From Labedella endophytica (lineage in GTDB: Bacteria > Actinomycetota > Actinomycetes > Actinomycetales > Microbacteriaceae): 64,000 bases of DNA. The notes under the pieces were generated by a model, which had not been told where the DNA came from, ran no database searches, and saw nothing but the letters and a program-made list of their open reading frames with translations. This document shows, one piece after another, positions 1-64,000 of this stretch; position 1 is the first letter of the stretch; every line of letters begins with the position of its first letter. Position numbers and translations under genes: made by a program. Location of the stretch: contig NZ_RZGZ01000003.1 in NCBI RefSeq assembly GCF_003990045.1, positions 248,001 to 312,000 on the forward strand. Direction: 5' to 3'.

Positions 1-381
1 GCTGCCGGGGAAGGCGACGAACCGCTGGAAGCCCTGGTTGTCCTTCGCCTCGGAATCCGGCACGTAGCGGTAGTCCGTGCCCACGGTGCCTCCCTCGCTC
101 GGTTGCCACGATGTTCCGTCCGCGACCCAGCCGAAAAGCACGTAAACGCCGCCGAAGCCGCCCGCGATCGACTGGAAGCCCGCGCCTGTGACGGTCACGG
201 TCGTCGCGTAGTCCGGGTCCGCGGTCGCCCCTCCGGTCTCGCTCTCCACCGAGACGCGGCCCGCGGCGGCCGCGGGTTCGACTGATCCGGTGAGCACCGT
301 CGTGGCGAGGAGGGTCGCCACGACGGCCGCGCTGAGGATCGAGGCGCCGAGCGTTCGTCGGCGGGTGGGGGAGTCAGTCAT
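1..381 (-). CDS. Secreted haem-locus protein, N-terminal part (runs off window)
   Basis: The last gene of a four-gene minus-strand haem operon; only the first 127 codons lie in the window. The start ATG (379-381) overlaps the end of hmuV by 8 bases, so it is probably translationally coupled. Residues 1-40 form a signal peptide: charged start with RRR, hydrophobic core, and a run of alanines as cleavage site. The mature part begins as a beta-rich domain with TVTVTGAGFQSI and YVLFGWV, followed by YRYVPDSEAKDN. Proteins of this type sit beside HtaA-like haem-binding surface proteins in Actinobacteria, so a role in capturing haem outside the membrane is inferred. The C-terminus, including any HtaA domain or membrane anchor, is outside the window. 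Confidence 0.75.
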   Translation of the reverse strand, partial: MTDSPTRRRTLGASILSAAVVATLLATTVLTGSVEPAAAAGRVSVESETGGATADPDYATTVTVTGAGFQSIAGGFGGVYVLFGWVADGTSWQPSEGGTVGTDYRYVPDSEAKDNQGFQRFVAFPGS

Positions 382-1273
382 GGGCCGAGTGGTCCTTCCG
401 GCGAGGATCGAGGTGTCGTTCGGCGTGGGGAGCCGAGGGCAGGGCAGCGGACGTGGGACGAGTGGTCCGGACCGGGCGCACCCGCACGGTATGCCCCTCC
501 GGATGCACATCGATGGGGTGGCGGTACACCTCGGAGAGCAGCGCGCTCGAGAGGGCCTCGCGGGGCGATCCGTCCGACCGGATCCGACCCGCGTCGAGCA
601 CCACCACCCGCCCCGCGTACGCCGCTGCGAGATCGAGGTCGTGGAGCACGACGACGGCTGCGCCGCCGGCGTCGGAATGGGCGCGGAGCCGCTCCACGAC
701 CCGTTCCTGGTGGCGGATGTCGAGGCTCGCCGTGGGTTCGTCGAGCAGGATGATCGGGCAGGCCTGCGCCCGCACGCGAGCGAAGGCGACGCGGGCGCGC
801 TCGCCTCCCGACAGCTCGGTCACGAATCGGTCGAGGAGCGGGGCGATCTCGGCGTCCGCCACCGCGCGGGCGACGTGTGCCTCGTCGGCGTCCGCTTCGG
901 GACGCCCGCGCCAGGGCGCGCGGCCCATCTCGACGACCTCGCGCGCCGAGAAGGGGAAGGAGACCTCGTTCGATTGCGTCAGGACCGATCGCCGTCGCGC
1001 GAGATCGATCGGGGAGGAGGCGCGGAGGGGGCGCCCGTCGAGCTCCACGACGCCGTTCGACGCCGGAACGTCTCCGGAGAGGGCGTGCAGAAGGGTCGAC
1101 TTGCCCGCCCCGTTGGGACCGACCAGGGCGACGAGCTCGCCCGCGCGCACTGCGAGATCGACGCCCGAGAGGATGTCCCGCGACCCGAATCGCACCGTGA
1201 GGCCCCGTGCCTCGAGCACCGGTGTCGTCCCCACCGGTGTCGTCTCCACCGGCGTTGCCCCCACCGCCGTCAT
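374..1273 (-). CDS. hmuV: Haem ABC transporter ATP-binding protein
   Basis: ATPase subunit that powers haem import through HmuU. All ABC motifs are present: Walker A GPNGAGKST, Q-loop region, signature LSGGERARVAFA, Walker B IILLDEPTASLD and the H-loop in VVLHDLDLA. At 299 residues it is somewhat longer than the usual 260 because of a short threonine/proline/valine-rich N-terminal repeat (TPVETTPVGTTPV). The start codon overlaps the hmuU stop as ATGA (1270-1273), which supports this start. The 3' end overlaps the next gene by 8 bases. The order T-U-V is that of actinobacterial hmu operons. Confidence 0.93.
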   Translation of the reverse strand: MTAVGATPVETTPVGTTPVLEARGLTVRFGSRDILSGVDLAVRAGELVALVGPNGAGKSTLLHALSGDVPASNGVVELDGRPLRASSPIDLARRRSVLTQSNEVSFPFSAREVVEMGRAPWRGRPEADADEAHVARAVADAEIAPLLDRFVTELSGGERARVAFARVRAQACPIILLDEPTASLDIRHQERVVERLRAHSDAGGAAVVVLHDLDLAAAYAGRVVVLDAGRIRSDGSPREALSSALLSEVYRHPIDVHPEGHTVRVRPVRTTRPTSAALPSAPHAERHLDPRRKDHSAHD

Positions 1274-2442
1274 CCCCAGCCCCCGGAACGGAGGCGCGTG
1301 CGGCGCAGCAACCAGAAGAAGAAGGGGCCTCCGACGAGCGCGGTGAGCATGCCGATCGGCAGGTCGGCGTAGGGAACGGCGGTCCGCGCGACGGTGTCGG
1401 CGGCGAGGAGGAGGAGTGCGCCACCGAGGGCGCTCACCGAGAGGAGCGCTCGGTGAGCCGGCCCGAGGACGAGTCGCACGAGGTGGGGGACCACGAGGCC
1501 GACGAACGCGATGATGCCGCAGAGCGCGACCGCCGCCGCCGTCAGGACGGCGACGAGCACGATCGCGATCACGCGCGTGCGCTCGATGGAGACGCCGAGG
1601 TGGCGTGCCTGGCGCTCGCCGAGGGCGAGCAGATCGAGGCGGTGCGCGAGTGCCAGGGCGCCGACGATCCCGATCGCGGTGACCGGTGCGACGATCGCGA
1701 CGTCCTGCCAGCGCGTGCCGTTGAGCGAACCCAGCTGCCAGAACACGATCTGCTCACGCTGCTGCGTGGAGGACAGGAACGTCGCGAGCGCGATGCCCGC
1801 GCCGCACACCGCGTTCACGGCGATTCCCGTGAGCACGAGCGTCACGACCTCGGTGCGCCCGCCCGATCGGGCCGCCAGGTAGACGAGGAAGGTCGCGACG
1901 AGCCCGCCGACGAAGGCGAACAGCGGCGAGGTGAGCGGGCCCGCGAAGGTCGCACCCGAGACGATCGCGACCGATGCCGCCACGGCGGCTCCCGACGACA
2001 CGCCGACGACTCCCGGCTCGGCGAGGGGGTTCCGGAAGACCCCCTGCATGAGCGCGCCGCCCACGGCGAGGGCGGCCCCGACGAGGAGGGCCATGGTGAT
2101 GCGCGGGATCCGGATCGACCAGAGCGTCGCATCGGCGTTGGGGTGGCTCGGGACCGCGGCGACCGGCAGTCGGATCCCGCCGAGGCCGATCGTCGACAGG
2201 GCGTCGTTCGTGTGGAGGGCGACGGACCCGAGGATCTCCGGCACGGGGATGGCGAGCTGGCCGAGACCCGCCGACACGACGGCGAGAGCCGCGGTCGCGA
2301 CGACGAGCGACCACGTGAGGGTGCGGCGCCGTCGGGCCGGACGATGATGCGCGATTACCGCATCGGAGTCGCGGTCGAGCGGGGTGGGGTCGTCGGAGTC
2401 GTCACCGGGGGCGGCAGCGACCCGCGCGATCGCGGCGCTCAT
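1270..2442 (-). CDS. hmuU: Haem ABC transporter permease (FecCD family)
   Basis: Integral membrane permease of the FecCD/BtuC family that moves haem across the cytoplasmic membrane. The 390 residues contain about nine to ten hydrophobic segments after a roughly 35-residue basic cytoplasmic N-terminus. Family hallmarks include the GAALAVGGALMQGVFRNPLAEPGVVGVSSGA segment (around residues 120-150) and the ATPase-contact loop near GERQARHLGVS. The start overlaps the hmuT stop as ATGA, and the stop overlaps the hmuV start, so the three genes are translationally coupled. Confidence 0.93.
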   Translation of the reverse strand: MSAAIARVAAAPGDDSDDPTPLDRDSDAVIAHHRPARRRRTLTWSLVVATAALAVVSAGLGQLAIPVPEILGSVALHTNDALSTIGLGGIRLPVAAVPSHPNADATLWSIRIPRITMALLVGAALAVGGALMQGVFRNPLAEPGVVGVSSGAAVAASVAIVSGATFAGPLTSPLFAFVGGLVATFLVYLAARSGGRTEVVTLVLTGIAVNAVCGAGIALATFLSSTQQREQIVFWQLGSLNGTRWQDVAIVAPVTAIGIVGALALAHRLDLLALGERQARHLGVSIERTRVIAIVLVAVLTAAAVALCGIIAFVGLVVPHLVRLVLGPAHRALLSVSALGGALLLLAADTVARTAVPYADLPIGMLTALVGGPFFFWLLRRTRLRSGGWG

Positions 2443-3527
2443 CCGGCCTGATCCGGGGCGTACACGGCCACGGCGAGCGCCTCGAGCACGCGCGCCGTGT
2501 CCGGACCGAAGCTCAGGATCTGGGAGTCGGCCATGTCGACGACCCGTCGGTGTTCGCCGGCCGGTGTCTGCTGCAGGGCGGGGAGCGCCTCGAGGAGCCC
2601 GTCGACACCCTCGACGGACTCGAGGCCGCCGGTCATGACGAGGATGAGGTCCGGATTCGCGGCGACGAGTCCCTCGTCGGTGACCGGCCGCATGCCCGTC
2701 CAGCCGATCTCCGAGGAGACGTCAACGCCTCCGAGCGCCGAGACGAGCGCGTCGGCGCCGGATTCCTGCCCGAAGAGGTAGTAGACGCCCGACTGGCCGC
2801 GGACGTAGAGGAACACCATGCGGAGGCGCTCGCCGTCCGCCGGGGCGATGGCGGCGATGTCGGCGACGGTCGCGTCGACCGATGCCGTGACGCGATCGGC
2901 GAGAGCGGTGCCGCGCTCCGGGACCCCGAGGGCCGCAGCGACCCCGTCGATGAGCGAACCGATGGAGTCGAGCGACCGGTGCGAGTCGACCACGACCACA
3001 TCGATACCCGCGTCCCGCATCTGCAGCACGGTGTCCCACGGGCCGAGGCTCGTGTCGGTGATGATGAGTGTGGGCGCGAGGTCGAGGATCGCTTCCGCGT
3101 TGAGGTCGTGGCCGTTCTGCGTCACGAGCGGACGGTCCGCGATCTCCGCGAAGCCGCTCGAGATGTCGCGTCCGACGACCTGATCGCCGAAGCCGAGCTC
3201 GAACACCGTGCGCGAGAGCGACCCGTAGATGTCGAGGGCGAGGATGCGCGAGGTGTCGTCCACCTCGACGGTCGTGCCCTGCGCGTCCGTGATCATCGCG
3301 GGCAGGGACTGTTCGCCCACGGTCACGGGGTCGACGGGTGAGGCGGGCGCGACGGCCGTGCTCGGCCCGTCCCACGCGGCCGGGTCGGCGATCGGTGCGA
3401 CATCGGCCAGGCGGGGCGTGGTGGCCGCGTCCTCGCCCGTCGCGCTCCCGGTGCTCGTGCACCCCGAGAGGAGGAGGGTGACGACGGCGAAAGCGGCCGT
3501 GATGAAGGGGCGGCGGGGGGTGGTCAC
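2439..3527 (-). CDS. hmuT: Haem-binding lipoprotein of ABC transporter
   Basis: Extracellular substrate-binding lipoprotein that delivers haem to HmuUV. A short signal peptide ends in the lipobox LLSGC with Cys23 as lipidation site. The rest is a periplasmic-binding-protein type III fold (TroA/FhuD-like), with the helical backbone expected near the middle and the two lobes starting at RILALDIYGSLSRTVFELGF and IIGWTGMRPVTDEGLVAANPDLILVM regions. Translation starts at GTG 3527. It is the first gene of hmuTUV and is read away from the haem oxygenase gene; the 112-base gap carries two IdeR/DtxR-like sites. Confidence 0.92.
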   Translation of the reverse strand: MTTPRRPFITAAFAVVTLLLSGCTSTGSATGEDAATTPRLADVAPIADPAAWDGPSTAVAPASPVDPVTVGEQSLPAMITDAQGTTVEVDDTSRILALDIYGSLSRTVFELGFGDQVVGRDISSGFAEIADRPLVTQNGHDLNAEAILDLAPTLIITDTSLGPWDTVLQMRDAGIDVVVVDSHRSLDSIGSLIDGVAAALGVPERGTALADRVTASVDATVADIAAIAPADGERLRMVFLYVRGQSGVYYLFGQESGADALVSALGGVDVSSEIGWTGMRPVTDEGLVAANPDLILVMTGGLESVEGVDGLLEALPALQQTPAGEHRRVVDMADSQILSFGPDTARVLEALAVAVYAPDQAG

Positions 3528-3573
3528 GGTGAGGAGAGGCTCTCGATCGATGGGGTCGCGATGGCAGCGAGGG

Positions 3574-3592
3574 AAGGTAAGCCAACCCTAAC
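3574..3592. promoter_or_regulatory. IdeR/DtxR-like iron box, hmuT side
   Basis: The core AGGTAAGCCAACCCT resembles the DtxR/IdeR consensus TTAGGTTAGGCTAACCTAA, with both half sites (AGGT and ACC) recognisable. It lies about 50 bases upstream of the hmuT start. Iron-dependent repression of hmuTUV is inferred from the position and from the family consensus. Confidence 0.6.
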
Positions 3593-3604
3593 CAGATTAA
3601 CTAC

Positions 3605-3623
3605 TTAGGTAAACCTACCCTTT
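3605..3623. promoter_or_regulatory. IdeR/DtxR-like iron box, haem oxygenase side
   Basis: The sequence TTAGGTAAACCTACCCTTT matches the DtxR/IdeR 19-bp consensus at about 13 positions, including a perfect left half TTAGGT. It ends a few bases before the proposed -10 element of the haem oxygenase gene (3628-3633), so a bound repressor would block that promoter. Confidence 0.65.
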
Positions 3624-3627
3624 GCTC

Positions 3628-3633
3628 TAGAGT
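3628..3633 (+). promoter_or_regulatory. -10 element TAGAGT of haem oxygenase gene
   Basis: TAGAGT is followed by exactly six bases and then the ATG at 3640, the geometry of a leaderless actinobacterial mRNA. No Shine-Dalgarno sequence is present before this start. Confidence 0.55.
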
Positions 3634-3639
3634 GAGGCC

Positions 3640-4302
3640 ATGGACACGACCATCACCCCGCTCGCCGAGCAGGCCCCCGGCGTCGCCGCTCTGCTGCGCG
3701 AGGCCACCGACGCGCAGCACCGCACCGCCGAGTCCCGACCCTTCATGACGGCGCTCATGGGTGGGGAACTCGACCTCGCCGCCTACACCCTCTACCTCGC
3801 CCAGTTCGCGCGCATCTACGCGGGGCTCGAATCGCGTGAGACGGTGCGGTCGGATCCGGCGGTGCTCCAGGACCGCCGACTCGACCGGGCCGCCGCGATC
3901 GAGGCCGACCTCGCCGCCCTCGGTGCCCCCGACTGGCGTGACACCCTGCCGGCCCTGCCCGCGACGATCGTCTACGAGGAGCGCCTGCGGGCCCTCGCCC
4001 GAGACGAGCCGCTCCGCCTCGTCGCCCACCACTACACGCGGTACCTCGGGGACCTCTCCGGTGGCCAGGTGATGGCGACGATGCTGCGCCGCCACTACGG
4101 CGCCACGGAAGACCAGCTCTCCTACTTCCGCTTCGACGCCCTCGGCCCGCTCGTGCCGTACAAGCGCGGCTACCGGGACGCCCTCGACGCCCTCGATCTG
4201 ACCGACGCCGAGCGGGATGCCCTCGTCGCCGAGGCGCGCGCCGCCTTCGACGCGAACACGGCGGTCTTCGACGACCTGCAGGTGGCGACGGCCGGTCGCT
4301 GA
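3640..4302 (+). CDS. hmuO: Haem oxygenase (biliverdin-producing)
   Basis: Cleaves imported haem to biliverdin, CO and Fe2+, supplying iron. The 220 residues match the usual length of bacterial HO-1-type enzymes. Seen: the proximal haem-ligand region LREATDAQHRTAESRPFM (His near residue 27), the distal-helix glycine segment YLGDLSGGQVMATMLRRHYG around residue 135, and the C-terminal helix. It is divergent from hmuTUV, with IdeR-like boxes between, so uptake and degradation are probably co-induced by iron starvation. The start is set by a -10 element six bases upstream, implying a leaderless mRNA. The symbol hmuO follows Corynebacterium usage. Confidence 0.93.
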   Translation: MDTTITPLAEQAPGVAALLREATDAQHRTAESRPFMTALMGGELDLAAYTLYLAQFARIYAGLESRETVRSDPAVLQDRRLDRAAAIEADLAALGAPDWRDTLPALPATIVYEERLRALARDEPLRLVAHHYTRYLGDLSGGQVMATMLRRHYGATEDQLSYFRFDALGPLVPYKRGYRDALDALDLTDAERDALVAEARAAFDANTAVFDDLQVATAGR

Positions 4303-4355
4303 CCGTATCGGCTGTTCGATCCGGCCGCACTCAGCCTGTACGCCGCGGAACACGA

Positions 4356-4361
4356 CAGGAT
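4356..4361 (+). promoter_or_regulatory. Possible -10 element CAGGAT
   Basis: CAGGAT keeps the A at position 2 and T at position 6 of the -10 consensus, and is followed by six bases and the ATG at 4368. It is weaker than the other leaderless promoters in this window because position 1 is C. Confidence 0.35.
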
Positions 4362-4367
4362 GGACCC

Positions 4368-4790
4368 ATGATCTCCACCCTGCTCGCGTCCCGTCTCCGC
4401 ACCGCCGGCCTCACGTGGGCCCCGTCCTCCGGTGACGCCTTCGAGATCAAAGGTGATGACTTCGAGGGCGACGTCTTCACCGTCAGCGACATGACGATCG
4501 AACCGCAGCACTATCCGAGCGGCACGATCCTCGGCTTCAACGGCACCACCGAGTGGGCGCTCGACTCGGTCTCGCTCGAGGACGCCCTGTGGCTTCCGCG
4601 CGAGGACCAGCTGCGCGAGCTGCTCCGCGGCGCCTTCGTCTCCCTCGCGCGCCTCCAGGAGGGGCTGCGCGGACGCACCGTCTACACGGTCGTCGCGCGC
4701 ATCGACGGGGAGGATCGCCGATACACGAGCGACCACGCCGCGGAGGCCTACGGCGAGGCGCTCCTCGACCTCATCCAGTCCGTCAACTGA
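4368..4790 (+). CDS. Conserved actinobacterial protein of unknown function
   Basis: A 140-residue soluble protein with no signal peptide or membrane segment. Conserved-looking stretches are LGFNGTTEWALDSV (around 58-71) and EDALWLPREDQLRELL (around 74-89). Related Microbacteriaceae proteins are often auto-named pilus assembly protein CpaE, but nothing here resembles the CpaE receiver or MinD-like ATPase domains, so that name is not supported. It stands alone between the haem oxygenase gene and a convergent gene, so context gives no function. A regulatory or scaffold role is possible but unproven. Confidence 0.7.
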   Translation: MISTLLASRLRTAGLTWAPSSGDAFEIKGDDFEGDVFTVSDMTIEPQHYPSGTILGFNGTTEWALDSVSLEDALWLPREDQLRELLRGAFVSLARLQEGLRGRTVYTVVARIDGEDRRYTSDHAAEAYGEALLDLIQSVN

Positions 4791-4801
4791 AGGTTCGCGA
4801 C

Positions 4802-5710
4802 CTACCGGGCGTTCGACAGGTCGATTACGCGCTCTCGAGCATGAGCGAGAACCGACATGTCGAGAGGGACGAGCCAGTCATCGGCGGACTCATCGAGCGG
4901 GTTCTTGATCCGGATGACCACGGGCTCGACGGCGTCTCGCGTGTCGACCCAATACTGCCGCCACCCGACGAGAGCACGATCGAACGTCTCCACCCGTGAG
5001 TCGGTCAGCTCGGGACCGGGCTGTTCCCCTCCGAAGGAGTGGTGTTCGTCCAGGTGGGAATCGGAGAAGCGCTGTGTGAGGTCGATCTCCTCGCGCGTGT
5101 TCCATCCGCTCTCCGAGCGCATCGCGATGTCGAGTGTCAGGAGGACGCCCTTGGTGTACACGCGCACATCGCGCACGCGAACGGTCGTCGAACTGTCGAC
5201 GAGAACGATATCGGGGGCGAGCGTCACGGGAAGCTCGTCGCGGGGAGGACGGTCGAACTCACCGGAGTCGCTGAATCCGATGAACCATCCGCCGTCGCCG
5301 TCGCCGTCGTTGTCGCCGTCGCCGTCGCCGTCGCCGTCTTCGTCTTCGTCTTCGTTGGACGCGGAAATCTCGCGTTCGAAATGCGCGTCATCCCTGAGCA
5401 TCGCCCGCGCGAGCCCGAGACTCACGATCGACTCCTCGAGAGCGGCGGTCGCGCTGTTCAACTCGCCGATGTCCGCGTCGGTCAGGAGCGCTTTCGCGTA
5501 GGCCTCGGCCGCCTCGCGGTGACGATCCATCGCCTTCGTCAGAAAGGTCGCGGCGGTAGCCCAGTCGGGACGTTCGCCCAGGGTCGCGTTGGTCCCCCAT
5601 AGCGTCGCGAGTGGGCTGATCTGCGGCCAGGACCCGGCAGCGAAGACCTCGACGCCCTCGTCGTCGTCCTCGGGGCGATCTGGTTCATCTCGGTTCACGC
5701 CCACAGTCAA
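4802..5710 (-). CDS. Hypothetical acidic protein with Asp-Gly repeat
   Basis: I do not recognise the family. The protein is cytoplasmic-looking, about 300 residues and very acidic. An N-terminal alpha-helical part (about 45-125, with AATFLTKAMDRHREAAEAYAKALL) is linked by an acidic tract EDEDEDGDGDGDGDND (about 120-145) to a beta-rich C-terminal half starting at GGWFIGFSDSGEF. The linker is encoded by a simple hexamer-like repeat. It follows the MarR stop codon directly; TTG 5710 is the longest start, while GTG 5704 or GTG 5698 are alternatives, and no strong ribosome binding site separates them. Position suggests read-through from the exporter-marR operon. Confidence 0.6.
   Translation of the reverse strand: MTVGVNRDEPDRPEDDDEGVEVFAAGSWPQISPLATLWGTNATLGERPDWATAATFLTKAMDRHREAAEAYAKALLTDADIGELNSATAALEESIVSLGLARAMLRDDAHFEREISASNEDEDEDGDGDGDGDNDGDGDGGWFIGFSDSGEFDRPPRDELPVTLAPDIVLVDSSTTVRVRDVRVYTKGVLLTLDIAMRSESGWNTREEIDLTQRFSDSHLDEHHSFGGEQPGPELTDSRVETFDRALVGWRQYWVDTRDAVEPVVIRIKNPLDESADDWLVPLDMSVLAHARERVIDLSNAR
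5291..5355. repeat. Simple GCCGTC/TTCGTC repeat inside a gene
   Basis: About ten consecutive GNCGTC-type units, changing to TTCGTC units at the right end. On the coding (minus) strand they encode alternating Asp-Gly and then Asp-Glu. Every unit is six bases, so loss or gain of units would keep the frame and change only linker length. Confidence 0.75.
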
Positions 5711-6220
5711 TCAGACGGCTGCGTCCCGCCCGTCCTCGGCTTCGAGGGCCTCCCAATCGTGGATCCACCGCGCGAGGTACCCCGCGAATCGGTGCAGGTC
5801 CTCGTCCTCCCACTCGCCGAGCACGCGTTGGAGGGACGAGAAGCCGGTCGGTCCCAGGTTCGCGAGGCGGCGCCGTCCCTCGTCGGTCAGTTCGATGAAA
5901 CGCGCCCGGCGGTCTTCCGGGTCCGACCGGGTGGAGACCAGGCCGAGGTCCTCGAGCTGCCGCGACTGGCGGCTGATCGCCGTTCGGTCGACGGCGAGCA
6001 TGTCGGCGGCGGCACCCGCATGGATCGGGCCGAGGCGCTCGACGATGCGGAGCAGCTTGAGCCCGAACGGCTGGAGCCCGGGGTCGACGGCGGCTGCCGC
6101 GTCACGGATGCTCGTGCGGATCTTCGCGGCGAGGATCCCCATCTGCTCCTCGACCTCGGTGAGCGGGGTCGGGGCCCCGTCATCGCGCGTGGTGCCGCCG
6201 TCGACCTCGGGCGTCGTCAT
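5711..6220 (-). CDS. MarR-family transcriptional repressor
   Basis: A 169-residue winged-helix regulator. The DNA-binding helix-turn-helix is visible as AGAAADMLAVDRTAISRQSRQLEDLGLVSTRSDP, followed by the wing RRARFIELTDEG; flanking helices supply the dimer interface. The ATG at 6220 overlaps the exporter stop as ATGA, so exporter and regulator form one operon. The natural reading is a drug- or metabolite-responsive repressor controlling its own operon through the palindrome at 7997-8018. A longer open frame upstream is only the exporter gene read in another frame. Confidence 0.9.
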   Translation of the reverse strand: MTTPEVDGGTTRDDGAPTPLTEVEEQMGILAAKIRTSIRDAAAAVDPGLQPFGLKLLRIVERLGPIHAGAAADMLAVDRTAISRQSRQLEDLGLVSTRSDPEDRRARFIELTDEGRRRLANLGPTGFSSLQRVLGEWEDEDLHRFAGYLARWIHDWEALEAEDGRDAAV

Positions 6221-7983
6221 CGCTCTCGGCCTCCCGCGCCGGTCTCCGGGTCGGTCGCTTCCACGCCGTTCGGGCGGGCGAGCCCCACGGGCGGCAGAGC
6301 GACGGCGGCGGTCGAGGTGCTGATGAGCCTGTCCTCCGCCACGTCGATCTCGCGTTCCAGCTCGGTCTTCGATGCGTCGCCGTGGCGCTGCACCGCGTTC
6401 ATCGTACCGAGGTGGGCGTTGGGCAGGAACGCGACCGCGATGAGGGTGATGATCGCGAGCGGCACGCTGCAGAGGAAGACCTGGCCGACGCCCGTGCCGT
6501 AGGCGCTCTCGACGACGATGCGGACGGCCTCGGGGAGTTGGTTCACCTGCGGGATCGTGCCGCCGGCGAGGGCCTGGGCGGCGACCACCTGCTGTTCGGG
6601 AGCGAGGTCGGCGATGCCGTCCTTGATGCTCTGCGCGACGACGGTGCCGAGGATCGAGCCAAGGGCCGAGACGCCGACCGTGCCGCCGAGGCTGCGGAAG
6701 AACGTGACCGCGCTCGTCGCGACGCCGAGGTTCCGCACCTCGATCGAGTTCTGCACCACGAGCACGAGGTTCTGCATGAGCATGCCGATCCCCGCCCCGA
6801 GAAGGAACATGTAGATCGCGACGAGCACGAAAGGCGTGTCGTAGTGCAGCGTGCTGAGGAGCGAGGTGCCCACGACGGCGAGCACGCCACCGGTCACCAT
6901 GATCGCCTTCCACTTGCCGCGCTTGCTGATGAGCGAGCCGAAGAACGCGGAGGCGATGAGGAGGCCCGCCATCATCGGGATGGTGAGGAGACCGGACTGC
7001 GTCGGGGTCGCGCCACGAGCGAGCTGCATGTACTGGGCGAGGAAGACGGCGGTGCCGAACATCGAGACGCCCACGGAGATGCTCGCGATCACGGCGAGGG
7101 TGAAGGTGCGGTTGCGGAACATCGACAGCGGGATGATCGGTTCCTTCGCCTTGAGCTCCACCACGACCGCCACGGCGAGGAGCACGATCGCACCGGTCAC
7201 CATGATCATGGTCTCGAGCGACATCCAGTCGAACTGCTTGCCGGCCATCGACATCCAGATGAGGAAGAGGGAGACACCGCCGGCGATGAGCACGGCTCCG
7301 GCGTAGTCGATCGTGACCTTGCGCTTGGCGCGCTTCGGCAGGTGGAGCGTCGACTGGATCAGCATGATGGCGACGATCGCGACCGGGAGCGCGACGAAGA
7401 AGTTCCAGCGCCATCCGAACGCGTCCGTGATGAGGCCGCCGAGGAGCGGTCCGCCCACGGTGCCCACGGCCATGACGCCACCGAAGAGACCGGCGTAGCG
7501 ACCGCGCTCACGCGGGCTGATGATGTCGGCCATGATGATCTGGCTGAGCGCCGCGAGGCCACCTCCGCCGAGGCCCTGGAAGACGCGGAAGACGATGAGC
7601 CAGTCGGTGTTCTGCGCGAAGCCTGCAGCCGCGGAGCCGAGGACGAAGAGCCCGAGGGCGAGCTGGATGAGCAGCTTGCGGTTGAAGAGGTCGGCGAACT
7701 TGCCCCACAGGGGAGTGGACACGGTGGTCGCGAGGAGGGTCGCCGTGACGACCCAGGTGTATGCGGACTGGTCGCCCTTCAGTTCCGAGATGATCAGCGG
7801 GAGCGAGGTCGAGACGACCGTTCCGGCGAGGATCGAGACGAACATGCCGAGCAGGAGGCCGGAGAGGGCCTGGAGTACCTGGCGGTGGGTCATCGAGCCG
7901 TCGGGCGAGCCGTCCGGCGCCGCCGTGGTGGCTGAGGGTGATGTGTTCGTGCTGCGCTTCCGCGCAACGTCTCCGCGTGACAT
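6217..7983 (-). CDS. EmrB/QacA-type MFS multidrug exporter (DHA2)
   Basis: A 588-residue proton-driven exporter with about 14 transmembrane segments. Seen: motif A-like WGKFADLFNRK, motif C-like GGVMAVGTVGGPLLGGLITDAFGWRWNFF (around residues 170-198), and a long cytoplasmic C-terminal tail. About 30 hydrophilic residues precede the first membrane span. ATG 7983 is chosen because GGGAG lies just upstream; an alternative upstream start at 8007 would run through the operator. The gene is followed with ATGA overlap by a MarR repressor. Substrates cannot be told from sequence. Confidence 0.92.
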   Translation of the reverse strand: MSRGDVARKRSTNTSPSATTAAPDGSPDGSMTHRQVLQALSGLLLGMFVSILAGTVVSTSLPLIISELKGDQSAYTWVVTATLLATTVSTPLWGKFADLFNRKLLIQLALGLFVLGSAAAGFAQNTDWLIVFRVFQGLGGGGLAALSQIIMADIISPRERGRYAGLFGGVMAVGTVGGPLLGGLITDAFGWRWNFFVALPVAIVAIMLIQSTLHLPKRAKRKVTIDYAGAVLIAGGVSLFLIWMSMAGKQFDWMSLETMIMVTGAIVLLAVAVVVELKAKEPIIPLSMFRNRTFTLAVIASISVGVSMFGTAVFLAQYMQLARGATPTQSGLLTIPMMAGLLIASAFFGSLISKRGKWKAIMVTGGVLAVVGTSLLSTLHYDTPFVLVAIYMFLLGAGIGMLMQNLVLVVQNSIEVRNLGVATSAVTFFRSLGGTVGVSALGSILGTVVAQSIKDGIADLAPEQQVVAAQALAGGTIPQVNQLPEAVRIVVESAYGTGVGQVFLCSVPLAIITLIAVAFLPNAHLGTMNAVQRHGDASKTELEREIDVAEDRLISTSTAAVALPPVGLARPNGVEATDPETGAGGRER

Positions 7984-7996
7984 GTGACTCCCGGTA

Positions 7997-8018
7997 ATAG
8001 TTGGCAACGGTCAACTAT
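7997..8018. promoter_or_regulatory. MarR-type operator (perfect inverted repeat)
   Basis: ATAGTTG and CAACTAT form perfect 7-bp arms separated by 8 bases. The site ends 14 bases before the exporter ATG, covering the region where the -10 element or transcription start should be. Size and symmetry fit a MarR dimer, and the only MarR gene nearby is in the operon it precedes, so autorepression is inferred. Confidence 0.7.
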
Positions 8019-8237
8019 ACACCTCCGTCATGCTTTCGGGGTCGCTCGGTCGCCCTCCGTTCTTCGTCACGATCACGAGCGCCGTGCGCTACAGCTATCG
8101 CCGAGCGCGACACGAATCCGTAGCCCTCGGCTAGATCAGTAGCGCTCACCGACCTGCGACCCGATCGGGCGTGCGATCCGATCGGGCGTGCGAGGGTGTC
8201 GGGGGAGCAGGAGGTGTGGGGAGAGGGCGAGTGTGCG

Positions 8238-8654
8238 TCAGTCGGGGATGATGCGGCGACCCATGCTGATCGAGCCGTCGGGTTCGTAGCCGAGTGCGGC
8301 GTAGAAGCCGAGGGCCGCGTCGTTTCCCGCGCGCACCTGCAGGTTGATCTTCGGGCAACCGAGAGCCTCGAGGCGCACTTCCGCCTCGCGCACGAGGGCC
8401 CGGCCGAAGCCTTCCCCTCGATGCGACGGGGAGACGGCGAGGTAGTTGAGCCAGCCGCGGTGCCCCTCGTACCCCGCCATGAGGCTCGCGACGGGCTCAT
8501 CGTCGATCGTGCCGACGAGGAAGAGCTCGGGCTGCACGGTGAGCTTGCGCTCGATGTCGCGGTGGGGGTCGTTCCAGGGTCGTGTCAGTTCGCACGCATG
8601 CCACAGCGCGATGACGGCCTCGGTATCGGAAGCCTGGAAGGACCGGATCTGCAT
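8238..8654 (-). CDS. GNAT acetyltransferase, YpeA-like
   Basis: A single-domain acetyl-CoA-dependent N-acetyltransferase of 138 residues. The opening MQIRSFQASDTEAVIALWHACELTRPWNDP and the acetyl-CoA-binding loop SPSHRGEGFGRALV (Q/RxxGxG/A type) are characteristic of the YpeA subgroup; the CPKINLQVRAGNDAALGFYAALGY segment supplies the C-terminal half. The substrate of this subgroup is unknown. ATG 8654 is preferred over an in-frame TTG at 8666. The gene is isolated between the exporter operon and the mannosyltransferase. Confidence 0.85.
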   Translation of the reverse strand: MQIRSFQASDTEAVIALWHACELTRPWNDPHRDIERKLTVQPELFLVGTIDDEPVASLMAGYEGHRGWLNYLAVSPSHRGEGFGRALVREAEVRLEALGCPKINLQVRAGNDAALGFYAALGYEPDGSISMGRRIIPD

Positions 8655-8789
8655 CAGCTCAGTCAATCACTCGCCGAAGCGGTATGTGCTCCGTGGGACA
8701 TCGACTCCGCGGAGGGCGCCACGTCGGCTCGAAGGCCCTCGCTTGGAGAAGGGAGGGGGCGGGGCGGGCCGAGGGCGGTAGGTGTGTGT

Positions 8790-8819
8790 CGAGGGCTACA
8801 GGCGCACCTGTAGCCCTCG
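8790..8819. terminator. Strong hairpin downstream of mannosyltransferase gene
   Basis: CGAGGGCTACAGG and CCTGTAGCCCTCG form a perfect 13-bp stem with a 4-base loop, about 20 bases past the mannosyltransferase stop on the minus strand. No T-run follows, so it may be a Rho-assisted or 3'-stabilising hairpin rather than a classical terminator. Confidence 0.55.
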
Positions 8820-8831
8820 CTCGGGAGTAGC
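8813..8831 (-). repeat. Copy 1 of a 19-bp dispersed intergenic repeat
   Basis: Read on the minus strand, GCTACTCCCGAGCGAGGGC is identical to 24670-24688 on the plus strand. Both copies lie just after a stop codon, on the coding strand of the gene that ends there. Confidence 0.7.
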
Positions 8832-8838
8832 CCCTTGC

Positions 8839-10032
8839 TTAGGGGCGGCTCGTGCGGCGGCGGCGGGGGGTTTGGAGGCGAGGGGTGTGGAGGGGGGAGC
8901 CCGGGAGGGGGGAGGTGCCGGAGGCGAGTTCGATCGCGTCGCTGTAGTGGCCGACGAGTGCTCCCGTCACGCTTTTCCACGTGCGGGTGCGCACGGCTTC
9001 GCGCGCGGCGCGGCCGAAGGCGGCGCGCTTGCCGTCGTCGCCGGCGAGGTCGCGGACGGCCGAGGCCATCTCGTCGAGGTTGCCGGGGGTGTAGAGCCAG
9101 CCGGTGCGGCTCGAGTCCACGAGGTCCACGGGGCCGCCGCGCCCCGTCGCGACGACGGGCACGCCCGAGGCCATCGCCTCCTGGATCGTCTGGCAGAACG
9201 TCTCCGACTCGCCGGGGTGCACGAAGACGTCGAGGCTCGCCATGGCGACGGCGAGGTCCTCTCCTCCGAGGAAGCCGGCGAAGTGCGCGTCGGGCAGCTG
9301 CCGCTTGAGGGCCGGCGCGAGCGGGCCGTCTCCCACGATCACGAGCCGGGTGCCCGGCACGGAGGAGAGCGCCGCGAGGTCCTCGAGCTGCTTCTCGGCC
9401 GCGAGGCGCCCGACGTAACCGATGAGGCGCTCGCCGTTCGGGGCGATCGCCCGGCGCCAGGCCTCGGACCGCTTCGACGGATCGAACCGCTCCGAGTCGA
9501 CACCGCGCACCCACAGGCGCACACGGTCGATGCTGCGCTCCTCGAGCTGGCGGATCGCGGCGCTCGAGGGTGCGAGCGTGAGGGTCGACCCGGAGTGGAT
9601 GCGGTCGACGTGCTGCCAGAGCAGCTCCTCGGCGTACGGGATGCCGTAGCGCGCGGCGTAGGCGGGGATCTCCGTCTGGTAGACCGCGACGGTCGGCAGC
9701 CCGAGCGCCTGGGAGGCGAGGAGGCCGCGCCATCCGAGCACGAAGGGGGACGCGAGGTGCACGACATCCGGGCGGAACCGCTCGAGCGTGTTCATGAGGC
9801 GGCGCGAGCCCCCTGGCGCAACGCGCACGCTCGGATACCGGGGGAGCGTGAAGGAGGGAACCTGATCGACGCGCACACCCGCGTGTTCGGCCGGCGTGAG
9901 CCTACCGCTGCGTGCGGCGATGACGATCATCTCGTCGCCGCGCTCGGTGAGGTGTTCCATCACACGCAGCAGCGAGTGTGTCACCCCGTTCATGTGAGGG
10001 AGGAAGGACTCGGCGACCATCGCGATCCGCAT
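8839..10032 (-). CDS. mgtA: GT4 GDP-mannose-type alpha-mannosyltransferase (MgtA-like)
   Basis: A 397-residue GT-B glycosyltransferase of family 4. The N-terminus MRIAMVAESFLPHMNGVTHS and the tail motif ESETFCQTIQEAMASGVPVVATGRGGP (E-x7-E donor-binding motif) match MgtA/PimB-like actinobacterial mannosyltransferases, which use GDP-mannose to build membrane glycolipid or lipomannan precursors on the cytoplasmic face. The start ATG 10032 is fixed by the conserved first strand; a longer frame upstream is in the repeat region. It ends with a basic tail. It lies alone, with a strong hairpin downstream. Confidence 0.85.
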   Translation of the reverse strand: MRIAMVAESFLPHMNGVTHSLLRVMEHLTERGDEMIVIAARSGRLTPAEHAGVRVDQVPSFTLPRYPSVRVAPGGSRRLMNTLERFRPDVVHLASPFVLGWRGLLASQALGLPTVAVYQTEIPAYAARYGIPYAEELLWQHVDRIHSGSTLTLAPSSAAIRQLEERSIDRVRLWVRGVDSERFDPSKRSEAWRRAIAPNGERLIGYVGRLAAEKQLEDLAALSSVPGTRLVIVGDGPLAPALKRQLPDAHFAGFLGGEDLAVAMASLDVFVHPGESETFCQTIQEAMASGVPVVATGRGGPVDLVDSSRTGWLYTPGNLDEMASAVRDLAGDDGKRAAFGRAAREAVRTRTWKSVTGALVGHYSDAIELASGTSPLPGSPLHTPRLQTPRRRRTSRP

Positions 10033-10091
10033 ACTCGATGGTCCCGCGTGACGTGGACGGAGCGGTGAGCACGAGGGAGACGGGAGGTGAA

Positions 10092-10190
10092 GCCGCAGTG
10101 ACGATCCCGTGTCCGAGATCGATATCGTGCAGTGCCGGACGGAGCGACGGGGCGCGAAGAAAGGGAAGGCCGCAGTGACGATCCCGTGTC
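10092..10190. repeat. 22-bp exact direct repeat within a ~77-bp imperfect duplication
   Basis: GCCGCAGTGACGATCCCGTG followed by TC occurs at 10092-10113 and again at 10169-10190. The sequence ahead of each copy is also related (GGACGGAGCG and G/A-rich tracts), so this is an imperfect tandem duplication of about 77 bp. It fills the divergent gap between the mannosyltransferase and the LLM oxidoreductase. Confidence 0.75.
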
Positions 10191-10254
10191 GTGCCGAGAA
10201 AGGCGGTCTGGGAATACCGCCGAGGGGGCTGCCGTTGACCCACATGAGCCAATA

Positions 10255-10268
10255 CATTCAGATGAATG
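10255..10268. promoter_or_regulatory. Short inverted repeat upstream of LLM oxidoreductase gene
   Basis: CATTCA-GA-TGAATG has perfect 6-bp arms and lies 46 bases before the oxidoreductase ATG, in AT-richer sequence than its surroundings. It could be a MarR- or TetR-type operator; no regulator gene adjoins it. Confidence 0.4.
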
Positions 10269-10314
10269 GATTGGAAGCCAGTGGACACCAGTGGATAGGA
10301 CGGACGCAACCGAC

Positions 10315-11385
10315 ATGACGAAGAACCTCGAACTCGGACTCGACACCTTCGGAGACGTGAGCGTCGACGCTCAGGGCGACCTGCTGCCGCACGCCCAGGT
10401 TCTCCGGAACCTCGTGGAGCAGGCGAAGCTCGCCGACCGCGTGGGTCTCGCGTACTTCGGCATCGGCGAACACCACCGCGAGGACTTCGCCGTCTCCGCC
10501 CCCGAGGTCCTCCTCGCGGCGATCGCCGCGCAGACGGAGAGGATCCACCTCGGCACGGCCGTGACGGTCCTCAGCTCGGACGACCCCATCCGCGTCTTCC
10601 AGCGCTTCGCGACCCTCGACGCCGTGTCCAACGGACGCGCCGAAGTGATCCTCGGCCGCGGCTCGTTCACGGAGTCCTTCCCGCTCTTCGGCTTCGAGCT
10701 CACGCAGTACGAGGAGCTCTTCGAGGAGAAGCTGCAGCTCTTCACCGAGGTGCGCAAGCAGAAGCCCATCACGTGGCAGGGCAACACGCGCGCTCCGCTG
10801 TCGAACCAGTCTGTCTTCCCGCCCGTCGAGAACGGCCTGCTGAAGACGTGGATCGGCGTCGGCGGAAGCCCCGAGTCCGTCGTGCGCGCCGCGCACTACG
10901 GCCTTCCCCTCATGCTCGCGATCATCGGCGGAGAGCCGCACCGCTTCGCCCCCTTCGTGAAGCTCTACAAGCAGGCCCTCGAGCAGTTCGGCAACCCGCT
11001 GCCCCCCGTCGGCGTGCACTCGCCCGGACACGTCTCGGACACGGACGAGCAGGCCCGCGAGGAGCTGTGGCCTCACTACCGCGTGCTGCTCGACCGGATC
11101 GGCCGCGACCGCGGATGGCCCCCCATCACGCGCGACCGTTTCGAGGCGGAGGCCGCTCCCGAGGGATCCCTCTACGTCGGTTCGCCGGAGACCGTCGCCG
11201 GGAAGATCGCCCGCACGGCGAAGATCCTCGAGCTCGACCGCTTCGACCTGAAGTACGCGAACGGGACGATGCCGCACGAGCAGCTCATGAACAGCATCGA
11301 CCTCTACGGCACGCAGGTCGCCCCGCGCGTCCGCGAGCTCCTCGGTGTCGACGCCGCGGCCGAGTCGGAGCTCGTCTCCCGCTGA
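10315..11385 (+). CDS. LLM-class flavin-dependent oxidoreductase
   Basis: A 356-residue TIM-barrel enzyme of the bacterial luciferase-like monooxygenase family that uses FMN or F420. Hallmarks: VGLAYFGIGEHHREDFAVSAPEVLLAAIAAQTERIHLGTAVTVL near the N-terminus, the RGSFTESFPLFGF loop, and VGSPETVAGKIARTAKILELDRFDLKY near the end. The start ATG 10315 fits the first strand (LELGLDTFGDV). The physiological substrate is unknown; stress or xenobiotic detoxification is a common guess. A perfect 16-bp hairpin lies downstream. Confidence 0.88.
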   Translation: MTKNLELGLDTFGDVSVDAQGDLLPHAQVLRNLVEQAKLADRVGLAYFGIGEHHREDFAVSAPEVLLAAIAAQTERIHLGTAVTVLSSDDPIRVFQRFATLDAVSNGRAEVILGRGSFTESFPLFGFELTQYEELFEEKLQLFTEVRKQKPITWQGNTRAPLSNQSVFPPVENGLLKTWIGVGGSPESVVRAAHYGLPLMLAIIGGEPHRFAPFVKLYKQALEQFGNPLPPVGVHSPGHVSDTDEQAREELWPHYRVLLDRIGRDRGWPPITRDRFEAEAAPEGSLYVGSPETVAGKIARTAKILELDRFDLKYANGTMPHEQLMNSIDLYGTQVAPRVRELLGVDAAAESELVSR

Positions 11386-11473
11386 CCTGACGTTCTGCTC
11401 CACCCAGCGCTCCCCACTCCTCGCCTGGAGGCGCGCGGTAGCGCTCCCGGTTGCCGCCTGACGAACGACCTCC

Positions 11474-11511
11474 AGCGCTCCCCACTCCATACCCCTGGAG
11501 TGGGGAGCGCT
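11474..11511. terminator. Perfect 16-bp hairpin after LLM gene
   Basis: AGCGCTCCCCACTCCA pairs with TGGAGTGGGGAGCGCT around a 6-base loop. A further copy of the left arm (AGCGCTCCCCACTCC) lies at 11406-11420, just after the stop codon, and could compete for the same right arm. No T-run follows. Confidence 0.65.
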
Positions 11512-11540
11512 CCCCATGACGGGACGGTCCGGCGTGTCGA

Positions 11541-11546
11541 TAGGGT
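11541..11546 (+). promoter_or_regulatory. Candidate -10 element TAGGGT for the Ycf46 cluster
   Basis: TAGGGT lies about 60 bases before the first gene of the 11.6-16.4 kb cluster, after the hairpin of the preceding gene. It is the only good -10 match in the gap. The -35 region is not obvious. Confidence 0.4.
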
Positions 11547-11607
11547 GATCCTGCACCCGTGATCGCCGCGCGGATGCCTGATCACGCTGTCGGGGGAGAT
11601 GATCGCT

Positions 11608-12477
11608 GTGAGTTCGGGACAGCCCATCCAGTCCGACCGCGCTCGCCGCACGATCGCGCGTTTCGCCGGCGCCTCGTGGACGGCCGGCGCGATCATCATG
11701 GCGCTCATCGCCTTCGGCACCTTCAGTCGTCTCGCGGTCGACGGAGACACCGGCCGACTCTTCGAGCCTGGTGGGGGCGGCTACAGCGACTACCCGTGGG
11801 AGGACGAGAACCTCCCGGAGGCGCAGCCGGACGCGAACGACCCCGACGTCTACGTCGGCAACGGCAACGCCGTCATCCGGATCGACGGCGTGACGACGGC
11901 GCCTCTGCAGGTCACTCCGATCGACGGCGAGTACATCCGGCTCTCGATGACGGAGAGCGGCGACATCGACCCCGAGCTGCCCGTCGAAGATCGCGAGTGG
12001 CCGCTGCGCGTCGGCTATCCACAGGAAGACCTGCCCTCCGTCGTGTTCCCCTACGCGGGGACCCTCGAACTGTGGGTCCAGGCTGACGAGCAGTGGATCC
12101 TCCGCATCGAGGAACTCGTCGCCGACGAGATCACGGACGTCGTCTCCGGCCAGGGCAACAGGCTCCTCGTCTATCGGGGCAACGCCGTGAGCGCGCTCTT
12201 CGAGTTCGTCGGCGACGGTGTCTTCATCGTCACGGCGTATTCGCGCGAGGTCGGCGAGGAATCCCTCATCATCGAGAGCGACCCGATCGAGCAGCGGCAG
12301 TCGTGGTCGCCGTCCGATGTCGTCGTCCTGAGTATCGAATCGAGCGCCGACCGCGGAGCCTGGGTCGTCGACATCGACTCCTACGATGATGACGATGAGA
12401 GCACCCCGACTCCCGGCGAGACGCCGACGACGTCGTCCGAGCCGACCGATCCCCCCACCGAGCAGGAGACCCCGTAG
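11608..12477 (+). CDS. Membrane-anchored extracytoplasmic protein, first gene of Ycf46 cluster
   Basis: I do not recognise the family. The 289-residue protein has a basic N-terminus, one transmembrane helix at about residues 24-43 (TAGAIIMALIAFGTFSRL), then a beta-rich extracytoplasmic region and a Pro/Thr/Ser-rich tail (TPTPGETPTTSSEPTDPPTE). The mature region has no cysteine. GTG 11608 is chosen because GGGGGAG lies nine bases upstream; ATG 11599 would touch that ribosome binding site. It is followed with no gap by the AAA+ ATPase gene. A role as a membrane sensor or anchor for the cluster is inferred only from position. Confidence 0.75.
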   Translation: MSSGQPIQSDRARRTIARFAGASWTAGAIIMALIAFGTFSRLAVDGDTGRLFEPGGGGYSDYPWEDENLPEAQPDANDPDVYVGNGNAVIRIDGVTTAPLQVTPIDGEYIRLSMTESGDIDPELPVEDREWPLRVGYPQEDLPSVVFPYAGTLELWVQADEQWILRIEELVADEITDVVSGQGNRLLVYRGNAVSALFEFVGDGVFIVTAYSREVGEESLIIESDPIEQRQSWSPSDVVVLSIESSADRGAWVVDIDSYDDDDESTPTPGETPTTSSEPTDPPTEQETP

Positions 12478-14115
12478 ATGGCCGACTTCGTGAAGACCCT
12501 CGACCAGGCGTTCAAGGCCCGGCTCCCGCTGCTCTACATCGAGACGAGCGAGGAGGAGCGGGTGATCCAGGAGATCGGCCGCGCCGCCGGGCAGCTGCGG
12601 CACCCGCGTCAGGTGTGGACATGGTCGTCCGCGACGGGACTCGTGTCGCCCGAGTCGAAGATCATCTCGAACACGACCAATCCGTCCCGCGCGCTCGAGC
12701 ATGCGCAGACCGTCACCGAGAACGCCGTGTTCGTGTTCTGCGACCTGCACGCGTACTTCGGGTCGGAGGGCCGGCCAGGGGACCCCGGCATCATCCGGAA
12801 GGTGCGCGAGGCGGTGCTGGAGTTCCGGCACGGCGACCTCGGCCGGGCACTCGTCGTGACCGCGCCGGTTCGCGCGATCCCGCCGGAGCTCGACAAGCTC
12901 ACGAATCTCGTGGAGTTCCCCCTGCCGGAGCGGAAGGAGCTCTCCTGGCTCCTCGACACGATGATCGACAACAACTCGTCGGGCTCGGGGCGCATCCGGG
13001 TCAAGGCGTCGACCGGCGACCGGGAGAAGATGGTGCAGGCTGCTCTCGGTCTCACGATGGCCGAGGCGGAGAACGCCTTCGCGCGGGCCATGGTCGACGA
13101 CGGCGCACTGACGACCGACGACATCGACATCATCCTCGACGAGAAGCGGCAGACCGTCCGGAAGGCCGGTCTGCTCGACTTCGTGGACAACGGCATCGAC
13201 CTCGACCAGGTGGGCGGCCTCAACAACCTCAAGCGCTGGCTGTCGCGGCGCGACGGCTCCTGGCTCGCGGAGGCCGAGGCCTTCGGGCTGCCTGCTCCGA
13301 AGGGAGTGCTCATCACGGGCGTTCCCGGCTGCGGGAAGTCCCTCACGGCGAAGGCGACGGCCGCATCGTGGGACATCCCGCTTCTCCGCCTCGACATCGG
13401 CAAGATCTTCGCGGGGCTCGTCGGCTCGAGCGAGCAGAACCTGCGTACGGCGATCGCGACGGCGGAGGCCGTCGCACCCTGCATCCTCTGGGTCGACGAG
13501 ATCGAGAAGGGGTTCTCGAACACCACCGGATCCGGCGACTCCGGCACGACGGCGCGCGTGTTCGGCTACTTCCTCACATGGATGCAGGAGAAGACCAAGT
13601 CCGTCTTCGTCGTGGCGACAGCCAACAACATCGACGCACTGCCGCCGGAATTCCTCCGCAAGGGCCGGTTCGACGAGATCTTCTTCGTCGATCTCCCCAC
13701 GGGAATCGAGCGCGACGCGATCTGGCGCATCCAGCTCGCGTCGCAAGCGACCCCGGCCAACGGCCTCGCGCCGCTCGCGTCAGACGCGAGCGTGATCGAC
13801 CGCCTCACGGCCGCATCCGAGGACTACTCGGGCGCCGAGATCGAGCAAGCGGTCGTCGTGGCGATGTACGAGGCCTTCGCCGGAGGGCGCACGGTTACGA
13901 TCGACGACCTCGAGAAGGCCATCACCTCGATGATCCCGCTCGCGGTGACGCAGTCGGAGGAGGTCGCGGGCATTCGCAGTTGGGCGGCGCTCCGGGCCGT
14001 GCGCGCGACGGGCAGCGAGGACGCGGACCCCGCTCAGGACGATGCCCAGGCGGGGGTCCCGGCCACGGGAGCCGACCTCGCGAAGCGCCGCGGCGGCCGC
14101 ACGGTGGAATTCTGA
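12478..14115 (+). CDS. Ycf46-like AAA+ ATPase
   Basis: A 545-residue AAA+ protein of the group that includes chloroplast and cyanobacterial Ycf46. Residues 1-200 form the characteristic N-terminal domain ([26 protein letters not shown]). The ATPase core has an intact Walker A GVPGCGKS at 281-288, Walker [11 protein letters not shown] with Asp340-Glu341, sensor-1 VVATAN, arginine-finger region RKGRFDE, and sensor-2-like GAEIEQAV. It should therefore hydrolyse ATP as a ring to remodel a partner. Unlike FtsH it has no protease domain. The start directly follows the upstream stop; the stop overlaps a 15-codon ORF. Confidence 0.88.
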
Positions 14116-14162
14116 TGAGCACGGTTCTGGTGAACGGCAACGGATGGAGGAGGAACGCATGA
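14115..14162 (+). CDS. Possible 15-residue micropeptide between ATPase and DUF2997 genes
   Basis: The ATG shares one base with the ATPase TGA stop (TGATG), and the TGA overlaps the DUF2997 start as ATGA. The product would be [15 protein letters not shown]. The purine-rich GGAGGAGG ribosome binding site of the next gene lies inside it. It may be a mere coupling device or chance; it is listed because of the exact overlaps and because a radical-SAM gene follows. Confidence 0.3.
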   Translation: MSTVLVNGNGWRRNA

Positions 14163-14380
14163 CGCAGAAGCAACTCGTCGTCCAGGTGCGACGTGACGGC
14201 ACGGTGCACGCCGAGACCATCGGCATGCAGGGCGCCGAGTGCCTCGACTACATCGCCGTTCTCGAGAACCTGCTCGAGGCGGAGACCACCGAGTCGGCCT
14301 TCACGGACGACTATCACCGCACCGGGGTCGACGACTCCGCCGGCGTGGTCGCGGAGGACCGCGATGCGCTCGGTCGCTGA
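14159..14380 (+). CDS. DUF2997-like small protein
   Basis: A 73-residue protein whose first 45 residues match the DUF2997 pattern: a strand QLVVQVRRDGTV, a turn, and GAECLDYIAVLENLL. The invariant-looking Gly-x-x-Cys-Leu is at about residues 25-29. The acidic C-terminus (about 45-73) is variable. DUF2997 proteins accompany Ycf46 and DUF1257 in cyanobacteria, so this is the same functional set. The single Cys next to the helix could ligate metal or accept a modification. The start has a strong GGAGGAGG site seven bases upstream; the 3' end overlaps the next gene by 17 bases. Confidence 0.75.
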   Translation: MTQKQLVVQVRRDGTVHAETIGMQGAECLDYIAVLENLLEAETTESAFTDDYHRTGVDDSAGVVAEDRDALGR

Positions 14381-15074
14381 CCTCCTCGACCGGCCCGTGC
14401 CGGAGCGCCGGTCGGGGGAGACGCTCCGCTGGTCACGCTTCCTGGCGTCGACAACCGCGGAAGGACCGGGCGTCCGCTCGGCCCTGTGGTCGCAGGGGTG
14501 CTCCGTCCACTGCCCCGGGTGCTTCAACCCGCACCTGTGGGCCGCGGCGGGTGCGCGTCTCGACGACACCGCGGCTCTCGCCGAACGTTTCGCCGCCGAG
14601 ACCGAGGCGGCCGGCGCGGAGGGCGTCACCCTCCTCGGCGGGGAGCCCTTCGACCAGGCCGAGGCGCTCGCCGTCGTCGCGGAGGCCATGGCGGCGCGCG
14701 GCCTCACTGTGATGACCTTCAGCGGGTACACCCTCGACGCCCTCACCGGGTGGGCGGCGGAGCGCGACGACATCGCGCGCCTGCTCGCCGCCACCGACCT
14801 GCTCGTGGACGGTCCGTACCTGCGCGATCGCCCGGACGCGATCCGGCCGTGGCTCGGATCGACGAACCAGGGGATCCGCGCACTGAGCCCCGCGTACGCC
14901 GACGTCGTCGCGCGGATCGATGCCGACGGAGGCCGCGACCGGGTCGAGATCCGGATCGACCGTGACGGCCGCATCGATGTGAACGGCTGGGCCGACGACG
15001 CGGCCCTCGCCATCCTGCTCGACGATCTCGGAGTGAGGGCCGACGCCCCGTTCCGGAAGGAGAAGAACCGATGA
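14364..15074 (+). CDS. Radical-SAM / 4Fe-4S single-cluster activase-like protein
   Basis: A 236-residue protein resembling NrdG and pyruvate-formate-lyase activases. The cluster-binding motif is GCSVHCPGCFN, with Cys46, Cys50 and Cys53 in CxxxCxxC spacing. GGEP follows at about residues 95-98 for S-adenosylmethionine binding, and DLLVDGPY marks the second half of the barrel. No glycyl-radical enzyme or anaerobic ribonucleotide reductase is encoded nearby, so an activase role would need a different partner. Residues 175-236 are a C-terminal extension. It overlaps DUF2997 upstream by 17 bases and DUF1257 downstream as ATGA. Confidence 0.83.
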   Translation: MRSVADLLDRPVPERRSGETLRWSRFLASTTAEGPGVRSALWSQGCSVHCPGCFNPHLWAAAGARLDDTAALAERFAAETEAAGAEGVTLLGGEPFDQAEALAVVAEAMAARGLTVMTFSGYTLDALTGWAAERDDIARLLAATDLLVDGPYLRDRPDAIRPWLGSTNQGIRALSPAYADVVARIDADGGRDRVEIRIDRDGRIDVNGWADDAALAILLDDLGVRADAPFRKEKNR

Positions 15075-15568
15075 GTGTCACGATCCTCCTCATCCCCGTC
15101 GCGCTCGCCGCGGCGTCCCTCGCCGGCGGGGCGGGACTCGGCGCGGCGAACCGCGCCCGGGACGAGAGCCGACGGGCCGGAAACCCCAGTACCGCCCTCA
15201 CCGTGCGCACACGCATGAAGGACCGTGGGCTCCTGGGGCTCGCGCTCGACGACCTCGGAGCCCTCGACGTCGTCGCCGGTGAGACGCAGGTGACGGCGAC
15301 CATCGACGACATCCGCCTCTCGATGACGCTCACCGAGGATGACGTCTGGGAGGCCCACATGGACAGGGCCGACGGCATCGCGGTGGACGAGGACATCGCC
15401 CGTGACATCCTGACCCGCCTCGACGCCGCCTACGCCGGTCGGGTCCAGTCGGCTGTCGCCGAGCGGATCCGGGCGCAGGCCGATTCGGCCGGCTTCGAGC
15501 TCGTCTCCGAGACGCGCGACGAGGCCTCGACGGTCACGATGGTGCTCAACGTGCGACAGGACGTGTGA
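15071..15568 (+). CDS. Membrane-anchored DUF1257-like protein
   Basis: A 165-residue protein with an N-terminal hydrophobic helix (about 1-25, ILLIPVALAAASLAGGAGLG) followed by a domain resembling DUF1257. The start of the domain, TALTVRTRMKDRGLLGLALDDLG, and its end, ILTRLDAAYA followed by FELVSETRDEASTVTMVLNV, match the pattern of DUF1257 members that sit beside Ycf46 and DUF2997. The membrane helix is unlike the soluble cyanobacterial versions. Assignment rests on motif resemblance, so a profile search is the deciding test. ATGA overlap joins it to the radical-SAM gene. Confidence 0.65.
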   Translation: MSVTILLIPVALAAASLAGGAGLGAANRARDESRRAGNPSTALTVRTRMKDRGLLGLALDDLGALDVVAGETQVTATIDDIRLSMTLTEDDVWEAHMDRADGIAVDEDIARDILTRLDAAYAGRVQSAVAERIRAQADSAGFELVSETRDEASTVTMVLNVRQDV

Positions 15569-15575
15569 CGACACG

Positions 15576-16385
15576 GTGACGAGTGCGCTCAAGACGTCGA
15601 GGTGGGGAGGGCCGGACGGTCCGTCCGCCCGGTGGTTGTTACTCACGAGCATCTGGCTCGTGTTCGTGCTGCTGCCGAACGGCGTCACGACCTGGCTGGG
15701 TTTCGCGTTCATCGGTTTCGCGATGCTCCGTCCCGTGTGGATCGCCGCGAGCGTCGCGTACTTCGTCGCGACGGTCATGATCGAGACCACAGAGGCGCTC
15801 GGGGCGTGGAGCGTCGTGCTCGGCGGAGTGCTGTGGGTCGTCGGGATCGCGCACGGCATCGCAGCGAACCGAACGTGGCAGACAACGCTCTGGAGCCGGA
15901 TGGAACGAGGACTCTCGCCTCTTGGCCGGGGGCGACCGTCACGGAGCCGCCGAACCGCGTCGCGCCGATCCGGCCGCGATGTCCCCGACGAGGCTGTCGG
16001 GCTGCTCGACGCCGCGGGCACCGACGGCAGCGACTACCTCGCCGAGACACCGAGCGGCGGTCGGACATCGGCGTCCGGTCGCTCGTCGCGAGCATCGCGC
16101 GGTCGGACGCCCGCGCCGAACACGCGGCAGAAGGCGCTGCCGACGACCCCGGTCGACGTGAACACCGCCACGCAGAAGGCGCTGCAGGCCTTGCCCGGCT
16201 TCACGCGCCAACGGGCGAAGGCGGTGCTCGCCGAACGCGAGCGACTCGGGGGCTTCAGCTCGGTGGAGCAGTTCTCCGCCGTCGCCTCGCTCCAACCGCA
16301 CGAATTGACGCGGCTGCTGCCCGTGCTCGAGTGCTCGCCGCGACCCCGGCGGGCGCGCTCGTTCGGTCGCCGCGTCGATCTCTGA
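15576..16385 (+). CDS. Membrane protein with C-terminal helix-hairpin-helix domain
   Basis: A 269-residue protein. Residues 20-95 contain three hydrophobic segments (WLLLTSIWLVFVLLPNGV, FAFIGFAMLRPVWIAASVAYFVA, VVLGGVLWVVGIAHGIAA). A basic Ser/Arg-rich linker (100-185) leads to a ComEA-type helix-hairpin-helix domain: VDVNTATQKALQALPGFTRQRAKAVLAER (about 192-222). Such domains bind DNA or act as protein-protein modules. GTG 15576 lies 7 bases after the DUF1257 stop. It ends the cluster and places a possible nucleic-acid- or protein-binding module at the membrane. Confidence 0.78.
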   Translation: MTSALKTSRWGGPDGPSARWLLLTSIWLVFVLLPNGVTTWLGFAFIGFAMLRPVWIAASVAYFVATVMIETTEALGAWSVVLGGVLWVVGIAHGIAANRTWQTTLWSRMERGLSPLGRGRPSRSRRTASRRSGRDVPDEAVGLLDAAGTDGSDYLAETPSGGRTSASGRSSRASRGRTPAPNTRQKALPTTPVDVNTATQKALQALPGFTRQRAKAVLAERERLGGFSSVEQFSAVASLQPHELTRLLPVLECSPRPRRARSFGRRVDL

Positions 16386-16461
16386 CACCCCGCGGAGCGG
16401 ATTCACGGCCCGATCGTTCGCCGATCGGTGCGGAATACCGGCTTTTCACGGTGGACGCGCC

Positions 16462-16467
16462 TAGGGT
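16462..16467 (+). promoter_or_regulatory. -10 element TAGGGT of helicase-like gene
   Basis: TAGGGT is followed by six bases and GTG 16474. This fits a leaderless mRNA and supports the choice of GTG 16474 as start, since no ribosome binding site precedes it. Confidence 0.55.
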
Positions 16468-16473
16468 GGCGGT

Positions 16474-19400
16474 GTGTGGAGGCTAGATCGACGAAACAAT
16501 GACGGCGTGCTCGAGACCGGGGACGCCGCCGGTGGTGACGTGCTCGGGCCCAACACGACGCAACCGCACGACCTCAGCCTCGGGGATCCGACCGTGACGG
16601 TCGCGAACGTCGCGGATCGCACGCGCGAGCAGTGGCGCGAAGAGCTCACGATCGTCGGGGGTCGCTCGCCGCTCCTCCACTTCGTCGACGCCGCCCACAC
16701 CGGTATCGAGCTGAGCGCCACACACCCCGGCGGACTCCCGCAGTTCATCACCGGCCAGTCGACGCTCCTGTCGAACCTCATCCGTGACGAGGTCGCGCTG
16801 CGCCGCGCGAAGGTCTCGGCCGATCTGATCACCGCGAAGGGCATCGAGCTCCGCAGCGTGCGCGGCATCGACGCCGTCCACCTCGCCGTCGGCCTCGCGC
16901 ACTGGCGCTTCGAGGGCGACGACTACTGCGCCCCCGTGCTGCTCCGGCCGCTCGCGATCCGTCGCTACGGCAGCGACTTCGAGCTCAAGCTCACCGGCAC
17001 GACGGTGCTCAACCCGGAACTCGCCCGCGCCCTGCGCGAGCAGTTCGGCATCACCCTCGACGCGACCGCCTTCGAGGCCCTCGCCCACGCGGGTGACGTC
17101 TTCAAGCCGCAACCGGTCATCGATCGACTGCGCGGACTCACGTCGCACCTCGACTGGTTCAACGTGCAGCCGCGCCTCGTCGTCTCCTCGTTCGCCGACG
17201 CGAGTGCGGGTCTCGTCCACGACACGCGCAGCCTCGACCACCCCGTGCTCGACGCCCTCGCCGGCAACCCGGGATCGCGTCGCCTCATCGAGGGCATGAG
17301 TTCGCCGGTCGACCCGGTGCCGCAGGATGAGCGCCCGCCGACCACGGACACGCTGCTCCTCGACGCCGACTCCGAGCAGGAGAACGTGATCGCCCAGATC
17401 GTGGCCGGGCAGTCCATCGTCGTCCGCACGCTTCCGGGCACCGGCGGCACGCAGACCATCGTGAATGCCCTCGGAGAGCTCGTCTCGAAGCACAAGCGCG
17501 TGCTCGTCGTGAGCCCGCGCCGCTCGAGCCTCGACGGCATGCGTCACCGCTTCACGGGAGTCGGCCTCCCGGGCCTGGCGGCCCACCCGTCCACGCTGCG
17601 GCGCGACCTCGTGACCGCGATCTCGCGGAACGAGAAGGCGAAGGCGCCGCGTGTCTCGGACGTGGACGACGCACTCGTCCGTCTCCGCAAGGTGCTCATC
17701 GACTACAGGTCGTCGCTCGTGTCGATCGACCACCTGCTCGGGGTCTCCGTCGTCGACGCTCTCGATGCGCTCACCGCCCTCGCGAACAAGCCGGAGTCGC
17801 CGTCCACGACGGCCCGACTCGGTATGCACTCGATCACCCAGCTCGCGCAGGGACGCGAGGAGACGGCGAAGGCTCTCGCCCACGCGGCCGCCCTCGGCGA
17901 GTTCCAGTACGGTCCGGGCGACTCGCCCTGGTACGGCGCGCACTTCGCGACGACCGAGGACGCCAAGGCGACGCACGAGCTCGCGAAGAAACTCAACCGC
18001 AGCGAGCTGCCCCGGCTCCTCGAGCGCGGGTACGAGCTCATCGGTCAGACCCGGATGCGGCCCTTCGAGACGCTCGAGGAACTCGGCATCTACCTGCGGC
18101 TGCTGCTCGACGTGCGCGAGACGCTCGACAAGTTCCAGCCCTCCGTCTTCGACCGCTCACTCGCCGAACTCATCGCCGCCACCGATTCGCGCCGCGAGTC
18201 GCCGGGCATGGCGTCGGCGAACCGCCGCCGTCTCAAGAGGCTCGCGAAGGAGTACGTGCGTCCCGGGGTGCACATCTCCGATCTCAACGGAGCGCTCCGT
18301 CGCGTGCAGCAGCAGCGCATCCTCTGGCAGCGCTACGTCGACGCGGGGGTCACGCCCGAGGTGCCGCTCGGCATCGCCGACGTCCAGGTCGCCTACCAGC
18401 GCGTCGTCGCTGACCTCGGTCAGCTCGACGGGCCGCTCGGTCGCGAGGACGCCGCCGACCGCCTCGTCGCCGCGCCCGTCAAGGAACTCGTCCGCATGAT
18501 GTCCGGCCTCGCCGCCGAGTCCCAGGTGATGGACAACCTGCAGGAGCGCACGACCCTGATCGCGGAGCTGCGGGAGAAGGGTCTCGACGACCTCCTCGTG
18601 GATCTGTCGAGCCGGCACGTGCCCGAGCACCTCGTCGCGGACGAGCTCGAGCTCGCGTGGTGGCAGTCCGTCCTCGAGAACGCGCTCGCTTCGGACAAGG
18701 CCCTCCTCGGTGCGAACACGCAGGTCATCGATCGACTCGAGGCGGACTTCCGTCTCGTCGACGAGGCGCACGCGTCGGCCTCCGGGGGGATTCTGGCCGG
18801 GATGCTCGCGGACATGTGGAAGATCGGTCTCGTCGACTGGCCGGACGAGGCGCTCGCCCTTCGCACGCTCTTGCGCGGCGACGGCGTCATCTCGCCGGCC
18901 GACGTCGAAGCCGCGGCCCCGCACCTCGCGCGCTCGCTGTCGCCCATCTGGGCGATGTCGCCCTACGACGTGCCCTCCCTGCCGGATTCCCTGCGGTTCG
19001 ACGCGGTGTTCCTGCTCGACGGGGGAGCGACTCTGCTGTCCGAGAACGTCGGCGCCATCCGCCGCGCGAAGCAGGTCGTCGTGTTCGGTGACCCGGTCAC
19101 CCAGAGCCCCACGCCCTTCGAGATCGCCATCGGCGCTCCCGACCAGACCTCGTCCCACCACGAGGTGGACGTCGACGAGCTCGCGTCGCGATCGGCCTTC
19201 GCCCGTCTCGGCGAGCTGCTGCCAGGTCTCCAGCTCACGCGGAGCTACCGGGCGGGAGGCGAGGACCTCGCCGAGCTCGTGAACCAGCGCTTCTACGGCG
19301 GCGAGATCGACTCCCTGCCGTGGGCCGGATCGTTCCTCGGACACGGGTCGCTCACGCTCGACTACGTCGCGAACGGCCACGGTATGCCCGATCCGCTCAC

Positions 19401-20226
19401 GGGCACGGTGGAGTCCGTCGATCCCGAGGTCGCTCGCGTGGTGAGCCTCGTACTCGAGCACGCCACCAACCGCCCGCGCGAGTCCCTCATGGTCGTGACG
19501 GCGAGCGAGAAGCACGCCGTGCGCGTGCAGCAGGCCGTCCTGAACGCGTTCTCGCGCCGCAGCGACCTCTCCGACTTCATCCTCCGGGAGCGCGCCGAGC
19601 CCTTCACCGTGCTCACGCTCGAGCAGTCCGAGGCGGAGAGCCGCGATCGGGTCATCTTCTCCCTCGGGTTCGGCGTCACGCCCCACGGGCGCGTGCTGTC
19701 GACCTTCGGTGCCCTCGGTCGTCCGGGTGGCGACCGCTTGCTCGCCGTCGGGATGACGCGCGCACGTCGCTCGATGGTCATCGTCTCGTGCATCCGACCC
19801 GACGACATCGATCCCGAGCGCATGCAGCACGGGATCGTCGCGCTCGCGCAGATCCTCCGCGAGCCGCCGCGTCGCGACCCGCGCCCGCCGGTGACCGACG
19901 GTGCGCAGCCGATGCTGCTCGACCTCGCCGAGCGCCTCTACCGTTACGGCCTCAACGTGGAGATCGGATATCGCGGCTCGATCGCTCTCGTCGCCGCGTA
20001 CGGGTCGAAGGCCGTCGCCATCGAATCCGACCCCGAGGTCGGGCTCGAGTCGCTGCGGGAGTCGCTCCGTCTGCGACCCGATGTGTTGCGGCGCCTCGGC
20101 TGGCACTACATCCGCGTGCACAGCTTCGACCTGTTCGCCGACCCGGAGGGTGTGGCCCGTAACGTCATGTCGATCCTCGGCGCCCCCCTCCCCGACGCGG
20201 CGGACACGGGTGTCGTCGCCTCCTGA
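16474..20226 (+). CDS. Superfamily-1 helicase-like protein with degenerate ATPase motifs
   Basis: A 1250-residue protein with the architecture of large DUF4011/UPF1-like helicases: N-terminal domain (about 30-260), split RecA-like core, long helical insert (about 430-790), second RecA half, and a C-terminal Vsr-like nuclease-fold domain (about 1150-1245, LRPDVLRRLGWHYIRVHSFDLFADPE). Walker A reads LPGTGGTQT at 320-328, with Gly325 where lysine is required. Walker B reads FLLDGGA, with Gly850 where glutamate is expected. Motif VI, AVGMTRARRSMVIV, is intact. ATP hydrolysis is therefore doubtful; a structural or DNA-binding role is more likely. Confidence 0.8.
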   Translation: MWRLDRRNNDGVLETGDAAGGDVLGPNTTQPHDLSLGDPTVTVANVADRTREQWREELTIVGGRSPLLHFVDAAHTGIELSATHPGGLPQFITGQSTLLSNLIRDEVALRRAKVSADLITAKGIELRSVRGIDAVHLAVGLAHWRFEGDDYCAPVLLRPLAIRRYGSDFELKLTGTTVLNPELARALREQFGITLDATAFEALAHAGDVFKPQPVIDRLRGLTSHLDWFNVQPRLVVSSFADASAGLVHDTRSLDHPVLDALAGNPGSRRLIEGMSSPVDPVPQDERPPTTDTLLLDADSEQENVIAQIVAGQSIVVRTLPGTGGTQTIVNALGELVSKHKRVLVVSPRRSSLDGMRHRFTGVGLPGLAAHPSTLRRDLVTAISRNEKAKAPRVSDVDDALVRLRKVLIDYRSSLVSIDHLLGVSVVDALDALTALANKPESPSTTARLGMHSITQLAQGREETAKALAHAAALGEFQYGPGDSPWYGAHFATTEDAKATHELAKKLNRSELPRLLERGYELIGQTRMRPFETLEELGIYLRLLLDVRETLDKFQPSVFDRSLAELIAATDSRRESPGMASANRRRLKRLAKEYVRPGVHISDLNGALRRVQQQRILWQRYVDAGVTPEVPLGIADVQVAYQRVVADLGQLDGPLGREDAADRLVAAPVKELVRMMSGLAAESQVMDNLQERTTLIAELREKGLDDLLVDLSSRHVPEHLVADELELAWWQSVLENALASDKALLGANTQVIDRLEADFRLVDEAHASASGGILAGMLADMWKIGLVDWPDEALALRTLLRGDGVISPADVEAAAPHLARSLSPIWAMSPYDVPSLPDSLRFDAVFLLDGGATLLSENVGAIRRAKQVVVFGDPVTQSPTPFEIAIGAPDQTSSHHEVDVDELASRSAFARLGELLPGLQLTRSYRAGGEDLAELVNQRFYGGEIDSLPWAGSFLGHGSLTLDYVANGHGMPDPLTGTVESVDPEVARVVSLVLEHATNRPRESLMVVTASEKHAVRVQQAVLNAFSRRSDLSDFILRERAEPFTVLTLEQSEAESRDRVIFSLGFGVTPHGRVLSTFGALGRPGGDRLLAVGMTRARRSMVIVSCIRPDDIDPERMQHGIVALAQILREPPRRDPRPPVTDGAQPMLLDLAERLYRYGLNVEIGYRGSIALVAAYGSKAVAIESDPEVGLESLRESLRLRPDVLRRLGWHYIRVHSFDLFADPEGVARNVMSILGAPLPDAADTGVVAS

Positions 20227-20446
20227 CGACGCGGATCCGCAGGGCTCGGAGTCGAATGACGACGAGCCGAGGTCGCGTCAGCGCGTCAGCAGGGTGCCGG
20301 GTTCGCGTCGCGCCCGGTTGGAGCCGGTCGCGGGCACCGACACGTCCCCGGACATCCCCCGGCGGGAGCAGCCACGCTCGACGCCCTCGGGCGGGCGCGG
20401 CGAGAACGACCAGCGACTGATCGAGGATGTTCCGCCGCACTGGTGA
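20210..20446 (+). CDS. Small conserved protein ending in DVPPHW
   Basis: A 78-residue hydrophilic, probably disordered protein, rich in Arg, Ser and Pro, with the C-terminal motif GRGENDQRLIEDVPPHW. From memory, small proteins with this NDxRLxxDxPPHW ending are common in Microbacteriaceae, often after the helicase-like gene. GTG 20210 overlaps the helicase 3' end by 17 bases, suggesting coupling; no other start codon lies further upstream outside the helicase gene. Function is unknown. The conserved acidic-aromatic tail could be a docking peptide. Confidence 0.6.
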   Translation: MSSPPDDADPQGSESNDDEPRSRQRVSRVPGSRRARLEPVAGTDTSPDIPRREQPRSTPSGGRGENDQRLIEDVPPHW

Positions 20447-20528
20447 GCGGGTGTACAGTGATCCCGAAATCAGGCAGCGCGCGGCGAGGGAACGGGCGAC
20501 CCGACCTCACGTGAGAGGCGAACCCCCC

Positions 20529-21344
20529 ATGTCTGCAGAAACAGCACCACCGATCCGCTGGTCGGACGCGGAATCATACGAGCCGTACATCGGTCGGTGG
20601 AGCCGGCTCGTGGCTCGGGAGTTCGTCGCGTGGCTCGGACTGCCTCCCGGCGCTCGCTGGCTCGAGACCGGCTGCGGGACCGGTCCTCTCACGTCGGAGA
20701 TCCTCCGAGTCGCGAACCCGGGTTCCGTCGTGGCGTCCGATCCGTCCGAGACCTACATCGCGCACGCCCGCTCGACCGTCGACGACTCGAGGGTCGCGTT
20801 CGCCGTCGGCCGTGCCGAAGCGCTCTCCGCGGACGATGCCTCCGTCGATGCGGCCGTTTCCGGCCTCGTTCTGAACTTCGTCGACGACCCCTCCGCAGCA
20901 CTGGTCGAGGCCGTCCGTGTGACACGGCCGGGTGGGGTCGTCGGTGCCTACATCTGGGACTACGCGGGGGAGATGTGGTCGATCCGGCATTTCTGGGACA
21001 CCGCGACACTCCTCGACCCCGTCGCTCGGCGTCGTCACGAGGGTCGACGGTTCGCCTCCTGGATGCCCGACGAGCTCGCGCACCGATTCCGAGCCGCAGG
21101 ACTGGTCGACATCGAGTTGCATCCGATCGACATCACGACGGTCTACGCCGACTTCGACGATTACTGGTCACCCCTCCTCGTCAATCAGGGGTCGGCGCCG
21201 TCCTACGTCGCGACGCTCCAGCCGGAGGCCGTCGCCGCTCTCAGGGAAGCGATCCGGCGTGCCATGCCGGTCGCGCCCGACGGTTCGATCTCGCTCCCGG
21301 CCCGGGCATGGGCCGTCCGTGGAACGGTCCCGGTGTCGGCCTAG
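20529..21344 (+). CDS. Class I SAM-dependent methyltransferase
   Basis: A 271-residue Rossmann-fold methyltransferase of the UbiE/Methyltransf_11 type. Motif I is LETGCGTG (about 43-50), motif II ends VVASDPS, and DAAVSGLVLNFVDDPSAALVEAVRVTRPGGVV supplies the post-motif region around residues 115-145. The C-terminal part is helical. Substrate unknown. ATG 20529 follows GAGAGG by 9 bases; a -10-like TACAGT at 20454-20459 suggests its own promoter. The downstream gene is convergent. Confidence 0.85.
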   Translation: MSAETAPPIRWSDAESYEPYIGRWSRLVAREFVAWLGLPPGARWLETGCGTGPLTSEILRVANPGSVVASDPSETYIAHARSTVDDSRVAFAVGRAEALSADDASVDAAVSGLVLNFVDDPSAALVEAVRVTRPGGVVGAYIWDYAGEMWSIRHFWDTATLLDPVARRRHEGRRFASWMPDELAHRFRAAGLVDIELHPIDITTVYADFDDYWSPLLVNQGSAPSYVATLQPEAVAALREAIRRAMPVAPDGSISLPARAWAVRGTVPVSA

Positions 21345-21359
21345 GCCTGCAGCCTGAGC

Positions 21360-21377
21360 GCCCGCCGTTCGGCGGGG
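21360..21377. terminator. Short GC hairpin between convergent genes
   Basis: CCCGCC and GGCGGG form a 6-bp stem closed by GTTC between the methyltransferase and mscL stops. It is weak but correctly placed to serve both genes. Confidence 0.35.
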
Positions 21378-21385
21378 CGACTCGC

Positions 21386-21814
21386 TTACGCCTCGCGCTT
21401 GGCCAGGAGGTCGCGGATCTCGGCGAGCAGCTCGACCTCGGTGGACGCGAGGGGGGCCTCGTTCTCGATCTCGGTGGGCTTGTTCTTCGCGAGCAGTGCG
21501 TCCGCACGCTTCTTGAGTGTGTTGATGGGCAGTACGAAGACGAAGTAGACGACCGCGGCGATGATGAGGAAGTTGAGGATCGCACCCAGGATCGCGCCGA
21601 AGTGGATCGTCGCCTCGCCGCCGCTCATCGTGGGGATGTCGACGGGGAACGCATCGTTGAGGCTCTCAGCGTTGAAGAGGGCCCCGATGAGCGGGTTGAA
21701 GAGGTTCGTGACGATCGCGTTGACGACACCCGTGAACGCCGCGCCGATCACGACGGCGACCGCGAGGTCGATGACGTTGCCGCGAAGGATGAATTCCTTG
21801 AAACCCTTGATCAT
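21386..21814 (-). CDS. mscL: Large-conductance mechanosensitive channel
   Basis: A 142-residue channel subunit that opens under membrane tension to release solutes on hypo-osmotic shock; functions as a pentamer. Family features: N-terminal amphipathic helix MIKGFKEFILRGNVIDLAVAVVIGAAF leading into TM1, periplasmic loop with SGGEATIHFGAILGAILNFLIIAAVVYF as TM2, and the cytoplasmic helix EVELLAEIRDLLAKREA. Length is typical. It lies 49 bases downstream of the FmdB gene on the same strand. Confidence 0.95.
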   Translation of the reverse strand: MIKGFKEFILRGNVIDLAVAVVIGAAFTGVVNAIVTNLFNPLIGALFNAESLNDAFPVDIPTMSGGEATIHFGAILGAILNFLIIAAVVYFVFVLPINTLKKRADALLAKNKPTEIENEAPLASTEVELLAEIRDLLAKREA

Positions 21815-21863
21815 GTGTTCTGCCTCGTTCCCTGAGTGAGGTGGATGCGCCGCCGGCCGGCGG

Positions 21864-22313
21864 TCAGTTGGCCGCGGTCTTCGACCCGGACCCCGACGTG
21901 CCCGATCCCGATCCCGACGAGCCCGATCCCGATGAGCCTGAACCGGAGCCGCTGGAGCCCGACGACCCGGAGGATCCCGACGACCCGGAGGATCCCGACG
22001 ACCCGGAGGATCCCGAGCCCGATCCGGACGAGCCGGAACCTGAGCCGGTCCCGTTCGACCCCGAGGATTCCTTCGAGCCCGAGGACGACCCGCCGTCGGA
22101 GGACGATCCCGACGCCGGGCTCGACGTCGACGAGCTCGATCGCGAGTCGTTTCGGTAGAAGCCGCTGCCGTTGAAGGTGACCCCGATGGAGCCGAAGACC
22201 TTGCGGAGGCGTCCGCCGCAAGCCGGGCACTCGGTCAGGGTGTCGTCGGTGAACGACTGGTACTGGTCGAAGGCGGTTCCGCAATCGGCACAGCGATAGG
22301 CATAGGTGGGCAT
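21864..22313 (-). CDS. FmdB-family zinc-ribbon protein with Ser-Gly tail
   Basis: A 149-residue protein. The FmdB zinc ribbon occupies residues 1-45: Cys8-Cys11 (YRCADCGTAF) and Cys29-Cys32 (ECPACGG). From about residue 55 onward the protein is almost entirely Ser and Gly, ending SGSKTAAN. Many actinobacterial FmdB proteins have such low-complexity tails, but this one makes up nearly two thirds of the protein. Family function is unclear, often described as a putative regulatory protein. It is followed on the same strand by mscL, an arrangement seen in other Actinobacteria. Confidence 0.87.
   Translation of the reverse strand: MPTYAYRCADCGTAFDQYQSFTDDTLTECPACGGRLRKVFGSIGVTFNGSGFYRNDSRSSSSTSSPASGSSSDGGSSSGSKESSGSNGTGSGSGSSGSGSGSSGSSGSSGSSGSSGSSGSSGSGSGSSGSGSSGSGSGTSGSGSKTAAN
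21961..22014. repeat. Three perfect 18-bp tandem repeats in FmdB tail
   Basis: GACGACCCGGAGGATCCC occurs three times without interruption. On the coding strand each unit encodes six residues of Gly-Ser type, so unit number sets tail length without breaking the frame. Confidence 0.85.
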
Positions 22314-22332
22314 GCGTGTCTTTCTCGGGGGA

Positions 22333-22911
22333 TCAGAATTCGATGATGCGGTCCGGCGTGACGACGCCGTCGACGGGCTGGTCGTGCCGCTCGCGCGGGA
22401 CCTCGTCGATCAGTTCGGAATCGTAGACGACCGCGTAGACGGGGGGACACTTCTCCATCGACCCGAGGGTCTTGTCGAAGTAGCCCTTGCCCCAACCCAT
22501 GCGCATGCCGTCGCGACCGATCGCGGCGGCGGGCACGAGGATGAGGTCGACGTCGTTGATGGCGAGGGGGCTGAGGAGCTCACCGGAGGGCTCCGGCATG
22601 CCGAAGAGGCCGACGAGTTCCTCGCCGTCCTCGCCGACGGTCCAGTCGAGCAGTCCGTCGTCCCGGCTCACGGGGAAGAGGAGACGTAGTCCCTCCGACT
22701 GCGCCCATGCGAGATAGGGGCGGGTGTTCGGTTCGTCAGGAGCAGAGAGGTAGCAGGCGACCGAGCGTGCACTGAGTCCGAGGGTGACCGATTGCAGGTT
22801 CTCGGTGAGACCGGCCGACGCGTGATCCTGCTCCGACGAGGTGAGGTTGCGACGGCGTTCGCGGAGTTCGGCTCGGAGGGCGCGCTTGCGGTGCTCCGTG
22901 TCGGTCGTCAT
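22333..22911 (-). CDS. 5-formyltetrahydrofolate cyclo-ligase
   Basis: Converts 5-formyl-THF to 5,10-methenyl-THF using ATP, returning stored folate to the one-carbon pool. Family motifs: basic N-terminus KRALRAELRERRRNL, FPVSRDDGLLDW, and the hallmark GRDGMRMGWGKGYFDKTL (around 137-154). At 192 residues it has the normal length. ATG 22911 is preferred over an upstream in-frame start because a -10 hexamer lies exactly six bases before it. It is divergent from galU. Confidence 0.93.
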   Translation of the reverse strand: MTTDTEHRKRALRAELRERRRNLTSSEQDHASAGLTENLQSVTLGLSARSVACYLSAPDEPNTRPYLAWAQSEGLRLLFPVSRDDGLLDWTVGEDGEELVGLFGMPEPSGELLSPLAINDVDLILVPAAAIGRDGMRMGWGKGYFDKTLGSMEKCPPVYAVVYDSELIDEVPRERHDQPVDGVVTPDRIIEF

Positions 22912-22917
22912 GCGCAC

Positions 22918-22923
22918 ATTCTA
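22918..22923 (-). promoter_or_regulatory. -10 element TAGAAT of cyclo-ligase gene
   Basis: On the minus strand TAGAAT is followed by six bases and ATG 22911. It is one of a back-to-back pair of leaderless promoters in an 85-base gap. Confidence 0.6.
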
Positions 22924-22984
22924 GTTCGGGCATCCGTCCGGTGTGTCCCCTGTTAGTGCGACGTGCGCGAGGGTCGATTATCTG

Positions 22985-22990
22985 TACGCT
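22985..22990 (+). promoter_or_regulatory. -10 element TACGCT of galU
   Basis: TACGCT is followed by six bases and the galU ATG at 22997, with no ribosome binding site. It faces the cyclo-ligase promoter. Confidence 0.55.
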
Positions 22991-22996
22991 GGCCCC

Positions 22997-23890
22997 ATGG
23001 GACACAGAGTCGAAAAAGCCGTCATTCCTGCCGCGGGACTGGGGACGCGCTTCCTCCCCGCCACCAAGGCCATGCCGAAGGAGATGCTGCCTGTCGTCGA
23101 CAAGCCGGCGATCCAGTACGTGGTCGAAGAGGCGGTCGCCGCGGGGCTCGACGACGTGCTCATGATCATCGGCCGCAACAAGAACATGATCGCCAACCAC
23201 TTCGACCGCGTCGCGGAGCTCGAGTCCAACCTCCTCGCCAAGGGTGACGAGAAGAAGCTCGCCCGCGTGATGGAGTCGACGGACCTCGCCGACATCCACT
23301 TCCTGCGTCAGGGCGACCCGAAGGGTCTCGGTCACGCGGTGCTGCGTGCGAAGAGCCACGTGGGCGACAACCCGTTCGCCGTCCTCCTCGGAGACGACCT
23401 CATCGACGAGCGCGACGAACTGCTCACGCGCATGCTCGACGAGCAGGAGAGCCGCAACGCCACCGTCATCGCCCTGCTCGAGGTCGACCCGGACTCGATC
23501 CACCTGTACGGCGCCGCCGCCGTCGAGGCGACCGACGACCCCGACGTCGTCAAGGTCACGGGCCTCGTCGAGAAGCCGGCCAAGGAGGACGCCCCCTCCA
23601 ACCTCGCGATCATCGGTCGCTACGTGCTCAAGCCCGAGGTCTTCGACGTCCTCGAGAACACCCCGCCCGGCAAGGGCAACGAGATCCAGCTCACGGATGC
23701 CCTGCAGGTGCTCGCGGCCGACGACGAGATCGCGGGCGGCGTGTACGGCGTCATCTTCCGCGGTCGCCGGTACGACACGGGCGATCGCCTCGACTACATC
23801 AAGGCGATCGTGCAGCTCGCTCTCGACCGCGAGGACCTGGGCGCCGACCTCGGTCCGTGGCTCAAGGACTTCGCGGCCAACCTCGACTGA
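22997..23890 (+). CDS. galU: UTP-glucose-1-phosphate uridylyltransferase
   Basis: Makes UDP-glucose from UTP and glucose-1-phosphate for cell-envelope glycans and trehalose. The 297 residues carry the nucleotide-binding loop AAGLGTRFLPATKAMPKEMLPVVDKPAIQYVVEEA at the N-terminus, LGDDLI in the middle and FRGRRYDTGDRLDYIKA near the end. Length and motifs are standard. It begins a plus-strand run with rimJ and the glpR/sepX-like gene, the order seen in Mycobacterium and Corynebacterium except that the moeA/glp gene normally between galU and rimJ is absent here. Confidence 0.96.
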   Translation: MGHRVEKAVIPAAGLGTRFLPATKAMPKEMLPVVDKPAIQYVVEEAVAAGLDDVLMIIGRNKNMIANHFDRVAELESNLLAKGDEKKLARVMESTDLADIHFLRQGDPKGLGHAVLRAKSHVGDNPFAVLLGDDLIDERDELLTRMLDEQESRNATVIALLEVDPDSIHLYGAAAVEATDDPDVVKVTGLVEKPAKEDAPSNLAIIGRYVLKPEVFDVLENTPPGKGNEIQLTDALQVLAADDEIAGGVYGVIFRGRRYDTGDRLDYIKAIVQLALDREDLGADLGPWLKDFAANLD

Positions 23891-23945
23891 GCACGGCCGA
23901 TCTCGACCGAGTTCGGCCGACTCCGACTCCGACTGAGTACGGCCA
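23884..23945. repeat. Three imperfect ~16-bp direct repeats after galU
   Basis: CGACTGAGCACGGCCG (23884-23899), CGACCGAGTTCGGCCG (23904-23919) and CGACTGAGTACGGCC (from 23930) repeat at 20- and 26-base spacing. The first copy contains the galU stop. Reads like a decayed duplication of the galU 3' end rather than a regulatory array. Confidence 0.5.
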
Positions 23946-24002
23946 CGCTCGGCCGAGCTCGATCCATCTCCCGGCCGGGCCGAGCCCGGCGGAAGGACTG
24001 CC

Positions 24003-24665
24003 ATGGCGGCACCGCTTCCCGTCCTTCGCGACGGTGACATCTCTCTGCGTTCCATTCGTCTACGCGACGCTCGCGTCGTCGAACGCGAGCTCATGGAGAA
24101 CCGTACGTGGCTCCGCAAGTGGGAGGCGACGAACCCGTACGGCCCGCTCAGTGCGTGGGACATGAAGGGCAGCATCCGCTCCCTTCTCGCGCAGGCGCGC
24201 GGCGGCAACGGCCTGCCGTTCGTGATGGAGCACCGGGGCGAGATCGCCGGTCAGCTCAACGTCTCGGGTATCGTCTACGGGTCGGTGTCGAGCGCGACCC
24301 TCGGCTACTGGGTGAGCGAGCGCTTCGCCGGCTACGGCATCACGCCGACGTCGGTCGCGCTCGCGACGGATCACGTGTTCTTCTCGATGGGTCTCCACCG
24401 CATGGAGATCTGCATCCGTCCGGAGAACGCGCCGAGCCTGCGGGTGGTGGAGAAGCTCGGCTTCCGCTACGAGGGGCTCCGCCGTCGCTTCATCCACATC
24501 AACGGCTCGTGGGCCGACCACTTCTGCTTCGCGCTCGTGCGCGAAGAAGTGCCCGGGGGAGTGCTCGCGCGCTGGAAGGAGGGCCGCGTGCCCGCCGACG
24601 CGTGCGTCATTCCCGCCGCCGACCGCGAGGCCGCCGCCCACCCCCTCACCACCTTCACCGACTGA
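24003..24665 (+). CDS. rimJ: RimJ/RimL-like GNAT acetyltransferase
   Basis: A 220-residue GNAT protein that would transfer an acetyl group to a protein N-terminus or similar amine. Seen: ISLRSIRLRDARVVERELMENRTWLRKWEAT at the start, the acetyl-CoA site GYWVSERFAGYGITPTSVALATDHVF (around 100-125) and NAPSLRVVEKLGFRYEGLRRRFIHINGSWADHFCFAL near the end, all typical of RimJ. It sits between galU and the glpR/sepX-like gene as in other Actinobacteria. ATG 24003 is preceded by GGAAGGA. Confidence 0.88.
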   Translation: MAAPLPVLRDGDISLRSIRLRDARVVERELMENRTWLRKWEATNPYGPLSAWDMKGSIRSLLAQARGGNGLPFVMEHRGEIAGQLNVSGIVYGSVSSATLGYWVSERFAGYGITPTSVALATDHVFFSMGLHRMEICIRPENAPSLRVVEKLGFRYEGLRRRFIHINGSWADHFCFALVREEVPGGVLARWKEGRVPADACVIPAADREAAAHPLTTFTD

Positions 24666-24669
24666 AGTC

Positions 24670-24688
24670 GCTACTCCCGAGCGAGGGC
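24670..24688 (+). repeat. Copy 2 of a 19-bp dispersed intergenic repeat
   Basis: GCTACTCCCGAGCGAGGGC starts five bases after the rimJ stop and is identical to the minus strand of 8813-8831. The following sequence contains further GCCCTCG-type motifs (two copies of CTGCCGCCCTCG at about 24700-24732) but no perfect hairpin like that at the first copy. Confidence 0.7.
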
Positions 24689-24791
24689 GCCACCTAGACC
24701 TGCCGCCCTCGGCACCGAGCTGCCGCCCTCGATCACGCGATACGCCGCAACACACCCATGCGATCACCAGGCTCGGGGAACCTTCAACCCT

Positions 24792-24797
24792 TACCTT
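24792..24797 (+). promoter_or_regulatory. -10 element TACCTT of glpR/sepX-like gene
   Basis: TACCTT is followed by six bases and ATG 24804; no ribosome binding site is seen. This gives the divisome-type gene its own leaderless transcript. Confidence 0.5.
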
Positions 24798-24803
24798 AGG
24801 GAC

Positions 24804-25748
24804 ATGGCCGGTGGTGGAGTTCTGAGTGGAGGGGTGGTCTTCGCGATCGCCGCCGCACTCTGGATCCTCTACCTCATCCCTACGTGGCGCCGCCGCAGCG
24901 AGTACATCGCGACGGAACGCAACGCCGTGCGCCTCCAGCAGACGCTCCGGATCCTCGCCGAGACCTCGGAAGTGCCGGAGGAGGTCCGCGTCGAGGCGAG
25001 CTCCCGTGCGGTCGCCGAGCAGCAGCGTGTGCTGAAGAAACACCGCGCCGAGCAGGCCGCGATCGCGAAGGCCGAGGCCGAGGCGCTCGCCCGGAAGCTC
25101 AAGGCCGAATCGCGGAAGCTCTCCGCCGAGGCAGCGGCCTCCGCTCTCGCCCGTTCGCGACGCCGGGCCCGGCTCGCCACCACCACCGTGCTCCTCGCCT
25201 CTCTCGTCTCCACCGCGTTCGGCGGCATTCAGCTCGCGACGGCCGGAGCCTGGATGCTCCTCGCCGCCGGAGCGACGGGTTCCGTCGTGTGCGTCGGTCT
25301 GCTGTCGCGGATGGCGCGCGTCACCGGACGCCGTTCCACCGCAGTAGCCGTGGCACCGGTGACCGCTGCCGCCCCCGCATCGTCCGCTCTCGTCGAGTAC
25401 GAGGCCGATGTGGTCCCCGAGACCACGTGGACGCCCGTGCCCCTGCCGCGTCCGCTGCACCTCTCCCAAGGCACCGCGGCAGCGTCCGCGATCGCCGAGG
25501 CGGAAGCGCACGAGCGCCTCCGTGCGGCGGCTCTCGCCGAGGCGATGGCCCAGCGCGCCGCCGAACTCGCCCGCCCTGTCACGACGCTCCCCGTGCGCGA
25601 GACCCCGGCCGCCTCGACCGCGCCTGCCGCGCCCGTCGCCGTCGAGGACGCCCCGGCGGTCGACTCCCGCTTCGCCCGCATGGGCGTCATCGACGAGACC
25701 GAGATCGCCACGAACGACATCGTCCGCCGTCGCCGGATGGCGGGCTGA
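24804..25748 (+). CDS. GlpR/SepX-like divisome membrane protein
   Basis: A 314-residue membrane protein. Layout: N-terminal transmembrane helix (about 9-27), cytoplasmic coiled coil rich in Ala, Glu, Lys and Arg (about 36-115), two adjacent transmembrane helices (about 120-165), then a long Ala/Pro-rich tail ending in a conserved-looking DSRFARMGVIDETEIATNDIVRRRR. The position directly after galU and rimJ is that of Corynebacterium GlpR and Streptomyces SepX, which localise to the division site and bind Glp/MoeA or Wag31. Sequence identity cannot be measured here; the assignment rests on topology and synteny. Confidence 0.65.
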   Translation: MAGGGVLSGGVVFAIAAALWILYLIPTWRRRSEYIATERNAVRLQQTLRILAETSEVPEEVRVEASSRAVAEQQRVLKKHRAEQAAIAKAEAEALARKLKAESRKLSAEAAASALARSRRRARLATTTVLLASLVSTAFGGIQLATAGAWMLLAAGATGSVVCVGLLSRMARVTGRRSTAVAVAPVTAAAPASSALVEYEADVVPETTWTPVPLPRPLHLSQGTAAASAIAEAEAHERLRAAALAEAMAQRAAELARPVTTLPVRETPAASTAPAAPVAVEDAPAVDSRFARMGVIDETEIATNDIVRRRRMAG

Positions 25749-25753
25749 CGCGA

Positions 25754-26281
25754 TCACTCCGACCGGGTGCCGGTCGGCTCGAGTTCGTCGGCCAGCACCG
25801 CGCGGAGGGTCTGCTTCGCTCGCGAGAGCCGCGACCGCGCCGTCGAGGGATTGATCCCGAGCACGGCCGCCGCCTCGTGGGAGCGGAAGCCGTCCCAATA
25901 GACCAGGCGCACGAGTTCGGCATCCTCCGCAGGCAGGGCCGCGATGGCGTCGCGGATCTCGATCGCGAGATCATCGGCTTCCACGCTCTGCGGATGCGTC
26001 CTCATCTCATCGACGAAGCGTCGAGTGGCGACCGATCGCCGCGCGAGGCTCCGTCTGGTATTCAGGAGCACGTTGCGGCTGGTGGCGAAGAGCCACATGC
26101 GGGCAGCGACAGGATCCGCCGGCATCGTGCGACGCAGCTTCCAGGCCGTCAGGAGGAGTTCGCCGAAGGCCTCGGCGGCGTCAGCGTCGTTGAGGAGGCG
26201 CCGTTGGAAGTAGCGGAGTACGTCCTGCTCGTTCTCCCGGATCCTGTCGTCGAACGCGGTGCGCCCGGTCGGCGTGCCCAT
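25754..26281 (-). CDS. ECF-like RNA polymerase sigma factor
   Basis: A 175-residue sigma-70 family protein. Region 2 spans about 15-80 (DVLRYFQRRLLNDADAAEAFGELLLTAWKLRR and RMWLFATSRNVLLN); region 4 spans about 110-165, with the helix-turn-helix FRSHEAAAVLGINPSTARSRLSRAKQTL. ATG 26281 shares one base with the stop of the upstream gene (TGATG); GTG 26284 is an alternative. Because the membrane-protein partner is encoded upstream rather than downstream, the order is reversed relative to most sigma/anti-sigma pairs. Target promoters are unknown. Confidence 0.88.
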   Translation of the reverse strand: MGTPTGRTAFDDRIRENEQDVLRYFQRRLLNDADAAEAFGELLLTAWKLRRTMPADPVAARMWLFATSRNVLLNTRRSLARRSVATRRFVDEMRTHPQSVEADDLAIEIRDAIAALPAEDAELVRLVYWDGFRSHEAAAVLGINPSTARSRLSRAKQTLRAVLADELEPTGTRSE

Positions 26282-26871
26282 CACTCGCAGCCCGTCGTGC
26301 GCGATTCGAGCGAGACCTGGGCGATCTCCGTCTCGCTGTAACCGCGCTCCGCCAATCCGTCGAAGAGGCTGTGCGCCACGATCGAGTCGATCGCTCGCAG
26401 CCGCACCTGATCCTCGCTGTCGTGGATGGGCGCCGGCTCGCCGTCCAGATCCACGGCAGCAGCGTCGTCTGCCCGGGCCCTCGCCTCTGCCTCGGTCGTG
26501 TCGAGGCTGTCGAGATCGATCGACGTGACGATGTCTCGAGCGTCGCGCGCGATGTCCGAGCCTCCGCTGACGCCGTCGAACATCACACGTATGCCCTTGA
26601 AGCAGAACGAGCCGTCTGGCCGATCGGTCGAGAACACGTTGTCGGCCACCCAGCCCCAGGGTGTCTGCCCGCCGTTGCCCGCCATCGCCATGGAGCCACC
26701 GCCGATCAGCGCGAGCGATGCGGCGGCGCTGGCGATGCCGAGACGCGCGCGATGGGACCGTCGTGCCCGCGCCTCCGCCATGATCCGGCCGCGATGGGCG
26801 GCGAGGCCGAGCGGGGGAGAAGCGGCAGGCGCCGACTCCGAGAGTCGAGCGTCCAGGTCGGTGTCGTTCAT
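26281..26871 (-). CDS. Membrane protein paired with sigma factor, possible anti-sigma factor
   Basis: A 196-residue protein with a cytoplasmic N-terminus (1-43, including LDARLSESAPAASPPLGLAAHRGRIMAEARARR), one transmembrane helix (about 45-65, LGIASAAASLALIGGGSMAMAG) and an extracytoplasmic domain with a pair of cysteines (Cys near 90 and near the C-terminus, TTGCE). No zinc anti-sigma HxxxCxxC motif is present, so the anti-sigma role is inferred from topology and coupling to the sigma gene. ATG 26871 is chosen because GGAGG lies 8 bases upstream. Confidence 0.65.
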   Translation of the reverse strand: MNDTDLDARLSESAPAASPPLGLAAHRGRIMAEARARRSHRARLGIASAAASLALIGGGSMAMAGNGGQTPWGWVADNVFSTDRPDGSFCFKGIRVMFDGVSGGSDIARDARDIVTSIDLDSLDTTEAEARARADDAAAVDLDGEPAPIHDSEDQVRLRAIDSIVAHSLFDGLAERGYSETEIAQVSLESRTTGCE

Positions 26872-27059
26872 GGTCGAGCCTCCATCGTGGTCATCCTTAC
26901 CCATGACATGTCCGGTCACGGGCGGGCTGTCCAGCGATGCTGGATTCTGGAGATTCTCGGTATCAGTGAGACGTCATGCCGAGCACCCAGCCGTGCTGGG
27001 TAGGGGCTCCGGCGCCGTCCGGTCGCCCGGTTCGATCGTGATAGCCTGTTCAGGCACTT

Positions 27060-27135
27060 GGGCCTATGGCGCAGTTGGTAGCGCGCTTCGTTCGCAATGA
27101 AGAGGTCGGGGGTTCGAATCCCCCTAGGTCCACCA
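27060..27135 (+). tRNA. tRNA-Ala (anticodon CGC)
   Basis: Full cloverleaf: acceptor GGGCCTA pairs with TAGGTCC (one G-U), D arm GCGC-AGTTGGTA-GCGC, anticodon arm CTTCG-TTCGCAA-TGAAG with CGC in the loop, T arm GGGGG-TTCGAAT-CCCCC, and an encoded CCA (27133-27135). It decodes GCG alanine codons. A TAGCCT hexamer at 27042-27047 may be its -10 element, and a hairpin plus T-run follows. Confidence 0.97.
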
Positions 27136-27152
27136 CATCCAGGCACACCAGG

Positions 27153-27183
27153 AATCCCGTTCACCGTCGTGGACGGGATTTTT
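27153..27183 (+). terminator. Rho-independent terminator of tRNA-Ala
   Basis: AATCCCGT and ACGGGATT form a perfect 8-bp stem around 12 bases, followed by TTT. It lies 18 bases after the tRNA CCA end. Confidence 0.75.
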
Positions 27184-27240
27184 CGTCGCAGCCGTAGCCC
27201 GGCGTCCTCAGCCGTTCACCACCCGTTCTCCCGCGAGCGG

Positions 27241-27246
27241 CATAGT
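27241..27246 (+). promoter_or_regulatory. -10 element CATAGT of acyltransferase gene
   Basis: CATAGT is followed by GGGGGA (six bases) and ATG 27253. The purine-rich spacer could also act as a poor ribosome binding site, so leaderless initiation is only one reading. Confidence 0.4.
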
Positions 27247-27252
27247 GGGGGA

Positions 27253-29313
27253 ATGACGAGCGTGCGCGAGCTGCCGAGCGGTACCACCGCTCCGGCGCGC
27301 GCACCCGAGCGGCGCCCGTTCCGCGGCGACATCCAGGGACTGCGCGCGGTCGCCGTGATGCTCGTCGTGGTGAACCACGCGGTGACGACACTCGTTCCGG
27401 GTGGGTTCGTGGGCGTCGACGTGTTCTTCGTGATCTCCGGCTTCCTCATCAGCGGGCACCTCGTGGGGAGCCTGCGCCGCACGGGACGCATCGACTTCAT
27501 GCGCTTCTACGCCGCACGTGCGCGACGGATCCTGCCGGCGTCGCTCGTCACGATCGCGGCCACGGCGGTCGCGGCCTTCATCGTGGTGTCACCGCTGCGC
27601 ATCGTCGAGATCCTGCAGGACGCGGTGGCGTCGGCGCTCTACGTGCCGAACATCGTGTTCGCGATCCGTCAGACCGACTACCTCGCGGGCACGGCGCCCT
27701 CGCCGTTCCAGCACTTCTGGTCGCTCGGGGTGGAGGAGCAGTTCTATCTCGTCTGGCCTGTCCTGCTGCTCGCCGCTTTCCTCGTGGGGCGACGCTCGGT
27801 GCGCTCGATCCTCCTCGTGATCGGTCTCGTCACCGTGGCGTCGTTCGTCGCGAGCGTCGCGCTCACACCGGAGGCGCCGTCGCTCGCGTTCTTCTCGCCG
27901 ATGACGCGGGCGTGGGAATTCGGCGTGGGTGCACTCGTCGCGGGGGCGGCGCCGCTCCTCGCGGGTCTGCCCGGCCGCGTCGCGGTCGTGCTCGGATGGG
28001 TGGGGCTCGGGATGGTCCTCACGGCGGCGGCGACGTACACGGCCGCCGTCGATTATCCGGGTGTCGCAGCGCTCCTCCCGGTGGCCGGCACGGCACTCGT
28101 GATCGCGGCCGGAAGCGGAACGACCGGCAGTGAGGGCGTGCCGCGGGGGAGCGTCACGGGGCTGCTCTCGCTCCGCCCGTTCCTCTTCGTCGGAGCGATC
28201 TCCTACTCGCTCTATCTCGTGCACTGGCCGATCCTCGTCCTCGCTCACGAGCACCTCGGACTCGACGAGCCTCTACCTGCCGTCGTCTCCGTCGTTCTCG
28301 CCGCGGCGTCCGTTCCGATCGCGTGGCTGCTGTTCCGTCTCGTCGAGACGCCCCTGCGCTCGGGACGATCGACGGGGCGCCGGGTGGTCGTGGTCTCCTC
28401 TGCCGTGACGCTCGCCCTCGTCGCGGGCCTCCTCGGCGGGAGCGCCGCGGCCACGCACCTCCCGCTCACGTCGGCGCGGGAGGTGCCGCCCACCGCCGCG
28501 GCGGAACTTCCCGTCGGCACGGACGTCGTGCCGACGAACATCGCGCCGGCCCTCCGCTCGGCGACCGCCGACACGGGGGCCGTCTACACCGATGGGTGCC
28601 AGCAGAATCTCTCCGGCACGGAGGTGGTGTCGTGCTCGTTCGGCTCCGTCGAGTCGCCGCGCACGATCGCGCTGTTCGGCGATTCCCACGCGGGCCGCTG
28701 GTTCCCCGCCCTCGAGCAGGCGGCGACCGCGCTCGACTACCGCCTCGACACGTATACGAAGTCGGGCTGCCGGACCGAGGAGACCGCCGAGGCGTGGGCG
28801 TCGTCGAAGAACGCGTCGTGCGCCGAGTGGCGGGAGGCCGCCGTGCAGGAGCTTCTCGCCGATCCGCCCGACGTGATCGTGCTCGCGAACCACCTCGGCC
28901 CGACGCCCGGGCGGGATCCCGCGATACAGCGCGACGACTGGGTGGACGGGCTGTCCGCGCTGTACGACCGGCTGCCGGAGTCGAGCCTCGTGGTGACGAT
29001 CGCCGACTCGCCCGAGTTCGAGACGTCACCGGTGCTGTGCCTCTCCTCGAACCTCGATGACGCCGACCGGTGTTCCGTGCCGCGGGAGGACGCGCTCAAC
29101 CCGGCGATCCGCGACGCACAGCGCCTCGTGGCGGCCGAACACGGGGGAGCGGTGATCGACCTGACCGACTTCTTCTGCAACGTCACGACGTGCCCCGCCG
29201 TCATCGGCGCGACGCTCGTCTACTCCGACGAACACCACGTGACGGCGACCTACTCCCGTTCGCTCGCCGACGTGCTGACGGCGCGGCTCGAACCGATCCT
29301 CGCCGCACGATGA
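27253..29313 (+). CDS. Membrane acyltransferase-3 fused to SGNH hydrolase domain (OatA-type)
   Basis: A 686-residue polysaccharide O-acetyltransferase. Residues 28-370 are the ten-helix acyltransferase-3 domain, with FRGDIQGLRAVAVMLVVVNHA, the catalytic-type histidine in that segment, and GGFVGVDVFFVISGFLISGHL. A further membrane segment (about 385-400) leads to an extracytoplasmic SGNH domain: GDSHAGRW (about 475-482) and the distal DEHHVTATYSRSL supplying Asp/His. It probably acetylates peptidoglycan or wall glycans outside the cell. The stop overlaps the esterase start as ATGA. Confidence 0.92.
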   Translation: MTSVRELPSGTTAPARAPERRPFRGDIQGLRAVAVMLVVVNHAVTTLVPGGFVGVDVFFVISGFLISGHLVGSLRRTGRIDFMRFYAARARRILPASLVTIAATAVAAFIVVSPLRIVEILQDAVASALYVPNIVFAIRQTDYLAGTAPSPFQHFWSLGVEEQFYLVWPVLLLAAFLVGRRSVRSILLVIGLVTVASFVASVALTPEAPSLAFFSPMTRAWEFGVGALVAGAAPLLAGLPGRVAVVLGWVGLGMVLTAAATYTAAVDYPGVAALLPVAGTALVIAAGSGTTGSEGVPRGSVTGLLSLRPFLFVGAISYSLYLVHWPILVLAHEHLGLDEPLPAVVSVVLAAASVPIAWLLFRLVETPLRSGRSTGRRVVVVSSAVTLALVAGLLGGSAAATHLPLTSAREVPPTAAAELPVGTDVVPTNIAPALRSATADTGAVYTDGCQQNLSGTEVVSCSFGSVESPRTIALFGDSHAGRWFPALEQAATALDYRLDTYTKSGCRTEETAEAWASSKNASCAEWREAAVQELLADPPDVIVLANHLGPTPGRDPAIQRDDWVDGLSALYDRLPESSLVVTIADSPEFETSPVLCLSSNLDDADRCSVPREDALNPAIRDAQRLVAAEHGGAVIDLTDFFCNVTTCPAVIGATLVYSDEHHVTATYSRSLADVLTARLEPILAAR

Positions 29314-30224
29314 AGCGGTTGGCGGCGGCGCGGGCCGTACGGCGCGCGGCGGGTCTCGCGGCGGCCGGGCTCGTGCTGCTGCTCGCCGCATGCGCCCCGG
29401 AACCCGCGACGGGCGACGGCGCCGTGTCGTGGTCGCCGATAGCGGACCATGAGATCGAGTTCATCGACGACGTCGACTTCGGCGGCCCGGCCGGGATCCG
29501 CCTCGACGTATGCCGGCCGGCCCAAGCGGCTCCCGGCGCGCCCGCGATCCTGTCCGTACACGGGGGCGGCTGGCGGGCCGGCGACAAGGCACAACCGCAG
29601 TGGCGGGAGGCGTGCGCGTGGCTCGCGAGCGAGGGATTCGTCGTCTTCCAGTCGAACTACCGCCTGGCGCCGGACCATCCCTTCCCCGCGGGGCTCGACG
29701 ACCTCGAGACGGCGCTCGACTGGATCCGTGACGACGGGCAGGCGGCGACGTTCGGCCACGACCCGTCGCGGGTCGCGGCGTTCGGGGACTCCGCCGGAGG
29801 CAACCTCGTGTCCTTGCTGGGGCTGAGAGGAGCGACCGCCTCCGGGACCCTGCGCGGTGTCGTGGAGCTGAGCGCCCCGCTCGACCTCACGCAGGACGGG
29901 GCCGCGCTCGGAGACCTCGACGACAGCTTCCAGCGCGTTCAGCTCGACTACCTCGGCTGCGAGACGTACGACGACTGCCCGTCGGCGCGGGCGGCATCGC
30001 CGATGCACGCCGTCGAGCCAGGGGCGCCGCCGTTCTTCATCGTGCACGCGGAGGACGATTTCATTCCGGTCGAGCAGGCGGATGCGTTCGTCGCCGCGCT
30101 CGAGGAGGCCGCGGTCGACGTCGTCCTCGAGCGGGTCGAGGGCGACGGGCACGCCCTCGACCTCCTCGACGGCGCCCTGCGGGATCGGATCGTCGACTGG
30201 CTCCGGGCGCGCCTCGACGCCTGA
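29310..30224 (+). CDS. Secreted alpha/beta-hydrolase lipoprotein (carboxylesterase type)
   Basis: A 304-residue lipoprotein esterase. The signal peptide ends in LLLAAC with Cys28 as lipidation site. The HSL-like fold shows the oxyanion loop HGGGW, nucleophile elbow GDSAGG, and the late GDGHALDLLDG supplying the catalytic histidine; a DD pair near DDFIPVEQADAF fits the acid. ATGA overlap with the O-acetyltransferase gene suggests a paired function: adding and removing acyl groups on the same extracellular glycan. This pairing is inference. Confidence 0.88.
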   Translation: MKRLAAARAVRRAAGLAAAGLVLLLAACAPEPATGDGAVSWSPIADHEIEFIDDVDFGGPAGIRLDVCRPAQAAPGAPAILSVHGGGWRAGDKAQPQWREACAWLASEGFVVFQSNYRLAPDHPFPAGLDDLETALDWIRDDGQAATFGHDPSRVAAFGDSAGGNLVSLLGLRGATASGTLRGVVELSAPLDLTQDGAALGDLDDSFQRVQLDYLGCETYDDCPSARAASPMHAVEPGAPPFFIVHAEDDFIPVEQADAFVAALEEAAVDVVLERVEGDGHALDLLDGALRDRIVDWLRARLDA

Positions 30225-30233
30225 GCCGGGGGA

Positions 30234-31511
30234 TCAGCGCGCCGTCGTCCGGATCATCCGGGGCCCTGCCCACAGGATCAGAATGAGCACGAGGCCGACG
30301 AACCCGGCGAAGACCGGCGTGAGGGGAAGGATGAGGAGGGCGGCGCCGACGAGGAGCGGGGGAACGGTCATCCCGGCGAAGGCGAGCAGGAAGATGCCCG
30401 ACGTGATCTCGCTCCGGTTGCCGCTGTCGGAGAGGGAGGAGGCTGTGGCGAGGGCGCCCCGGAAGACGAGGCCCACGCCGGCGCCCGCGACGATTCCCCC
30501 CAGCACGAAGGCGACCGCCGAGACCGCGAGGTCGGCAGCCCCGAGGGTGAGGAGACCGACGACCATCGCGACGACCCCGAGGACCAGCTGACGTCGGGCC
30601 GCGAGAGTCGCGAAGACGACCTGTGCGGCCGCCGCTGCCCCGAAGACGGCGAAGGAGACGAGCCCGGCGATGAGGTGATCCGGTTGGTTCAGCATCCGGG
30701 AGAGGAACGTGGGAGCGACCGAACCGAAGAGTCCGGTGATCGCGAAGGCGGCGAACGCACCGACTCCGGCGGCCCAATACGTCGAACGGCTCTCCGCCGG
30801 AACGCTGACACGCTGAGGGCGGTAGGGCGCCCGGGCCATGGGCGCCGACACCGTCTCGGGCACGAAGGCGTAGGCGAAGCCGATCGCGACGAGCGCAGCG
30901 AGGAAGACGACGAACGGGGTGACGAGAGGTGCGTTCGCCCATTCCGCGAACATCCCGCCGACGAGGGGGCCGAGCGCGAGACCTCCCATGTTCGCGATGC
31001 CGGCGATCGTCGCGGCGAAGCCCGCCGTCGACACGGGGTGCGTGATGCGCCGCAGATCGGCGAGGTGTGCTGTCGCTGCGGAAGTGAGCAGGCCGATCCC
31101 GAGCCCCGCGACCAGGCGCGCGACGATGAGGCCGGGCGTGGAGGACCAGACGAGGAAGAGGACGGCCGAAAGGGTCTCGAGAACCACCGCCGAGAGGATC
31201 ATGCGTCGCCGGCCGACACGGTCGCTCAGATGTCCGGCCAGGTAGAGCGCGATCATCACGCCGATCGAATAGGCCGCGAACACCACGGTCACGACGATCG
31301 TCGGGAACCCGTCCCGCTCCGCGTAGAGCGCGTACAGCGGCGTCGGCACGGTGTTGAACGCCATCATCACGAGGAAGGCTGCCGCGGTGATCCAGAAGCC
31401 CGCGCGGTGCGGCACGGCGAGATGGGCGCCGGGTGTTCGGCTGGTGCGGACCGAGGGGGAGGGCGTGCGTTCGTCGGAGGACGGCCGACTGTTGTGTGCG
31501 AGGAGGCTCAT
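30234..31511 (-). CDS. MFS transporter (DHA1-like)
   Basis: A 425-residue secondary transporter with 12 predicted membrane spans after a roughly 40-residue hydrophilic N-terminus. Motif A is GHLSDRVGRRRM (around 100), and the N-terminal half shows ARLVAGLGIGLLTSAATAHLADL. The gene is divergent from a LysR regulator across an 82-base gap holding an ATCGAT-N7-ATCGAT site, so it is probably its target. ATG 31511 is supported by a -10-like CATGAT six bases upstream. Substrate unknown; drug or aromatic-compound export is typical of this arrangement. Confidence 0.9.
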   Translation of the reverse strand: MSLLAHNSRPSSDERTPSPSVRTSRTPGAHLAVPHRAGFWITAAAFLVMMAFNTVPTPLYALYAERDGFPTIVVTVVFAAYSIGVMIALYLAGHLSDRVGRRRMILSAVVLETLSAVLFLVWSSTPGLIVARLVAGLGIGLLTSAATAHLADLRRITHPVSTAGFAATIAGIANMGGLALGPLVGGMFAEWANAPLVTPFVVFLAALVAIGFAYAFVPETVSAPMARAPYRPQRVSVPAESRSTYWAAGVGAFAAFAITGLFGSVAPTFLSRMLNQPDHLIAGLVSFAVFGAAAAAQVVFATLAARRQLVLGVVAMVVGLLTLGAADLAVSAVAFVLGGIVAGAGVGLVFRGALATASSLSDSGNRSEITSGIFLLAFAGMTVPPLLVGAALLILPLTPVFAGFVGLVLILILWAGPRMIRTTAR

Positions 31512-31517
31512 AGGTCG

Positions 31518-31523
31518 ATCATG
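31518..31523 (-). promoter_or_regulatory. -10-like CATGAT of MFS gene
   Basis: On the minus strand CATGAT precedes ATG 31511 by six bases. Position 1 departs from consensus. Confidence 0.4.
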
Positions 31524-31555
31524 CGCGCGGCTGGTCATCGAGGGAAGCGAATTAT

Positions 31556-31574
31556 ATCGATGCCAGTAATCGAT
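31556..31574. promoter_or_regulatory. LysR-type operator between MFS and lysR
   Basis: Two ATCGAT palindromes separated by 7 bases lie in the divergent gap, 20 bases before the LysR ATG. Spacing and symmetry fit a LysR tetramer site. Local sequence is the most AT-rich in the region. Confidence 0.5.
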
Positions 31575-31593
31575 GCACTCTATGATCACGGTC

Positions 31594-32463
31594 ATGGATA
31601 CGCGCATGCTCGAGTACTTCGTCACGGTCGCCGACGAGTCCAATCTCACGCGCGCAGCCGAGCGCCTGTTCGTTGCACAGTCGACGGTCTCGGCCGGGCT
31701 CCGCAGCCTCGAGCGGGAGCTCGGCGTCAGACTGTTCGAGAGATCGACGAAGGCCGTCTCCCTGCTCCCGGCGGGGGAAGCCCTCCTCCCGATCGCGCGC
31801 GACGTCCTCGACGGGATCGACGCGCTGCTCTCGACGGCGAACGAATCGGGACTCGGCCTCCGGGGTCGTGTCCGGGTCGGCACCTTCGCGGCGCTCCTCG
31901 TCTTCGACCTCCCCGGTGTTCTCGGACGCTTCCGGCGCGACCACGCGGGTGTGGACGTCCAGTTGATGACCTCGGCGACGGGATCCACCGGCCTCCTCGA
32001 CGACCTCCTGCGAGGTCGGCTCGACCTTGCCTTCGTCGCACTCCCGGTTCCGCCGGGACTCGAGGCGGTGCCGGTCGTGCGTCGGCCGTTCGTCGCGCTC
32101 GTGCCGCTCGATCACCCGCTGGCCGGTCGCGACGAGGTGTCGCTCACCGATCTCGCCGACGAGGACTGGATCGACGTGCTGCCGGGCTTCGGCAATCGGG
32201 TGCAACTCGATGCCCGGCTCGCCGAGCTCGGTATCGTGCGGCGTCTGTCCGCCGAGGTCGCCGATCTCCCGAGCGTCGCGTCCTTCGTCGCAGCCGGGGT
32301 GGGGATCGCGGTGGTCCCCGATGCGATCGATTCCGCGGGGTGCCGCGTCATCGCGCTGAGCGACGACCTCCCGGACTGGGTCGTCTCGCTCGCGGTGCGT
32401 CGCGGAGGCGAGCGCAACCGAGCGATCCAGGCGTTCGCCGACGCGCTACGGGACGCGACCTGA
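31594..32463 (+). CDS. LysR-family transcriptional regulator
   Basis: A 289-residue regulator. Residues 1-60 form the winged helix-turn-helix MLEYFVTVADESNLTRAAERLFVAQSTVSAGLRSLERELGVRLFER; residues 88-289 form the periplasmic-binding-like effector domain, with VRVGTFAALLVFDLPGVLGRFRRDHAGVDVQ at its start. It faces the MFS gene and likely controls it through the ATCGAT repeat. ATG 31594 fits the family N-terminus better than in-frame ATG codons upstream. Confidence 0.9.
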   Translation: MDTRMLEYFVTVADESNLTRAAERLFVAQSTVSAGLRSLERELGVRLFERSTKAVSLLPAGEALLPIARDVLDGIDALLSTANESGLGLRGRVRVGTFAALLVFDLPGVLGRFRRDHAGVDVQLMTSATGSTGLLDDLLRGRLDLAFVALPVPPGLEAVPVVRRPFVALVPLDHPLAGRDEVSLTDLADEDWIDVLPGFGNRVQLDARLAELGIVRRLSAEVADLPSVASFVAAGVGIAVVPDAIDSAGCRVIALSDDLPDWVVSLAVRRGGERNRAIQAFADALRDAT

Positions 32464-32476
32464 CCCGAGCCCGCCC

Positions 32477-33625
32477 TCACCCCACGGGGAACGGAACCGC
32501 GGCTCCCGCCGGCTCCGTCACCGTGAAGCGCGAGATGTCCTCGGACGTCTCCCCGTCGAGCGCGAGCTCGGCGAGCACCCGACCGATCGTCGGCGTGAAC
32601 TTGAATGCGTGTCCCGCGCCGAGCGCGACGATCACATCGGGGTGGTCGTCGAGCGGGCCGATGATGAAGCGGCGGTTCTCGGTGAGCGCGTACTGACATG
32701 TCACGGTGCGGAGCACCTCTCCGCTCCCACGGATCGTCGCCGCCATGAAGGTCGAGAGCTGGTCGAGCAGCGCGGGGGAGGGTACGAAGGTCCGATCCTC
32801 CGGCCGCATGAGGTTGTCGGAGACGTCTCGCGCCGCCTTGATCGTGGGTTCGCCGTACGTCGGGAAGCCGTAGTAACACTGCACGTCCTCCCAGATCCAG
32901 ACGGGGAACCGGGAGCGGTCGAAGTCCTGTGGTTCGGACGGGGTGAAGTACGTGACCTGCTCCTGCATCACCGTGAGGGGGATCTCCGCGCCGAGTGGGG
33001 CGACGAGTCGGTTCGTCCACGCATCGGCCGCGATGACGACCTTCCGTGCCCGCACGTCGCCGGAGGACGTGCGGACGATCACACCGTCGCCGTCCGGTTC
33101 GACGCCCTCGACCGTGGTGCGGTCGCGCAGCGAGGCGCCTCCCATCCGGGCGTGCATCTGCAGGGTCGCGACGGAGCGGGCCGCGTGCGCGATGCCCGAG
33201 TCCGCCGTGTAGATGGCCCGCACGTTGGCGGGGATCGAGAACTGCGGGAAGCGCGCATGCACCTCCACGTTCGAGAGCATCTCGAACGGAACCCCCGTGG
33301 CCGTGAGGCTCTCGACGAAGTCGTCGATCGAGTGCGGACCGTCGTCGGGGAAGAAGACGAGGCCCCCCGTGATGTCGAGGAGGTGCTCCCCGGTGGCTGC
33401 CTCGAGGTCGGCCCAGTCGCGGTACGCGGCCTGCGCGAGCCGCACGTACTCCGGAGCGCCGTAGGACGTGCGCACGATCCGTGAGGTGTCGTGGGAAGCA
33501 CCGCGCACGTGGCCGAGATCGAACTGTTCGAAGCCGACGACGCGCGCCCCCTTCCGTACGAGGTGGTAGGCCGCGGCGCTTCCGAGCGCTCCGAGGCCGA
33601 CGACGGCGACGTCGAATGTCTCCAT
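32477..33625 (-). CDS. Monomeric sarcosine oxidase / N-methyl-amino-acid oxidase
   Basis: A 382-residue FAD enzyme of the MSOX/SolA (N-methyltryptophan oxidase) family that oxidises N-methyl amino acids to free amino acid, formaldehyde and H2O2. The dinucleotide fold opens with DVAVVGLGALGSAAAYHLVRKGARVVGFEQF. RGASHDTSRIVRTSY matches the FAD-contact segment. The cysteine in VTCQYALTENRRFIIG aligns with the covalent-FAD cysteine of the family, and LGAGHAFKFTPTIGRVLAEL is the C-terminal signature. It is the fourth gene of an amino-acid ABC operon, 51 bases after the ATPase gene, which suggests that the imported substrate is an N-alkylated amino acid. Confidence 0.88.
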   Translation of the reverse strand: METFDVAVVGLGALGSAAAYHLVRKGARVVGFEQFDLGHVRGASHDTSRIVRTSYGAPEYVRLAQAAYRDWADLEAATGEHLLDITGGLVFFPDDGPHSIDDFVESLTATGVPFEMLSNVEVHARFPQFSIPANVRAIYTADSGIAHAARSVATLQMHARMGGASLRDRTTVEGVEPDGDGVIVRTSSGDVRARKVVIAADAWTNRLVAPLGAEIPLTVMQEQVTYFTPSEPQDFDRSRFPVWIWEDVQCYYGFPTYGEPTIKAARDVSDNLMRPEDRTFVPSPALLDQLSTFMAATIRGSGEVLRTVTCQYALTENRRFIIGPLDDHPDVIVALGAGHAFKFTPTIGRVLAELALDGETSEDISRFTVTEPAGAAVPFPVG

Positions 33626-33676
33626 GTGGTGCTGATCCTTCTTCTGTGGGTGGCGGAACGGATGAGGGGAGGGATG

Positions 33677-34453
33677 TCAGAGGACCTTCGCGAGGAAGGA
33701 TCGGGTGCGCTCGTGCTGGGGTGCGCGCAGCACCTGCGTCGGCGGACCGGATTCAACGACCACGCCCTCGTCCATGAACGTGACGGTGTCGGCGACCTCG
33801 CGGGCGAAACCGATCTCGTGCGTGACGACGATCATCGTCATTCCGTCGTCGGCGAGCCCGCGCATGACGTCGAGCACCTCGCCGACCAGTTCCGGGTCGA
33901 GGGCCGACGTGGGCTCGTCGAAGAGCATGAGCTTCGGCCGCATCGCGAGCGCTCGCGCGATGGCGACGCGCTGCTGCTGACCGCCGGACAGCGACCGAGG
34001 GTACGCGTCCGCCTTCTCCGCCAGACCGACGGCGTCCAGCAGCTCGCGTGCCCGGGCCCTGGCCGACGTCGGGCTCTCGCGGCGCACCCGGATGGGCGCC
34101 TCGACCAGGTTCTCGAGCACGGTCATGTGCGGGAACAGGTTGAACGACTGGAAGACCATTCCGATGTCGCTTCGCCGGGAGGCGATCTCCGCATCGCGGA
34201 GTTCGTGCAACCGGTCGCCCTGGCGCCGATAGCCCACGAGCTCCCCGGCGACGCTGATGGTGCCGGCATCGATCTTCTCGAGGTGGTTGATGCAGCGCAG
34301 GAACGTACTCTTCCCCGAGCCTGACGGTCCGAGCAGGCACATGACCTCGCCCGTCCGCACCGTCATGTCGATGCCGCGGACCACGAGGTTCGATCCGTAC
34401 GCCTTGTGCACACCTCTCGCCTCGACGAGCACGGGGGCCGATTCGATCGTCAT
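33677..34453 (-). CDS. Polar amino-acid ABC transporter ATP-binding protein
   Basis: A 258-residue ATPase of the GlnQ/HisP type. Walker [11 protein letters not shown]-loop [20 protein letters not shown], signature [15 protein letters not shown] and Walker [15 protein letters not shown] are intact. ATG 34453 overlaps the permease stop as ATGA. It would energise import through the permease encoded upstream, with the lipoprotein receptor starting the operon. Confidence 0.93.
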
Positions 34454-35409
34454 GGGGACGTCCTCTCCGTCGATGTCTCCCCGGCGGGAGCGACCGGAGC
34501 GTGTCGCGGCACGATGCCGCGGGCGATCATGCCGAGGAGCGTGCGGTCGGTCCGTCGGGAATCGCCGCGCGTGACGTGACGCTCGAGGTAGTACTGGCCG
34601 ATACTCAGCACCGTGGTGAGCAGCAGGTACCAGAGGCTCACGGTGATGAGCAGAGGGACGACCTGGTACGTACGCGAATAGATGGCCTGCGCCTGCCACA
34701 GGAGCTCAGGGATCGCGATGACACTGACGAGAGACGTCGTCTTGAGCATGGAGATCGTCTCGTTGCCCGTGGGAGGGATGATCACGCGCATGGCCTGCGG
34801 GAGCACGATCCGACGGAAGGTCTGCGACTTCTTCATCCCGAGGGCGTGAGCGGCGTCGGTCTGCCCGGAGTCGACCGATTGCAGACCGGCCCGAACGATC
34901 TCCGACATGTAGGCGCCCTCGTTGAGACCGAGTCCCAGCACCGCGGCGAGGAACGGCGTGATGAGCACGTTCGTGCTCTCCGTGAAGAGAGTCGGGCCGA
35001 AGGGGATTCCGATGGACACCACGGGGTAGAGCGCGGCGAGGTTGAACCAGAAGATGAGCTGGACGAGGAGCGGGGTCCCGCGGAAGAAGGCGACGTAGGC
35101 GGAGGCGGCGGTGGAGACGACCACGTTCGACGACTCGCGCGCGAGCGCCATGACGACCCCGATGACGACGCCCAAGACCATCGCGATGACCGTCAGCCAC
35201 ATCGTCGTCGCGAGGCCGGCGAGGATCTGCGCGTTGAAGACGTAGCTGAAGACGAGGTCCCACTGGTAACGCGGATTCGTCAGCAGGGAGACCGCGATGA
35301 GGCCGGCCACGAGCAGAACGAGCGCCGTCGCGACCCACTGTCCGTAGTGTCGGACGGGGACCACCCGAATCGCCGCGGCCGGGGAGGGGGCCGCCTCACT
35401 CCCCGGCAC
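34450..35409 (-). CDS. Amino-acid ABC transporter permease
   Basis: A 319-residue HisMQ-family permease. After a hydrophilic N-terminus there are about six hydrophobic segments, and the EAA-type loop is visible as [33 protein letters not shown] (around 200-235). GTG 35409 is preferred because GAGGTG lies nine bases upstream; this start overlaps the receptor gene by 14 bases. A single permease gene implies a homodimeric channel. Confidence 0.9.
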
Positions 35410-36361
35410 TGGTGAGCACCTCGGACTCCTCGACGGCCCCGCTCGTGACGCCCCACTTCGAGAGGATCTCCGCGTACGTCCCGTCCTCGATGAGCACGTT
35501 GACCGCCGCGGCGATCGCCGGCGAGAGGTCCGAGCCCTGCGTGAAGGTGAAGCCCCAGGTGCTCGGGTCGTACGTCTCCTCGAGCACCTCGAGTGCGCCG
35601 CTCGACCGGTCGGCGACGTAGACGAGCGGCCCGTAGTCCGACATGCTCGCGTCCGCTCGACCGGAGGTGAGAGCGAGCGTGGCGTCCGGCTGGGTCGGGA
35701 ACACGGAGATCTCGATCGGTTCCTCGCCCGCGGCGGTGCACTCGGCGTCGAAGATCGGCATGTAGTTGTCCGCGTAGACCGTTCCTTGCTGAACCGCGAT
35801 CCGGCGACCGCACATCGAGTCGAGGTCGATGCCGAGCGGGTTCCCGGTCGGCACGATGAGCGACGTGCCACCGGCGAAATAGGTGACGTAGTCGACGACG
35901 GCGAGTCGCTCGTCCGTGACGCTCATCGCGCCGTTCGCCATGTCGACGCGTTCGGACTGCAGCGAGGGGATCATCGCGTCGAAGCCCACGTCCTCGTGCT
36001 CGACCTCCACACCGAGCACGTCGCCGACCGCGAGGAGCAGTTCGATGTCGTTCCCGGTGAGGGTCTCGCCGTCGTCGGCGAGCAGGAAGTGCGGGGCATA
36101 CCCGGGTCCGCCGGCGGCGTGGATGACGCCGGCCTCGGCGATGTCGGACGGGAGGAGATCGGCCGCCTCCTGGTCGAACGTCCCCGCGATGAAGTCGGAG
36201 CCGATCGTCTCGACGGGATCGGCGGAGGTGCCGGAGTCCGGGGCCGAGGAAGGGGTGGAACACCCGGTGAACGCCGCGATCGCACCCACCGAAACCGCGA
36301 GGAGGGTGAGGCGGGGACGTGCGGATCGGCGGGGTCGGGCATACGGTGTGGCGACGGTCAT
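35396..36361 (-). CDS. Amino-acid ABC transporter substrate-binding lipoprotein
   Basis: A 321-residue SBP family 3 receptor. The signal peptide is long and arginine-rich, ending in AAFTGC with Cys34 as lipidation site. The ligand fold shows NDIELLLAVGDVLGVEVEHEDVGFDAMIPSLQSERVDMANGAMSVTDERLAVVDYVTYF, the classic family stretch for polar amino-acid binders. It begins the operon with permease, ATPase and oxidase. A GAGGAG site precedes ATG 36361. An IclR-type regulator is divergent. Confidence 0.92.
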   Translation of the reverse strand: MTVATPYARPRRSARPRLTLLAVSVGAIAAFTGCSTPSSAPDSGTSADPVETIGSDFIAGTFDQEAADLLPSDIAEAGVIHAAGGPGYAPHFLLADDGETLTGNDIELLLAVGDVLGVEVEHEDVGFDAMIPSLQSERVDMANGAMSVTDERLAVVDYVTYFAGGTSLIVPTGNPLGIDLDSMCGRRIAVQQGTVYADNYMPIFDAECTAAGEEPIEISVFPTQPDATLALTSGRADASMSDYGPLVYVADRSSGALEVLEETYDPSTWGFTFTQGSDLSPAIAAAVNVLIEDGTYAEILSKWGVTSGAVEESEVLTSAGE

Positions 36362-36483
36362 GAGCGGGACTCCTCGAGCGAGATGGCCGGGCGATGGGGG
36401 AGGTGGAGCGCTGTCTCTGCCCGTCCGGACTCGGTTCGCCGGCGGGGTGCGGTCACTCTATGGATCGCGTGATGCCCCCCTGT

Positions 36484-36489
36484 TACAGT
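36484..36489 (+). promoter_or_regulatory. -10 element TACAGT upstream of IclR-type gene
   Basis: TACAGT lies seven bases before ATG 36497 of a short ORF, or nine before GTG 36499 in frame with the regulator. Either makes a leaderless transcript possible. Confidence 0.45.
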
Positions 36490-36496
36490 GCTCATC

Positions 36497-36562
36497 ATGT
36501 GCAATCAAGACGGCGTGGAATTGTCGATTCTGCGGTCCTCCGCGGCACCCGCATCACGATGA
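36497..36562 (+). CDS. Possible 21-residue leader peptide of IclR-type gene
   Basis: The reading frame is MCNQDGVELSILRSSAAPASR. Its TGA overlaps the regulator ATG (36559) as ATGA. It begins seven bases after a -10 hexamer. If real, it would couple regulator translation to leader translation. The competing reading is a longer regulator starting at GTG 36499, which would make this ORF spurious. Confidence 0.3.
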   Translation: MCNQDGVELSILRSSAAPASR

Positions 36563-37974
36563 CGGCTCAGGTCGAGGTGGCCCTCCGCGTTCTCCGCACC
36601 GTCGCGGAGCGGCCCGACCCCACGTCGCCGCTCGGTTCCGGTGACGTGGCGCGCGTACTCGGCGAGAGCCCCAGTCGCATCTCCCGCGTGTGCGCCGAGC
36701 TCGAGCGGACCGGCCTGATCGCGGGAGGCGGGAGGTATGGTTCCCACGGTCTCGGCCGGGAGGCCGTCCGGCTCTCGGGTCGCGCGGCGGCGCCCGTCGC
36801 GCGCTCGGTCCGCTACGCGCTCACCCTGGCGGCGCAGTACACCGGTGAGACGGCCTGCGTCGCCGCGCGGGCCGGCGATTCCGTGCACATCTCGGCCTCC
36901 GTCGGATCCGAGTGGACCCTGCACGCCTCGGCCGACGTCGGGGAACGGATCGCGAATGGCACGGCGATCGCCGATGCGGCGACGGAACGGACCGATCTCG
37001 GGGACGGAGCCCCGAGGGTGTTCGAGTCGCGATCGGCGAGCGTCGTCGAGGTGGCGACGCCGATCATCGGACCGGACGGCGAGTGCGTCGCCGTGGTGGC
37101 CGTCCGCCTGCCGACCCACCGAGCGACGGGTGGTGTGCCGCGTGCTCGTCGAGCCGTGGTCGCCGCCCGTCGTCGCATCGAGTCGATGATCGGGCGCGCG
37201 CGACGCGCACCCGACGATCGTGGACCGGTCGACGTTCCGTCGCGCGATCGGTCTCGGAGCGAGCCGGCTCTCGACGCCACGGTCCGCATCCTCGGCCGCC
37301 TCGCGGAGGGAGCAGACACACCCGCCGGGATCGCACGCTCGACCGGGCTCCGGCTCGATCGCGTGCAGCGTCTCCTCGACGCAGGCATCCGGGCGGGTGT
37401 CGTGGAGACGCGATCCGATGCGGGGATCGTCGAACTCGGGTGGGGCATCCACGGCTGGCATCGGTCGGCGACGGTGCCCGTCCTCACCTCGACGGGTGCG
37501 GAGCTCGTGGCCGAGGCCGCGGCGGACGCCGGGGTCTTCGGCTTCATCACCATCCTGAAGGGGATCCGGAGTTTCACGGTCGTCGAGGAGCTCGGATCTC
37601 CGGACGGCGGCATCGTCATGATGCCGTGGCTCGGCCGGCCGCACCCGGTGATCGGTTCGGACGGCGGCCCGACGCTCGTGATGGAGTTCCAGCCCGACGA
37701 CCTCGCCGGTCTGCTGCAGAAGCGACACCCTGCGCACGAGTTCGAGCTGCTCGTCGAGCGCATCCGCGAGGTCACCCGTGCCGGCGTCATCACGATCGAT
37801 TCGGACCACGACGCCGGACTCATCTCCGTGTCCGCGCCGATCCGCGACGCGAGCGGCGCCGTGGCCGGGGCGGCGTGCCTCACCGGAGGAACGGACTCGG
37901 TGCGCCACCGCCGCTCCGAGATCGAGGACGCCACTCGCGCGCTCGCCGGACGCCTCTCCGACCTCCTGCGCTGA
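36559..37974 (+). CDS. Duplicated IclR-type transcriptional regulator
   Basis: A 471-residue protein, nearly twice the normal IclR length (250-270). The first half has a helix-turn-helix (VALRVLRTVAERPDPTSPLGSGDVARVLGESPSRISRVCAELERTGLI, residues 5-55) and an effector-like domain to about 205. The second half repeats it: ALDATVRILGRLAEGADTPAGIARSTGLRLDRVQRLLDAGIRAGVVE (about 232-280), then an effector domain ending SVSAPIRDASGAVAGAACLTGG. It faces the amino-acid ABC-oxidase operon and is its likely regulator. GTG 36499 is a possible earlier start. Confidence 0.8.
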   Translation: MTAQVEVALRVLRTVAERPDPTSPLGSGDVARVLGESPSRISRVCAELERTGLIAGGGRYGSHGLGREAVRLSGRAAAPVARSVRYALTLAAQYTGETACVAARAGDSVHISASVGSEWTLHASADVGERIANGTAIADAATERTDLGDGAPRVFESRSASVVEVATPIIGPDGECVAVVAVRLPTHRATGGVPRARRAVVAARRRIESMIGRARRAPDDRGPVDVPSRDRSRSEPALDATVRILGRLAEGADTPAGIARSTGLRLDRVQRLLDAGIRAGVVETRSDAGIVELGWGIHGWHRSATVPVLTSTGAELVAEAAADAGVFGFITILKGIRSFTVVEELGSPDGGIVMMPWLGRPHPVIGSDGGPTLVMEFQPDDLAGLLQKRHPAHEFELLVERIREVTRAGVITIDSDHDAGLISVSAPIRDASGAVAGAACLTGGTDSVRHRRSEIEDATRALAGRLSDLLR

Positions 37975-38045
37975 TGCGCGCCGTCCGTTCCGCGTGTGCG
38001 GACCGGGGTCTTGCCGACGTCGGGGGACGATGGGAGGGTGACGGC

Positions 38046-38618
38046 ATGGCCATCGAGGTGCGACCCGCGACCGTGTTCGAGGACGTCAGGACGATGGTGG
38101 GTCCGAAGCGGCCCGACGCGAACGTCTGCTGGTGCCTCAGCTATCGGATTCCGTCGACACGGAACAGGGCCCTCGTGGGGCCGGAGCGCGGCCGACTGGT
38201 CGAAGAGCTCATCGCCGAGGACATCCCGCCCGGCATCCTCGCTTACGACGGCGACGAGGTGGTCGGTTGGGCCGGTGTGCACCCGCGAGTGGACACGTCG
38301 TTCCAGCGCAACCGCAAGATCCCCCACATCGACGACCTCGACGTGTGGAGCGTGTGGTGCATCCGGGTGCGACCCGGTCACCGTGGCCGGGGCATCTCGC
38401 ACGCCCTCCTCGCTGGGGCCGTCGATCTCGCGCGGTCCCACGGGGCCCCGGCGATCGAGGGGTATCCGGTCGACAACGACGGGAAGAAGGTCGACCTGAC
38501 GATGGCTTACGTCGGCACGCGTGCGCTCTTCGAGGCCGAGGGCTTCGAGAAGGCCGCCGACACCACGAGCGTGCTGAACGGCTTCCCCCGCGTGCTCATG
38601 CGCCTCGCGCTGGTGTGA
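38046..38618 (+). CDS. GNAT-family acetyltransferase
   Basis: A 190-residue GNAT protein. The acetyl-CoA site reads IRVRPGHRGRGISHALLAGAVDLARSHG (around 110-137), and AIEGYPVDNDGKKVDLTMAYVGTRALFEAEGFEKAADTTSV gives the usual C-terminal strand-helix. The cysteines and tryptophans at VCWCLSYR (about 27-34) are characteristic of one subgroup found widely in Actinobacteria. Substrate unknown. ATG 38046 has GGGAGGG upstream. The next gene is convergent. Confidence 0.85.
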   Translation: MAIEVRPATVFEDVRTMVGPKRPDANVCWCLSYRIPSTRNRALVGPERGRLVEELIAEDIPPGILAYDGDEVVGWAGVHPRVDTSFQRNRKIPHIDDLDVWSVWCIRVRPGHRGRGISHALLAGAVDLARSHGAPAIEGYPVDNDGKKVDLTMAYVGTRALFEAEGFEKAADTTSVLNGFPRVLMRLALV

Positions 38619-38628
38619 GCGGGGTGGG

Positions 38629-39642
38629 TCAGCCCCGCGTCCACTCCAGCAGGCGTTCGACCGGCCAGGTCGTGATGATGCGGTCGGCGGGCACGCCATT
38701 GCGTGTCGCTCGGTCGGCGCCGTAGGCGAGGTAGTCGAGCTGGCCGGGCGCATGCGCGTCCGTGTCGATGCTGAAGAGGCACCCGGCGTCGAGGGCGAGA
38801 GTGATGAGCTCGTCCGGCGGATCCTGGCGCTCCGGCCGCGAGTTGATCTCCACCGCCACGTCGTTCTCGGCGCACGCTGCGAACACGGTCTCGGCGTCGA
38901 AGTCCGATGGCGGCCTGGTTCCCCGGGAGCCCTGGACGAGACGGCCCGTGCAGTGCCCGAGGACGTTCGTGCGCGGGGTCCGGATGGCTCCGAGCATGCG
39001 CTCGGTCATCGTGGCGCGGTCCGAGCGCAGCTTGGAGTGCACGCTCGCGACGACGACATCGAGCCGGTCGAGCATCTCGGGGGTCTGATCGAGCTCGCCC
39101 GACTCGAGGATGTCGACCTCGATCCCGGAGAGGAGCCGGACCGGTCCGCCCTCCGCGTTCAGAGCGTCGACCACGTCGAGCTGCTCCGTGAGCCGCTCGA
39201 CGCTGAGGCCGTTCGCGATCGTGAGGTTGGGGGAGTGGTCCGTGAGAGCGATGTACTCGCGCCCGAGGAGTGTCGCGCCGTGGAGCAACTGCTCGATCGT
39301 GGAGCCGCCGTCGGACCACTCGCTGTGCGCGTGGAGGTCGCCGCGGAGCTGCGTGAGGAGGTCGGCGCCACCGGTGGCGAGCGTCTCCGTGTTCTTCTCC
39401 CGGAGATCCGCGAGGTAGTCGGGTACATCGCCCGCGACGGCCTGAGTGATGACCTCGGACGTGCGCCCGCCGATTCCCTTCATGCTCGTCAGGCGCCCGC
39501 CGCGCACGCGTGAGGCGAGTTCGTCCTCCGACAGCGGGGCGATGATCTTCGCCGCCTTCCGGAACGCCCCCACCTTGAAGGACGGAGCGCCCGAGCGCTC
39601 GAGCCAGAAACCGATCTCGTTGAGGGCGTCGACGGCGAGCAT
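38629..39642 (-). CDS. PHP-domain phosphoesterase with PolX-type HhH N-terminus
   Basis: A 337-residue protein made of the helix-hairpin-helix part (1-100, including MKGIGGRTSEVI) and the PHP metal-hydrolase part of bacterial PolX, without the polymerase palm domain. Metal-ligand motifs are all visible: GDLHAHSEWSDG, ALTDHS, GIEVDIL, VVASVHS, VLGHCTG, VEINSRPER and SIDTDAHAP. It may act as a 3'-5' nuclease or phosphatase in DNA repair. Stand-alone versions occur in Actinobacteria. It is convergent with the GNAT gene. Confidence 0.87.
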   Translation of the reverse strand: MLAVDALNEIGFWLERSGAPSFKVGAFRKAAKIIAPLSEDELASRVRGGRLTSMKGIGGRTSEVITQAVAGDVPDYLADLREKNTETLATGGADLLTQLRGDLHAHSEWSDGGSTIEQLLHGATLLGREYIALTDHSPNLTIANGLSVERLTEQLDVVDALNAEGGPVRLLSGIEVDILESGELDQTPEMLDRLDVVVASVHSKLRSDRATMTERMLGAIRTPRTNVLGHCTGRLVQGSRGTRPPSDFDAETVFAACAENDVAVEINSRPERQDPPDELITLALDAGCLFSIDTDAHAPGQLDYLAYGADRATRNGVPADRIITTWPVERLLEWTRG

Positions 39643-39752
39643 GTGGCCATTCTGGTGTGCGGAGAGCCATCCCGCGCGGGGTTGTGCACGCCCGGGGTGT
39701 CCCCGGTCGTCGGCGCACCGCTGTGCATCCCGGCGATGTCGGTGGTCGGTTC

Positions 39753-39758
39753 TACCGT
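39753..39758 (+). promoter_or_regulatory. -10 element TACCGT of small Cys4 gene
   Basis: TACCGT is followed by GGAGAC (six bases) and ATG 39765. The spacer contains GGAG, but only three bases from the start codon, which is too close for ribosome binding. Confidence 0.5.
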
Positions 39759-39764
39759 GGAGAC

Positions 39765-39944
39765 ATGGACATCAGGAACTGCCCCGAGTGCGGCGACGAC
39801 ACGATGGACGCGGGACGTGCGATGTGGCCGGGGATCGACGCTCCGGTCGACGTCGTGCGCTGCGCGAGCGACGAGTGCGACTGGGTCGCGATCGACGAGA
39901 GCCTCGAGGTCGTCGTCGAGCGCGAGCACACGCTCGCCGCGTAA
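39765..39944 (+). CDS. Small four-cysteine (zinc-ribbon-like) protein
   Basis: A 59-residue protein with two cysteine pairs: Cys6-Cys9 (NCPECGDD) and Cys33-Cys38 (RCASDECDW). The layout suggests a rubredoxin-like or zinc-ribbon knuckle, although the second pair has a four-residue gap instead of two. No partner gene is evident. Start ATG 39765 is set by the -10 element six bases upstream; the longer open frame runs into the divergent PHP gene region. Confidence 0.65.
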   Translation: MDIRNCPECGDDTMDAGRAMWPGIDAPVDVVRCASDECDWVAIDESLEVVVEREHTLAA

Positions 39945-39995
39945 CCGCGCCCACTGAGCGAGCCCGCATCAGCTGGCTCGGTCGCGCCAGCGGGA

Positions 39996-40481
39996 TTACG
40001 CAGGCAGCGACGCCTCGATGAGGCGCACGATCTCCGGGTCGTCGGGCTCTGTCGACGGACGGAAGCGGTGCACCGTGCCGTCGGCCGTCACGAGGAACTT
40101 CTCGAAGTTCCACGACACGCGTCCGGCCTTGCCGCTGGCGTCGGGGGTCTTCTTCAGCGCGTCGTAGAGCGGGTGGGCCGAGCGGCCGTTCACCTTGACC
40201 TTATCGAACATCGGGAACGTGACACCCCACGTCATGGAGCAGTACTCCTTGATCTTGTCCGTGTCGCTCAGCTCCTGGAGGAACTGGTTGCTCGGGAAAC
40301 CGAGCACCGTGAAGCCGCGATCACCGTAGGTCTTCTGCAGCTTCTCGAGCGTCTCGTACTGCGGAGCGAGCCCGCAGCGGGAGGCCACGTTCACGATGAG
40401 CTTGACGGGCGCGAACTCGGCGAGCGTCGTAGTGGCGCCGTCGATCGTCGTGATCGGAATGGAGGACAGGTCCTCGGTCAT
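39996..40481 (-). CDS. Glutathione peroxidase family thiol peroxidase
   Basis: Reduces H2O2 and lipid hydroperoxides. The 161-residue protein has the peroxidatic cysteine Cys36 in NVASRCGLAPQYETLEKL, the resolving-type cysteine in EYCSMTWGVTFPMF, and the tetrad residues in GFPSNQF and WNFEKFLV. As a Cys enzyme in an actinobacterium, it probably uses thioredoxin rather than glutathione; a thioredoxin is encoded at 57.7 kb. Start ATG 40481 has GGAAAGG upstream. Confidence 0.92.
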   Translation of the reverse strand: MTEDLSSIPITTIDGATTTLAEFAPVKLIVNVASRCGLAPQYETLEKLQKTYGDRGFTVLGFPSNQFLQELSDTDKIKEYCSMTWGVTFPMFDKVKVNGRSAHPLYDALKKTPDASGKAGRVSWNFEKFLVTADGTVHRFRPSTEPDDPEIVRLIEASLPA

Positions 40482-40539
40482 GGTGTGCCTTTCCTGGCGT
40501 GCCGGATACCCGTCACGCTATCGCCGCACACTGCGCGCC

Positions 40540-40563
40540 CGCTGCACGTCGGAACGTGCAGCG
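40540..40563. terminator. Hairpin after aldo/keto reductase gene
   Basis: CGCTGCACGT and ACGTGCAGCG make a perfect 10-bp stem with CGGA loop, about 40 bases past the reductase stop on the minus strand. Confidence 0.5.
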
Positions 40564-40602
40564 GACGCGAGTGACGCTCGGTATTCCGAGCCGGGACGCG
40601 GC

Positions 40603-41472
<870 letters not shown>

Positions 41473-41529
41473 ATGGTCTCCTTCGAAGAGGTGGTGCGCC
41501 CGACGATAGCCGTCGCGAATCCGTGTGCC

Positions 41530-41583
41530 CGGGCCTTTACAGGGAGAGCTCGGGCCTTTACAGAGAGCCCCGGCCCATCACAG
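41530..41583. repeat. Three imperfect ~21-bp direct repeats between aldo/keto reductase genes
   Basis: CGGGCCTTTACAG occurs at 41530-41542 and 41551-41563, and the related CGGCCCATCACAG at 41571-41583. Spacing is 20-21 bases, two turns of DNA, so the units lie on one face of the helix. They are in the divergent gap. Confidence 0.55.
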
Positions 41584-41719
41584 AGAATCGGCCGGGAGGC
41601 AAGCGCCGGGCGATACCCGCCGAGTGGTGTCGGAGCGTGCCAGAGTAGGAGGGCGCGACGCGTCGGTGCCGAGCTCCACGGACCGAGCGTCGCCCGACCG
41701 ATCCGGAAGGACCTTCTCG

Positions 41720-42766
41720 ATGACCTACGTCGCCGACTCCACCCGCTACGACGGCTCCATGCAGTACCGACGCACGGGCCGATCCGGCCTCGACCTGCCG
41801 CTGCTCTCGCTCGGCTTCTGGCACAACTTCGGTGACGATCGCCCGATCGAGACGCAGCGTGCGATCGTGCACCGCGCTTTCGACCTCGGCATCACCCACT
41901 TCGACCTCGCGAACAACTACGGGCCGCCCTATGGCGCGTCGGAGCGCAACATCGGTCGCATCCTCAGCGAGGACTTCACGGCCTACCGGGACGAGCTCGT
42001 GATCTCCTCGAAGGCGGGTTGGGACATGTGGCCGGGCCCGTACGGGCAGGGCGGCGGCGGACGGAAGTACATGCTCGCGTCGCTCGACCAGTCGCTCGAC
42101 CGACTGGGCCTCGACTACGTCGACATCTTCTACTCGCACCGCTTCGACCCCTCGACGCCGCTCGAGGAGACCGCCCGGGCGCTCGATACCGCCGTACGGC
42201 AGGGCAAGGCGCTCTACGTGGGCATCTCGTCCTACGGCGCCGAGGACACTCGGACGATGGCCGGCCTGCTGCGCGAACTCGGCACGCCGCTGCTCATCCA
42301 CCAGCCCTCGTACTCGATGCTCAACCGGTGGATCGAGACCGAGGGTCTGCTCGACGCGGCCGCCGAGGTGGGTGCCGGGGTCATCGGCTTCACGGCGCTC
42401 GCGCAGGGGCTCCTGACGCCGAAGTACCTCGACGGCGTTCCCGAAGGATCCCGTGCGTCCAAGGGGACGTCGTTCGACACGTCGTGGCTCACGGATGAGG
42501 TGCTCGACAACGTGCGCGCGCTGAACGCGATCGCCGAACGTCGCGGGCAGTCGCTCTCCCAGCTGGCCCTCGCGTGGGCCCTCCGCGACGAGCGCGTCAC
42601 GTCGCTCGTCATCGGGGCGTCGTCGGTCGAGCAGCTCGAGCAGAACGTCGGCGCGCTCGATCGCCTCGACTTCACCTCCGAGGAGCTCACCGAGATCGAT
42701 CGCTACGCCACGGACGGCGGCGTCGACCTGTGGAAGGGTGCTCGCGAGGGGACGCTCGGCTCCTGA
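41720..42766 (+). CDS. Aldo/keto reductase, YghZ / glyceraldehyde-3-phosphate reductase type
   Basis: A 348-residue enzyme of the AKR14-like group that includes E. coli YghZ (L-glyceraldehyde-3-phosphate reductase), which detoxifies methylglyoxal-type aldehydes. Characteristic strings: THFDLANNYGPPYGASERNIGRIL, VISSKAGWDMWPGPYGQGGGGRKYMLASLDQSLDRLGLDYVDIFYSHRFDP, and LAWALRDERVTSLVIGASSVEQLEQNVGAL. ATG 41720 has GGAAGGACC upstream. The stop shares one base with the next start. Confidence 0.92.
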   Translation: MTYVADSTRYDGSMQYRRTGRSGLDLPLLSLGFWHNFGDDRPIETQRAIVHRAFDLGITHFDLANNYGPPYGASERNIGRILSEDFTAYRDELVISSKAGWDMWPGPYGQGGGGRKYMLASLDQSLDRLGLDYVDIFYSHRFDPSTPLEETARALDTAVRQGKALYVGISSYGAEDTRTMAGLLRELGTPLLIHQPSYSMLNRWIETEGLLDAAAEVGAGVIGFTALAQGLLTPKYLDGVPEGSRASKGTSFDTSWLTDEVLDNVRALNAIAERRGQSLSQLALAWALRDERVTSLVIGASSVEQLEQNVGALDRLDFTSEELTEIDRYATDGGVDLWKGAREGTLGS

Positions 42767-43596
42767 TGGCCAGACGGGGAGGCAGCGGGCGCGGGGGGAT
42801 CGGCGCAGGAGGAATCGGCGGAGCGGCTCGGGCGCCGCTCGGCGTCGCCGGCCGCCTCGCCGCCGTCGGAGGCGGCGTCGTCCTCGGCGGGATCGTCGCC
42901 CTCATCCGTCTCGCGCGCGCGCCGCGGCCGATCCATCCTGCCGGGCTCGTCCTCGACGGTCGGATCGAACCGCTTGACGCTCCCGGGTTCGAGCGGAGCG
43001 GAATCGACTGGATCGACGGCACCCCGTCCGGCCCCGTCGAGGCCCGACTGTCGCGCGGGATCGGCGTCCCGGTCCCCGTTCCCGACATCTGGGGTCTGGC
43101 CTTCCGACAGCGCTCGGAACGAGCCGCGACGGAAGGAGGAGCCGGCGTCGCGACGCGATCAGGCGACGTCCTGCTCGCGAGTCTCCTCGGATCCGGCCGA
43201 CGCGCCCGATTCGTGCCGATGGTCCGCCTGTCTCCCTGGGGCGCCGTCTTCGGCACGGTCATGCCGTACCGGTCCGCAACGGGGGCCGTGCTCGTCGGGG
43301 CGCGGACGATCTCCGGCGCTCCCGCCTCCGCCACGCCCACCGGTCAGGCGCGCGAGCTGGGCAGGCGGCCCTGGGTTCTCGAGCTCCTCTGGGCTACCCC
43401 CAGCGGACCGTGGCGCCCCTTCGCCACCCTTTCCCTGTCCGCACCCGCCGGCGAGGCGGTCGATCGCGCCGACCTCCGCTTCGACCCGGTGCTCGCACCG
43501 CCGTCCGGAGCTCGGACGTATGAGTGGACCCGAGCGCTTCGCGAGCCCGCGTACCGCCGGGCGCGCGGTCGTCGCCCGCTCCGGAGGACGACCTAG
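42766..43596 (+). CDS. Unrecognised membrane-anchored protein
   Basis: A 276-residue protein of unknown family. A Gly/Arg-rich N-terminus precedes one hydrophobic helix (about 24-48, GVAGRLAAVGGGVVLGGIVALIRLA). The rest is soluble, with HPAGLVLDGRIE directly after the membrane and a region ending WVLELLWATPSGPWRPFATLSLS. Actinobacterial proteins with a similar HPAG start are sometimes named phosphodiesterase, which I cannot support from motifs. It overlaps the aldo/keto reductase stop by one base (TGATG), so the two are coupled. Confidence 0.68.
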   Translation: MARRGGSGRGGIGAGGIGGAARAPLGVAGRLAAVGGGVVLGGIVALIRLARAPRPIHPAGLVLDGRIEPLDAPGFERSGIDWIDGTPSGPVEARLSRGIGVPVPVPDIWGLAFRQRSERAATEGGAGVATRSGDVLLASLLGSGRRARFVPMVRLSPWGAVFGTVMPYRSATGAVLVGARTISGAPASATPTGQARELGRRPWVLELLWATPSGPWRPFATLSLSAPAGEAVDRADLRFDPVLAPPSGARTYEWTRALREPAYRRARGRRPLRRTT

Positions 43597-43599
43597 GAC

Positions 43600-44451
43600 C
43601 TAGCTCGCCGGTACCTCGCCGTGCTGGGCGTCCCGTTTCCTCGTCGTGAGGTAGAGGCGGTGCCCCGTGATAACGACCGCGAGCCAGGCGGCCCCGAGGA
43701 TCCAGGCGGCCAGGACGTCCGTGAACCAGTGGTGACCGAGGAACACCCGGCTGATCCCGATCGTGACGACGAAGATCGCCGCGATCGCGATGGTCAGGAC
43801 CCGCGTGACGACGGCGGACTGTCTGAGGATGAGCAGGTAGGCGACGATCCCGGCGATCACGGTGGCGTTGAGGGTGTGCCCGGACGGGAACGACGGCGAG
43901 GTCTCATACGGGGGGACGGCGTCCGCGCGCTCGGGACGGGCCCGCCCGATCAGCTCCTTGCCCGCGACGGTCATGAGCAGCGAACCGGCTCCAGCCGACA
44001 CGATGAGGATCACCGGGGTCCACGAGCGGCGTCGGATCGCGAGGAAGAGCATGACGGTGACGGCGATGACGGGCATGCCGATGACCCCGCCGACGTCCGT
44101 GTATCCCGTGACGGCGGCGTCGAGGCCTGGGGAACGGAGGCCGAGCGAGGCGTCGAGGAGGGGCTGGTCGAGGAGTGCGACGCCGTCGGCCTCGGTGACG
44201 GCCTCGTAGACCTCGGAGACGACGTAGGTGAGCGTCGCCGCGATGACGGCGCCGACGAGCAGGAGGAGGACGAGAGCCTTGTTGGGGCCGAGCAGTCGAC
44301 TGATCCGGTAGAAGACGGCCGCGAAGAACTCACCGAGCGGAGTCCGCCAGTCGGTGAGATCCTGCTTCCCGACGCGGCGGTCCTGCTCGAGCTCGCCCCG
44401 GGGCCCGACCTCGTCGGGGCCCGGTGGGGCCAGGATCTTCTTCTCCGCCAT
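43600..44451 (-). CDS. PAP2-family membrane phosphatase
   Basis: A 283-residue lipid phosphatase with about six membrane spans. The three PAP2 motifs are complete: KELIGRARPERAD (K-x6-RP), PSFPSGHT, and SRVFLGHHWFTDV with the catalytic histidine. It may dephosphorylate undecaprenyl pyrophosphate or phosphatidate. A 60-residue N-terminal extension is cytoplasmic. ATG 44451 has GAGGAG upstream. Convergent with the previous gene, three bases apart. Confidence 0.92.
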   Translation of the reverse strand: MAEKKILAPPGPDEVGPRGELEQDRRVGKQDLTDWRTPLGEFFAAVFYRISRLLGPNKALVLLLLVGAVIAATLTYVVSEVYEAVTEADGVALLDQPLLDASLGLRSPGLDAAVTGYTDVGGVIGMPVIAVTVMLFLAIRRRSWTPVILIVSAGAGSLLMTVAGKELIGRARPERADAVPPYETSPSFPSGHTLNATVIAGIVAYLLILRQSAVVTRVLTIAIAAIFVVTIGISRVFLGHHWFTDVLAAWILGAAWLAVVITGHRLYLTTRKRDAQHGEVPAS

Positions 44452-44604
44452 CGTGACTCCTCGTCGTACGCCTGAGGGACGACGATAACCGTTGCCCCGC
44501 CGGGATGCCGCTCGGGGCCGGGGGATGGTGCGAGCGAGGCCGAACGGCTAGGCGGATCGACTGCGCATCCGTGCACGGGGTGCACGGAGCCGCTCCCGGT
44601 GCCG

Positions 44605-44610
44605 GAGGAT
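44605..44610 (+). promoter_or_regulatory. -10-like GAGGAT of histidine phosphatase gene
   Basis: GAGGAT is followed by GGAGGG (six bases) and GTG 44617. The GGAGGG could not act as a ribosome binding site at this distance, so the leaderless reading is favoured. Confidence 0.35.
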
Positions 44611-44616
44611 GGAGGG

Positions 44617-45228
44617 GTGAATGACTCGACGGAACCCACCGGCCGCATCGTCCTCGTCCGCCACGGCGAGACGGAATGGAGCCTTTCGGGCCAGCACACC
44701 GGCACGACGGACCTCCCCCTCACGGAACGGGGGGAGGAGCAGGCGCGGCAGCTCCGCGCCGTGCTCGACCCCGCCGACTTCGGCCTCGTGCTCTCGAGCC
44801 CGCTCCGCCGTGCGCAGCACACGGCCGAGCTCGCGGGCTTCACCGACGTGACCATCGAGCCGGATCTCACCGAGTGGGACTACGGCGCGTACGAGGGCAG
44901 GACGACGGCGGACATCAGTGCGGAGCTCGGTCGCCAGTGGGACCTCTGGAACGACGGGGTCCCAGCCGGGGACACCCCGGGCGAGAGCGCCGCCGACGTA
45001 CGCCGACGGGCCGATGTCGTCCTCGCCCGTGCCCGTGAGGCGCTACCGCAGGGCGACGTCATCCTCTTCGCACACGGTCATATGCTGCGCGCCATCGCGA
45101 TCGCCTGGGTGTCGCTGCCACCGGAGTCCGGCACGATCTTCGCGCTCTCGACGTCGACGCTCAGTGAGCTCGGTTTCGAGCACGGGCGGCCGGCGATCCG
45201 GAAGTGGAACGCTCCGATCGCGCACTGA
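44617..45228 (+). CDS. Histidine phosphatase (phosphoglycerate-mutase-like)
   Basis: A 203-residue enzyme of the phosphohistidine superfamily. The catalytic histidine is in LVRHGETEW; the second half has EWDYGAYEGRTTADI and the distal histidine in LFAHGHMLRAIAIAW. Substrates may be sugar phosphates, including cob(II)alamin-type alpha-ribazole phosphate or 2,3-bisphosphoglycerate analogues, but no context decides. GTG 44617 is chosen over an upstream in-frame start at 44599 because of the -10 spacing. Confidence 0.88.
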   Translation: MNDSTEPTGRIVLVRHGETEWSLSGQHTGTTDLPLTERGEEQARQLRAVLDPADFGLVLSSPLRRAQHTAELAGFTDVTIEPDLTEWDYGAYEGRTTADISAELGRQWDLWNDGVPAGDTPGESAADVRRRADVVLARAREALPQGDVILFAHGHMLRAIAIAWVSLPPESGTIFALSTSTLSELGFEHGRPAIRKWNAPIAH

Positions 45229-45269
45229 TCGAAGGTGTGGGCTCGGATGAGCTCCGCAGAACAGCAGAC

Positions 45270-45301
45270 GGCGCGGTCCTCGAGGAATCGAGGACCGCGC
45301 C
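45270..45301. terminator. Bidirectional terminator hairpin
   Basis: GGCGCGGTCCTCGA and TCGAGGACCGCGCC form a perfect 14-bp stem with a GGAA tetraloop between the convergent phosphatase and ice-binding genes. Confidence 0.75.
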
Positions 45302-45330
45302 GCGCGTCGTGCAGAATCTCCCGTGCAGGG

Positions 45331-46638
45331 TCAGCTGCGCGCGTCAGCCCGTCGCAGCCGGATGCGGAAGGCCAGCGCGAGCGAGCCGAGGGCCGTCAGC
45401 GCGACCGCCCACAGGAGGGCGCCGCCGCTGACCGCCTCGGTACCCGAGTAGGCGAGACCGTCGCCGGGACCGTCGGAGCTGTCGCCGTCGCCGGAACCGC
45501 CTCCGCCCGAGCCGTCGCCGTCTCCTCCGTCGCCGCCGCCGTCACCGGGGGTTCCGGGAGCGCTGGGGGTCGGGGTCGTGGGGGGCGTGCTCGGTCCGGG
45601 GGTCGGGGTGATGTCCTCGGGAACGATCGTGATGTCGTACTCGACCGTGACGTCGGGCTCGTTGCCGTTCGAGACGATCACCTCGAAGGTGTACTCGCCC
45701 GGTGTCGTCGGCGTTCCGGAGATCGTGCCGTCGTCATCGAGCTCGAGTCCGGGCGGGAGGGTGCTTCCCTCGCCGAGCTCCACCGAGGGGGTGGGTTCGC
45801 CGTCTGCCGGGACCTCGAACTCGTACGGCGTACCGACGGTTCCGTCCGGGGGAGTGTCGTCGCCGACGGTCGGGCTCGGGGTCTCGCCGACCTCGCCGTC
45901 CTCTCCGCACTCGTTCGGGATGACGATGTCGTTGCTCTGCAAGGTCACGGCGCCCACACGGGCGAGGAGACGGCCGTCGATGTCCGCACCGGTGGTGACG
46001 GAGATCGACTGGTCGGCGAGGATCGTCCCGACGAAGTCGGAGTCGGTTCCGAGCGTCGCGGAGCTGCCGACCTGCCAGAAGACGTTGCACGACGTCGCGT
46101 CGCCGTTGAAGACGATGTCGCTCGCGGTCGAGGTGATGAGCGTCTCGTCAGCTTGGAAGACCCACACGGAGTCGGCATTGCCCTCGAGGGTCAGCGTTCC
46201 CGTCAGTGAGAGGTTCGTGCCGGAGTAGACGCCGGGAACGAGGGACTGGCCACCGAGGTTGCCGAGGCCGATGCGGTTGGGCGACAGGCCGGCGGCCACG
46301 TTGTAGGCGGTCGTGAGGTCTGCCCGCGCCGTGGCGGCGGCTTCGTTCGCGACGTTGAGGGCTCCGGTGTAGCTGCCGCCGGTCGGCGGTCCGGTGAATC
46401 CGACGACGGCGCTGCCGGGGCTGAGGCCCACGTCACCGCCGACGGTCGTGGGTCCGGTGTTCGTGATGGTGCTCGAGGCGAGTACGCCGTAGGTTGCTGC
46501 CGTTCCGAGCCCGATGGGCCCGTCGATCGTCGTCGCTGCGTTCGCCGCCGCCCCTGGCACGAGGGCCAATGCGAGCGTCGCAGCGCCCAAGGCGGCTGCG
46601 AACCTGAGTTGTCGGGAGGAGGGGGTGGTCGTCGGCAT
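45331..46638 (-). CDS. DUF3494 ice-binding-like surface protein with sortase-type anchor
   Basis: A 435-residue secreted protein. A signal peptide (about 1-35, cleavage after AAANAA) is followed by the DUF3494 ice-binding beta-solenoid (about 37-235): GLGTAATYGVLASSTITNTGPTTVGGDVGLSPGSAV, LTTAYNVAAGL, and SVWVFQ with the late VFWQVGSSATLG. A putative Ig-like domain of the He_PIG type (about 258-340, GTPYEFEVPADGEPTPSVELGEGSTLPPGLELDDDGTISGTPTTPGEYTF) and a Pro/Thr and Gly/Asp linker lead to LAYSGTE, a hydrophobic helix and a basic tail. LAYSG resembles the LAxTG signal of class E sortase. It should sit on the wall and bind ice. Confidence 0.88.
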   Translation of the reverse strand: MPTTTPSSRQLRFAAALGAATLALALVPGAAANAATTIDGPIGLGTAATYGVLASSTITNTGPTTVGGDVGLSPGSAVVGFTGPPTGGSYTGALNVANEAAATARADLTTAYNVAAGLSPNRIGLGNLGGQSLVPGVYSGTNLSLTGTLTLEGNADSVWVFQADETLITSTASDIVFNGDATSCNVFWQVGSSATLGTDSDFVGTILADQSISVTTGADIDGRLLARVGAVTLQSNDIVIPNECGEDGEVGETPSPTVGDDTPPDGTVGTPYEFEVPADGEPTPSVELGEGSTLPPGLELDDDGTISGTPTTPGEYTFEVIVSNGNEPDVTVEYDITIVPEDITPTPGPSTPPTTPTPSAPGTPGDGGGDGGDGDGSGGGGSGDGDSSDGPGDGLAYSGTEAVSGGALLWAVALTALGSLALAFRIRLRRADARS

Positions 46639-46724
46639 GGCCGTCCAATCGGAGAGGTGCCGATGGATACCGAGGTGAGATCGCAGAGAACCGCTCCTGT
46701 GCTGTTTTTACCAGCGACGGCGTC

Positions 46725-46754
46725 ACCCCCCTAGGGTTCGGCCGAACGGGGGGT
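46725..46754. terminator. Inverted repeat after LysR gene
   Basis: ACCCCCC...GGGGGGT outer arms and GTTCG...CGAAC inner arms pair around two bases, with a 4-base bulge on one side. It lies about 75 bases past the LysR stop (minus strand) and upstream of the ice-binding gene, so it may terminate the first or act as an operator for the second. Confidence 0.45.
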
Positions 46755-46826
46755 GTGGAGGGGGATTTTGCGCTCACCCCTTGCGTAAACGTCCCCGACG
46801 TGTGTCGGACAGTCTTTCGGGGGTGT

Positions 46827-47720
46827 TCAGTGCTCGAGCATCATCCGTCGGGCGAGCCGCGCGATCTCGCGGGTCGCGGGGGACAGGACCGTGTCGCGGC
46901 GCTGGACGATCGCGATGACGTCCCACAGGGGCTCCTCGAACCCCACGGTGTGGAGACCGTCGGGGAAGACGCGGCTGCGGGCGACGGCACGCGAGACGAT
47001 CGTGTCGCCGCCCCCGCGGGCGACGATGCTGAGGGCCGACTCGACGTGCTCGACCTCCATGACCGGCGTGAGATCCACGCCGGCGAGCTGGGCGCGTCCC
47101 GCGAGCTGGCGTCGGGTCGGATCGCGCCACCCGTAGTGGGCGTCGTAGAGGATGAGGTCGCTCTCGGCCAGTCGTTCGATCGTCATGGGGCTCGCGGCCT
47201 TCGCCGGGTCGGCGGTCGCGAAGACCACTTCGTCGCGCATGAGCGGAGTCACGTGCAGGCCGTCGTTCTCGACGGGGAGGACGACGAGTCCCGCCTCGAG
47301 ATCACCGGAGGCGACGGCGTCGGCGACCTCGACCGAGTTCTGTCCGATGATCCGCAGCCGGACCTTCGGGTACCGCTCGTGGAACGTCTCGAGCAGTTGC
47401 GAGAGGAAGTAGAAATTGGCGTTGCGGAGCAGACCGAAGGTCGCGACGCCGCCGAGGAGCGAGGTGGAGGACCGGAGCGCGGCATCGGCGCCGTCGGCGG
47501 CCGCGACCACCTGTCGCGCGAAGGGGAGGAGCTCGTTCCCCGCGCTCGTGAGCGTCAGTTTGCGGGGACCGCGGGTGAAGAGATCGACTCCGTATGCCTG
47601 CTCGATGCGCTTCACGAGTTCGGACACGGAGGGCTGCGTCATGTGGAGGAAGGCCGCGGCCGCGGTGAACGTCCCGAGAGTGGCGACGGCGACGAACGCG
47701 CGGAATTGATTCAGCGTCAT
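46827..47720 (-). CDS. LysR-family regulator of HisD-GH13 operon
   Basis: A 297-residue regulator with helix-turn-helix FRAFVAVATLGTFTAAAAFLHMTQPSVSELVKRIEQAYGVDLFTR (residues 6-50) and a full effector domain from about 90. It is divergent from the six-gene operon beginning with the histidinol-dehydrogenase paralogue, and its own start codon lies within an inverted repeat, so it probably represses itself and activates the operon. On the minus strand TAGGCT lies six bases before ATG 47720, giving a leaderless transcript. Confidence 0.9.
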   Translation of the reverse strand: MTLNQFRAFVAVATLGTFTAAAAFLHMTQPSVSELVKRIEQAYGVDLFTRGPRKLTLTSAGNELLPFARQVVAAADGADAALRSSTSLLGGVATFGLLRNANFYFLSQLLETFHERYPKVRLRIIGQNSVEVADAVASGDLEAGLVVLPVENDGLHVTPLMRDEVVFATADPAKAASPMTIERLAESDLILYDAHYGWRDPTRRQLAGRAQLAGVDLTPVMEVEHVESALSIVARGGGDTIVSRAVARSRVFPDGLHTVGFEEPLWDVIAIVQRRDTVLSPATREIARLARRMMLEH

Positions 47721-47734
47721 AGGTCGAGCCTATG
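47718..47734. promoter_or_regulatory. LysR operator overlapping its own promoter and start codon
   Basis: CATAGG-N5-CCTATG has perfect 6-bp arms. It contains both the LysR ATG (minus, 47718-47720) and its -10 hexamer TAGGCT (minus, 47727-47732). Binding would block both transcription and the first codon. Confidence 0.55.
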
Positions 47735-47792
47735 GGAGGTCCCACCTAACTCGGCATTGTCCGAGGTCAGGTCGATCGGCAGGCTGGAGACC

Positions 47793-49112
47793 ATGAAATT
47801 GAGCCCCCGCTTCCTCTCCGATAATGCGGGCCGCGTGAACTTCTTGAAGTCGCCGGCCATCGACGCTCCGCCCGCGCAGACCGATCCCGCGGTCCGCGAG
47901 CGCGTCTCGGCGATGCTGTCGGACATCGAGTCGGGTGGACTCGATGCCGTCCGCCGCTACGCCCGTGACCTCGACCGCTTCGAGGAGTCGTCCTTCGAGA
48001 TGACGAGCGAGCGACTCGCGACGAGCGGGGACCGCCTCGACCCCGCACTCCGGGAGGCGATCGAGCTCGGATCCGAGCGGACCAAGCAGTTCGCGGCGCT
48101 CCAGCGCGAGCACCTCGTCGACTTCGAGGCCGAGCTCGCGCCCGGCCTCATCACCGGGCAGCGCTACATCCCGGTCTCGCGGGTCGGGGCCTACCTGCCA
48201 GCCGGTCGCTTCCCCCTCACGGCGAGCGCCTTCATGACGGTGGGTGTCGCGAAGGTCGCCGGTGTGCCCACGGTCATCGGATGCACCCCGCCGGGACCCG
48301 ACGGTCGACCGAACGACGCCGTCGCGTACGCCGCGCACCTCTCGGGTGTCGACCGGCTCTTCACCCTCGGAGGCGTCCAGGCGCTCGCCGCGATGGCCTT
48401 CGGCCTGCTGGGCGAGGCTCCCGTCGACATGCTCGTCGGCGCGGGCAACGCCTACGTCGCCGAAGCCAAGCGCCAGCTCTTCGGTCGTGTCGCGATCGAC
48501 CTGCTCGCCGGCCCCTCCGAGGTCGCCGTGATCGCGGACGAGAGCGCGGACGCCGAGATCGTGGCCGCGGATCTCCTGGGGCAGGCCGAGCACGGCCCGA
48601 ACTCCCCGGCCGCCCTCGTGACGACGTCCGAGGCGCTCGGCCGCGCCGTCATCGAGGCGGTCGACCGACAGCTCGTCGGCCTGTCCACCCGCGAGATCTG
48701 CGGACCCGCCTGGCGCGACTTCGGCTCCGTCGTGCTCGTCGCGAACCGTGAGGACGCCGTGAGCGTCATGGACGAATTCGCGCCGGAGCACCTCGAGGTG
48801 CAGACGGCGGATGACGCGTGGTATCACGACACGCTCACGAACTACGGGTCGCTCTTCATCGGCCACTGGAGTACCGTCGCGTACTCCGACAAGGGCATGG
48901 CCGGGACGAACCACACCCTGCCCACCGCCGGGGGCGCGAAGCACAGCGCCGGCCTCTCCGTCTCCCGCTACCTCAAGCCCCTCACCTACCAGCGCATCGC
49001 CCGCGAGAGCACACCGGCCCTCGCGCACGCCGTCGATGTCATCTCCGCGAGCGAGGGGATGACCGCCCACCAGGCGACGGCCACCATGCGACTCGACACC
49101 TACGCCCAGTGA
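47793..49112 (+). CDS. Histidinol-dehydrogenase paralogue (catabolic zinc alcohol dehydrogenase)
   Basis: A 439-residue HisD-family enzyme. Zinc and catalytic residues known from HisD are all present: Gln and His in GQAEHGPNS, Glu-His in FAPEHLEV, Asp in the segment before GTNHTLPT, and His in MTAHQATATMR. HisD oxidises an alcohol to an acid in two NAD steps. Its place before transporter, amidase and glucosidase genes, and not in a histidine operon, points to a catabolic paralogue such as the HpsN sulfopropanediol dehydrogenase type. ATG 47793 follows GGAG and a -10-like CAGGCT seven bases upstream. Confidence 0.85.
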   Translation: MKLSPRFLSDNAGRVNFLKSPAIDAPPAQTDPAVRERVSAMLSDIESGGLDAVRRYARDLDRFEESSFEMTSERLATSGDRLDPALREAIELGSERTKQFAALQREHLVDFEAELAPGLITGQRYIPVSRVGAYLPAGRFPLTASAFMTVGVAKVAGVPTVIGCTPPGPDGRPNDAVAYAAHLSGVDRLFTLGGVQALAAMAFGLLGEAPVDMLVGAGNAYVAEAKRQLFGRVAIDLLAGPSEVAVIADESADAEIVAADLLGQAEHGPNSPAALVTTSEALGRAVIEAVDRQLVGLSTREICGPAWRDFGSVVLVANREDAVSVMDEFAPEHLEVQTADDAWYHDTLTNYGSLFIGHWSTVAYSDKGMAGTNHTLPTAGGAKHSAGLSVSRYLKPLTYQRIARESTPALAHAVDVISASEGMTAHQATATMRLDTYAQ

Positions 49113-49159
49113 CCGCACCATCGACCAGTGATCGCACCACCGACCCTGCGGAAGACCTC

Positions 49160-50509
49160 ATGAGAATCCCCACACGATCCACCCCCGTCCGTCGCCTCGC
49201 CCTCGCGGGACTCGTCGGAGTGACCGTCGTCGCTCTCGCCGGTTGCGCAGCCCCGGGCGCGGGCGGCGGTTCCGACGCCGCCGAGCAGGAGGACATCGCC
49301 GAGCAGGTGACGGCCGACCAGGTCGCCGACCTCGGCGACATCACCCTCACGATGTGGGCGGACCAGGCGGAGGAGCCGCTCATGGACCTCCTCGTCCCGG
49401 CCTATGAGGAGGCGTACCCCAACGTCACCGTCGACATCACGTACAAGAGCTTCGACGACCTCATCGCGACCGTCGTCAACGCCGCGAACAGTGCGAACGC
49501 CCCCGACCTGTTCCAGGGCAACATCGGCTACGCCGTCGACGGCGCGCTCGTGAAGGCCGGACTCGTCCGTCCGCTCGACGACGTGGCGGACGTGTACGGC
49601 TGGAACGAGGGAACGGGCGCGAGCACGCTGGCCCCCTCGAAGTGGAATGACGACGCCACGACCTTCGGCGACGGCACCCTCTACGGCATGTCCCCGATCA
49701 GCGAGGTGCAGGGGATCTACTACAACACGTCGAAGCTCGAGGCCCTCGGCCTCGACGCCCCCGCGTCGATCGACGACCTCGAGGCGGCGCTGCCCGTCGC
49801 CGCCGCGTCCGGCGAGACGCCGATCATGCTCGGCAACGCCGACCAGTACGCCGGCACGCACATCTTCTCCGACATCGCCGCGACGACGCAGGACCCGGCG
49901 GACATCCGCGCCTGGATCGGCGGGGACCCCGACCAGTCCTTCGTCACGGACGGCAACGTCGAGGCCGCCGAGACCATGGCCGAATGGGCCGACGCCGGCT
50001 ACTTCGGTGACGGCTACGACGGCCTCGGCAACGAGGACGCCATCGCACGCTTCGCGGACGGCGACGGAGTCTTCTTCGTCGGCGGGTCGTGGAACGGCGC
50101 GTCCCTGAACGCCGCCGAGTTCGGGTTCGGTGCCCTCGCCTCTGGTGGCGTGGGAGCGACGGCGTCGCCGTGGCACATCAGCAGCTCGAGCGAGAACGCC
50201 ATCGCGTCCATCGCCTTCCTCGAGATGCTGCACTCGCCCGAGACGGGTCAGTGGATCCTCGACACGGGTCGCCTCCCCGTCATCACCGACGGCGTCACGG
50301 CCGGGGACGAGCTGCAGCAGCAGACCCTCGACGCGCTCACGGCGACGATCGACGCCGGTACGCAGGTGGGTTACTACGACTGGACGACCACCGACATGCT
50401 CACCGTCATGGGCGGCGGGCTGCAGGAGGTCATGGCCGGACGATCGAGCGCCGACGACTTCGTCGAGACCGTGCAGGCGGCCTGGGCCGACGGACACGGC
50501 AGCGAATGA
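49160..50509 (+). CDS. Sugar-type ABC transporter substrate-binding lipoprotein
   Basis: A 449-residue receptor of SBP family 1 (MalE-like). The signal peptide ends in VALAGC with Cys29 as lipidation site. Binding-fold segments include ITLTMWADQAEEPLMDLLVPAYEEAYPNVTVDITYKSFDDL and APDLFQGNIGYAVDGALVKAGLVRPLDDV, and the C-terminal half has the usual FLEMLHSPETGQWILDTGRLPVI. It captures an oligosaccharide or glycoside for the two permeases encoded next. The stop overlaps permease 1 as ATGA. No ATPase gene is in the operon, so a shared MsiK-type ATPase is likely. Confidence 0.92.
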   Translation: MRIPTRSTPVRRLALAGLVGVTVVALAGCAAPGAGGGSDAAEQEDIAEQVTADQVADLGDITLTMWADQAEEPLMDLLVPAYEEAYPNVTVDITYKSFDDLIATVVNAANSANAPDLFQGNIGYAVDGALVKAGLVRPLDDVADVYGWNEGTGASTLAPSKWNDDATTFGDGTLYGMSPISEVQGIYYNTSKLEALGLDAPASIDDLEAALPVAAASGETPIMLGNADQYAGTHIFSDIAATTQDPADIRAWIGGDPDQSFVTDGNVEAAETMAEWADAGYFGDGYDGLGNEDAIARFADGDGVFFVGGSWNGASLNAAEFGFGALASGGVGATASPWHISSSSENAIASIAFLEMLHSPETGQWILDTGRLPVITDGVTAGDELQQQTLDALTATIDAGTQVGYYDWTTTDMLTVMGGGLQEVMAGRSSADDFVETVQAAWADGHGSE

Positions 50510-51477
50510 CCGTGTCCTCCGCGACGCGAGCGACCGTCGTCGCCACCCCTCGGGGTCGGCGGCGGCGGTCGTCGTTCACCGCCTACAGCTGGTCGTCGCT
50601 CCTCTACGTCGCCCCGGCCCTCCTCTTCTTCGGCGTCTTCGTCATCTACCCGATCTGCATCTCGGTGCAGACCTCGTTCTACGAGTACGACGGGCTGACG
50701 GTCGCGACGCCGGTGGGAGCCGCCAACTACGTCGCGGTCTTCACGGATCCCGCGCTGCGCGAGGCGCTCCTGCATTCGCTCGTCCTCCTGTTCTTCTACG
50801 CGGTCCTCCCCGTCGTCATCGGCCTCGGCCTGGCTGGACTGCTCTCGCGCATCCGCATCTACGGACTGACGTTCTTCCGAGCGGTGCTCTTCATCCCCCA
50901 GGTCCTCTCGAGCGTCGTCGTGGCGGTCGCGTGGCGCGGGATCCTCGCGTCCGACGGACCCCTGAACTCGGTCATGCAGGCCGTCGGCCTCGGCTCGTTC
51001 GCCACCAGCTGGCTCGGTGACTTCGACACGGCGCTGCCCGCCGTCGGAGGGATCGGCACCTGGGTGCAGTACGGACTCTGCATGGTGCTCTTCCTCGGTG
51101 GCATCGTGGGGATCGACCGTTCGCTCTACGAGGCCGCTCGCCTCGACGGCGCCGGCGCCATCCGCGAGTTCCGCGCGATCACCCTGCCGGCGCTGCGCCC
51201 GCAGATCTCGATCGCGCTCATCCTCTGCATCACCTTCGCGCTGAGGAACTTCGACATCATCTGGAACACCACGAGGGGCGGACCGGGAACGTCGACGGCC
51301 GTGCCGAGTGTGTACATCTACCAGGACGCGTTCCAGAACAGGGCCCTCGGCCAGGCCTCGGCCATGGCCGTCGTGCTCACGCTCCTGATCCTCGTCATCG
51401 TCGGGATCGTGCAGTTCGCGTTGCGTGAGCGATCCGATGTGCCCCGAGCGGCGCGCCGGTCGGGAGGAGTCCGATGA
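50506..51477 (+). CDS. Sugar-type ABC transporter permease 1 (MalF-like)
   Basis: A 323-residue permease with six membrane spans. The cytoplasmic EAA loop that contacts the ATPase is seen as LYEAARLDGAGAIREFRAITLPALRPQ (around 206-232). The N-terminal 25 residues are basic. ATGA overlaps join it to the receptor gene before it and to permease 2 after it. Confidence 0.93.
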   Translation: MTVSSATRATVVATPRGRRRRSSFTAYSWSSLLYVAPALLFFGVFVIYPICISVQTSFYEYDGLTVATPVGAANYVAVFTDPALREALLHSLVLLFFYAVLPVVIGLGLAGLLSRIRIYGLTFFRAVLFIPQVLSSVVVAVAWRGILASDGPLNSVMQAVGLGSFATSWLGDFDTALPAVGGIGTWVQYGLCMVLFLGGIVGIDRSLYEAARLDGAGAIREFRAITLPALRPQISIALILCITFALRNFDIIWNTTRGGPGTSTAVPSVYIYQDAFQNRALGQASAMAVVLTLLILVIVGIVQFALRERSDVPRAARRSGGVR

Positions 51478-52271
51478 AGGTATCGACGGTCGAGACGACC
51501 CTGACCCACGCGATCCTCGTGCTCGCCGCGCTCATCGCCGTGTACCCGCTCGTGTCGATCGTCGCCTCAGCGCTGCAGGGCGCCGACGGGTTCGGACTCG
51601 GGAGCTTCGCGGTGGCCTGGGAGCGGGGCTCGTTCGGTCCGGCCCTCCTCTCGAGCGCCTTCATCTCGATCACGGTCGTGCTCGTCACGGTCGCCGTCGT
51701 GAGCCTCGCCGGCTACGCCCTCGCCACCATGCGTGTGCCGGGGGGCCGCATCATGCTGCCGGTCCTGCTCCTCGGGCTCGTCCTGCCGTACGAGGTCACC
51801 GTCCTGCCGCTCTACCAGATGATGACGGACTGGGGCATCCTCGACACCTGGTGGGCGCTCATCCTGCCGCAGATCGGCTTGTCGGTTCCGCTCGGGGTCT
51901 TCTGGATGCGCGCCTTCTTCGCCGCTGTGCCGGTCGAGCTGCTCGAGGCCGCGCGCATCGACGGGGCCGGCCGGTTCGAGACCTTCCGCCTCGTGCTCCT
52001 TCCCATCGCGGGACCCGCGATCGCCACGTTGTCGACGATCCTCTTCCTGTTCACGTGGAACGAGTTCCTCCTCGCTCTCGTGCTCGTGCCGCAGAGTCCG
52101 GTCGCTCAGACCGCGCCGCTCGCCCTGTCGTTCTTCGCCGGGGCCGGGCGCTCGATCGATCAGAGCGTCGTGGCGGCCGCCGCGGTCATCGTCGCGGCGC
52201 CGATCGTCCTGGCTTATGTCATCCTGCAACGGCGGCTCATCGCCGGGCTCACGGAAGGAGCGGTGAAGTGA
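51474..52271 (+). CDS. Sugar-type ABC transporter permease 2 (MalG-like)
   Basis: A 265-residue permease with six membrane spans and the EAA loop LLEAARIDGAGRFETFRLVLLPIAGPA (around 156-182). With permease 1 it forms a heterodimeric channel. The stop overlaps the amidase start as GTGA. Confidence 0.93.
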   Translation: MKVSTVETTLTHAILVLAALIAVYPLVSIVASALQGADGFGLGSFAVAWERGSFGPALLSSAFISITVVLVTVAVVSLAGYALATMRVPGGRIMLPVLLLGLVLPYEVTVLPLYQMMTDWGILDTWWALILPQIGLSVPLGVFWMRAFFAAVPVELLEAARIDGAGRFETFRLVLLPIAGPAIATLSTILFLFTWNEFLLALVLVPQSPVAQTAPLALSFFAGAGRSIDQSVVAAAAVIVAAPIVLAYVILQRRLIAGLTEGAVK

Positions 52272-53110
52272 CGGCAGCGTCGATCCCCACGACCACGCGG
52301 ATCGTGTGCGAGCAGGTCGCCCCGGCGATCGTGGATCTCGCCCACAACTCCCGACTCGTCCTCGATGTCCTGGATCGCGCCGTCGCCGACGGGGCCGACG
52401 TGCTCGTGCTCCCCGAGCTCGTCACGTCCGGGTACGTGTTCGATTCGCCCGCGGAGGCACGGTCCGTCGCCATCACTCCCGACGACGAGGTGTTCGCCGC
52501 GATCGCGGTGAGGCTCGAGGGGACGCGCACCGTCGTCGTGCTCGGCTTCTGCGAGCTCGGGACGGACGGAGCGCTCTACAACAGCGCCGCCGTCGTCTCG
52601 GCCGACGGGGTGCTCGCGGTGTACCGCAAGGTCCACCTCTGGGATCGCGAGAACCTCGTCTTCACGCCGGGATCGTCGGCCCCGCCGGTCGTCGAGACCC
52701 CGCACGGCCGCCTCGGCGTCATCGTCTGCTACGACCTCGAGTTCCCGGAGATGCCGCGCTCGCTCGCCCTGGCCGGCGCCGACCTCATCGTCGTGCCGAC
52801 GAACTGGCCCCGGACGGAGGTGCCGGAGGGGGAGAAACCCCCGGAGATCATCCACGCCCAGGCCGCCGCCCGCTCCAACGGCGTCTTCATCGCCTGCTGC
52901 GATCGCACGGGACTCGAGCGCGGCCAGGCATGGACGGAGGGCACCGTCATCCTCGACCAGTTCGGCTGGCCCCTCGACCGCGTCGTCGGGGAGGGCAGGG
53001 CCGTCGCGGACGTCTTCCTGCCCCTCGCGCGCGACAAATCCATCTCCCCGCACAACGACCTGCTCGGAGATCGTCGACCGGGCATCTATTCCACGGAGAA
53101 GACCGTATGA
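52268..53110 (+). CDS. Nitrilase-superfamily amidohydrolase
   Basis: A 280-residue carbon-nitrogen hydrolase. The catalytic triad is complete: Glu50 (LVLPELVTSGY), Lys121 (VYRKVHLW) and Cys154 (GVIVCYDLEFPE). Members hydrolyse amides, omega-amides, carbamoyl groups or nitriles; the absence of a glutaminase or ligase domain excludes NAD synthetase. Within this operon it may release ammonia from the aglycone freed by the GH13 enzyme. GTG 52268 and ATGA overlaps couple it to its neighbours. Confidence 0.9.
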   Translation: MTAASIPTTTRIVCEQVAPAIVDLAHNSRLVLDVLDRAVADGADVLVLPELVTSGYVFDSPAEARSVAITPDDEVFAAIAVRLEGTRTVVVLGFCELGTDGALYNSAAVVSADGVLAVYRKVHLWDRENLVFTPGSSAPPVVETPHGRLGVIVCYDLEFPEMPRSLALAGADLIVVPTNWPRTEVPEGEKPPEIIHAQAAARSNGVFIACCDRTGLERGQAWTEGTVILDQFGWPLDRVVGEGRAVADVFLPLARDKSISPHNDLLGDRRPGIYSTEKTV

Positions 53111-54768
53111 CCGCGCCATCGACCGACCCCTCGACGCCGACGGACTGGTGGCGCTCGGCCGTCATCTACCAGGTATATCCGCGTTCGTTCGCCGACGCCG
53201 ATGGAGACGGCACGGGCGACCTCCGTGGAATCGCCGACCGGCTCGACCACGTTGCACGGCTCGGTGCCGACGCCGTGTGGCTCTCGCCGTTCTATCCGTC
53301 GCCGCAGCGCGACGGGGGCTACGACGTCGCAGACTATCGGGCCGTCGACCCGCAGTTCGGCACCCTGGGCGACTTCGACGCGCTCGTCGCGCGCGCCCAC
53401 GCGATCGGTCTCCGCGTGATCGTCGATCTCGTTCCCAACCACTGTTCGTCCGACCACGCCGACTTCCGCGCGGCGCTCATGGCGGCCCCCGGTTCGCCAG
53501 AGCGCGCGAAGTTCCACTTCCGCGACGGGCGCGGAGCGACGGGTGAGCTACCGCCCAACGACTGGACGTCGATGTTCGAGGGACCCGCGTGGACGCGAGT
53601 CGAGGAGGCCGACGGCGCTCCCGGCCAGTGGTACCTGCACCTCTTCGACACCACGCAGCCGGATTGGAACTGGGACGAGCCGACCGTGCGCGCCGACTTC
53701 GAGACGACGCTCCGGTTCTGGCTCGATCGGGGAGCGGACGGGTTCCGGGTGGACGTGTGCGACGCGATCATCAAGGCGCCGGGACTGCCGGACTGGCCGC
53801 ACCGCACGAAGGGTGTCGTCGAGCCGGTCGACGGGGTCATGCCGCCGATGTGGGATCAGGAGGGCATCCACGAGGTGTTCCGGGCCTGGCGCTCGGTGCT
53901 GGACGAATACGACGGCGACCGCATCCTCTGCGCGGAGGCGTGGCTCTCGCCCGAGCGGGCCGCTCGGATCGTCCGACCCGACGAGATGCACCAGGCGTTC
54001 AACTTCAGCTACCTGGAGCAGCTCTGGGACGCCGGAGACATCCGCGCGACGATCGACGAGTCCCTCGCGGCGAACGACGCGGTCGGCGCGCCCACTACGT
54101 GGGTGCTGTCGAATCACGACGTGATGCGGCACGCGAGTCGGTACGGGTACGACGGCCCGGTGGAGCTGGAGTCCGGCGTCGGGGCAGGCGACCCCCAGCC
54201 GGATCGGGCGCTCGGTCTGCGCCGGGCGCGAGCCGCGACGGCGCTCATGCTCGCGCTCCCCGGCTCCGCCTACCTGTACCAGGGCGAGGAACTCGGCCTC
54301 CCCGAGGCGACGGCCCTCCCGGACGACGTTCGACAGGATCCGGTGTGGGAGCGATCGGGTCGTACGATCCGCGGACGGGACGGATGTCGCGTCCCATTGC
54401 CGTGGCTGCCCGACGGACCGTCGTTCGGATTCGGTTCGGCGGCGACGACCTGGCTCCCGCAGCCGGACGATTACGGCCGGTACGCGGTCTCGGTCCAGGA
54501 GGTCGACCCCGCGTCGACCCTCGCCCTCTACCGCGGCCTCCTCGAGGCTCGGCGGGCGTGGGGGCTGGGGAGTGGGTCGCTCCACTGGGACGATGCCGCG
54601 GACGGTGTGCTCGTCTTCCGTCGCGGTGAGGTGCTCGTCGTCGCGAACGTCTCCGGAGCGCCCGTGCCGCTGCCGGCGGGGGAGCTCATCGTCGCGAGCG
54701 GCGAACTCGACGGCGGCTCGATCCCCGCGGACACGACGGTCTGGATCGTGTCGCCCGCATCGGAGTGA
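53107..54768 (+). CDS. GH13 alpha-glucosidase
   Basis: A 553-residue glycoside hydrolase of family 13, oligo-1,6-glucosidase/alpha-glucosidase type. Region I is VIVDLVPNHCSSDH, region II GADGFRVDVCDAI with nucleophile Asp216, region III LCAEAW with acid Glu277, region IV LSNHDVMRHASRY with Asp338. YQVYPRSFADADGDGTGDLRGIADRLDHVARLGADAVWLSPFYPSPQRDGGYDVADY is the family opening. No signal peptide, so it acts in the cytoplasm on the imported glycoside. The region after GFRVDV carries NHDV and not the amylosucrase signatures. Last gene of the operon. Confidence 0.93.
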   Translation: MTAPSTDPSTPTDWWRSAVIYQVYPRSFADADGDGTGDLRGIADRLDHVARLGADAVWLSPFYPSPQRDGGYDVADYRAVDPQFGTLGDFDALVARAHAIGLRVIVDLVPNHCSSDHADFRAALMAAPGSPERAKFHFRDGRGATGELPPNDWTSMFEGPAWTRVEEADGAPGQWYLHLFDTTQPDWNWDEPTVRADFETTLRFWLDRGADGFRVDVCDAIIKAPGLPDWPHRTKGVVEPVDGVMPPMWDQEGIHEVFRAWRSVLDEYDGDRILCAEAWLSPERAARIVRPDEMHQAFNFSYLEQLWDAGDIRATIDESLAANDAVGAPTTWVLSNHDVMRHASRYGYDGPVELESGVGAGDPQPDRALGLRRARAATALMLALPGSAYLYQGEELGLPEATALPDDVRQDPVWERSGRTIRGRDGCRVPLPWLPDGPSFGFGSAATTWLPQPDDYGRYAVSVQEVDPASTLALYRGLLEARRAWGLGSGSLHWDDAADGVLVFRRGEVLVVANVSGAPVPLPAGELIVASGELDGGSIPADTTVWIVSPASE

Positions 54769-54815
54769 GGGCCGGCGGTACAGCGGCCGTGCTCGGGCAC
54801 CCGGACCCGGCACGG

Positions 54816-54821
54816 TAGCGT
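54816..54821 (+). promoter_or_regulatory. -10 element TAGCGT
   Basis: TAGCGT is followed by six bases and GTG 54828, with no ribosome binding site. Confidence 0.55.
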
Positions 54822-54827
54822 GATCAT

Positions 54828-55232
54828 GTGAATGGGATGCTCGATCGTGTCGGAGAGATCTCCGAGCTGTTCACGTGGCTCGGCCTTCTCACGGGTGTCC
54901 TCGTCCTCGTCCTGGCCCTCGTCGTGCGGTTGTTCGAGGGCAGCTGGCTCACGGCCACGGCCACGGTCGCCGAGATCGACGGCGACCTGCAGCTCACATG
55001 GACGGCCGAGGACGGCGAGGTGTACCGCCGCTTCCTCGACTCCGATGAGCGGCTCGCGGCGGGTGACGTCCACGAGGTCGTCGTGCACTACCGCCGCGGG
55101 CGCCCTCTCCACACGCACCTCGACAAGCGGACGCACGCCTCGCGCGTGCTCGTCCTCCTCGGCGTGATCCTCATGGCCGTGGGGATCCTGGGTGCCGTCG
55201 TGCAGCTCGCCGCCGTGGTCGTCGAGGGCTGA
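54828..55232 (+). CDS. Small two-helix membrane protein
   Basis: A 134-residue protein with a transmembrane helix at about 16-36 (LGLLTGVLVLVLALVVRLF), an extracytoplasmic or cytoplasmic beta domain (about 38-105, containing WTAEDGEVYRRFLDSDE) and a second helix at about 108-130. The layout resembles DUF3592 proteins but I see no decisive motif. Start GTG 54828 follows from the -10 spacing. It stands alone. Confidence 0.7.
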   Translation: MNGMLDRVGEISELFTWLGLLTGVLVLVLALVVRLFEGSWLTATATVAEIDGDLQLTWTAEDGEVYRRFLDSDERLAAGDVHEVVVHYRRGRPLHTHLDKRTHASRVLVLLGVILMAVGILGAVVQLAAVVVEG

Positions 55233-55431
55233 CCGAACGCCCTCATCACGTAGCGGGTCTGCGGCATCGCGCAACCCGTCGCGGGAATACCTCGCGCAGG
55301 GGCAGAGTTGTCTCAAGTGACGGCCGATCGAGCGACGGCCGTCCAGGATCGGCTCCTGCGAGGGGCCGTCCGGCACGTCGCGGGGCAGCGCCGCCCGAAG
55401 CGCCATCGCTGAACCCGGAGAGGAGTGCGCC

Positions 55432-55854
55432 ATGGGCAGAACCATCATCGAATTCGAAGACGAGCACGGAGTCGTGACTCGTTACCGCCGTCACGAGAAC
55501 GGCCGGGGGAACGTCGCGACGTCTGCGCGCGTCGACCCGTCCACCCACGTCGAACCCACGGCGTACGTCGAGTCCGGCGCACGCGTGGGACGGAGCGTGA
55601 TCGTGAGCGGTGGCAGCTGGATCGACCGCGACGCCGTCGTCCTCGACCACGCGATGATCGGTGCCGGCGTCCACGTCGGCGAGGGCGCGGTCATCGGTCG
55701 CGGAGCCGAGATCGGGAGCTTCTCGCGCATCGGCGCGGGGGCGACGGTCGGCGACTTCGCCCGGCTCGCCAACGACTCCAAGATCGCCGACGGCTCCGAG
55801 GTGCCGGCCGGGCGCATCCCGCGGATGCTCCCGCGGGCCCGTTCCGCCGCCTGA
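55432..55854 (+). CDS. Left-handed beta-helix (hexapeptide repeat) protein
   Basis: A 140-residue protein. From about residue 28 to 115 it shows [LIV]-G-x4 hexapeptide turns (ARVGRSVIV, AVVLDHAMIGAGVHVGEGAVIGRGAEIGSFSRIGAGATVG). Such folds form trimeric acyltransferases or carbonic anhydrase-like proteins. It lacks a recognisable catalytic histidine extension, so transferase activity is uncertain. ATG 55432 has GAGAGGAG upstream. A terminator hairpin is shared with the convergent lrp gene. Confidence 0.75.
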   Translation: MGRTIIEFEDEHGVVTRYRRHENGRGNVATSARVDPSTHVEPTAYVESGARVGRSVIVSGGSWIDRDAVVLDHAMIGAGVHVGEGAVIGRGAEIGSFSRIGAGATVGDFARLANDSKIADGSEVPAGRIPRMLPRARSAA

Positions 55855-55876
55855 CGACACCGTCGCAGCATCACCA

Positions 55877-55912
55877 CAGCAGGGCCGTCACGGTATCGTG
55901 ACGGCCCTGCTG
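55877..55912. terminator. Shared terminator overlapping the Lrp stop codon
   Basis: CAGCAGGGCCGTCACG and CGTGACGGCCCTGCTG form a perfect 16-bp stem with GTAT loop. The Lrp TGA (minus, 55888-55890) is inside the stem. It lies between the convergent beta-helix and lrp genes. Confidence 0.8.
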
Positions 55913-56376
55913 ACGTGTTCGAAGACCATGCTCGTGCGCGTCGATGCCACGAACGGGTGCGCCGAGAGGTGCTCGAGCACGAAGTCGCGCACGTGCGCGC
56001 TGTCCCGGGCGGCGATGTGCAGGATGAAGTCCTCCGAGCCCCCGAGGAAGAACAACTGCAGCACGTCGGGCATCCCGCGCATCTCGGCGCTGAACTCCGC
56101 CATGCGGTGACGCGCCCCCGAGCGCACGCTCACGCTGATGAGCGCCTGCAGCCCGAGTCCGAGCGCCGCCGGATCGACCCGCGCCTCGAAACCGGTGATG
56201 ACGCCTCGGTCGACCAGGGAGCGGACGCGAGCGAGGCACGTCGAGGGCGCGATGCCCGCACGTTCGGCGAGCTGGTTGTTGGGTGTGCGCGCGTCCTTCT
56301 GGAGCTGCCTCACGATGAGGGCGTCCACCTCGTCGAGACCGCCGGGCTCCCGATCGCGAACAATGTTCGTCGCCAT
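55888..56376 (-). CDS. Lrp/AsnC-family regulator, AldR-like
   Basis: A 162-residue regulator. DNA-binding region: LDEVDALIVRQLQKDARTPNNQLAERAGIAPSTCLARVRSLVDRGVI (about 13-60). The RAM ligand domain follows, ending HIAARDSAHVRDFVLEHLSAHPFVASTRTSMVFEHV. It is divergent from alanine dehydrogenase, the arrangement of mycobacterial AldR and ald, so it probably senses alanine or a related amino acid and controls ald. ATG 56376 has GAGAGGTGGAG upstream. Confidence 0.9.
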   Translation of the reverse strand: MATNIVRDREPGGLDEVDALIVRQLQKDARTPNNQLAERAGIAPSTCLARVRSLVDRGVITGFEARVDPAALGLGLQALISVSVRSGARHRMAEFSAEMRGMPDVLQLFFLGGSEDFILHIAARDSAHVRDFVLEHLSAHPFVASTRTSMVFEHVSRAVTIP

Positions 56377-56518
56377 GGCTCCACCTCTCACGCGTCCCGC
56401 ATCTGATTCGGGTGATCGGGCAATACGCCACGGGATGTTCTGAGTTTACGCGGTGAGGTCGAATCCTTCGCCACAATTGCGGAAACAGCGCGAACAGCGC
56501 CGAGACGAGGAGACACCC

Positions 56519-57661
56519 ATGCGGGTCGGAGTGCCGACGGAGATCAAGAACAACGAGAACCGTGTCGCCGTGACGCCGGCAGGAGTACACGAATTCGTGC
56601 GCCGCGGCCACGATGTCCTCGTGCAGGCCGGGGCCGGCGTCGGTTCATCCGTGTCCGACGACGAGTTCTCCGCCGCGGGCGCGACGATCGTCGAGGGCGC
56701 GGACGCCGTCTGGGGCGAGGCGGACCTGCTCCTCAAGGTCAAGGAACCGATCGAGGCCGAGTACGCGTCGATGCGCGCCGATCAGGTCCTCTTCACCTAC
56801 CTCCACCTCGCTGCCTCCCGACCGTGCACCGAGGCCATCCTGGCCTCACGGACCACCGCGATCGCATACGAGACGGTCCAGCTGGCCGACCGGAGCCTTC
56901 CCCTGCTGTCACCGATGAGCGAGGTGGCCGGCCGGCTGTCGGCCCTCGTGGGCGCCTATCACCTCATGAGCTTCGCAGGAGGCCGCGGCACCCTTCTCGG
57001 CGGTGTGCCCGGCACGCCGAAAGCGTCCGTCGTCGTGATCGGCGGAGGAGTCGCGGGGGAGCACGCCGCGGCGAACGCACTCGGCATGGGAGCGGACGTC
57101 ACGATCGTCGACCTGTCGATCCCGCGTCTGCGGGATCTCGAACGCCGCTTCCAGGGAGCCGTGCGCACCGCCGTCTCCTCGCACTACGAGATCGCCCGCC
57201 TCGTGCGCGATGCGGACCTCGTGGTCGGGTCCGTCCTCATCCCGGGCGCTCAGGCCCCCAAGCTCGTGACCGACGAGATGGTCGCCACGATGAAGCCCGG
57301 CTCCGTGCTCGTCGACATCGCGATCGACCAGGGCGGGTGCTTCGAGGGGTCGGTCCCGACGACGCACGACGCACCGATCTTCCGCGTGCACGACTCCATC
57401 TACTATTGCGTCGCGAACATGCCAGGAGCGGTGCCCGAGACCTCGACCCGCGCGCTCACGAACGCGACGCTGCCCTACGCCCTCGCCCTGGCCGACAGGG
57501 GTTGGCGCCGCGCGCTCGAGGACGACGCGGCGTTGCGCCGCGGCCTCAACGCGCACGACGGCCGGGTGACGAACGCGGGGGTCGCGACCGCGCTCGGCCT
57601 GGACTACACCCCGGCCGAGTCGGTGCTCGCCGGCGGGTCGCCAGCCCCGGTCGCCGCCTGA
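56519..57661 (+). CDS. ald: Alanine dehydrogenase
   Basis: A 380-residue NAD enzyme that interconverts L-alanine with pyruvate and ammonia. Family opening MRVGVPTEIKNNENRVAVTPAGVHEFVRRGHDVLV; substrate lysine in LLLKVKEP, catalytic histidine in TYLHLAAS, NAD motif VVVIGGGVAGEHAAANALGMGADVTIVD, and IDQGGCFEG near the C-terminal half. Length is standard. ATG 56519 has GACGAGGAGA upstream. Divergent Lrp/AsnC gene is its likely regulator. Confidence 0.95.
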   Translation: MRVGVPTEIKNNENRVAVTPAGVHEFVRRGHDVLVQAGAGVGSSVSDDEFSAAGATIVEGADAVWGEADLLLKVKEPIEAEYASMRADQVLFTYLHLAASRPCTEAILASRTTAIAYETVQLADRSLPLLSPMSEVAGRLSALVGAYHLMSFAGGRGTLLGGVPGTPKASVVVIGGGVAGEHAAANALGMGADVTIVDLSIPRLRDLERRFQGAVRTAVSSHYEIARLVRDADLVVGSVLIPGAQAPKLVTDEMVATMKPGSVLVDIAIDQGGCFEGSVPTTHDAPIFRVHDSIYYCVANMPGAVPETSTRALTNATLPYALALADRGWRRALEDDAALRRGLNAHDGRVTNAGVATALGLDYTPAESVLAGGSPAPVAA

Positions 57662-57735
57662 CGGTTCTCGGCGCTGTCGCCGGCGCCCCGCGTCTGCGCC
57701 CGCGCCCTTCTTCCCCGCTCGCCGGCGGGGACGGG

Positions 57736-58125
57736 TCAGTCGGCGACGGGGGCCTCGGCGCTCGCCTGCTCGGACTCGGCGAGGCGGCGCCGCACGTCGT
57801 CCATGTCGAGGTCCTCGATGGCGGTCACGAGCTGCTCGAGCGCGGCCGGAGGAAGCGCGCCGGCCTGCGAGAAGACCAGGATGCCGTCGCGGAAGCCCAT
57901 GAGGGTGGGGATCGAGCTGATGCCCGCAGCACCGGCGAGACGCTGCTCGGCCTCGGTGTCGACCTTGCCGAACACCACGTCGGGGTGCTTCTCGGAGGAG
58001 GCGGTGAACGTCGGGGCGAACTGGCGGCACGGACCGCACCACGCGGCCCAGAAGTCGACGAGGACGATCCCGTTCTCCTCGACGGTCGTTCCGAAGGTCG
58101 CCTCTGTGAGGTCGATGGTGGGCAT
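57736..58125 (-). CDS. trxA: Thioredoxin
   Basis: A 129-residue thioredoxin with the active site WCGPC at Cys30-Cys33 and the cis-proline segment SSIPTLMGFRDG. A roughly 20-residue acidic C-terminal extension (MDDVRRRLAESEQASAEAPVAD) is longer than E. coli TrxA. The start ATG 58125 has GAGGAGAG upstream. It may supply reducing power to the thiol peroxidase at 40 kb. Confidence 0.93.
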   Translation of the reverse strand: MPTIDLTEATFGTTVEENGIVLVDFWAAWCGPCRQFAPTFTASSEKHPDVVFGKVDTEAEQRLAGAAGISSIPTLMGFRDGILVFSQAGALPPAALEQLVTAIEDLDMDDVRRRLAESEQASAEAPVAD

Positions 58126-58362
58126 GGTTCTCTCCTCGTCCTCCGGCTGCGCCGGTTCGTCTGGGTTCGCGTCTGTCCGGCCAGCGCCCCCAGGGGGAGC
58201 GCCGTGGCCTCTCATCGTGACAACCACGCGGATCCCCCGGGGATTCCCGAGGCCTCACGTCGGGACTTCACAGGCTATGCGCCGGATGCCGACGTAGGCT
58301 TGAATCCGGTGCGGAGGGACGAACGCACCGGTTCCCGAGCCCGAGAAGGAGGCGATCCCACG

Positions 58363-58803
58363 GTGTCAGACCTGCTTCCCGGCGGCCAGACCGTGTGGTT
58401 CCTGTTCATCGCCCTCATGCTCGTGATCCTCGTGGCGCTGTTCGGTCGCAGTCTCTGGCGCAGCTTCTCGAAGGACGGGTCGGCCCGGTTCGACATCACC
58501 GAGATCCCCGCCGATCTCCCGGGGAGTCGCGAGTACATCGTGCGCGACGACCAGACGGGCTCGCTGCTCCAGTTCCTCATCATCCAGGGGCACGGACGCA
58601 TCGTGAGCGTCGAGGTGCCGGGGCGTCACCGCGGGTCGGGTGTCGAGACGGAGCTCTTCGAGGCCGGCCTGTCCGCGGTTCCCGAGATCGCCTGGTGGAC
58701 CTGGCCTCCCACGACCCCCGAGGGGTCCGTGGCTCTCGTGCAGCTGGCTCACCGGCGCCCCGAGCTCACCTTCTGGGACGCATCGGGAGCGCGGATCGTC
58801 TGA
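58363..58803 (+). CDS. Single-pass membrane protein of unknown function
   Basis: A 146-residue protein with one transmembrane helix (about 10-30, TVWFLFIALMLVILVALFG) and a soluble domain with IPADLPGSREYIVRDDQTGSLLQFLIIQGHGRIVSVEVPGRHRG. I do not recognise the family. GTG 58363 is supported by AGAAGGAGG upstream. It is read in the same direction as a 52-residue membrane protein that follows. Confidence 0.68.
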   Translation: MSDLLPGGQTVWFLFIALMLVILVALFGRSLWRSFSKDGSARFDITEIPADLPGSREYIVRDDQTGSLLQFLIIQGHGRIVSVEVPGRHRGSGVETELFEAGLSAVPEIAWWTWPPTTPEGSVALVQLAHRRPELTFWDASGARIV

Positions 58804-58869
58804 TCTCCGGGCGGCGGAGATCCGTTCGTGGACGCCGCGCGGGATCCACCGGGTGCTCCGGTGTCGGGC

Positions 58870-58875
58870 TAGGAT
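58870..58875 (+). promoter_or_regulatory. -10 element TAGGAT
   Basis: TAGGAT is followed by six bases and ATG 58882 of the 52-residue gene. Confidence 0.5.
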
Positions 58876-58881
58876 GGTCCC

Positions 58882-59040
58882 ATGATGTTCGCGCTCGCCC
58901 TCCTGTTGTTCCTCGCCGGAATGTACCTGTTCGCGCTCGCGTTCGTCGTGACGAGCTTCCAGGGCCTCATCTTCACGGCGGGCATCCTCGTGATCAGCCT
59001 GTCGATCTTCATCCCGGTCCACCTGCTGCGCAAGAACTGA
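58882..59040 (+). CDS. 52-residue two-helix membrane protein
   Basis: The product is almost wholly hydrophobic: helix 1 at about 2-22 (MFALALLLFLAGMYLFALAF), a short turn TSFQG, helix 2 at about 29-46, ending HLLRKN. No cysteine or charged membrane residue. It is shorter than usual annotation cut-offs. Support comes from an in-frame -10 element at the leaderless distance. It may be a small membrane regulator or stabiliser; no partner is evident. Confidence 0.6.
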   Translation: MMFALALLLFLAGMYLFALAFVVTSFQGLIFTAGILVISLSIFIPVHLLRKN

Positions 59041-59111
59041 CGAGCTCCGCGGGCACGGTCGACCGAATGGTCCGGATCGCCCGCGTCGAGTAGCCGCGCG
59101 ACCTCGGCAGA

Positions 59112-59128
59112 CCCCGGGGAGGTATTCT
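59112..59128 (+). promoter_or_regulatory. Metal-sensor promoter: CCCCGGGG plus -10 TATTCT
   Basis: CCCCGGGG (59112-59119) is a perfect palindrome immediately before TATTCT (59123-59128), which is six bases before GTG 59135. CsoR-family operators are G/C-tract palindromes, so autorepression at this site is a reasonable inference. Confidence 0.45.
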
Positions 59129-59134
59129 GAGCGC

Positions 59135-59416
59135 GTGATCGCAGACATCAAGAAGCGCGCCCTCCACCGCATCCGCATCCTCGAGGGGCAGATGCGGGGC
59201 CTCGAGAAGATGGTCGAGAACGAGGACTACTGCATGGACATCATCACGCAGTCACTCGCGATCCAGAAGTCGCTCGGCTCCCTCAACAAGCTGCTCGTCG
59301 AGAATCATCTGCGTACGCATGTGACGGACATGTTCGAGCAGGGCGGCGACGAGCGTGAAGCGGCCGTGGAGGAGCTCCTCAAGGTCTTCGAGCTCTCGAA
59401 CAACCGCGGGTCCTGA
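59135..59416 (+). CDS. CsoR/RcnR-family metal-responsive repressor
   Basis: A 93-residue all-helical DUF156 protein: IADIKKRALHRIRILEGQMRGLEKMVENEDYCMDIITQ at the start. Metal-ligand positions are Cys33, His58 and His62. Classical Cu(I)-sensing CsoR has Cys-His-Cys; replacing the last cysteine with histidine is the pattern of RcnR-type Ni/Co sensors, although the RcnR N-terminal His3 is missing here. No metal exporter gene lies next to it. GTG 59135 is set by the -10 spacing. It ends four bases from the convergent acyl-CoA dehydrogenase stop. Confidence 0.85.
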   Translation: MIADIKKRALHRIRILEGQMRGLEKMVENEDYCMDIITQSLAIQKSLGSLNKLLVENHLRTHVTDMFEQGGDEREAAVEELLKVFELSNNRGS

Positions 59417-59426
59417 GCCTCAGGAC
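59410..59426. terminator. Hairpin containing both convergent stop codons
   Basis: GTCCTGA-GCC-TCAGGAC: 7-bp arms with a 3-base loop. The left arm holds the sensor TGA, and the right arm holds the acyl-CoA dehydrogenase TGA on the other strand. Confidence 0.5.
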
Positions 59427-60571
59427 GACGAGGCCCCCGGTGCCCCGAGCAAGACCGTCGCGACGGTCGCGTGAGCGGACTCCGGGTCGGACGGGTGGAA
59501 CATTCCGGCCAGGACGTCGCGGTACAGCCTGCTGAGCTCGTTGCGCGAGAAGAAGCTCGAGCCGCCGGAGACGCGGATGGCCTGGTCGACGACGGTACGC
59601 GCCGTCTCGGTCGTGCGGGTCTTGAGGCCTACGAGGGCCCGGAACCACTGCGCACCGTGGTCGACCCCGTCCTCGACGTCCCGCGCGATGCTCTCGAGCT
59701 GCGGCCAGAGGGCGTCGTGAGCCATCGCGGCCTCGGCGATCCGCCACCGGATGTCGGGATCGTCGGACAGCGGGGCGCCCGTGCGCTTCGAGCGCCGTCC
59801 CGATGCCGCCTCGACCGCGAGCTCGAGAGCGCGGCCGCTGATCCCCGTGTAGACGGAGGAGATGAGGGTCTCGAAGAGGGCGAAGATGGCGAAGACGAGC
59901 GGGTCGGCGTTCGGCCCGGCCTCGAGCCGACGGAGGACAGCCCCGGCCGGGGCGTGCGCCTCGTCGAGGATCGTCGTGCGGCTCTGACTCGCGCGCATCC
60001 CGAGGGTGTCCCAGTCGTCGCGCGTCGTGGCGCCGTCCCGTGACACGAGGGCGTAGACGATCCGCGGTCCGTCCGGCGACACCGTGTCGAGACCGGTCAC
60101 GCCGAGCGAGGTCCAGGCGGGGGCGAGTGAGGTGAAGATCTTCGTGCCGGAGAAGGTGTAGCCGCCGTCGCCGTCGGGCGTCGCCGTCGTGTCGGATCCG
60201 AAGAGCACGAGGTCGTTCCCCGCCTCGCTGATGCCGAAGGCGAGGACTTCCCCGGCCGCCGCTCGCTTCTCGACCTCGGCGAGGGCGTCGTCCCCGCTCC
60301 GGCGGAGGAGCCTCGCCACACCCGTCCACACGAGGTGCATGTTGATCGCGAGCGCGGTGGCCGGAGCCGCGGCGGCGAGTCGCGCCTGGGCACGCGCGAC
60401 GTCGAGCAGTGTCGCGTCCCGACCGCCCTGTTCGATCGGGAGGAACGCCCGGAGGTATCCGGACTCCGCGAGCTCGTCGAGATCCTCGGTGAAGAAGGCG
60501 TTGTCGCGGTCGTAGCCGGGGGCGCGTTCGTGGATGCGGGCGAGCAGCTCGTCGCTCAGGAGATCGGTCAT
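59420..60571 (-). CDS. Acyl-CoA dehydrogenase-like flavoenzyme
   Basis: A 383-residue protein with the acyl-CoA dehydrogenase fold: N-terminal helical domain (1-115), beta domain with FGISEAGNDLVLFGSDTTATPDGDGGYTFSGTKIFTSLAPAW, and C-terminal helical domain with HGAQWFRALVGLKTRTTETARTVVDQAIRVSGGSSFFSRNELSRLYRDVLAG. The C-terminal arrangement SGGSSFFSRNELSRLYRD resembles the FMN monooxygenase branch (DszC/HpaB-like) as much as true dehydrogenases. It starts immediately after the DUF4349 stop (TAA ATG), with GAAGGAC inside that gene as ribosome binding site. Confidence 0.83.
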   Translation of the reverse strand: MTDLLSDELLARIHERAPGYDRDNAFFTEDLDELAESGYLRAFLPIEQGGRDATLLDVARAQARLAAAAPATALAINMHLVWTGVARLLRRSGDDALAEVEKRAAAGEVLAFGISEAGNDLVLFGSDTTATPDGDGGYTFSGTKIFTSLAPAWTSLGVTGLDTVSPDGPRIVYALVSRDGATTRDDWDTLGMRASQSRTTILDEAHAPAGAVLRRLEAGPNADPLVFAIFALFETLISSVYTGISGRALELAVEAASGRRSKRTGAPLSDDPDIRWRIAEAAMAHDALWPQLESIARDVEDGVDHGAQWFRALVGLKTRTTETARTVVDQAIRVSGGSSFFSRNELSRLYRDVLAGMFHPSDPESAHATVATVLLGAPGASSS

Positions 60572-61765
60572 TTACGTGTCCTTCGTCGTTCGGGTCGTCT
60601 TCGTGGTTCGCGGGCTCGTCGCCTTCGCGCCGCTCGATCGGGGCGTCGCCTTCTTCTTCGGAGCGGCCGTGGCGGGAGGGGAGTCGGGCGCAGTCTCAGC
60701 GGCAGAGGTGCCGGGCGTAGGCGCGGCCGGCAGTGGGGGCCGGGGAGAGATCGGTGGGGCGGCGGGTGCAGGGCCCGACGCAGACGCAGGCGCAGGTGCG
60801 GGTGCGGGTGCAGGCACTGGAGCGGGCACCGGAGCAGGAGCAGACACCGGTGCAGCCGCCGGCCCACGCCCGGCGGTCGGTCCAGGAGCCCCCGACCGTC
60901 GCCGGGCGGCCCACCAGATGGCGGCCGCGACGAGGGCGAGGAGGAGGAGCCAGGGTACGACGACGCCGATCACGACCATGAGGCCCGAGAGGAAGGCGCC
61001 GAGCGAGGTGAAGCCGAGGACGAGCCCTCCCCAGAAGTCGCCGGGACCGGTCGGGTCCACCTCGTCGGGCACACCGATGCTCACGGTGACGGTGGAGAAC
61101 TCCACCTGATCGGACAGCGACTCGACCTGGGCGGCGAGGCTGTCGCGTTCCGCCTGCCTCGTCGTGAGCTCGGACTCGATCGTGATGAGGTCGGTCGTCG
61201 AACCGGCGGCGTCGAGGAGCGCGAGCAGTCGGTCGATCGACGCATCGAGAGCGCCGATGCGTGCGGTGATGTCGGTGACGGAGCCCGTCACGTCCTGGCG
61301 ATCGACACTCGACCAGACGACGCCCGCGAGGTCGGACACGTCCGAGACCACCGCATCGAGGGACTCGCTCGGCACCCGGAGGACCAGATCGGCCGACGGG
61401 GACTGCGCTCCCGAACCGGGGGAGTCGTTCCGCCGATCGATCCGGCCGCCCGCCGCCTCGGTGATCTCCTGGACCTCGTCGGCGACGGCGATCGGGTCGG
61501 GGTCGCTGAGCGAGACGGTCGCCGTCACGATCACCGCCCTGTCGGCGTCGTCGGCCGCGGAGTCGCCCGGTTCCGAACCGCTCGGCCCCTCCTCCTCGAC
61601 ATCGCCGGGGACGGGTTGGGCGGGAAGCGGCTCGCCCGGTATCGGCTGCCCGGCGCCACCGGCGTCCTGTGCGACCCCGCCCTCGTTCGACGAGCACGAC
61701 GTGAGGGCGAACGCGACGATGGCGGCGGAGACGATGATCGTCGAGGCGCGGCGTGATCGGATCAT
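60572..61765 (-). CDS. DUF4349 lipoprotein with C-terminal membrane helix
   Basis: A 397-residue protein. The signal peptide ends LTSC with Cys24 as lipidation site. The DUF4349 domain spans about 78-265 (VIVTATVSLSDPDPIAVADEVQEITEAAGGRID and ITARIGALDASIDRLLALLDAAGSTTDLITIESELTTRQAERDSL). Helices at about 240-285 re-enter the membrane, so it is anchored at both ends. The tail is Ala/Pro repeat (PAPVPAPVPAPAPAPAPA) then Lys/Thr-rich. Family members may sense or stiffen the envelope; function unknown. Followed directly by the acyl-CoA dehydrogenase gene. Confidence 0.85.
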   Translation of the reverse strand: MIRSRRASTIIVSAAIVAFALTSCSSNEGGVAQDAGGAGQPIPGEPLPAQPVPGDVEEEGPSGSEPGDSAADDADRAVIVTATVSLSDPDPIAVADEVQEITEAAGGRIDRRNDSPGSGAQSPSADLVLRVPSESLDAVVSDVSDLAGVVWSSVDRQDVTGSVTDITARIGALDASIDRLLALLDAAGSTTDLITIESELTTRQAERDSLAAQVESLSDQVEFSTVTVSIGVPDEVDPTGPGDFWGGLVLGFTSLGAFLSGLMVVIGVVVPWLLLLALVAAAIWWAARRRSGAPGPTAGRGPAAAPVSAPAPVPAPVPAPAPAPAPASASGPAPAAPPISPRPPLPAAPTPGTSAAETAPDSPPATAAPKKKATPRSSGAKATSPRTTKTTRTTKDT

Positions 61766-61771
61766 GGTGTC

Positions 61772-61777
61772 ACTCTA
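61772..61777 (-). promoter_or_regulatory. -10 element TAGAGT of DUF4349 gene
   Basis: On the minus strand TAGAGT is followed by six bases and ATG 61765. Confidence 0.55.
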
Positions 61778-62182
61778 CGAGCGGCGGGAACCACCCGACC
61801 TCACGGATTGCTCACGATCGAATCAGCCGCCCTCGACCGAACGATCGGCGGTGGACGAGGCGTTCCGAGGGACATATCGTCCGATGATTCAGCGGAGCGG
61901 TCGCCCGACCGCATGATTGGCGATCCTTCGATTCGGCACCGGTGATTTCGCTGATCGTGCGAGCCCTCTACCGTGTGGCCCCCGTTCGGGAGTATCGTCG
62001 CCGTACCGATCAGAGGGCCCCGAAACCCGAGGACGGTATCCGCTTCAGTGGTTCCCCCGGACCAGCGGAGCATCCCCGTAGGACCGTCGTTCCCCCCGGA
62101 TGAGCGTGTCCTGCCCCAGTCGTGGAGCCGCACCCTCCGCACTGTTGAACCCGAACGACAGATGCCCTCAGGAGGCTTGTGC
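61778..62182. other. 405-base intergenic region with no gene found
   Basis: This gap separates the divergent DUF4349 and FMN reductase genes and is slightly richer in AT than the coding sequence. Stop codons break every frame longer than about 40 codons that has a plausible start. No palindrome longer than 8 bp, no known riboswitch and no tRNA was seen. It presumably holds the reductase promoter, and the long untranslated leader may be regulatory, but nothing specific can be claimed. Confidence 0.5.
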
Positions 62183-62794
62183 ATGCCCATTTCCAACGAT
62201 CGCACCCACAGCGACCCCCTCAAACTCATGATCATCGTCGGCAGCGTCCGCCCCGGCCGCGCCGGGCTGCCCGTGTCCCTCTGGGTGCACGATCGCGTGT
62301 CGGAGGTCGGCGGCTTCGAGATCGACTTCGTCGACCTCGGCGAGCTCGACCTGCCCTTCATGAACGAGCCGAACGACCCGAAGCTCGGCCAGTACCGCTA
62401 CCGCCACACGCAGGCATGGAGCCGGCGCGTCGCGGATGCCGACGCGTTCGTCTTCGTGGCGCCCGAGTACAACCACTCGTATTCGCCCGCCCTCAAGAAC
62501 GCGATCGACTACCTGTACCACGAGTGGTCCCGCAAGCCGGTGGGCTTCGTCAGCTACGGAGGGGTCGCCGGCGGTACCCGCGGCGTGGCTGGACTCCTCC
62601 CCGTCCTCCAGGGCCTCGGCCTCATCCCGGCGGCGGCCTCGGTCGACATCCCGTTCACGCGCCGTCAGATCGACGACGGATTCTTCACACCGAGCGACCG
62701 CCAGTCGGCCGCTCTCGACTCGCTGCTCATCGAGCTGAAGGACCTCGACGCCTCGCTCGCACTCGTGCGCCGCGACGCCGTCCTCGTGCGCTGA
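62183..62794 (+). CDS. NADPH-dependent FMN reductase
   Basis: A 203-residue flavodoxin-like reductase (ArsH/ChrR/SsuE-like family) that reduces FMN, quinones or other oxidants. KLMIIVGSVRPGRAGLPVSLWVHDRV is the phosphate-binding opening, and VFVAPEYNHSYSPALKNAIDYLYHEWSRKPVGFVSYGGVAGGTRG the family signature. ATG 62183 has AGGAGG upstream, the strongest ribosome binding site in the window. Confidence 0.92.
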   Translation: MPISNDRTHSDPLKLMIIVGSVRPGRAGLPVSLWVHDRVSEVGGFEIDFVDLGELDLPFMNEPNDPKLGQYRYRHTQAWSRRVADADAFVFVAPEYNHSYSPALKNAIDYLYHEWSRKPVGFVSYGGVAGGTRGVAGLLPVLQGLGLIPAAASVDIPFTRRQIDDGFFTPSDRQSAALDSLLIELKDLDASLALVRRDAVLVR

Positions 62795-62814
62795 GCCGAT
62801 ACCGCACGTGCAGA

Positions 62815-62844
62815 GGAAGGGGTCGCCGAGAGGCGGCCCCTTCC
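62815..62844. terminator. Bidirectional terminator after FMN reductase gene
   Basis: GGAAGGGGTCGCC pairs with GGCGGCCCCTTCC (one G-T wobble) around GAGA. It lies between the convergent reductase and MFS genes. Confidence 0.6.
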
Positions 62845-62892
62845 GGCGTTACGAAGCGCGGCGACCGCTCCGCCCGCCCCCGGCTCTCCTGA

Positions 62893-64000
62893 TCAGGAGG
62901 GCTGGATGGGAACCGGCTCCGTGTCGGCCAACGGGCTCGCATCGCGACCGCGGAGGTCCGGGTGCCAGCGTTTGCCGAGGGCGGGGACGACGAATCCGAC
63001 GAACGCGAGCGCGATCGCGGCCGTGAACGCTCCGCCCGGACCGTTCTCGTCGATGAGGAACCCCGCCACAGCGGACCCGAGCGCGGCGCCGATGAGCTGA
63101 CCCGTGCCGACCCACCCGTAGGCCTCGGCGGTGTCGCTGAACTTGACGCTCGACGAGACGATCGCGAAGAGCACGGCGAGGGCCGGCGCGATGCCGACGC
63201 CCGCGATGAAGAGGGTGACGGCCAGCCACCACTCGTTGAGGAACAACGAGGCGAGGGCGACTCCGGCGAAGACGATGAACATCCGTCGTGCGAGCGCCCA
63301 CGGGCCGATCGGGACGTGCCCGAGGGCGAGTCCGCCCGCGAGGCTGCCGGCGGAGAACACCGCGAGCACGATCCCGGCCTCGAGTCCGTCGTGACCGAAC
63401 GTCGCGACGACGCCGACCTCGATGGCCGAGCACGCGCCGATGAGGAGGAATCCGACGACGGTGGCGAGCAGGACCGGCGGCTTGGCGAGGACCTTGCCGA
63501 TCGATCGCCTGCTGCGCGGGATGCGGACGCGACCGACCTCGGGGGAGGCGATGAACCAGATGCCGCCACCCACCATGATGAGCACGGCGAGCAGGATGCC
63601 CCACACGGTGCCGACCTGCGTGGAGACGAACGTCGTGATGACGGGACCGAGCACCCAGATGATCTCCTGCGCGGACGCGTCGAGGGAGAACAGCGGCGTC
63701 AGTTGCGACGACGTCACCATCTTCGGGTAGATCGTGCGGACGGCCGGCTGGATCGGGGGAGTGCTGATCCCGGCGAGGAAGCCGAGCACCATGTAGAGGG
63801 GGACGGGGAGCGTTGCGAGGGCGATCGTCGTCACGACGACGACCGAGACGCACAGTGTGGTGACGAGCACCTTGCGCATCCCCCACGAGCCCATCCACCG
63901 GCTCGTGAGAGGACCGGCGATGCCCTGGCCGATGCTCGTCGCGGCGAGCACGAGACCGGCCGCGCCGTAGGAGCCGGTCACCTGCTCGATGTGCAGGAGG
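62893..64000 (-). CDS. MFS transporter, 5' end outside window
   Basis: The 369 codons in the window encode about ten to eleven membrane spans of a 12-span transporter; the first span or spans lie beyond base 64000. Visible motif A-like segment is GPLTSRWMGSWGMRKVL near the start of the sequenced part. DASAQEIIWVLGPVITTFVST and GVGIAPALAVLFAIVSSSV are typical of actinobacterial sugar- or drug-efflux MFS proteins. The C-terminus is hydrophilic and proline-rich. Confidence 0.85.
   Translation of the reverse strand, partial: LLHIEQVTGSYGAAGLVLAATSIGQGIAGPLTSRWMGSWGMRKVLVTTLCVSVVVVTTIALATLPVPLYMVLGFLAGISTPPIQPAVRTIYPKMVTSSQLTPLFSLDASAQEIIWVLGPVITTFVSTQVGTVWGILLAVLIMVGGGIWFIASPEVGRVRIPRSRRSIGKVLAKPPVLLATVVGFLLIGACSAIEVGVVATFGHDGLEAGIVLAVFSAGSLAGGLALGHVPIGPWALARRMFIVFAGVALASLFLNEWWLAVTLFIAGVGIAPALAVLFAIVSSSVKFSDTAEAYGWVGTGQLIGAALGSAVAGFLIDENGPGGAFTAAIALAFVGFVVPALGKRWHPDLRGRDASPLADTEPVPIQPS

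Follow-up and report, generated by a model that had tools for sequence, protein, structure and literature searches.

A mobile five-gene cassette around a Ycf46-type AAA+ ATPase and a C-terminal tail common to the ATPase and a neighboring membrane protein

The genes ycf46 and ycf35 are long-standing orphans of cyanobacteria and algal plastids. Excerpts of one study describe a DUF2997-ycf35-fed7 gene cluster in cyanobacteria, with a ferredoxin gene following that of the DUF1257 (Ycf35) protein (PMC4284462). According to excerpts of another, the operon slr0373-slr0374(ycf46)-slr0376 responds to shortage of iron, sulfur or nitrogen, to salt, to high light and to oxidative stress, and cells that lose Ycf46 have a less active carbonic anhydrase EcaB (PMC7496141); excerpts of a third report that ycf46 is upregulated over 11-fold in threonine-treated Microcystis (PMC12172450). 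In our own survey, the ATPase was common in Cyanobacteriota (74 of 117 genomes): 68 genomes encode it together with DUF2997 and six encode it alone, and DUF2997 was never found without it. Here we describe related genes in a window of 64,000 nucleotides from Labedella endophytica, where they are joined by a radical-SAM protein and by a membrane protein that ends like the ATPase.

The Labedella locus and its proteins

The first-pass annotation of the window had claimed a cluster of six genes, and ORF calls place all six (A-F) on the plus strand. The five that proved to be conserved, B-F, span 12478-16385. The host of this cassette is a soil bacterium.

11599..12477, plus strand: gene A, protein membrane-anchored at its N terminus (ORF; start uncertain, ATG at 11599 or GTG at 11608)
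12478..14115, plus strand: gene B, Ycf46-type AAA+ ATPase ending in GGRTVEF (Pfam AAA, 104.3 bits)
14092..14112, plus strand: tail of B, GGRTVEF (motif in 85 of 90 complete B ORFs)
14115..14162, plus strand: bridging ORF of 15 codons between B and C (read from the sequence)
14159..14380, plus strand: gene C, DUF2997 protein of 73 aa (PF11211, 50.8 bits)
14364..15074, plus strand: gene D, NrdG/PFL-AE-like radical-SAM protein that has CxxxCxxC and is extended C-terminally by a DUF2997-like stretch (Fer4_12, 101 bits)
15071..15568, plus strand: gene E, DUF1257 (Ycf35)-like protein with an N-terminal hydrophobic segment (hhalign with cyanobacterial DUF1257)
15576..16385, plus strand: gene F, membrane segments, linker and HHH_3 domain, ending in GRRVDL (HHH_3, 48.2 bits)
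16365..16382, plus strand: tail of F, GRRVDL (motif in 82 of 87 complete F ORFs)

Genes A and B abut, and E and F are spaced by 7 bases. The overlaps claimed at first hold for C and D (17 bases) and for D and E (ATGA), but not for B and C, which are separated by a gap of 43 bases. This gap is bridged by the 15-codon ORF, which shares one base with the stop codon of B (TGATG) and an ATGA with the start of C; judged from these junctions, it is possibly a translational coupler. A hydropathy scan of A, B, D, E and F (19-residue window, peaks of 1.6 or more) yielded peaks in A (between residues 18 and 43 of P0001), E (residues 3-21) and F (between residues 21 and 97), and none in B or D.

Profile searches agree with the families initially assigned to B, C and D. 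Protein C, scoring well above the PF11211 cut-off of 24.1 bits, belongs to DUF2997; its Gly14, Cys28 and Thr49 are invariant in 37/37 aligned sequences, and the invariant Cys recurs in all 30 cyanobacterial DUF2997 sequences listed. Protein D is a member of the radical-SAM superfamily by its Fer4_12 match and its intact CxxxCxxC (C46, C50 and C53 are invariant in 37/37 aligned sequences, that of the window included); the Radical_SAM model itself gave 29.3 bits, just below the cut-off of 29.5. The C-terminal extension of D aligned with DUF2997 over 33 columns only (probability 70.8, E 3.8e-5; reversed control 0.3).

Walker A and Walker B motifs are visible in B, and its cyanobacterial homologues align to positions 3 to ~517 of the 546 in the B profile, with up to 642 bits. 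We therefore class B as Ycf46-type, by full-length homology, N-terminal domain included, with a cyanobacterial AAA family that we take to be Ycf46; the name is our assumption for the cyanobacterial homologues as for B. The structure model of B resembles p97/Cdc48 (Foldseek, ~540-600 columns, E about 1e-19), the match being loose among the matches listed (TM-score by query length 0.28-0.48, rmsd 15-20 A). For its AAA domain, the nearest match is residues 458-702 of a VCP-like ATPase, the second ring of that protein, and residues 503-545 of B are modelled as disordered (pLDDT <50).

Protein E had been described as DUF1257-like with an N-terminal membrane helix, and the hydropathy peak is in line with the latter. 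Direct searches did not recover the family: neither the window protein nor the whole Labedella genome gave a match to DUF1257 (PF06868), and 4 of 37 aligned E proteins gave weak ones (best E 0.0013). In a profile-profile comparison (hhalign), by contrast, E aligned with cyanobacterial DUF1257 over 109 columns (probability 92.7, E 4.4e-7). An E profile built from loci L001-L093 also matches an ORF adjoining DUF2997 in 29/30 cyanobacterial loci, and two of these ORFs, scanned against PF06868, scored 157 and 153 bits. Since the homology is profile-profile only, we regard E as a divergent DUF1257 relative and not as a member of the Pfam family. Its soluble part is modelled mostly with pLDDT >90.

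Gene A, at first counted among the components of the machine, does not belong to the core set. Its protein has no match in Pfam, NCBIfam or PADLOC at E 0.1, and its homologues occur in 32/93 loci (of which L001-L013 are too short for A to show), all of them Microbacteriaceae, Arthrobacter or Georgenia by title. It is a lineage-limited add-on.

Conservation of the cassette and the shared tail

A scan of genome contigs with B retained 80 named loci, which are not independent (19 are Microbacterium by title), and 73 of them carry all five genes B-F, in nine gene orders and with short or negative gaps between the core genes. A complete set in so many loci excludes chance, and its persistence across nine orders argues against mere inherited synteny. 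Complete cassettes span Actinomycetota, Bacillota and Gastranaerophilales, and the cassette is present on two inspected actinobacterial plasmids. Partial versions, with B-like ATPases, occur in viral contigs, and a B-like ATPase was found in 54 of 50,697 phage records. DUF2997 is patchy among relatives of the host: 11/349 genomes of the same family and 3/396 of the phylum encode it, own genome included in both. B-F is thus a real, mobile five-gene system. The linked, membrane-associated unit around the ATPase that the first-pass annotation had proposed is supported, and the conserved neighborhood and the DUF2997 match on which it had staked that proposal are present; the DUF1257 match on which it also relied appears in profile-profile comparison alone.

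Four of the 80 loci hold only B and F, so this pair can stand without C, D and E as neighbors. The genomes of L079 and L086 encode both, and searches there for DUF2997, E and full-length D found none of the three.

What is new here is a C-terminal tail, R-x-[VIL]-[DE]-hydrophobic, in which both B and F end, also in L079 and L086. Its strict form, G[RK].[VIL][DE]-hydrophobic, ends 152 of the 15,546 six-frame ORFs of the 93 loci, and 152/152 are genes of the system; none of A, C, D and E has the tail. The Labedella genome contains 20 matches to the tail pattern at the DNA level, and only B and F resemble real genes. The tail is present in 13/13 Gastranaerophilales-type loci and missing from cyanobacterial Ycf46 in 17/17 cases at loci without F. 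The presence of F does not by itself explain it, because at viral loci B is tailed in 22/80 without F within ~4 kb. L197, on a contig of 5.9 kb that holds no F, shows a tail-like end, NKRRIEL. Conversely, five B proteins (from Dactylosporangium, Actinoplanes and Paractinoplanes) lack the tail although F retains it, and the F family has tail-less members (an F-like minus-strand ORF in L046). Homologues of F vary in their N-terminal module (4-TM type, zinc ribbon plus RDD, GYF_2 or TPR) and keep the tail constant; HHH_3 was found in six of the seven scanned, the exception being the TPR one, L082.

Possible function and alternatives

The affinities of D and F each suggest a familiar role for the cassette. 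Protein D is nearest to NrdG (87.5 bits) and to the PFL-activating enzyme, its closest solved relative, and could be an ordinary glycyl-radical-enzyme activase in a cassette that supports anaerobic radical metabolism. The first-pass annotation had noted no glycyl-radical enzyme nearby; the Labedella genome does encode one (PF01228), on a different contig. Yet D falls below the NrdG activase cut-off (TIGR02491, 126.1 bits), and neither PF01228 nor NrdD was detected in five of ten D-bearing genomes searched (G428, G541, G634, G743 and G745), so D is not in general the activase of a classical glycyl-radical enzyme; the annotation had suggested DUF2997, DUF1257 or the ATPase as possible targets. 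In G749, moreover, two further D-like genes adjoin NrdD and the glycyl-radical enzyme, and the system has its D separately, as the third such gene, on a different contig. We consider the activase role very improbable; half of the ten hosts having no detected classical enzyme, the NrdG-like D is indicated to have another substrate. As for F, its matches to HHH_3 and to the comEA model (35.5 bits) would fit a ComEA-like DNA receptor in a DNA-uptake or DNA-handling device, a role for which we see hardly any chance. The comEA score is far below the cut-off of 152.35 bits; in the second hairpin, 82 aligned F proteins conserve PH (P 95%, H 89%) where ComEA has GIG; the F of L082 has no HHH_3 match; and no competence genes were recognized among the recurrent neighbors on inspection by eye.

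The distribution of the cassette raises a third possibility, an anti-phage or inter-element conflict system in which a mobile, patchy AAA+ effector unit acts at the membrane. Patchy DUF2997, plasmid-borne cassettes and B-like ATPases in viral contigs and phage records would all be expected of it, and the next downstream gene resembles ProA/Hhe/PDC-S37 candidate anti-phage proteins. We nevertheless judge it unlikely: phages carry the ATPase too, which is common rather than rare in Cyanobacteriota, and that helicase-like downstream neighbor was seen in 1/93 loci. PADLOC has no models that match C, E or F, and D matches only pVip, weakly (15.7 bits); the match of B to IetA is confined to the AAA part, with neither a full-length match nor the partner. 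The first-pass annotation had itself proposed a stress or protein-maturation system; as a housekeeping function, this could be, for instance, iron-sulfur or membrane-protein repair. The stress responses and EcaB phenotype of the cyanobacterial operon and the induction in Microcystis are in its favor, as is an Fe-S partner in both versions, D here and the ferredoxin in cyanobacteria. But those data come from a tail-less version that has neither F nor D next to it, and most of the host's relatives that were sampled do not have the cassette, which is therefore dispensable; this proposal, too, seems unlikely to us.

We tentatively prefer, at somewhat short of an even chance, a mobile p97-like ATPase machine that is docked by its tail to the membrane adaptor F, uses the DUF1257 and DUF2997 proteins as adaptors, and has DUF2997 or a client modified by D. 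On the basis of its fold, B would be a hexameric remodelling ATPase of the p97/Cdc48 kind, which F would anchor at the membrane. The tails of B and F may bind one pocket of the pair, in the ATPase ring or the HHH domain, and F could recruit or gate B through such docking; E and C would serve as adaptors. The DUF2997-like extension of D, a candidate lead to its target, might let D dock where DUF2997 does. D would then most likely modify DUF2997, or form a radical on it, near the invariant Gly and Cys, a substrate role that we advance speculatively, and this could switch or charge the machine. A bolder reading, to which we give little credence, is that the tail serves as a transferable address label for a p97-like machine common to bacteria, plasmids and phages, into which tailed modules (mostly HHH) fused to different membrane or sensor domains plug new inputs, and that the machine's own radical-SAM enzyme uses the 73-residue DUF2997, rather than a glycyl-radical enzyme, as its minimal carrier for a radical or modified residue.

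In the preferred machine, DUF2997 would offer a small and specific candidate substrate for D, and the tail a six-residue handle on the meeting of the ATPase with its partner. The cassette as a whole is a widespread yet uncharacterized protein set that can be tested gene by gene.

Comparison with described systems

With the anti-phage ATPase IetA of IetAS, B has in common the AAA+ domain (70.7 bits, residues 267-488 only), and in Pfam searches no protein of the conserved five resembles a protease. F and ComEA-like proteins both carry HHH_3 behind membrane segments, and F is set apart by its sub-cut-off comEA score, its PH and its conserved C-terminal tail. D has the CxxxCxxC radical-SAM core and Fer4_12 in common with NrdG and the PFL-activating enzyme, and differs in its score below the NrdG cut-off and in its extra DUF2997-like C terminus.

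Compared with ATPases of the p97/Cdc48/VAT type, B is shorter and superposes with a TM-score <0.5, its first domain has no AAA match, and both its tail sequence and its partners differ. The C-terminal tail of p97 also docks cofactors.

The closest relatives are the cyanobacterial and plastid genes for Ycf46, Ycf35 (DUF1257), DUF2997 and Fed7, which have the homologous ATPase, DUF1257 and DUF2997 in common with the cassette. Unlike B, the cyanobacterial ATPases examined are tail-less, and unlike E, the cyanobacterial DUF1257 proteins lack the N-terminal hydrophobic segment (12/12 rows). F and D were not found beside these genes (for D, the search covered the surroundings of DUF2997 at the 30 top-ranking cyanobacterial loci); a ferredoxin stands in their place, and the single one scanned is Fer4_13. 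Heterotrophic bacteria and plasmids combine the same proteins with a radical-SAM enzyme and a tail-bearing membrane partner in one compact cassette.

The five-gene set and its genomic setting

The six genes discussed here follow one another on the forward strand of the window:

A, start 11599 or 11608, end 12477, +, ORF of a membrane-anchored protein
B, 12478-14115, +, Ycf46-type AAA+ ATPase (Pfam AAA, 104.3 bits)
C, 14159-14380, +, DUF2997 protein (50.8 bits versus a cut-off of 24.1)
D, 14364-15074, +, NrdG-like radical-SAM protein (Fer4_12/radical SAM, 101 bits)
E, 15071-15568, +, DUF1257 (Ycf35)-like protein (no family match over cut-off)
F, 15576-16385, +, membrane protein with an HHH_3 domain (48.2 bits)

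The first-pass annotation had all of them overlapping or abutting. This holds for A and B, which abut, for C and D, which overlap by 17 bases, and for D and E, which overlap by ATGA, but not for B and C, separated by 43 bases that a 15-codon ORF spans, nor for E and F, separated by 7 bases. The Pfam score bears out its DUF2997-like gene; A and E match no Pfam family above any cut-off. Hydropathy indicates hydrophobic, membrane-like stretches in A, E and F and none in B or D. The closest named relative of B is that of Labedella phragmitis (87%). The names Ycf46, Ycf35 and Fed7 are used here, in part after papers cited further on.

We scanned named genomes for B (tblastn, E of 1e-3 or better) and obtained 537 stretches with a relative, a threshold that admits other AAA ATPases too. 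The best 80 were kept within a set of 93 loci (L001-L093), of which L001-L013 may duplicate named ones. Iterative profiles found B in 90, C in 88, D in 84, E in 87 and F in 89 of the 93. The genes from B to F are all present, on one strand and within 8 kb, in 73 of the 80 named loci. Ignoring A and duplicates of F, these 73 show nine core gene orders: BCDEF (31), BECFD (19), BCEFD (9), FDBEC (8), CFDBE (2), and DFBCE, CDBEF, BCFDEF and DEFBC once each. In four further loci B and F stand alone (L058, L060, whose contig ends there, L079 and L086), and three are one gene short (L015 and L049, with the locus end nearby, and L046, with E on the opposite strand). Linkage maintained despite these changes of gene order in Actinomycetota, Bacillota and Gastranaerophilales strongly supports a joint function of the five genes.

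The same survey removes A from the six-gene set originally proposed: it occurs in 32 of the 93 loci and is a lineage-limited add-on. A tandem pair of A genes is seen in 18 named loci out of the 80, all from Microbacterium and falling between L021 and L040. Apart from A, the only widespread recurrent neighbor across phyla was a cluster of ABC-transporter ATPases, a very large family, which 24 loci from several phyla have at a distance of up to 5 kb. All other clusters are either small or confined to single lineages, and many of them consist of antisense ORFs. Just downstream of F in the window (16474-20226) lies a helicase-like protein of 1250 aa, related to candidate anti-phage ProA/Hhe/PDC-S37 proteins and with a weak C-terminal match to REase_MTES_1575, under its cut-off; the open-licence literature searched does not mention PDC-S37. 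We rejected this neighbor as part of the system, since iterative profiles find it in only one of the 93 loci (L014, Labedella phragmitis).

B-like ATPases occur in 29 plasmid records. On both plasmids inspected, a Rhodococcus aetherivorans plasmid typed as conjugative and a Paenarthrobacter plasmid typed as non-mobilizable, the five genes are clustered and bear the annotations AAA ATPase, hypothetical protein, DUF2997, helix-hairpin-helix and 4Fe-4S protein. The distribution of DUF2997 is patchy: counting the genome under study, it is present in 3 of 396 genomes of the phylum (two over cut-off) and 11 of 349 of the family. Viral contigs of up to 479 kb contain a B relative in 389 of 555 candidate stretches, other AAA ATPases possibly included. 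Within about 4 kb of B, the best 80 viral loci (L200-L279) have DUF2997 in 27, a D-like radical-SAM protein in 16 and DUF1257 in 10. Matches to B were also obtained in 54 phage records, of which 31 are Mycobacterium phages; PHROG 8638 has no known function. The five genes form a real, mobile and uncharacterised system.

A C-terminal tail common to the ATPase and the membrane protein

Although B and F are unrelated, both carry a tail, R-x-[VIL]-[DE]-hydrophobic, at the extreme C-terminus (among complete ORFs, 85 of 90 for B and 82 of 87 for F, leaving out 12 F ORFs truncated by locus ends). B usually ends in RGGR-[TAS]-[VIL]-[DE]-[FY] and F in GR-x-[VIL]-D-[YFLV]; the plasmid genes have tail-like B/F ends too (GGRTFEF/GRRLEF in Rhodococcus aetherivorans, GGRQIDF/ARKLDI in Paenarthrobacter). 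The five B ORFs without a tail are in L054, L062, L065, L074 and L075. Three of the five F misses are near ones, GRVMDV (L052), SRRLFD (L085) and NGRIID (L087); the others are an ORF in L018 that lies some 5 kb upstream and may not be F, and a minus-strand F-like ORF in L046. That Arthrobacter locus is a rearranged copy: E and the tail-less F-like ORF are encoded on the other strand, flanked by D on one side and two tailed F genes on the other. A second copy of F is present in several loci of Bacillota and Arthrobacter, and in most of these cases both copies carry the tail. Six-frame translation of the 93 loci gives 15,546 ORFs with a minimum length of 40 residues; 152 of them end in a strict form of the motif, G[RK].[VIL][DE]-hydrophobic, and all 152 are system genes. 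The tail is disordered in the predicted model of B, as would be expected of a docking peptide.

The rest of F is variable. Most F proteins have a 4-TM type of N-terminus, judged by eye, which can be exchanged for a zinc ribbon plus RDD (two F of L087), GYF_2 (L080, L059) or TPR (L082); HHH_3 is present in six of seven scanned.

Two genomes, that of Paenibacillus athensensis (L079) and a betaproteobacterial MAG (L086), yielded B and F alone of the five, each with its tail. Searches there found no DUF2997, no E and no full-length D; for D, L086 gave nothing and L079 only a partial match (positions 5-90 of 205, E 3.6e-18). The tail thus seems to serve B and F. At the other two loci with B and F alone, L058 and L060, DUF2997 lies elsewhere in the genome. 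These pairs, tailed without full-length D, disfavor the tail glycine as a radical-SAM target carrying a glycyl radical, as does its replacement in 14 of 82 tailed F (e.g., AERIIDL). A genome-wide client tag was also set aside: the DNA pattern has 20 matches in the genome under study, against 8 in a read-backwards control, and 12 of the 20 end in a true stop codon, but frame length and GC3 led us to accept B and F alone as real genes (the pattern fixes Gly and would miss other forms).

Whether the tail is exclusive to F-bearing systems is a separate matter. It is missing from all 17 cyanobacterial ATPases of loci without F, some of which end in YQRMEF, sharing only the last residues, and from a second Dactylosporangium locus (C-D-B', L196) and cyanobacterial loci L198 and L199. 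In Gastranaerophilales-type loci (L133-L145, L133 repeating L066) the ATPase is tailed in 13 of 13; F was seen in nine, seven of them tailed, with L142 and L144 one residue short. Exclusivity in its simple form is nevertheless rejected, because a phage clade is tailed with no F nearby: 23 of the best 80 viral loci have a tailed B, F lies within about 4 kb only in L200, and the 22 others all fall in one 28-member viral clade. L197 also has a tail-like end on B and no F. Among other genes, tails occur in 1 of 645 at viral loci with untailed B and in 2 of 270 at those with tailed B, both being F in L200. Either the tail is old and was copied by F, or it arose twice.

The radical-SAM protein, its candidate substrate and divergent DUF1257

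D is similar to NrdG and the PFL-activating enzyme, but scores below the NrdG cut-off. Ten D-bearing genomes were searched for the enzymes such activases serve: four, including that under study, have a PF01228 glycyl-radical enzyme and two have NrdD, one of them having both; neither was found in the remaining five, which indicates that D acts on another substrate, at least there. The most specific candidate would be DUF2997, speculatively, given that it accompanies D in all 73 full loci, that Gly14, Cys28 and Thr49 are invariant in 37 of 37 aligned sequences, and that it appears akin to the extra C-terminus of D (probability 70.8, E 3.8e-5, 33 columns; controls, 0.3 for the reversed sequence and 0.1 for the N-terminal part). 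By eye, several D-like proteins encoded next to B and C in viral loci carry a comparable extension.

The DUF1257-like label that E received initially found no direct support in Pfam, with no match for E of the window, none in its genome and weak ones for 4 of 37 aligned E. It stood in profile-profile comparison of the 37 E with 19 cyanobacterial proteins (probability 92.7, E 4.4e-7, 109 columns), two of which, when scanned, matched DUF1257 at 157 and 153 bits. Moreover, the E profile from L001-L093 finds the ORF adjoining DUF2997 in 29 of 30 cyanobacterial loci. By profile similarity, then, E is a divergent DUF1257. E of Sinomonas L085 and of the two plasmid versions (L280, L281) has an extra CEKCK (CxxC), a possible metal site, after the hydrophobic N-terminus; in six Gastranaerophilales-type loci (L135, L137, L138, L139, L142, L144) E is two to three times longer, with repeated E-like matches.

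Foldseek matched the predicted model of B (mean pLDDT 77.6) to p97, Cdc48, Rix7 and AFG2 in alignments of some 540-600 columns with E around 1e-19, a loose resemblance to p97 (TM-score 0.28-0.48 when normalised by query length; rmsd 15-20 A). The DUF1257 fold search returned nothing at E 0.001 or better (weak best OGG1, PA4090, Flpp3). Sequence searches for solved relatives of DUF2997 and DUF1257 gave none convincing (best E 0.61 and 0.003; we regard the second, to a designed NTF2-fold protein, as a chance match).

Cyanobacterial relatives and a proposed mechanism

Across 117 Cyanobacteriota genomes, comparing the two search listings, B and DUF2997 occur together in 68, B only in 6, DUF2997 only in none, and neither in 43. 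Published work describes a cyanobacterial cluster duf2997-ycf35-fed7 (PMC4284462), a difference between marine and freshwater species in ycf35 and ycf46 presence across 127 red-algal plastids (PMC5940233), and a fall in EcaB activity on Ycf46 loss together with stress induction of the ycf46 operon (PMC7496141).

In 25 of 30 cyanobacterial loci (L163-L192), the ferredoxin adjoining DUF2997/DUF1257 carries a pair of EPELGG repeats (DPELGG in one instance) at its N-terminus; proteins beside the Ycf46-like gene have DPVIGG/SPVLGG in L199 and DAVLGG in L198. Two EPELGG-type motifs occur in only 3 of 10,109 non-cyanobacterial ORFs, and such motifs may serve as a further short docking signal. The short contig L197 belongs to the phylum of the genome under study and may be phage, plasmid or contamination; on it, B, DUF2997 and a DUF1257-like ORF neighbor genes that by eye are ArdC-, MazF- and TOPRIM-like.

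We suggest that, most likely, B would act as a p97-like ATPase docked via the shared tail to F as its membrane adaptor; DUF1257 and DUF2997 would be adaptors, and D a dedicated radical-SAM modifier. The protein families themselves were already known, but we found no description of the five-gene cassette, the tail or independence from glycyl-radical enzymes in the open-licence literature searched.
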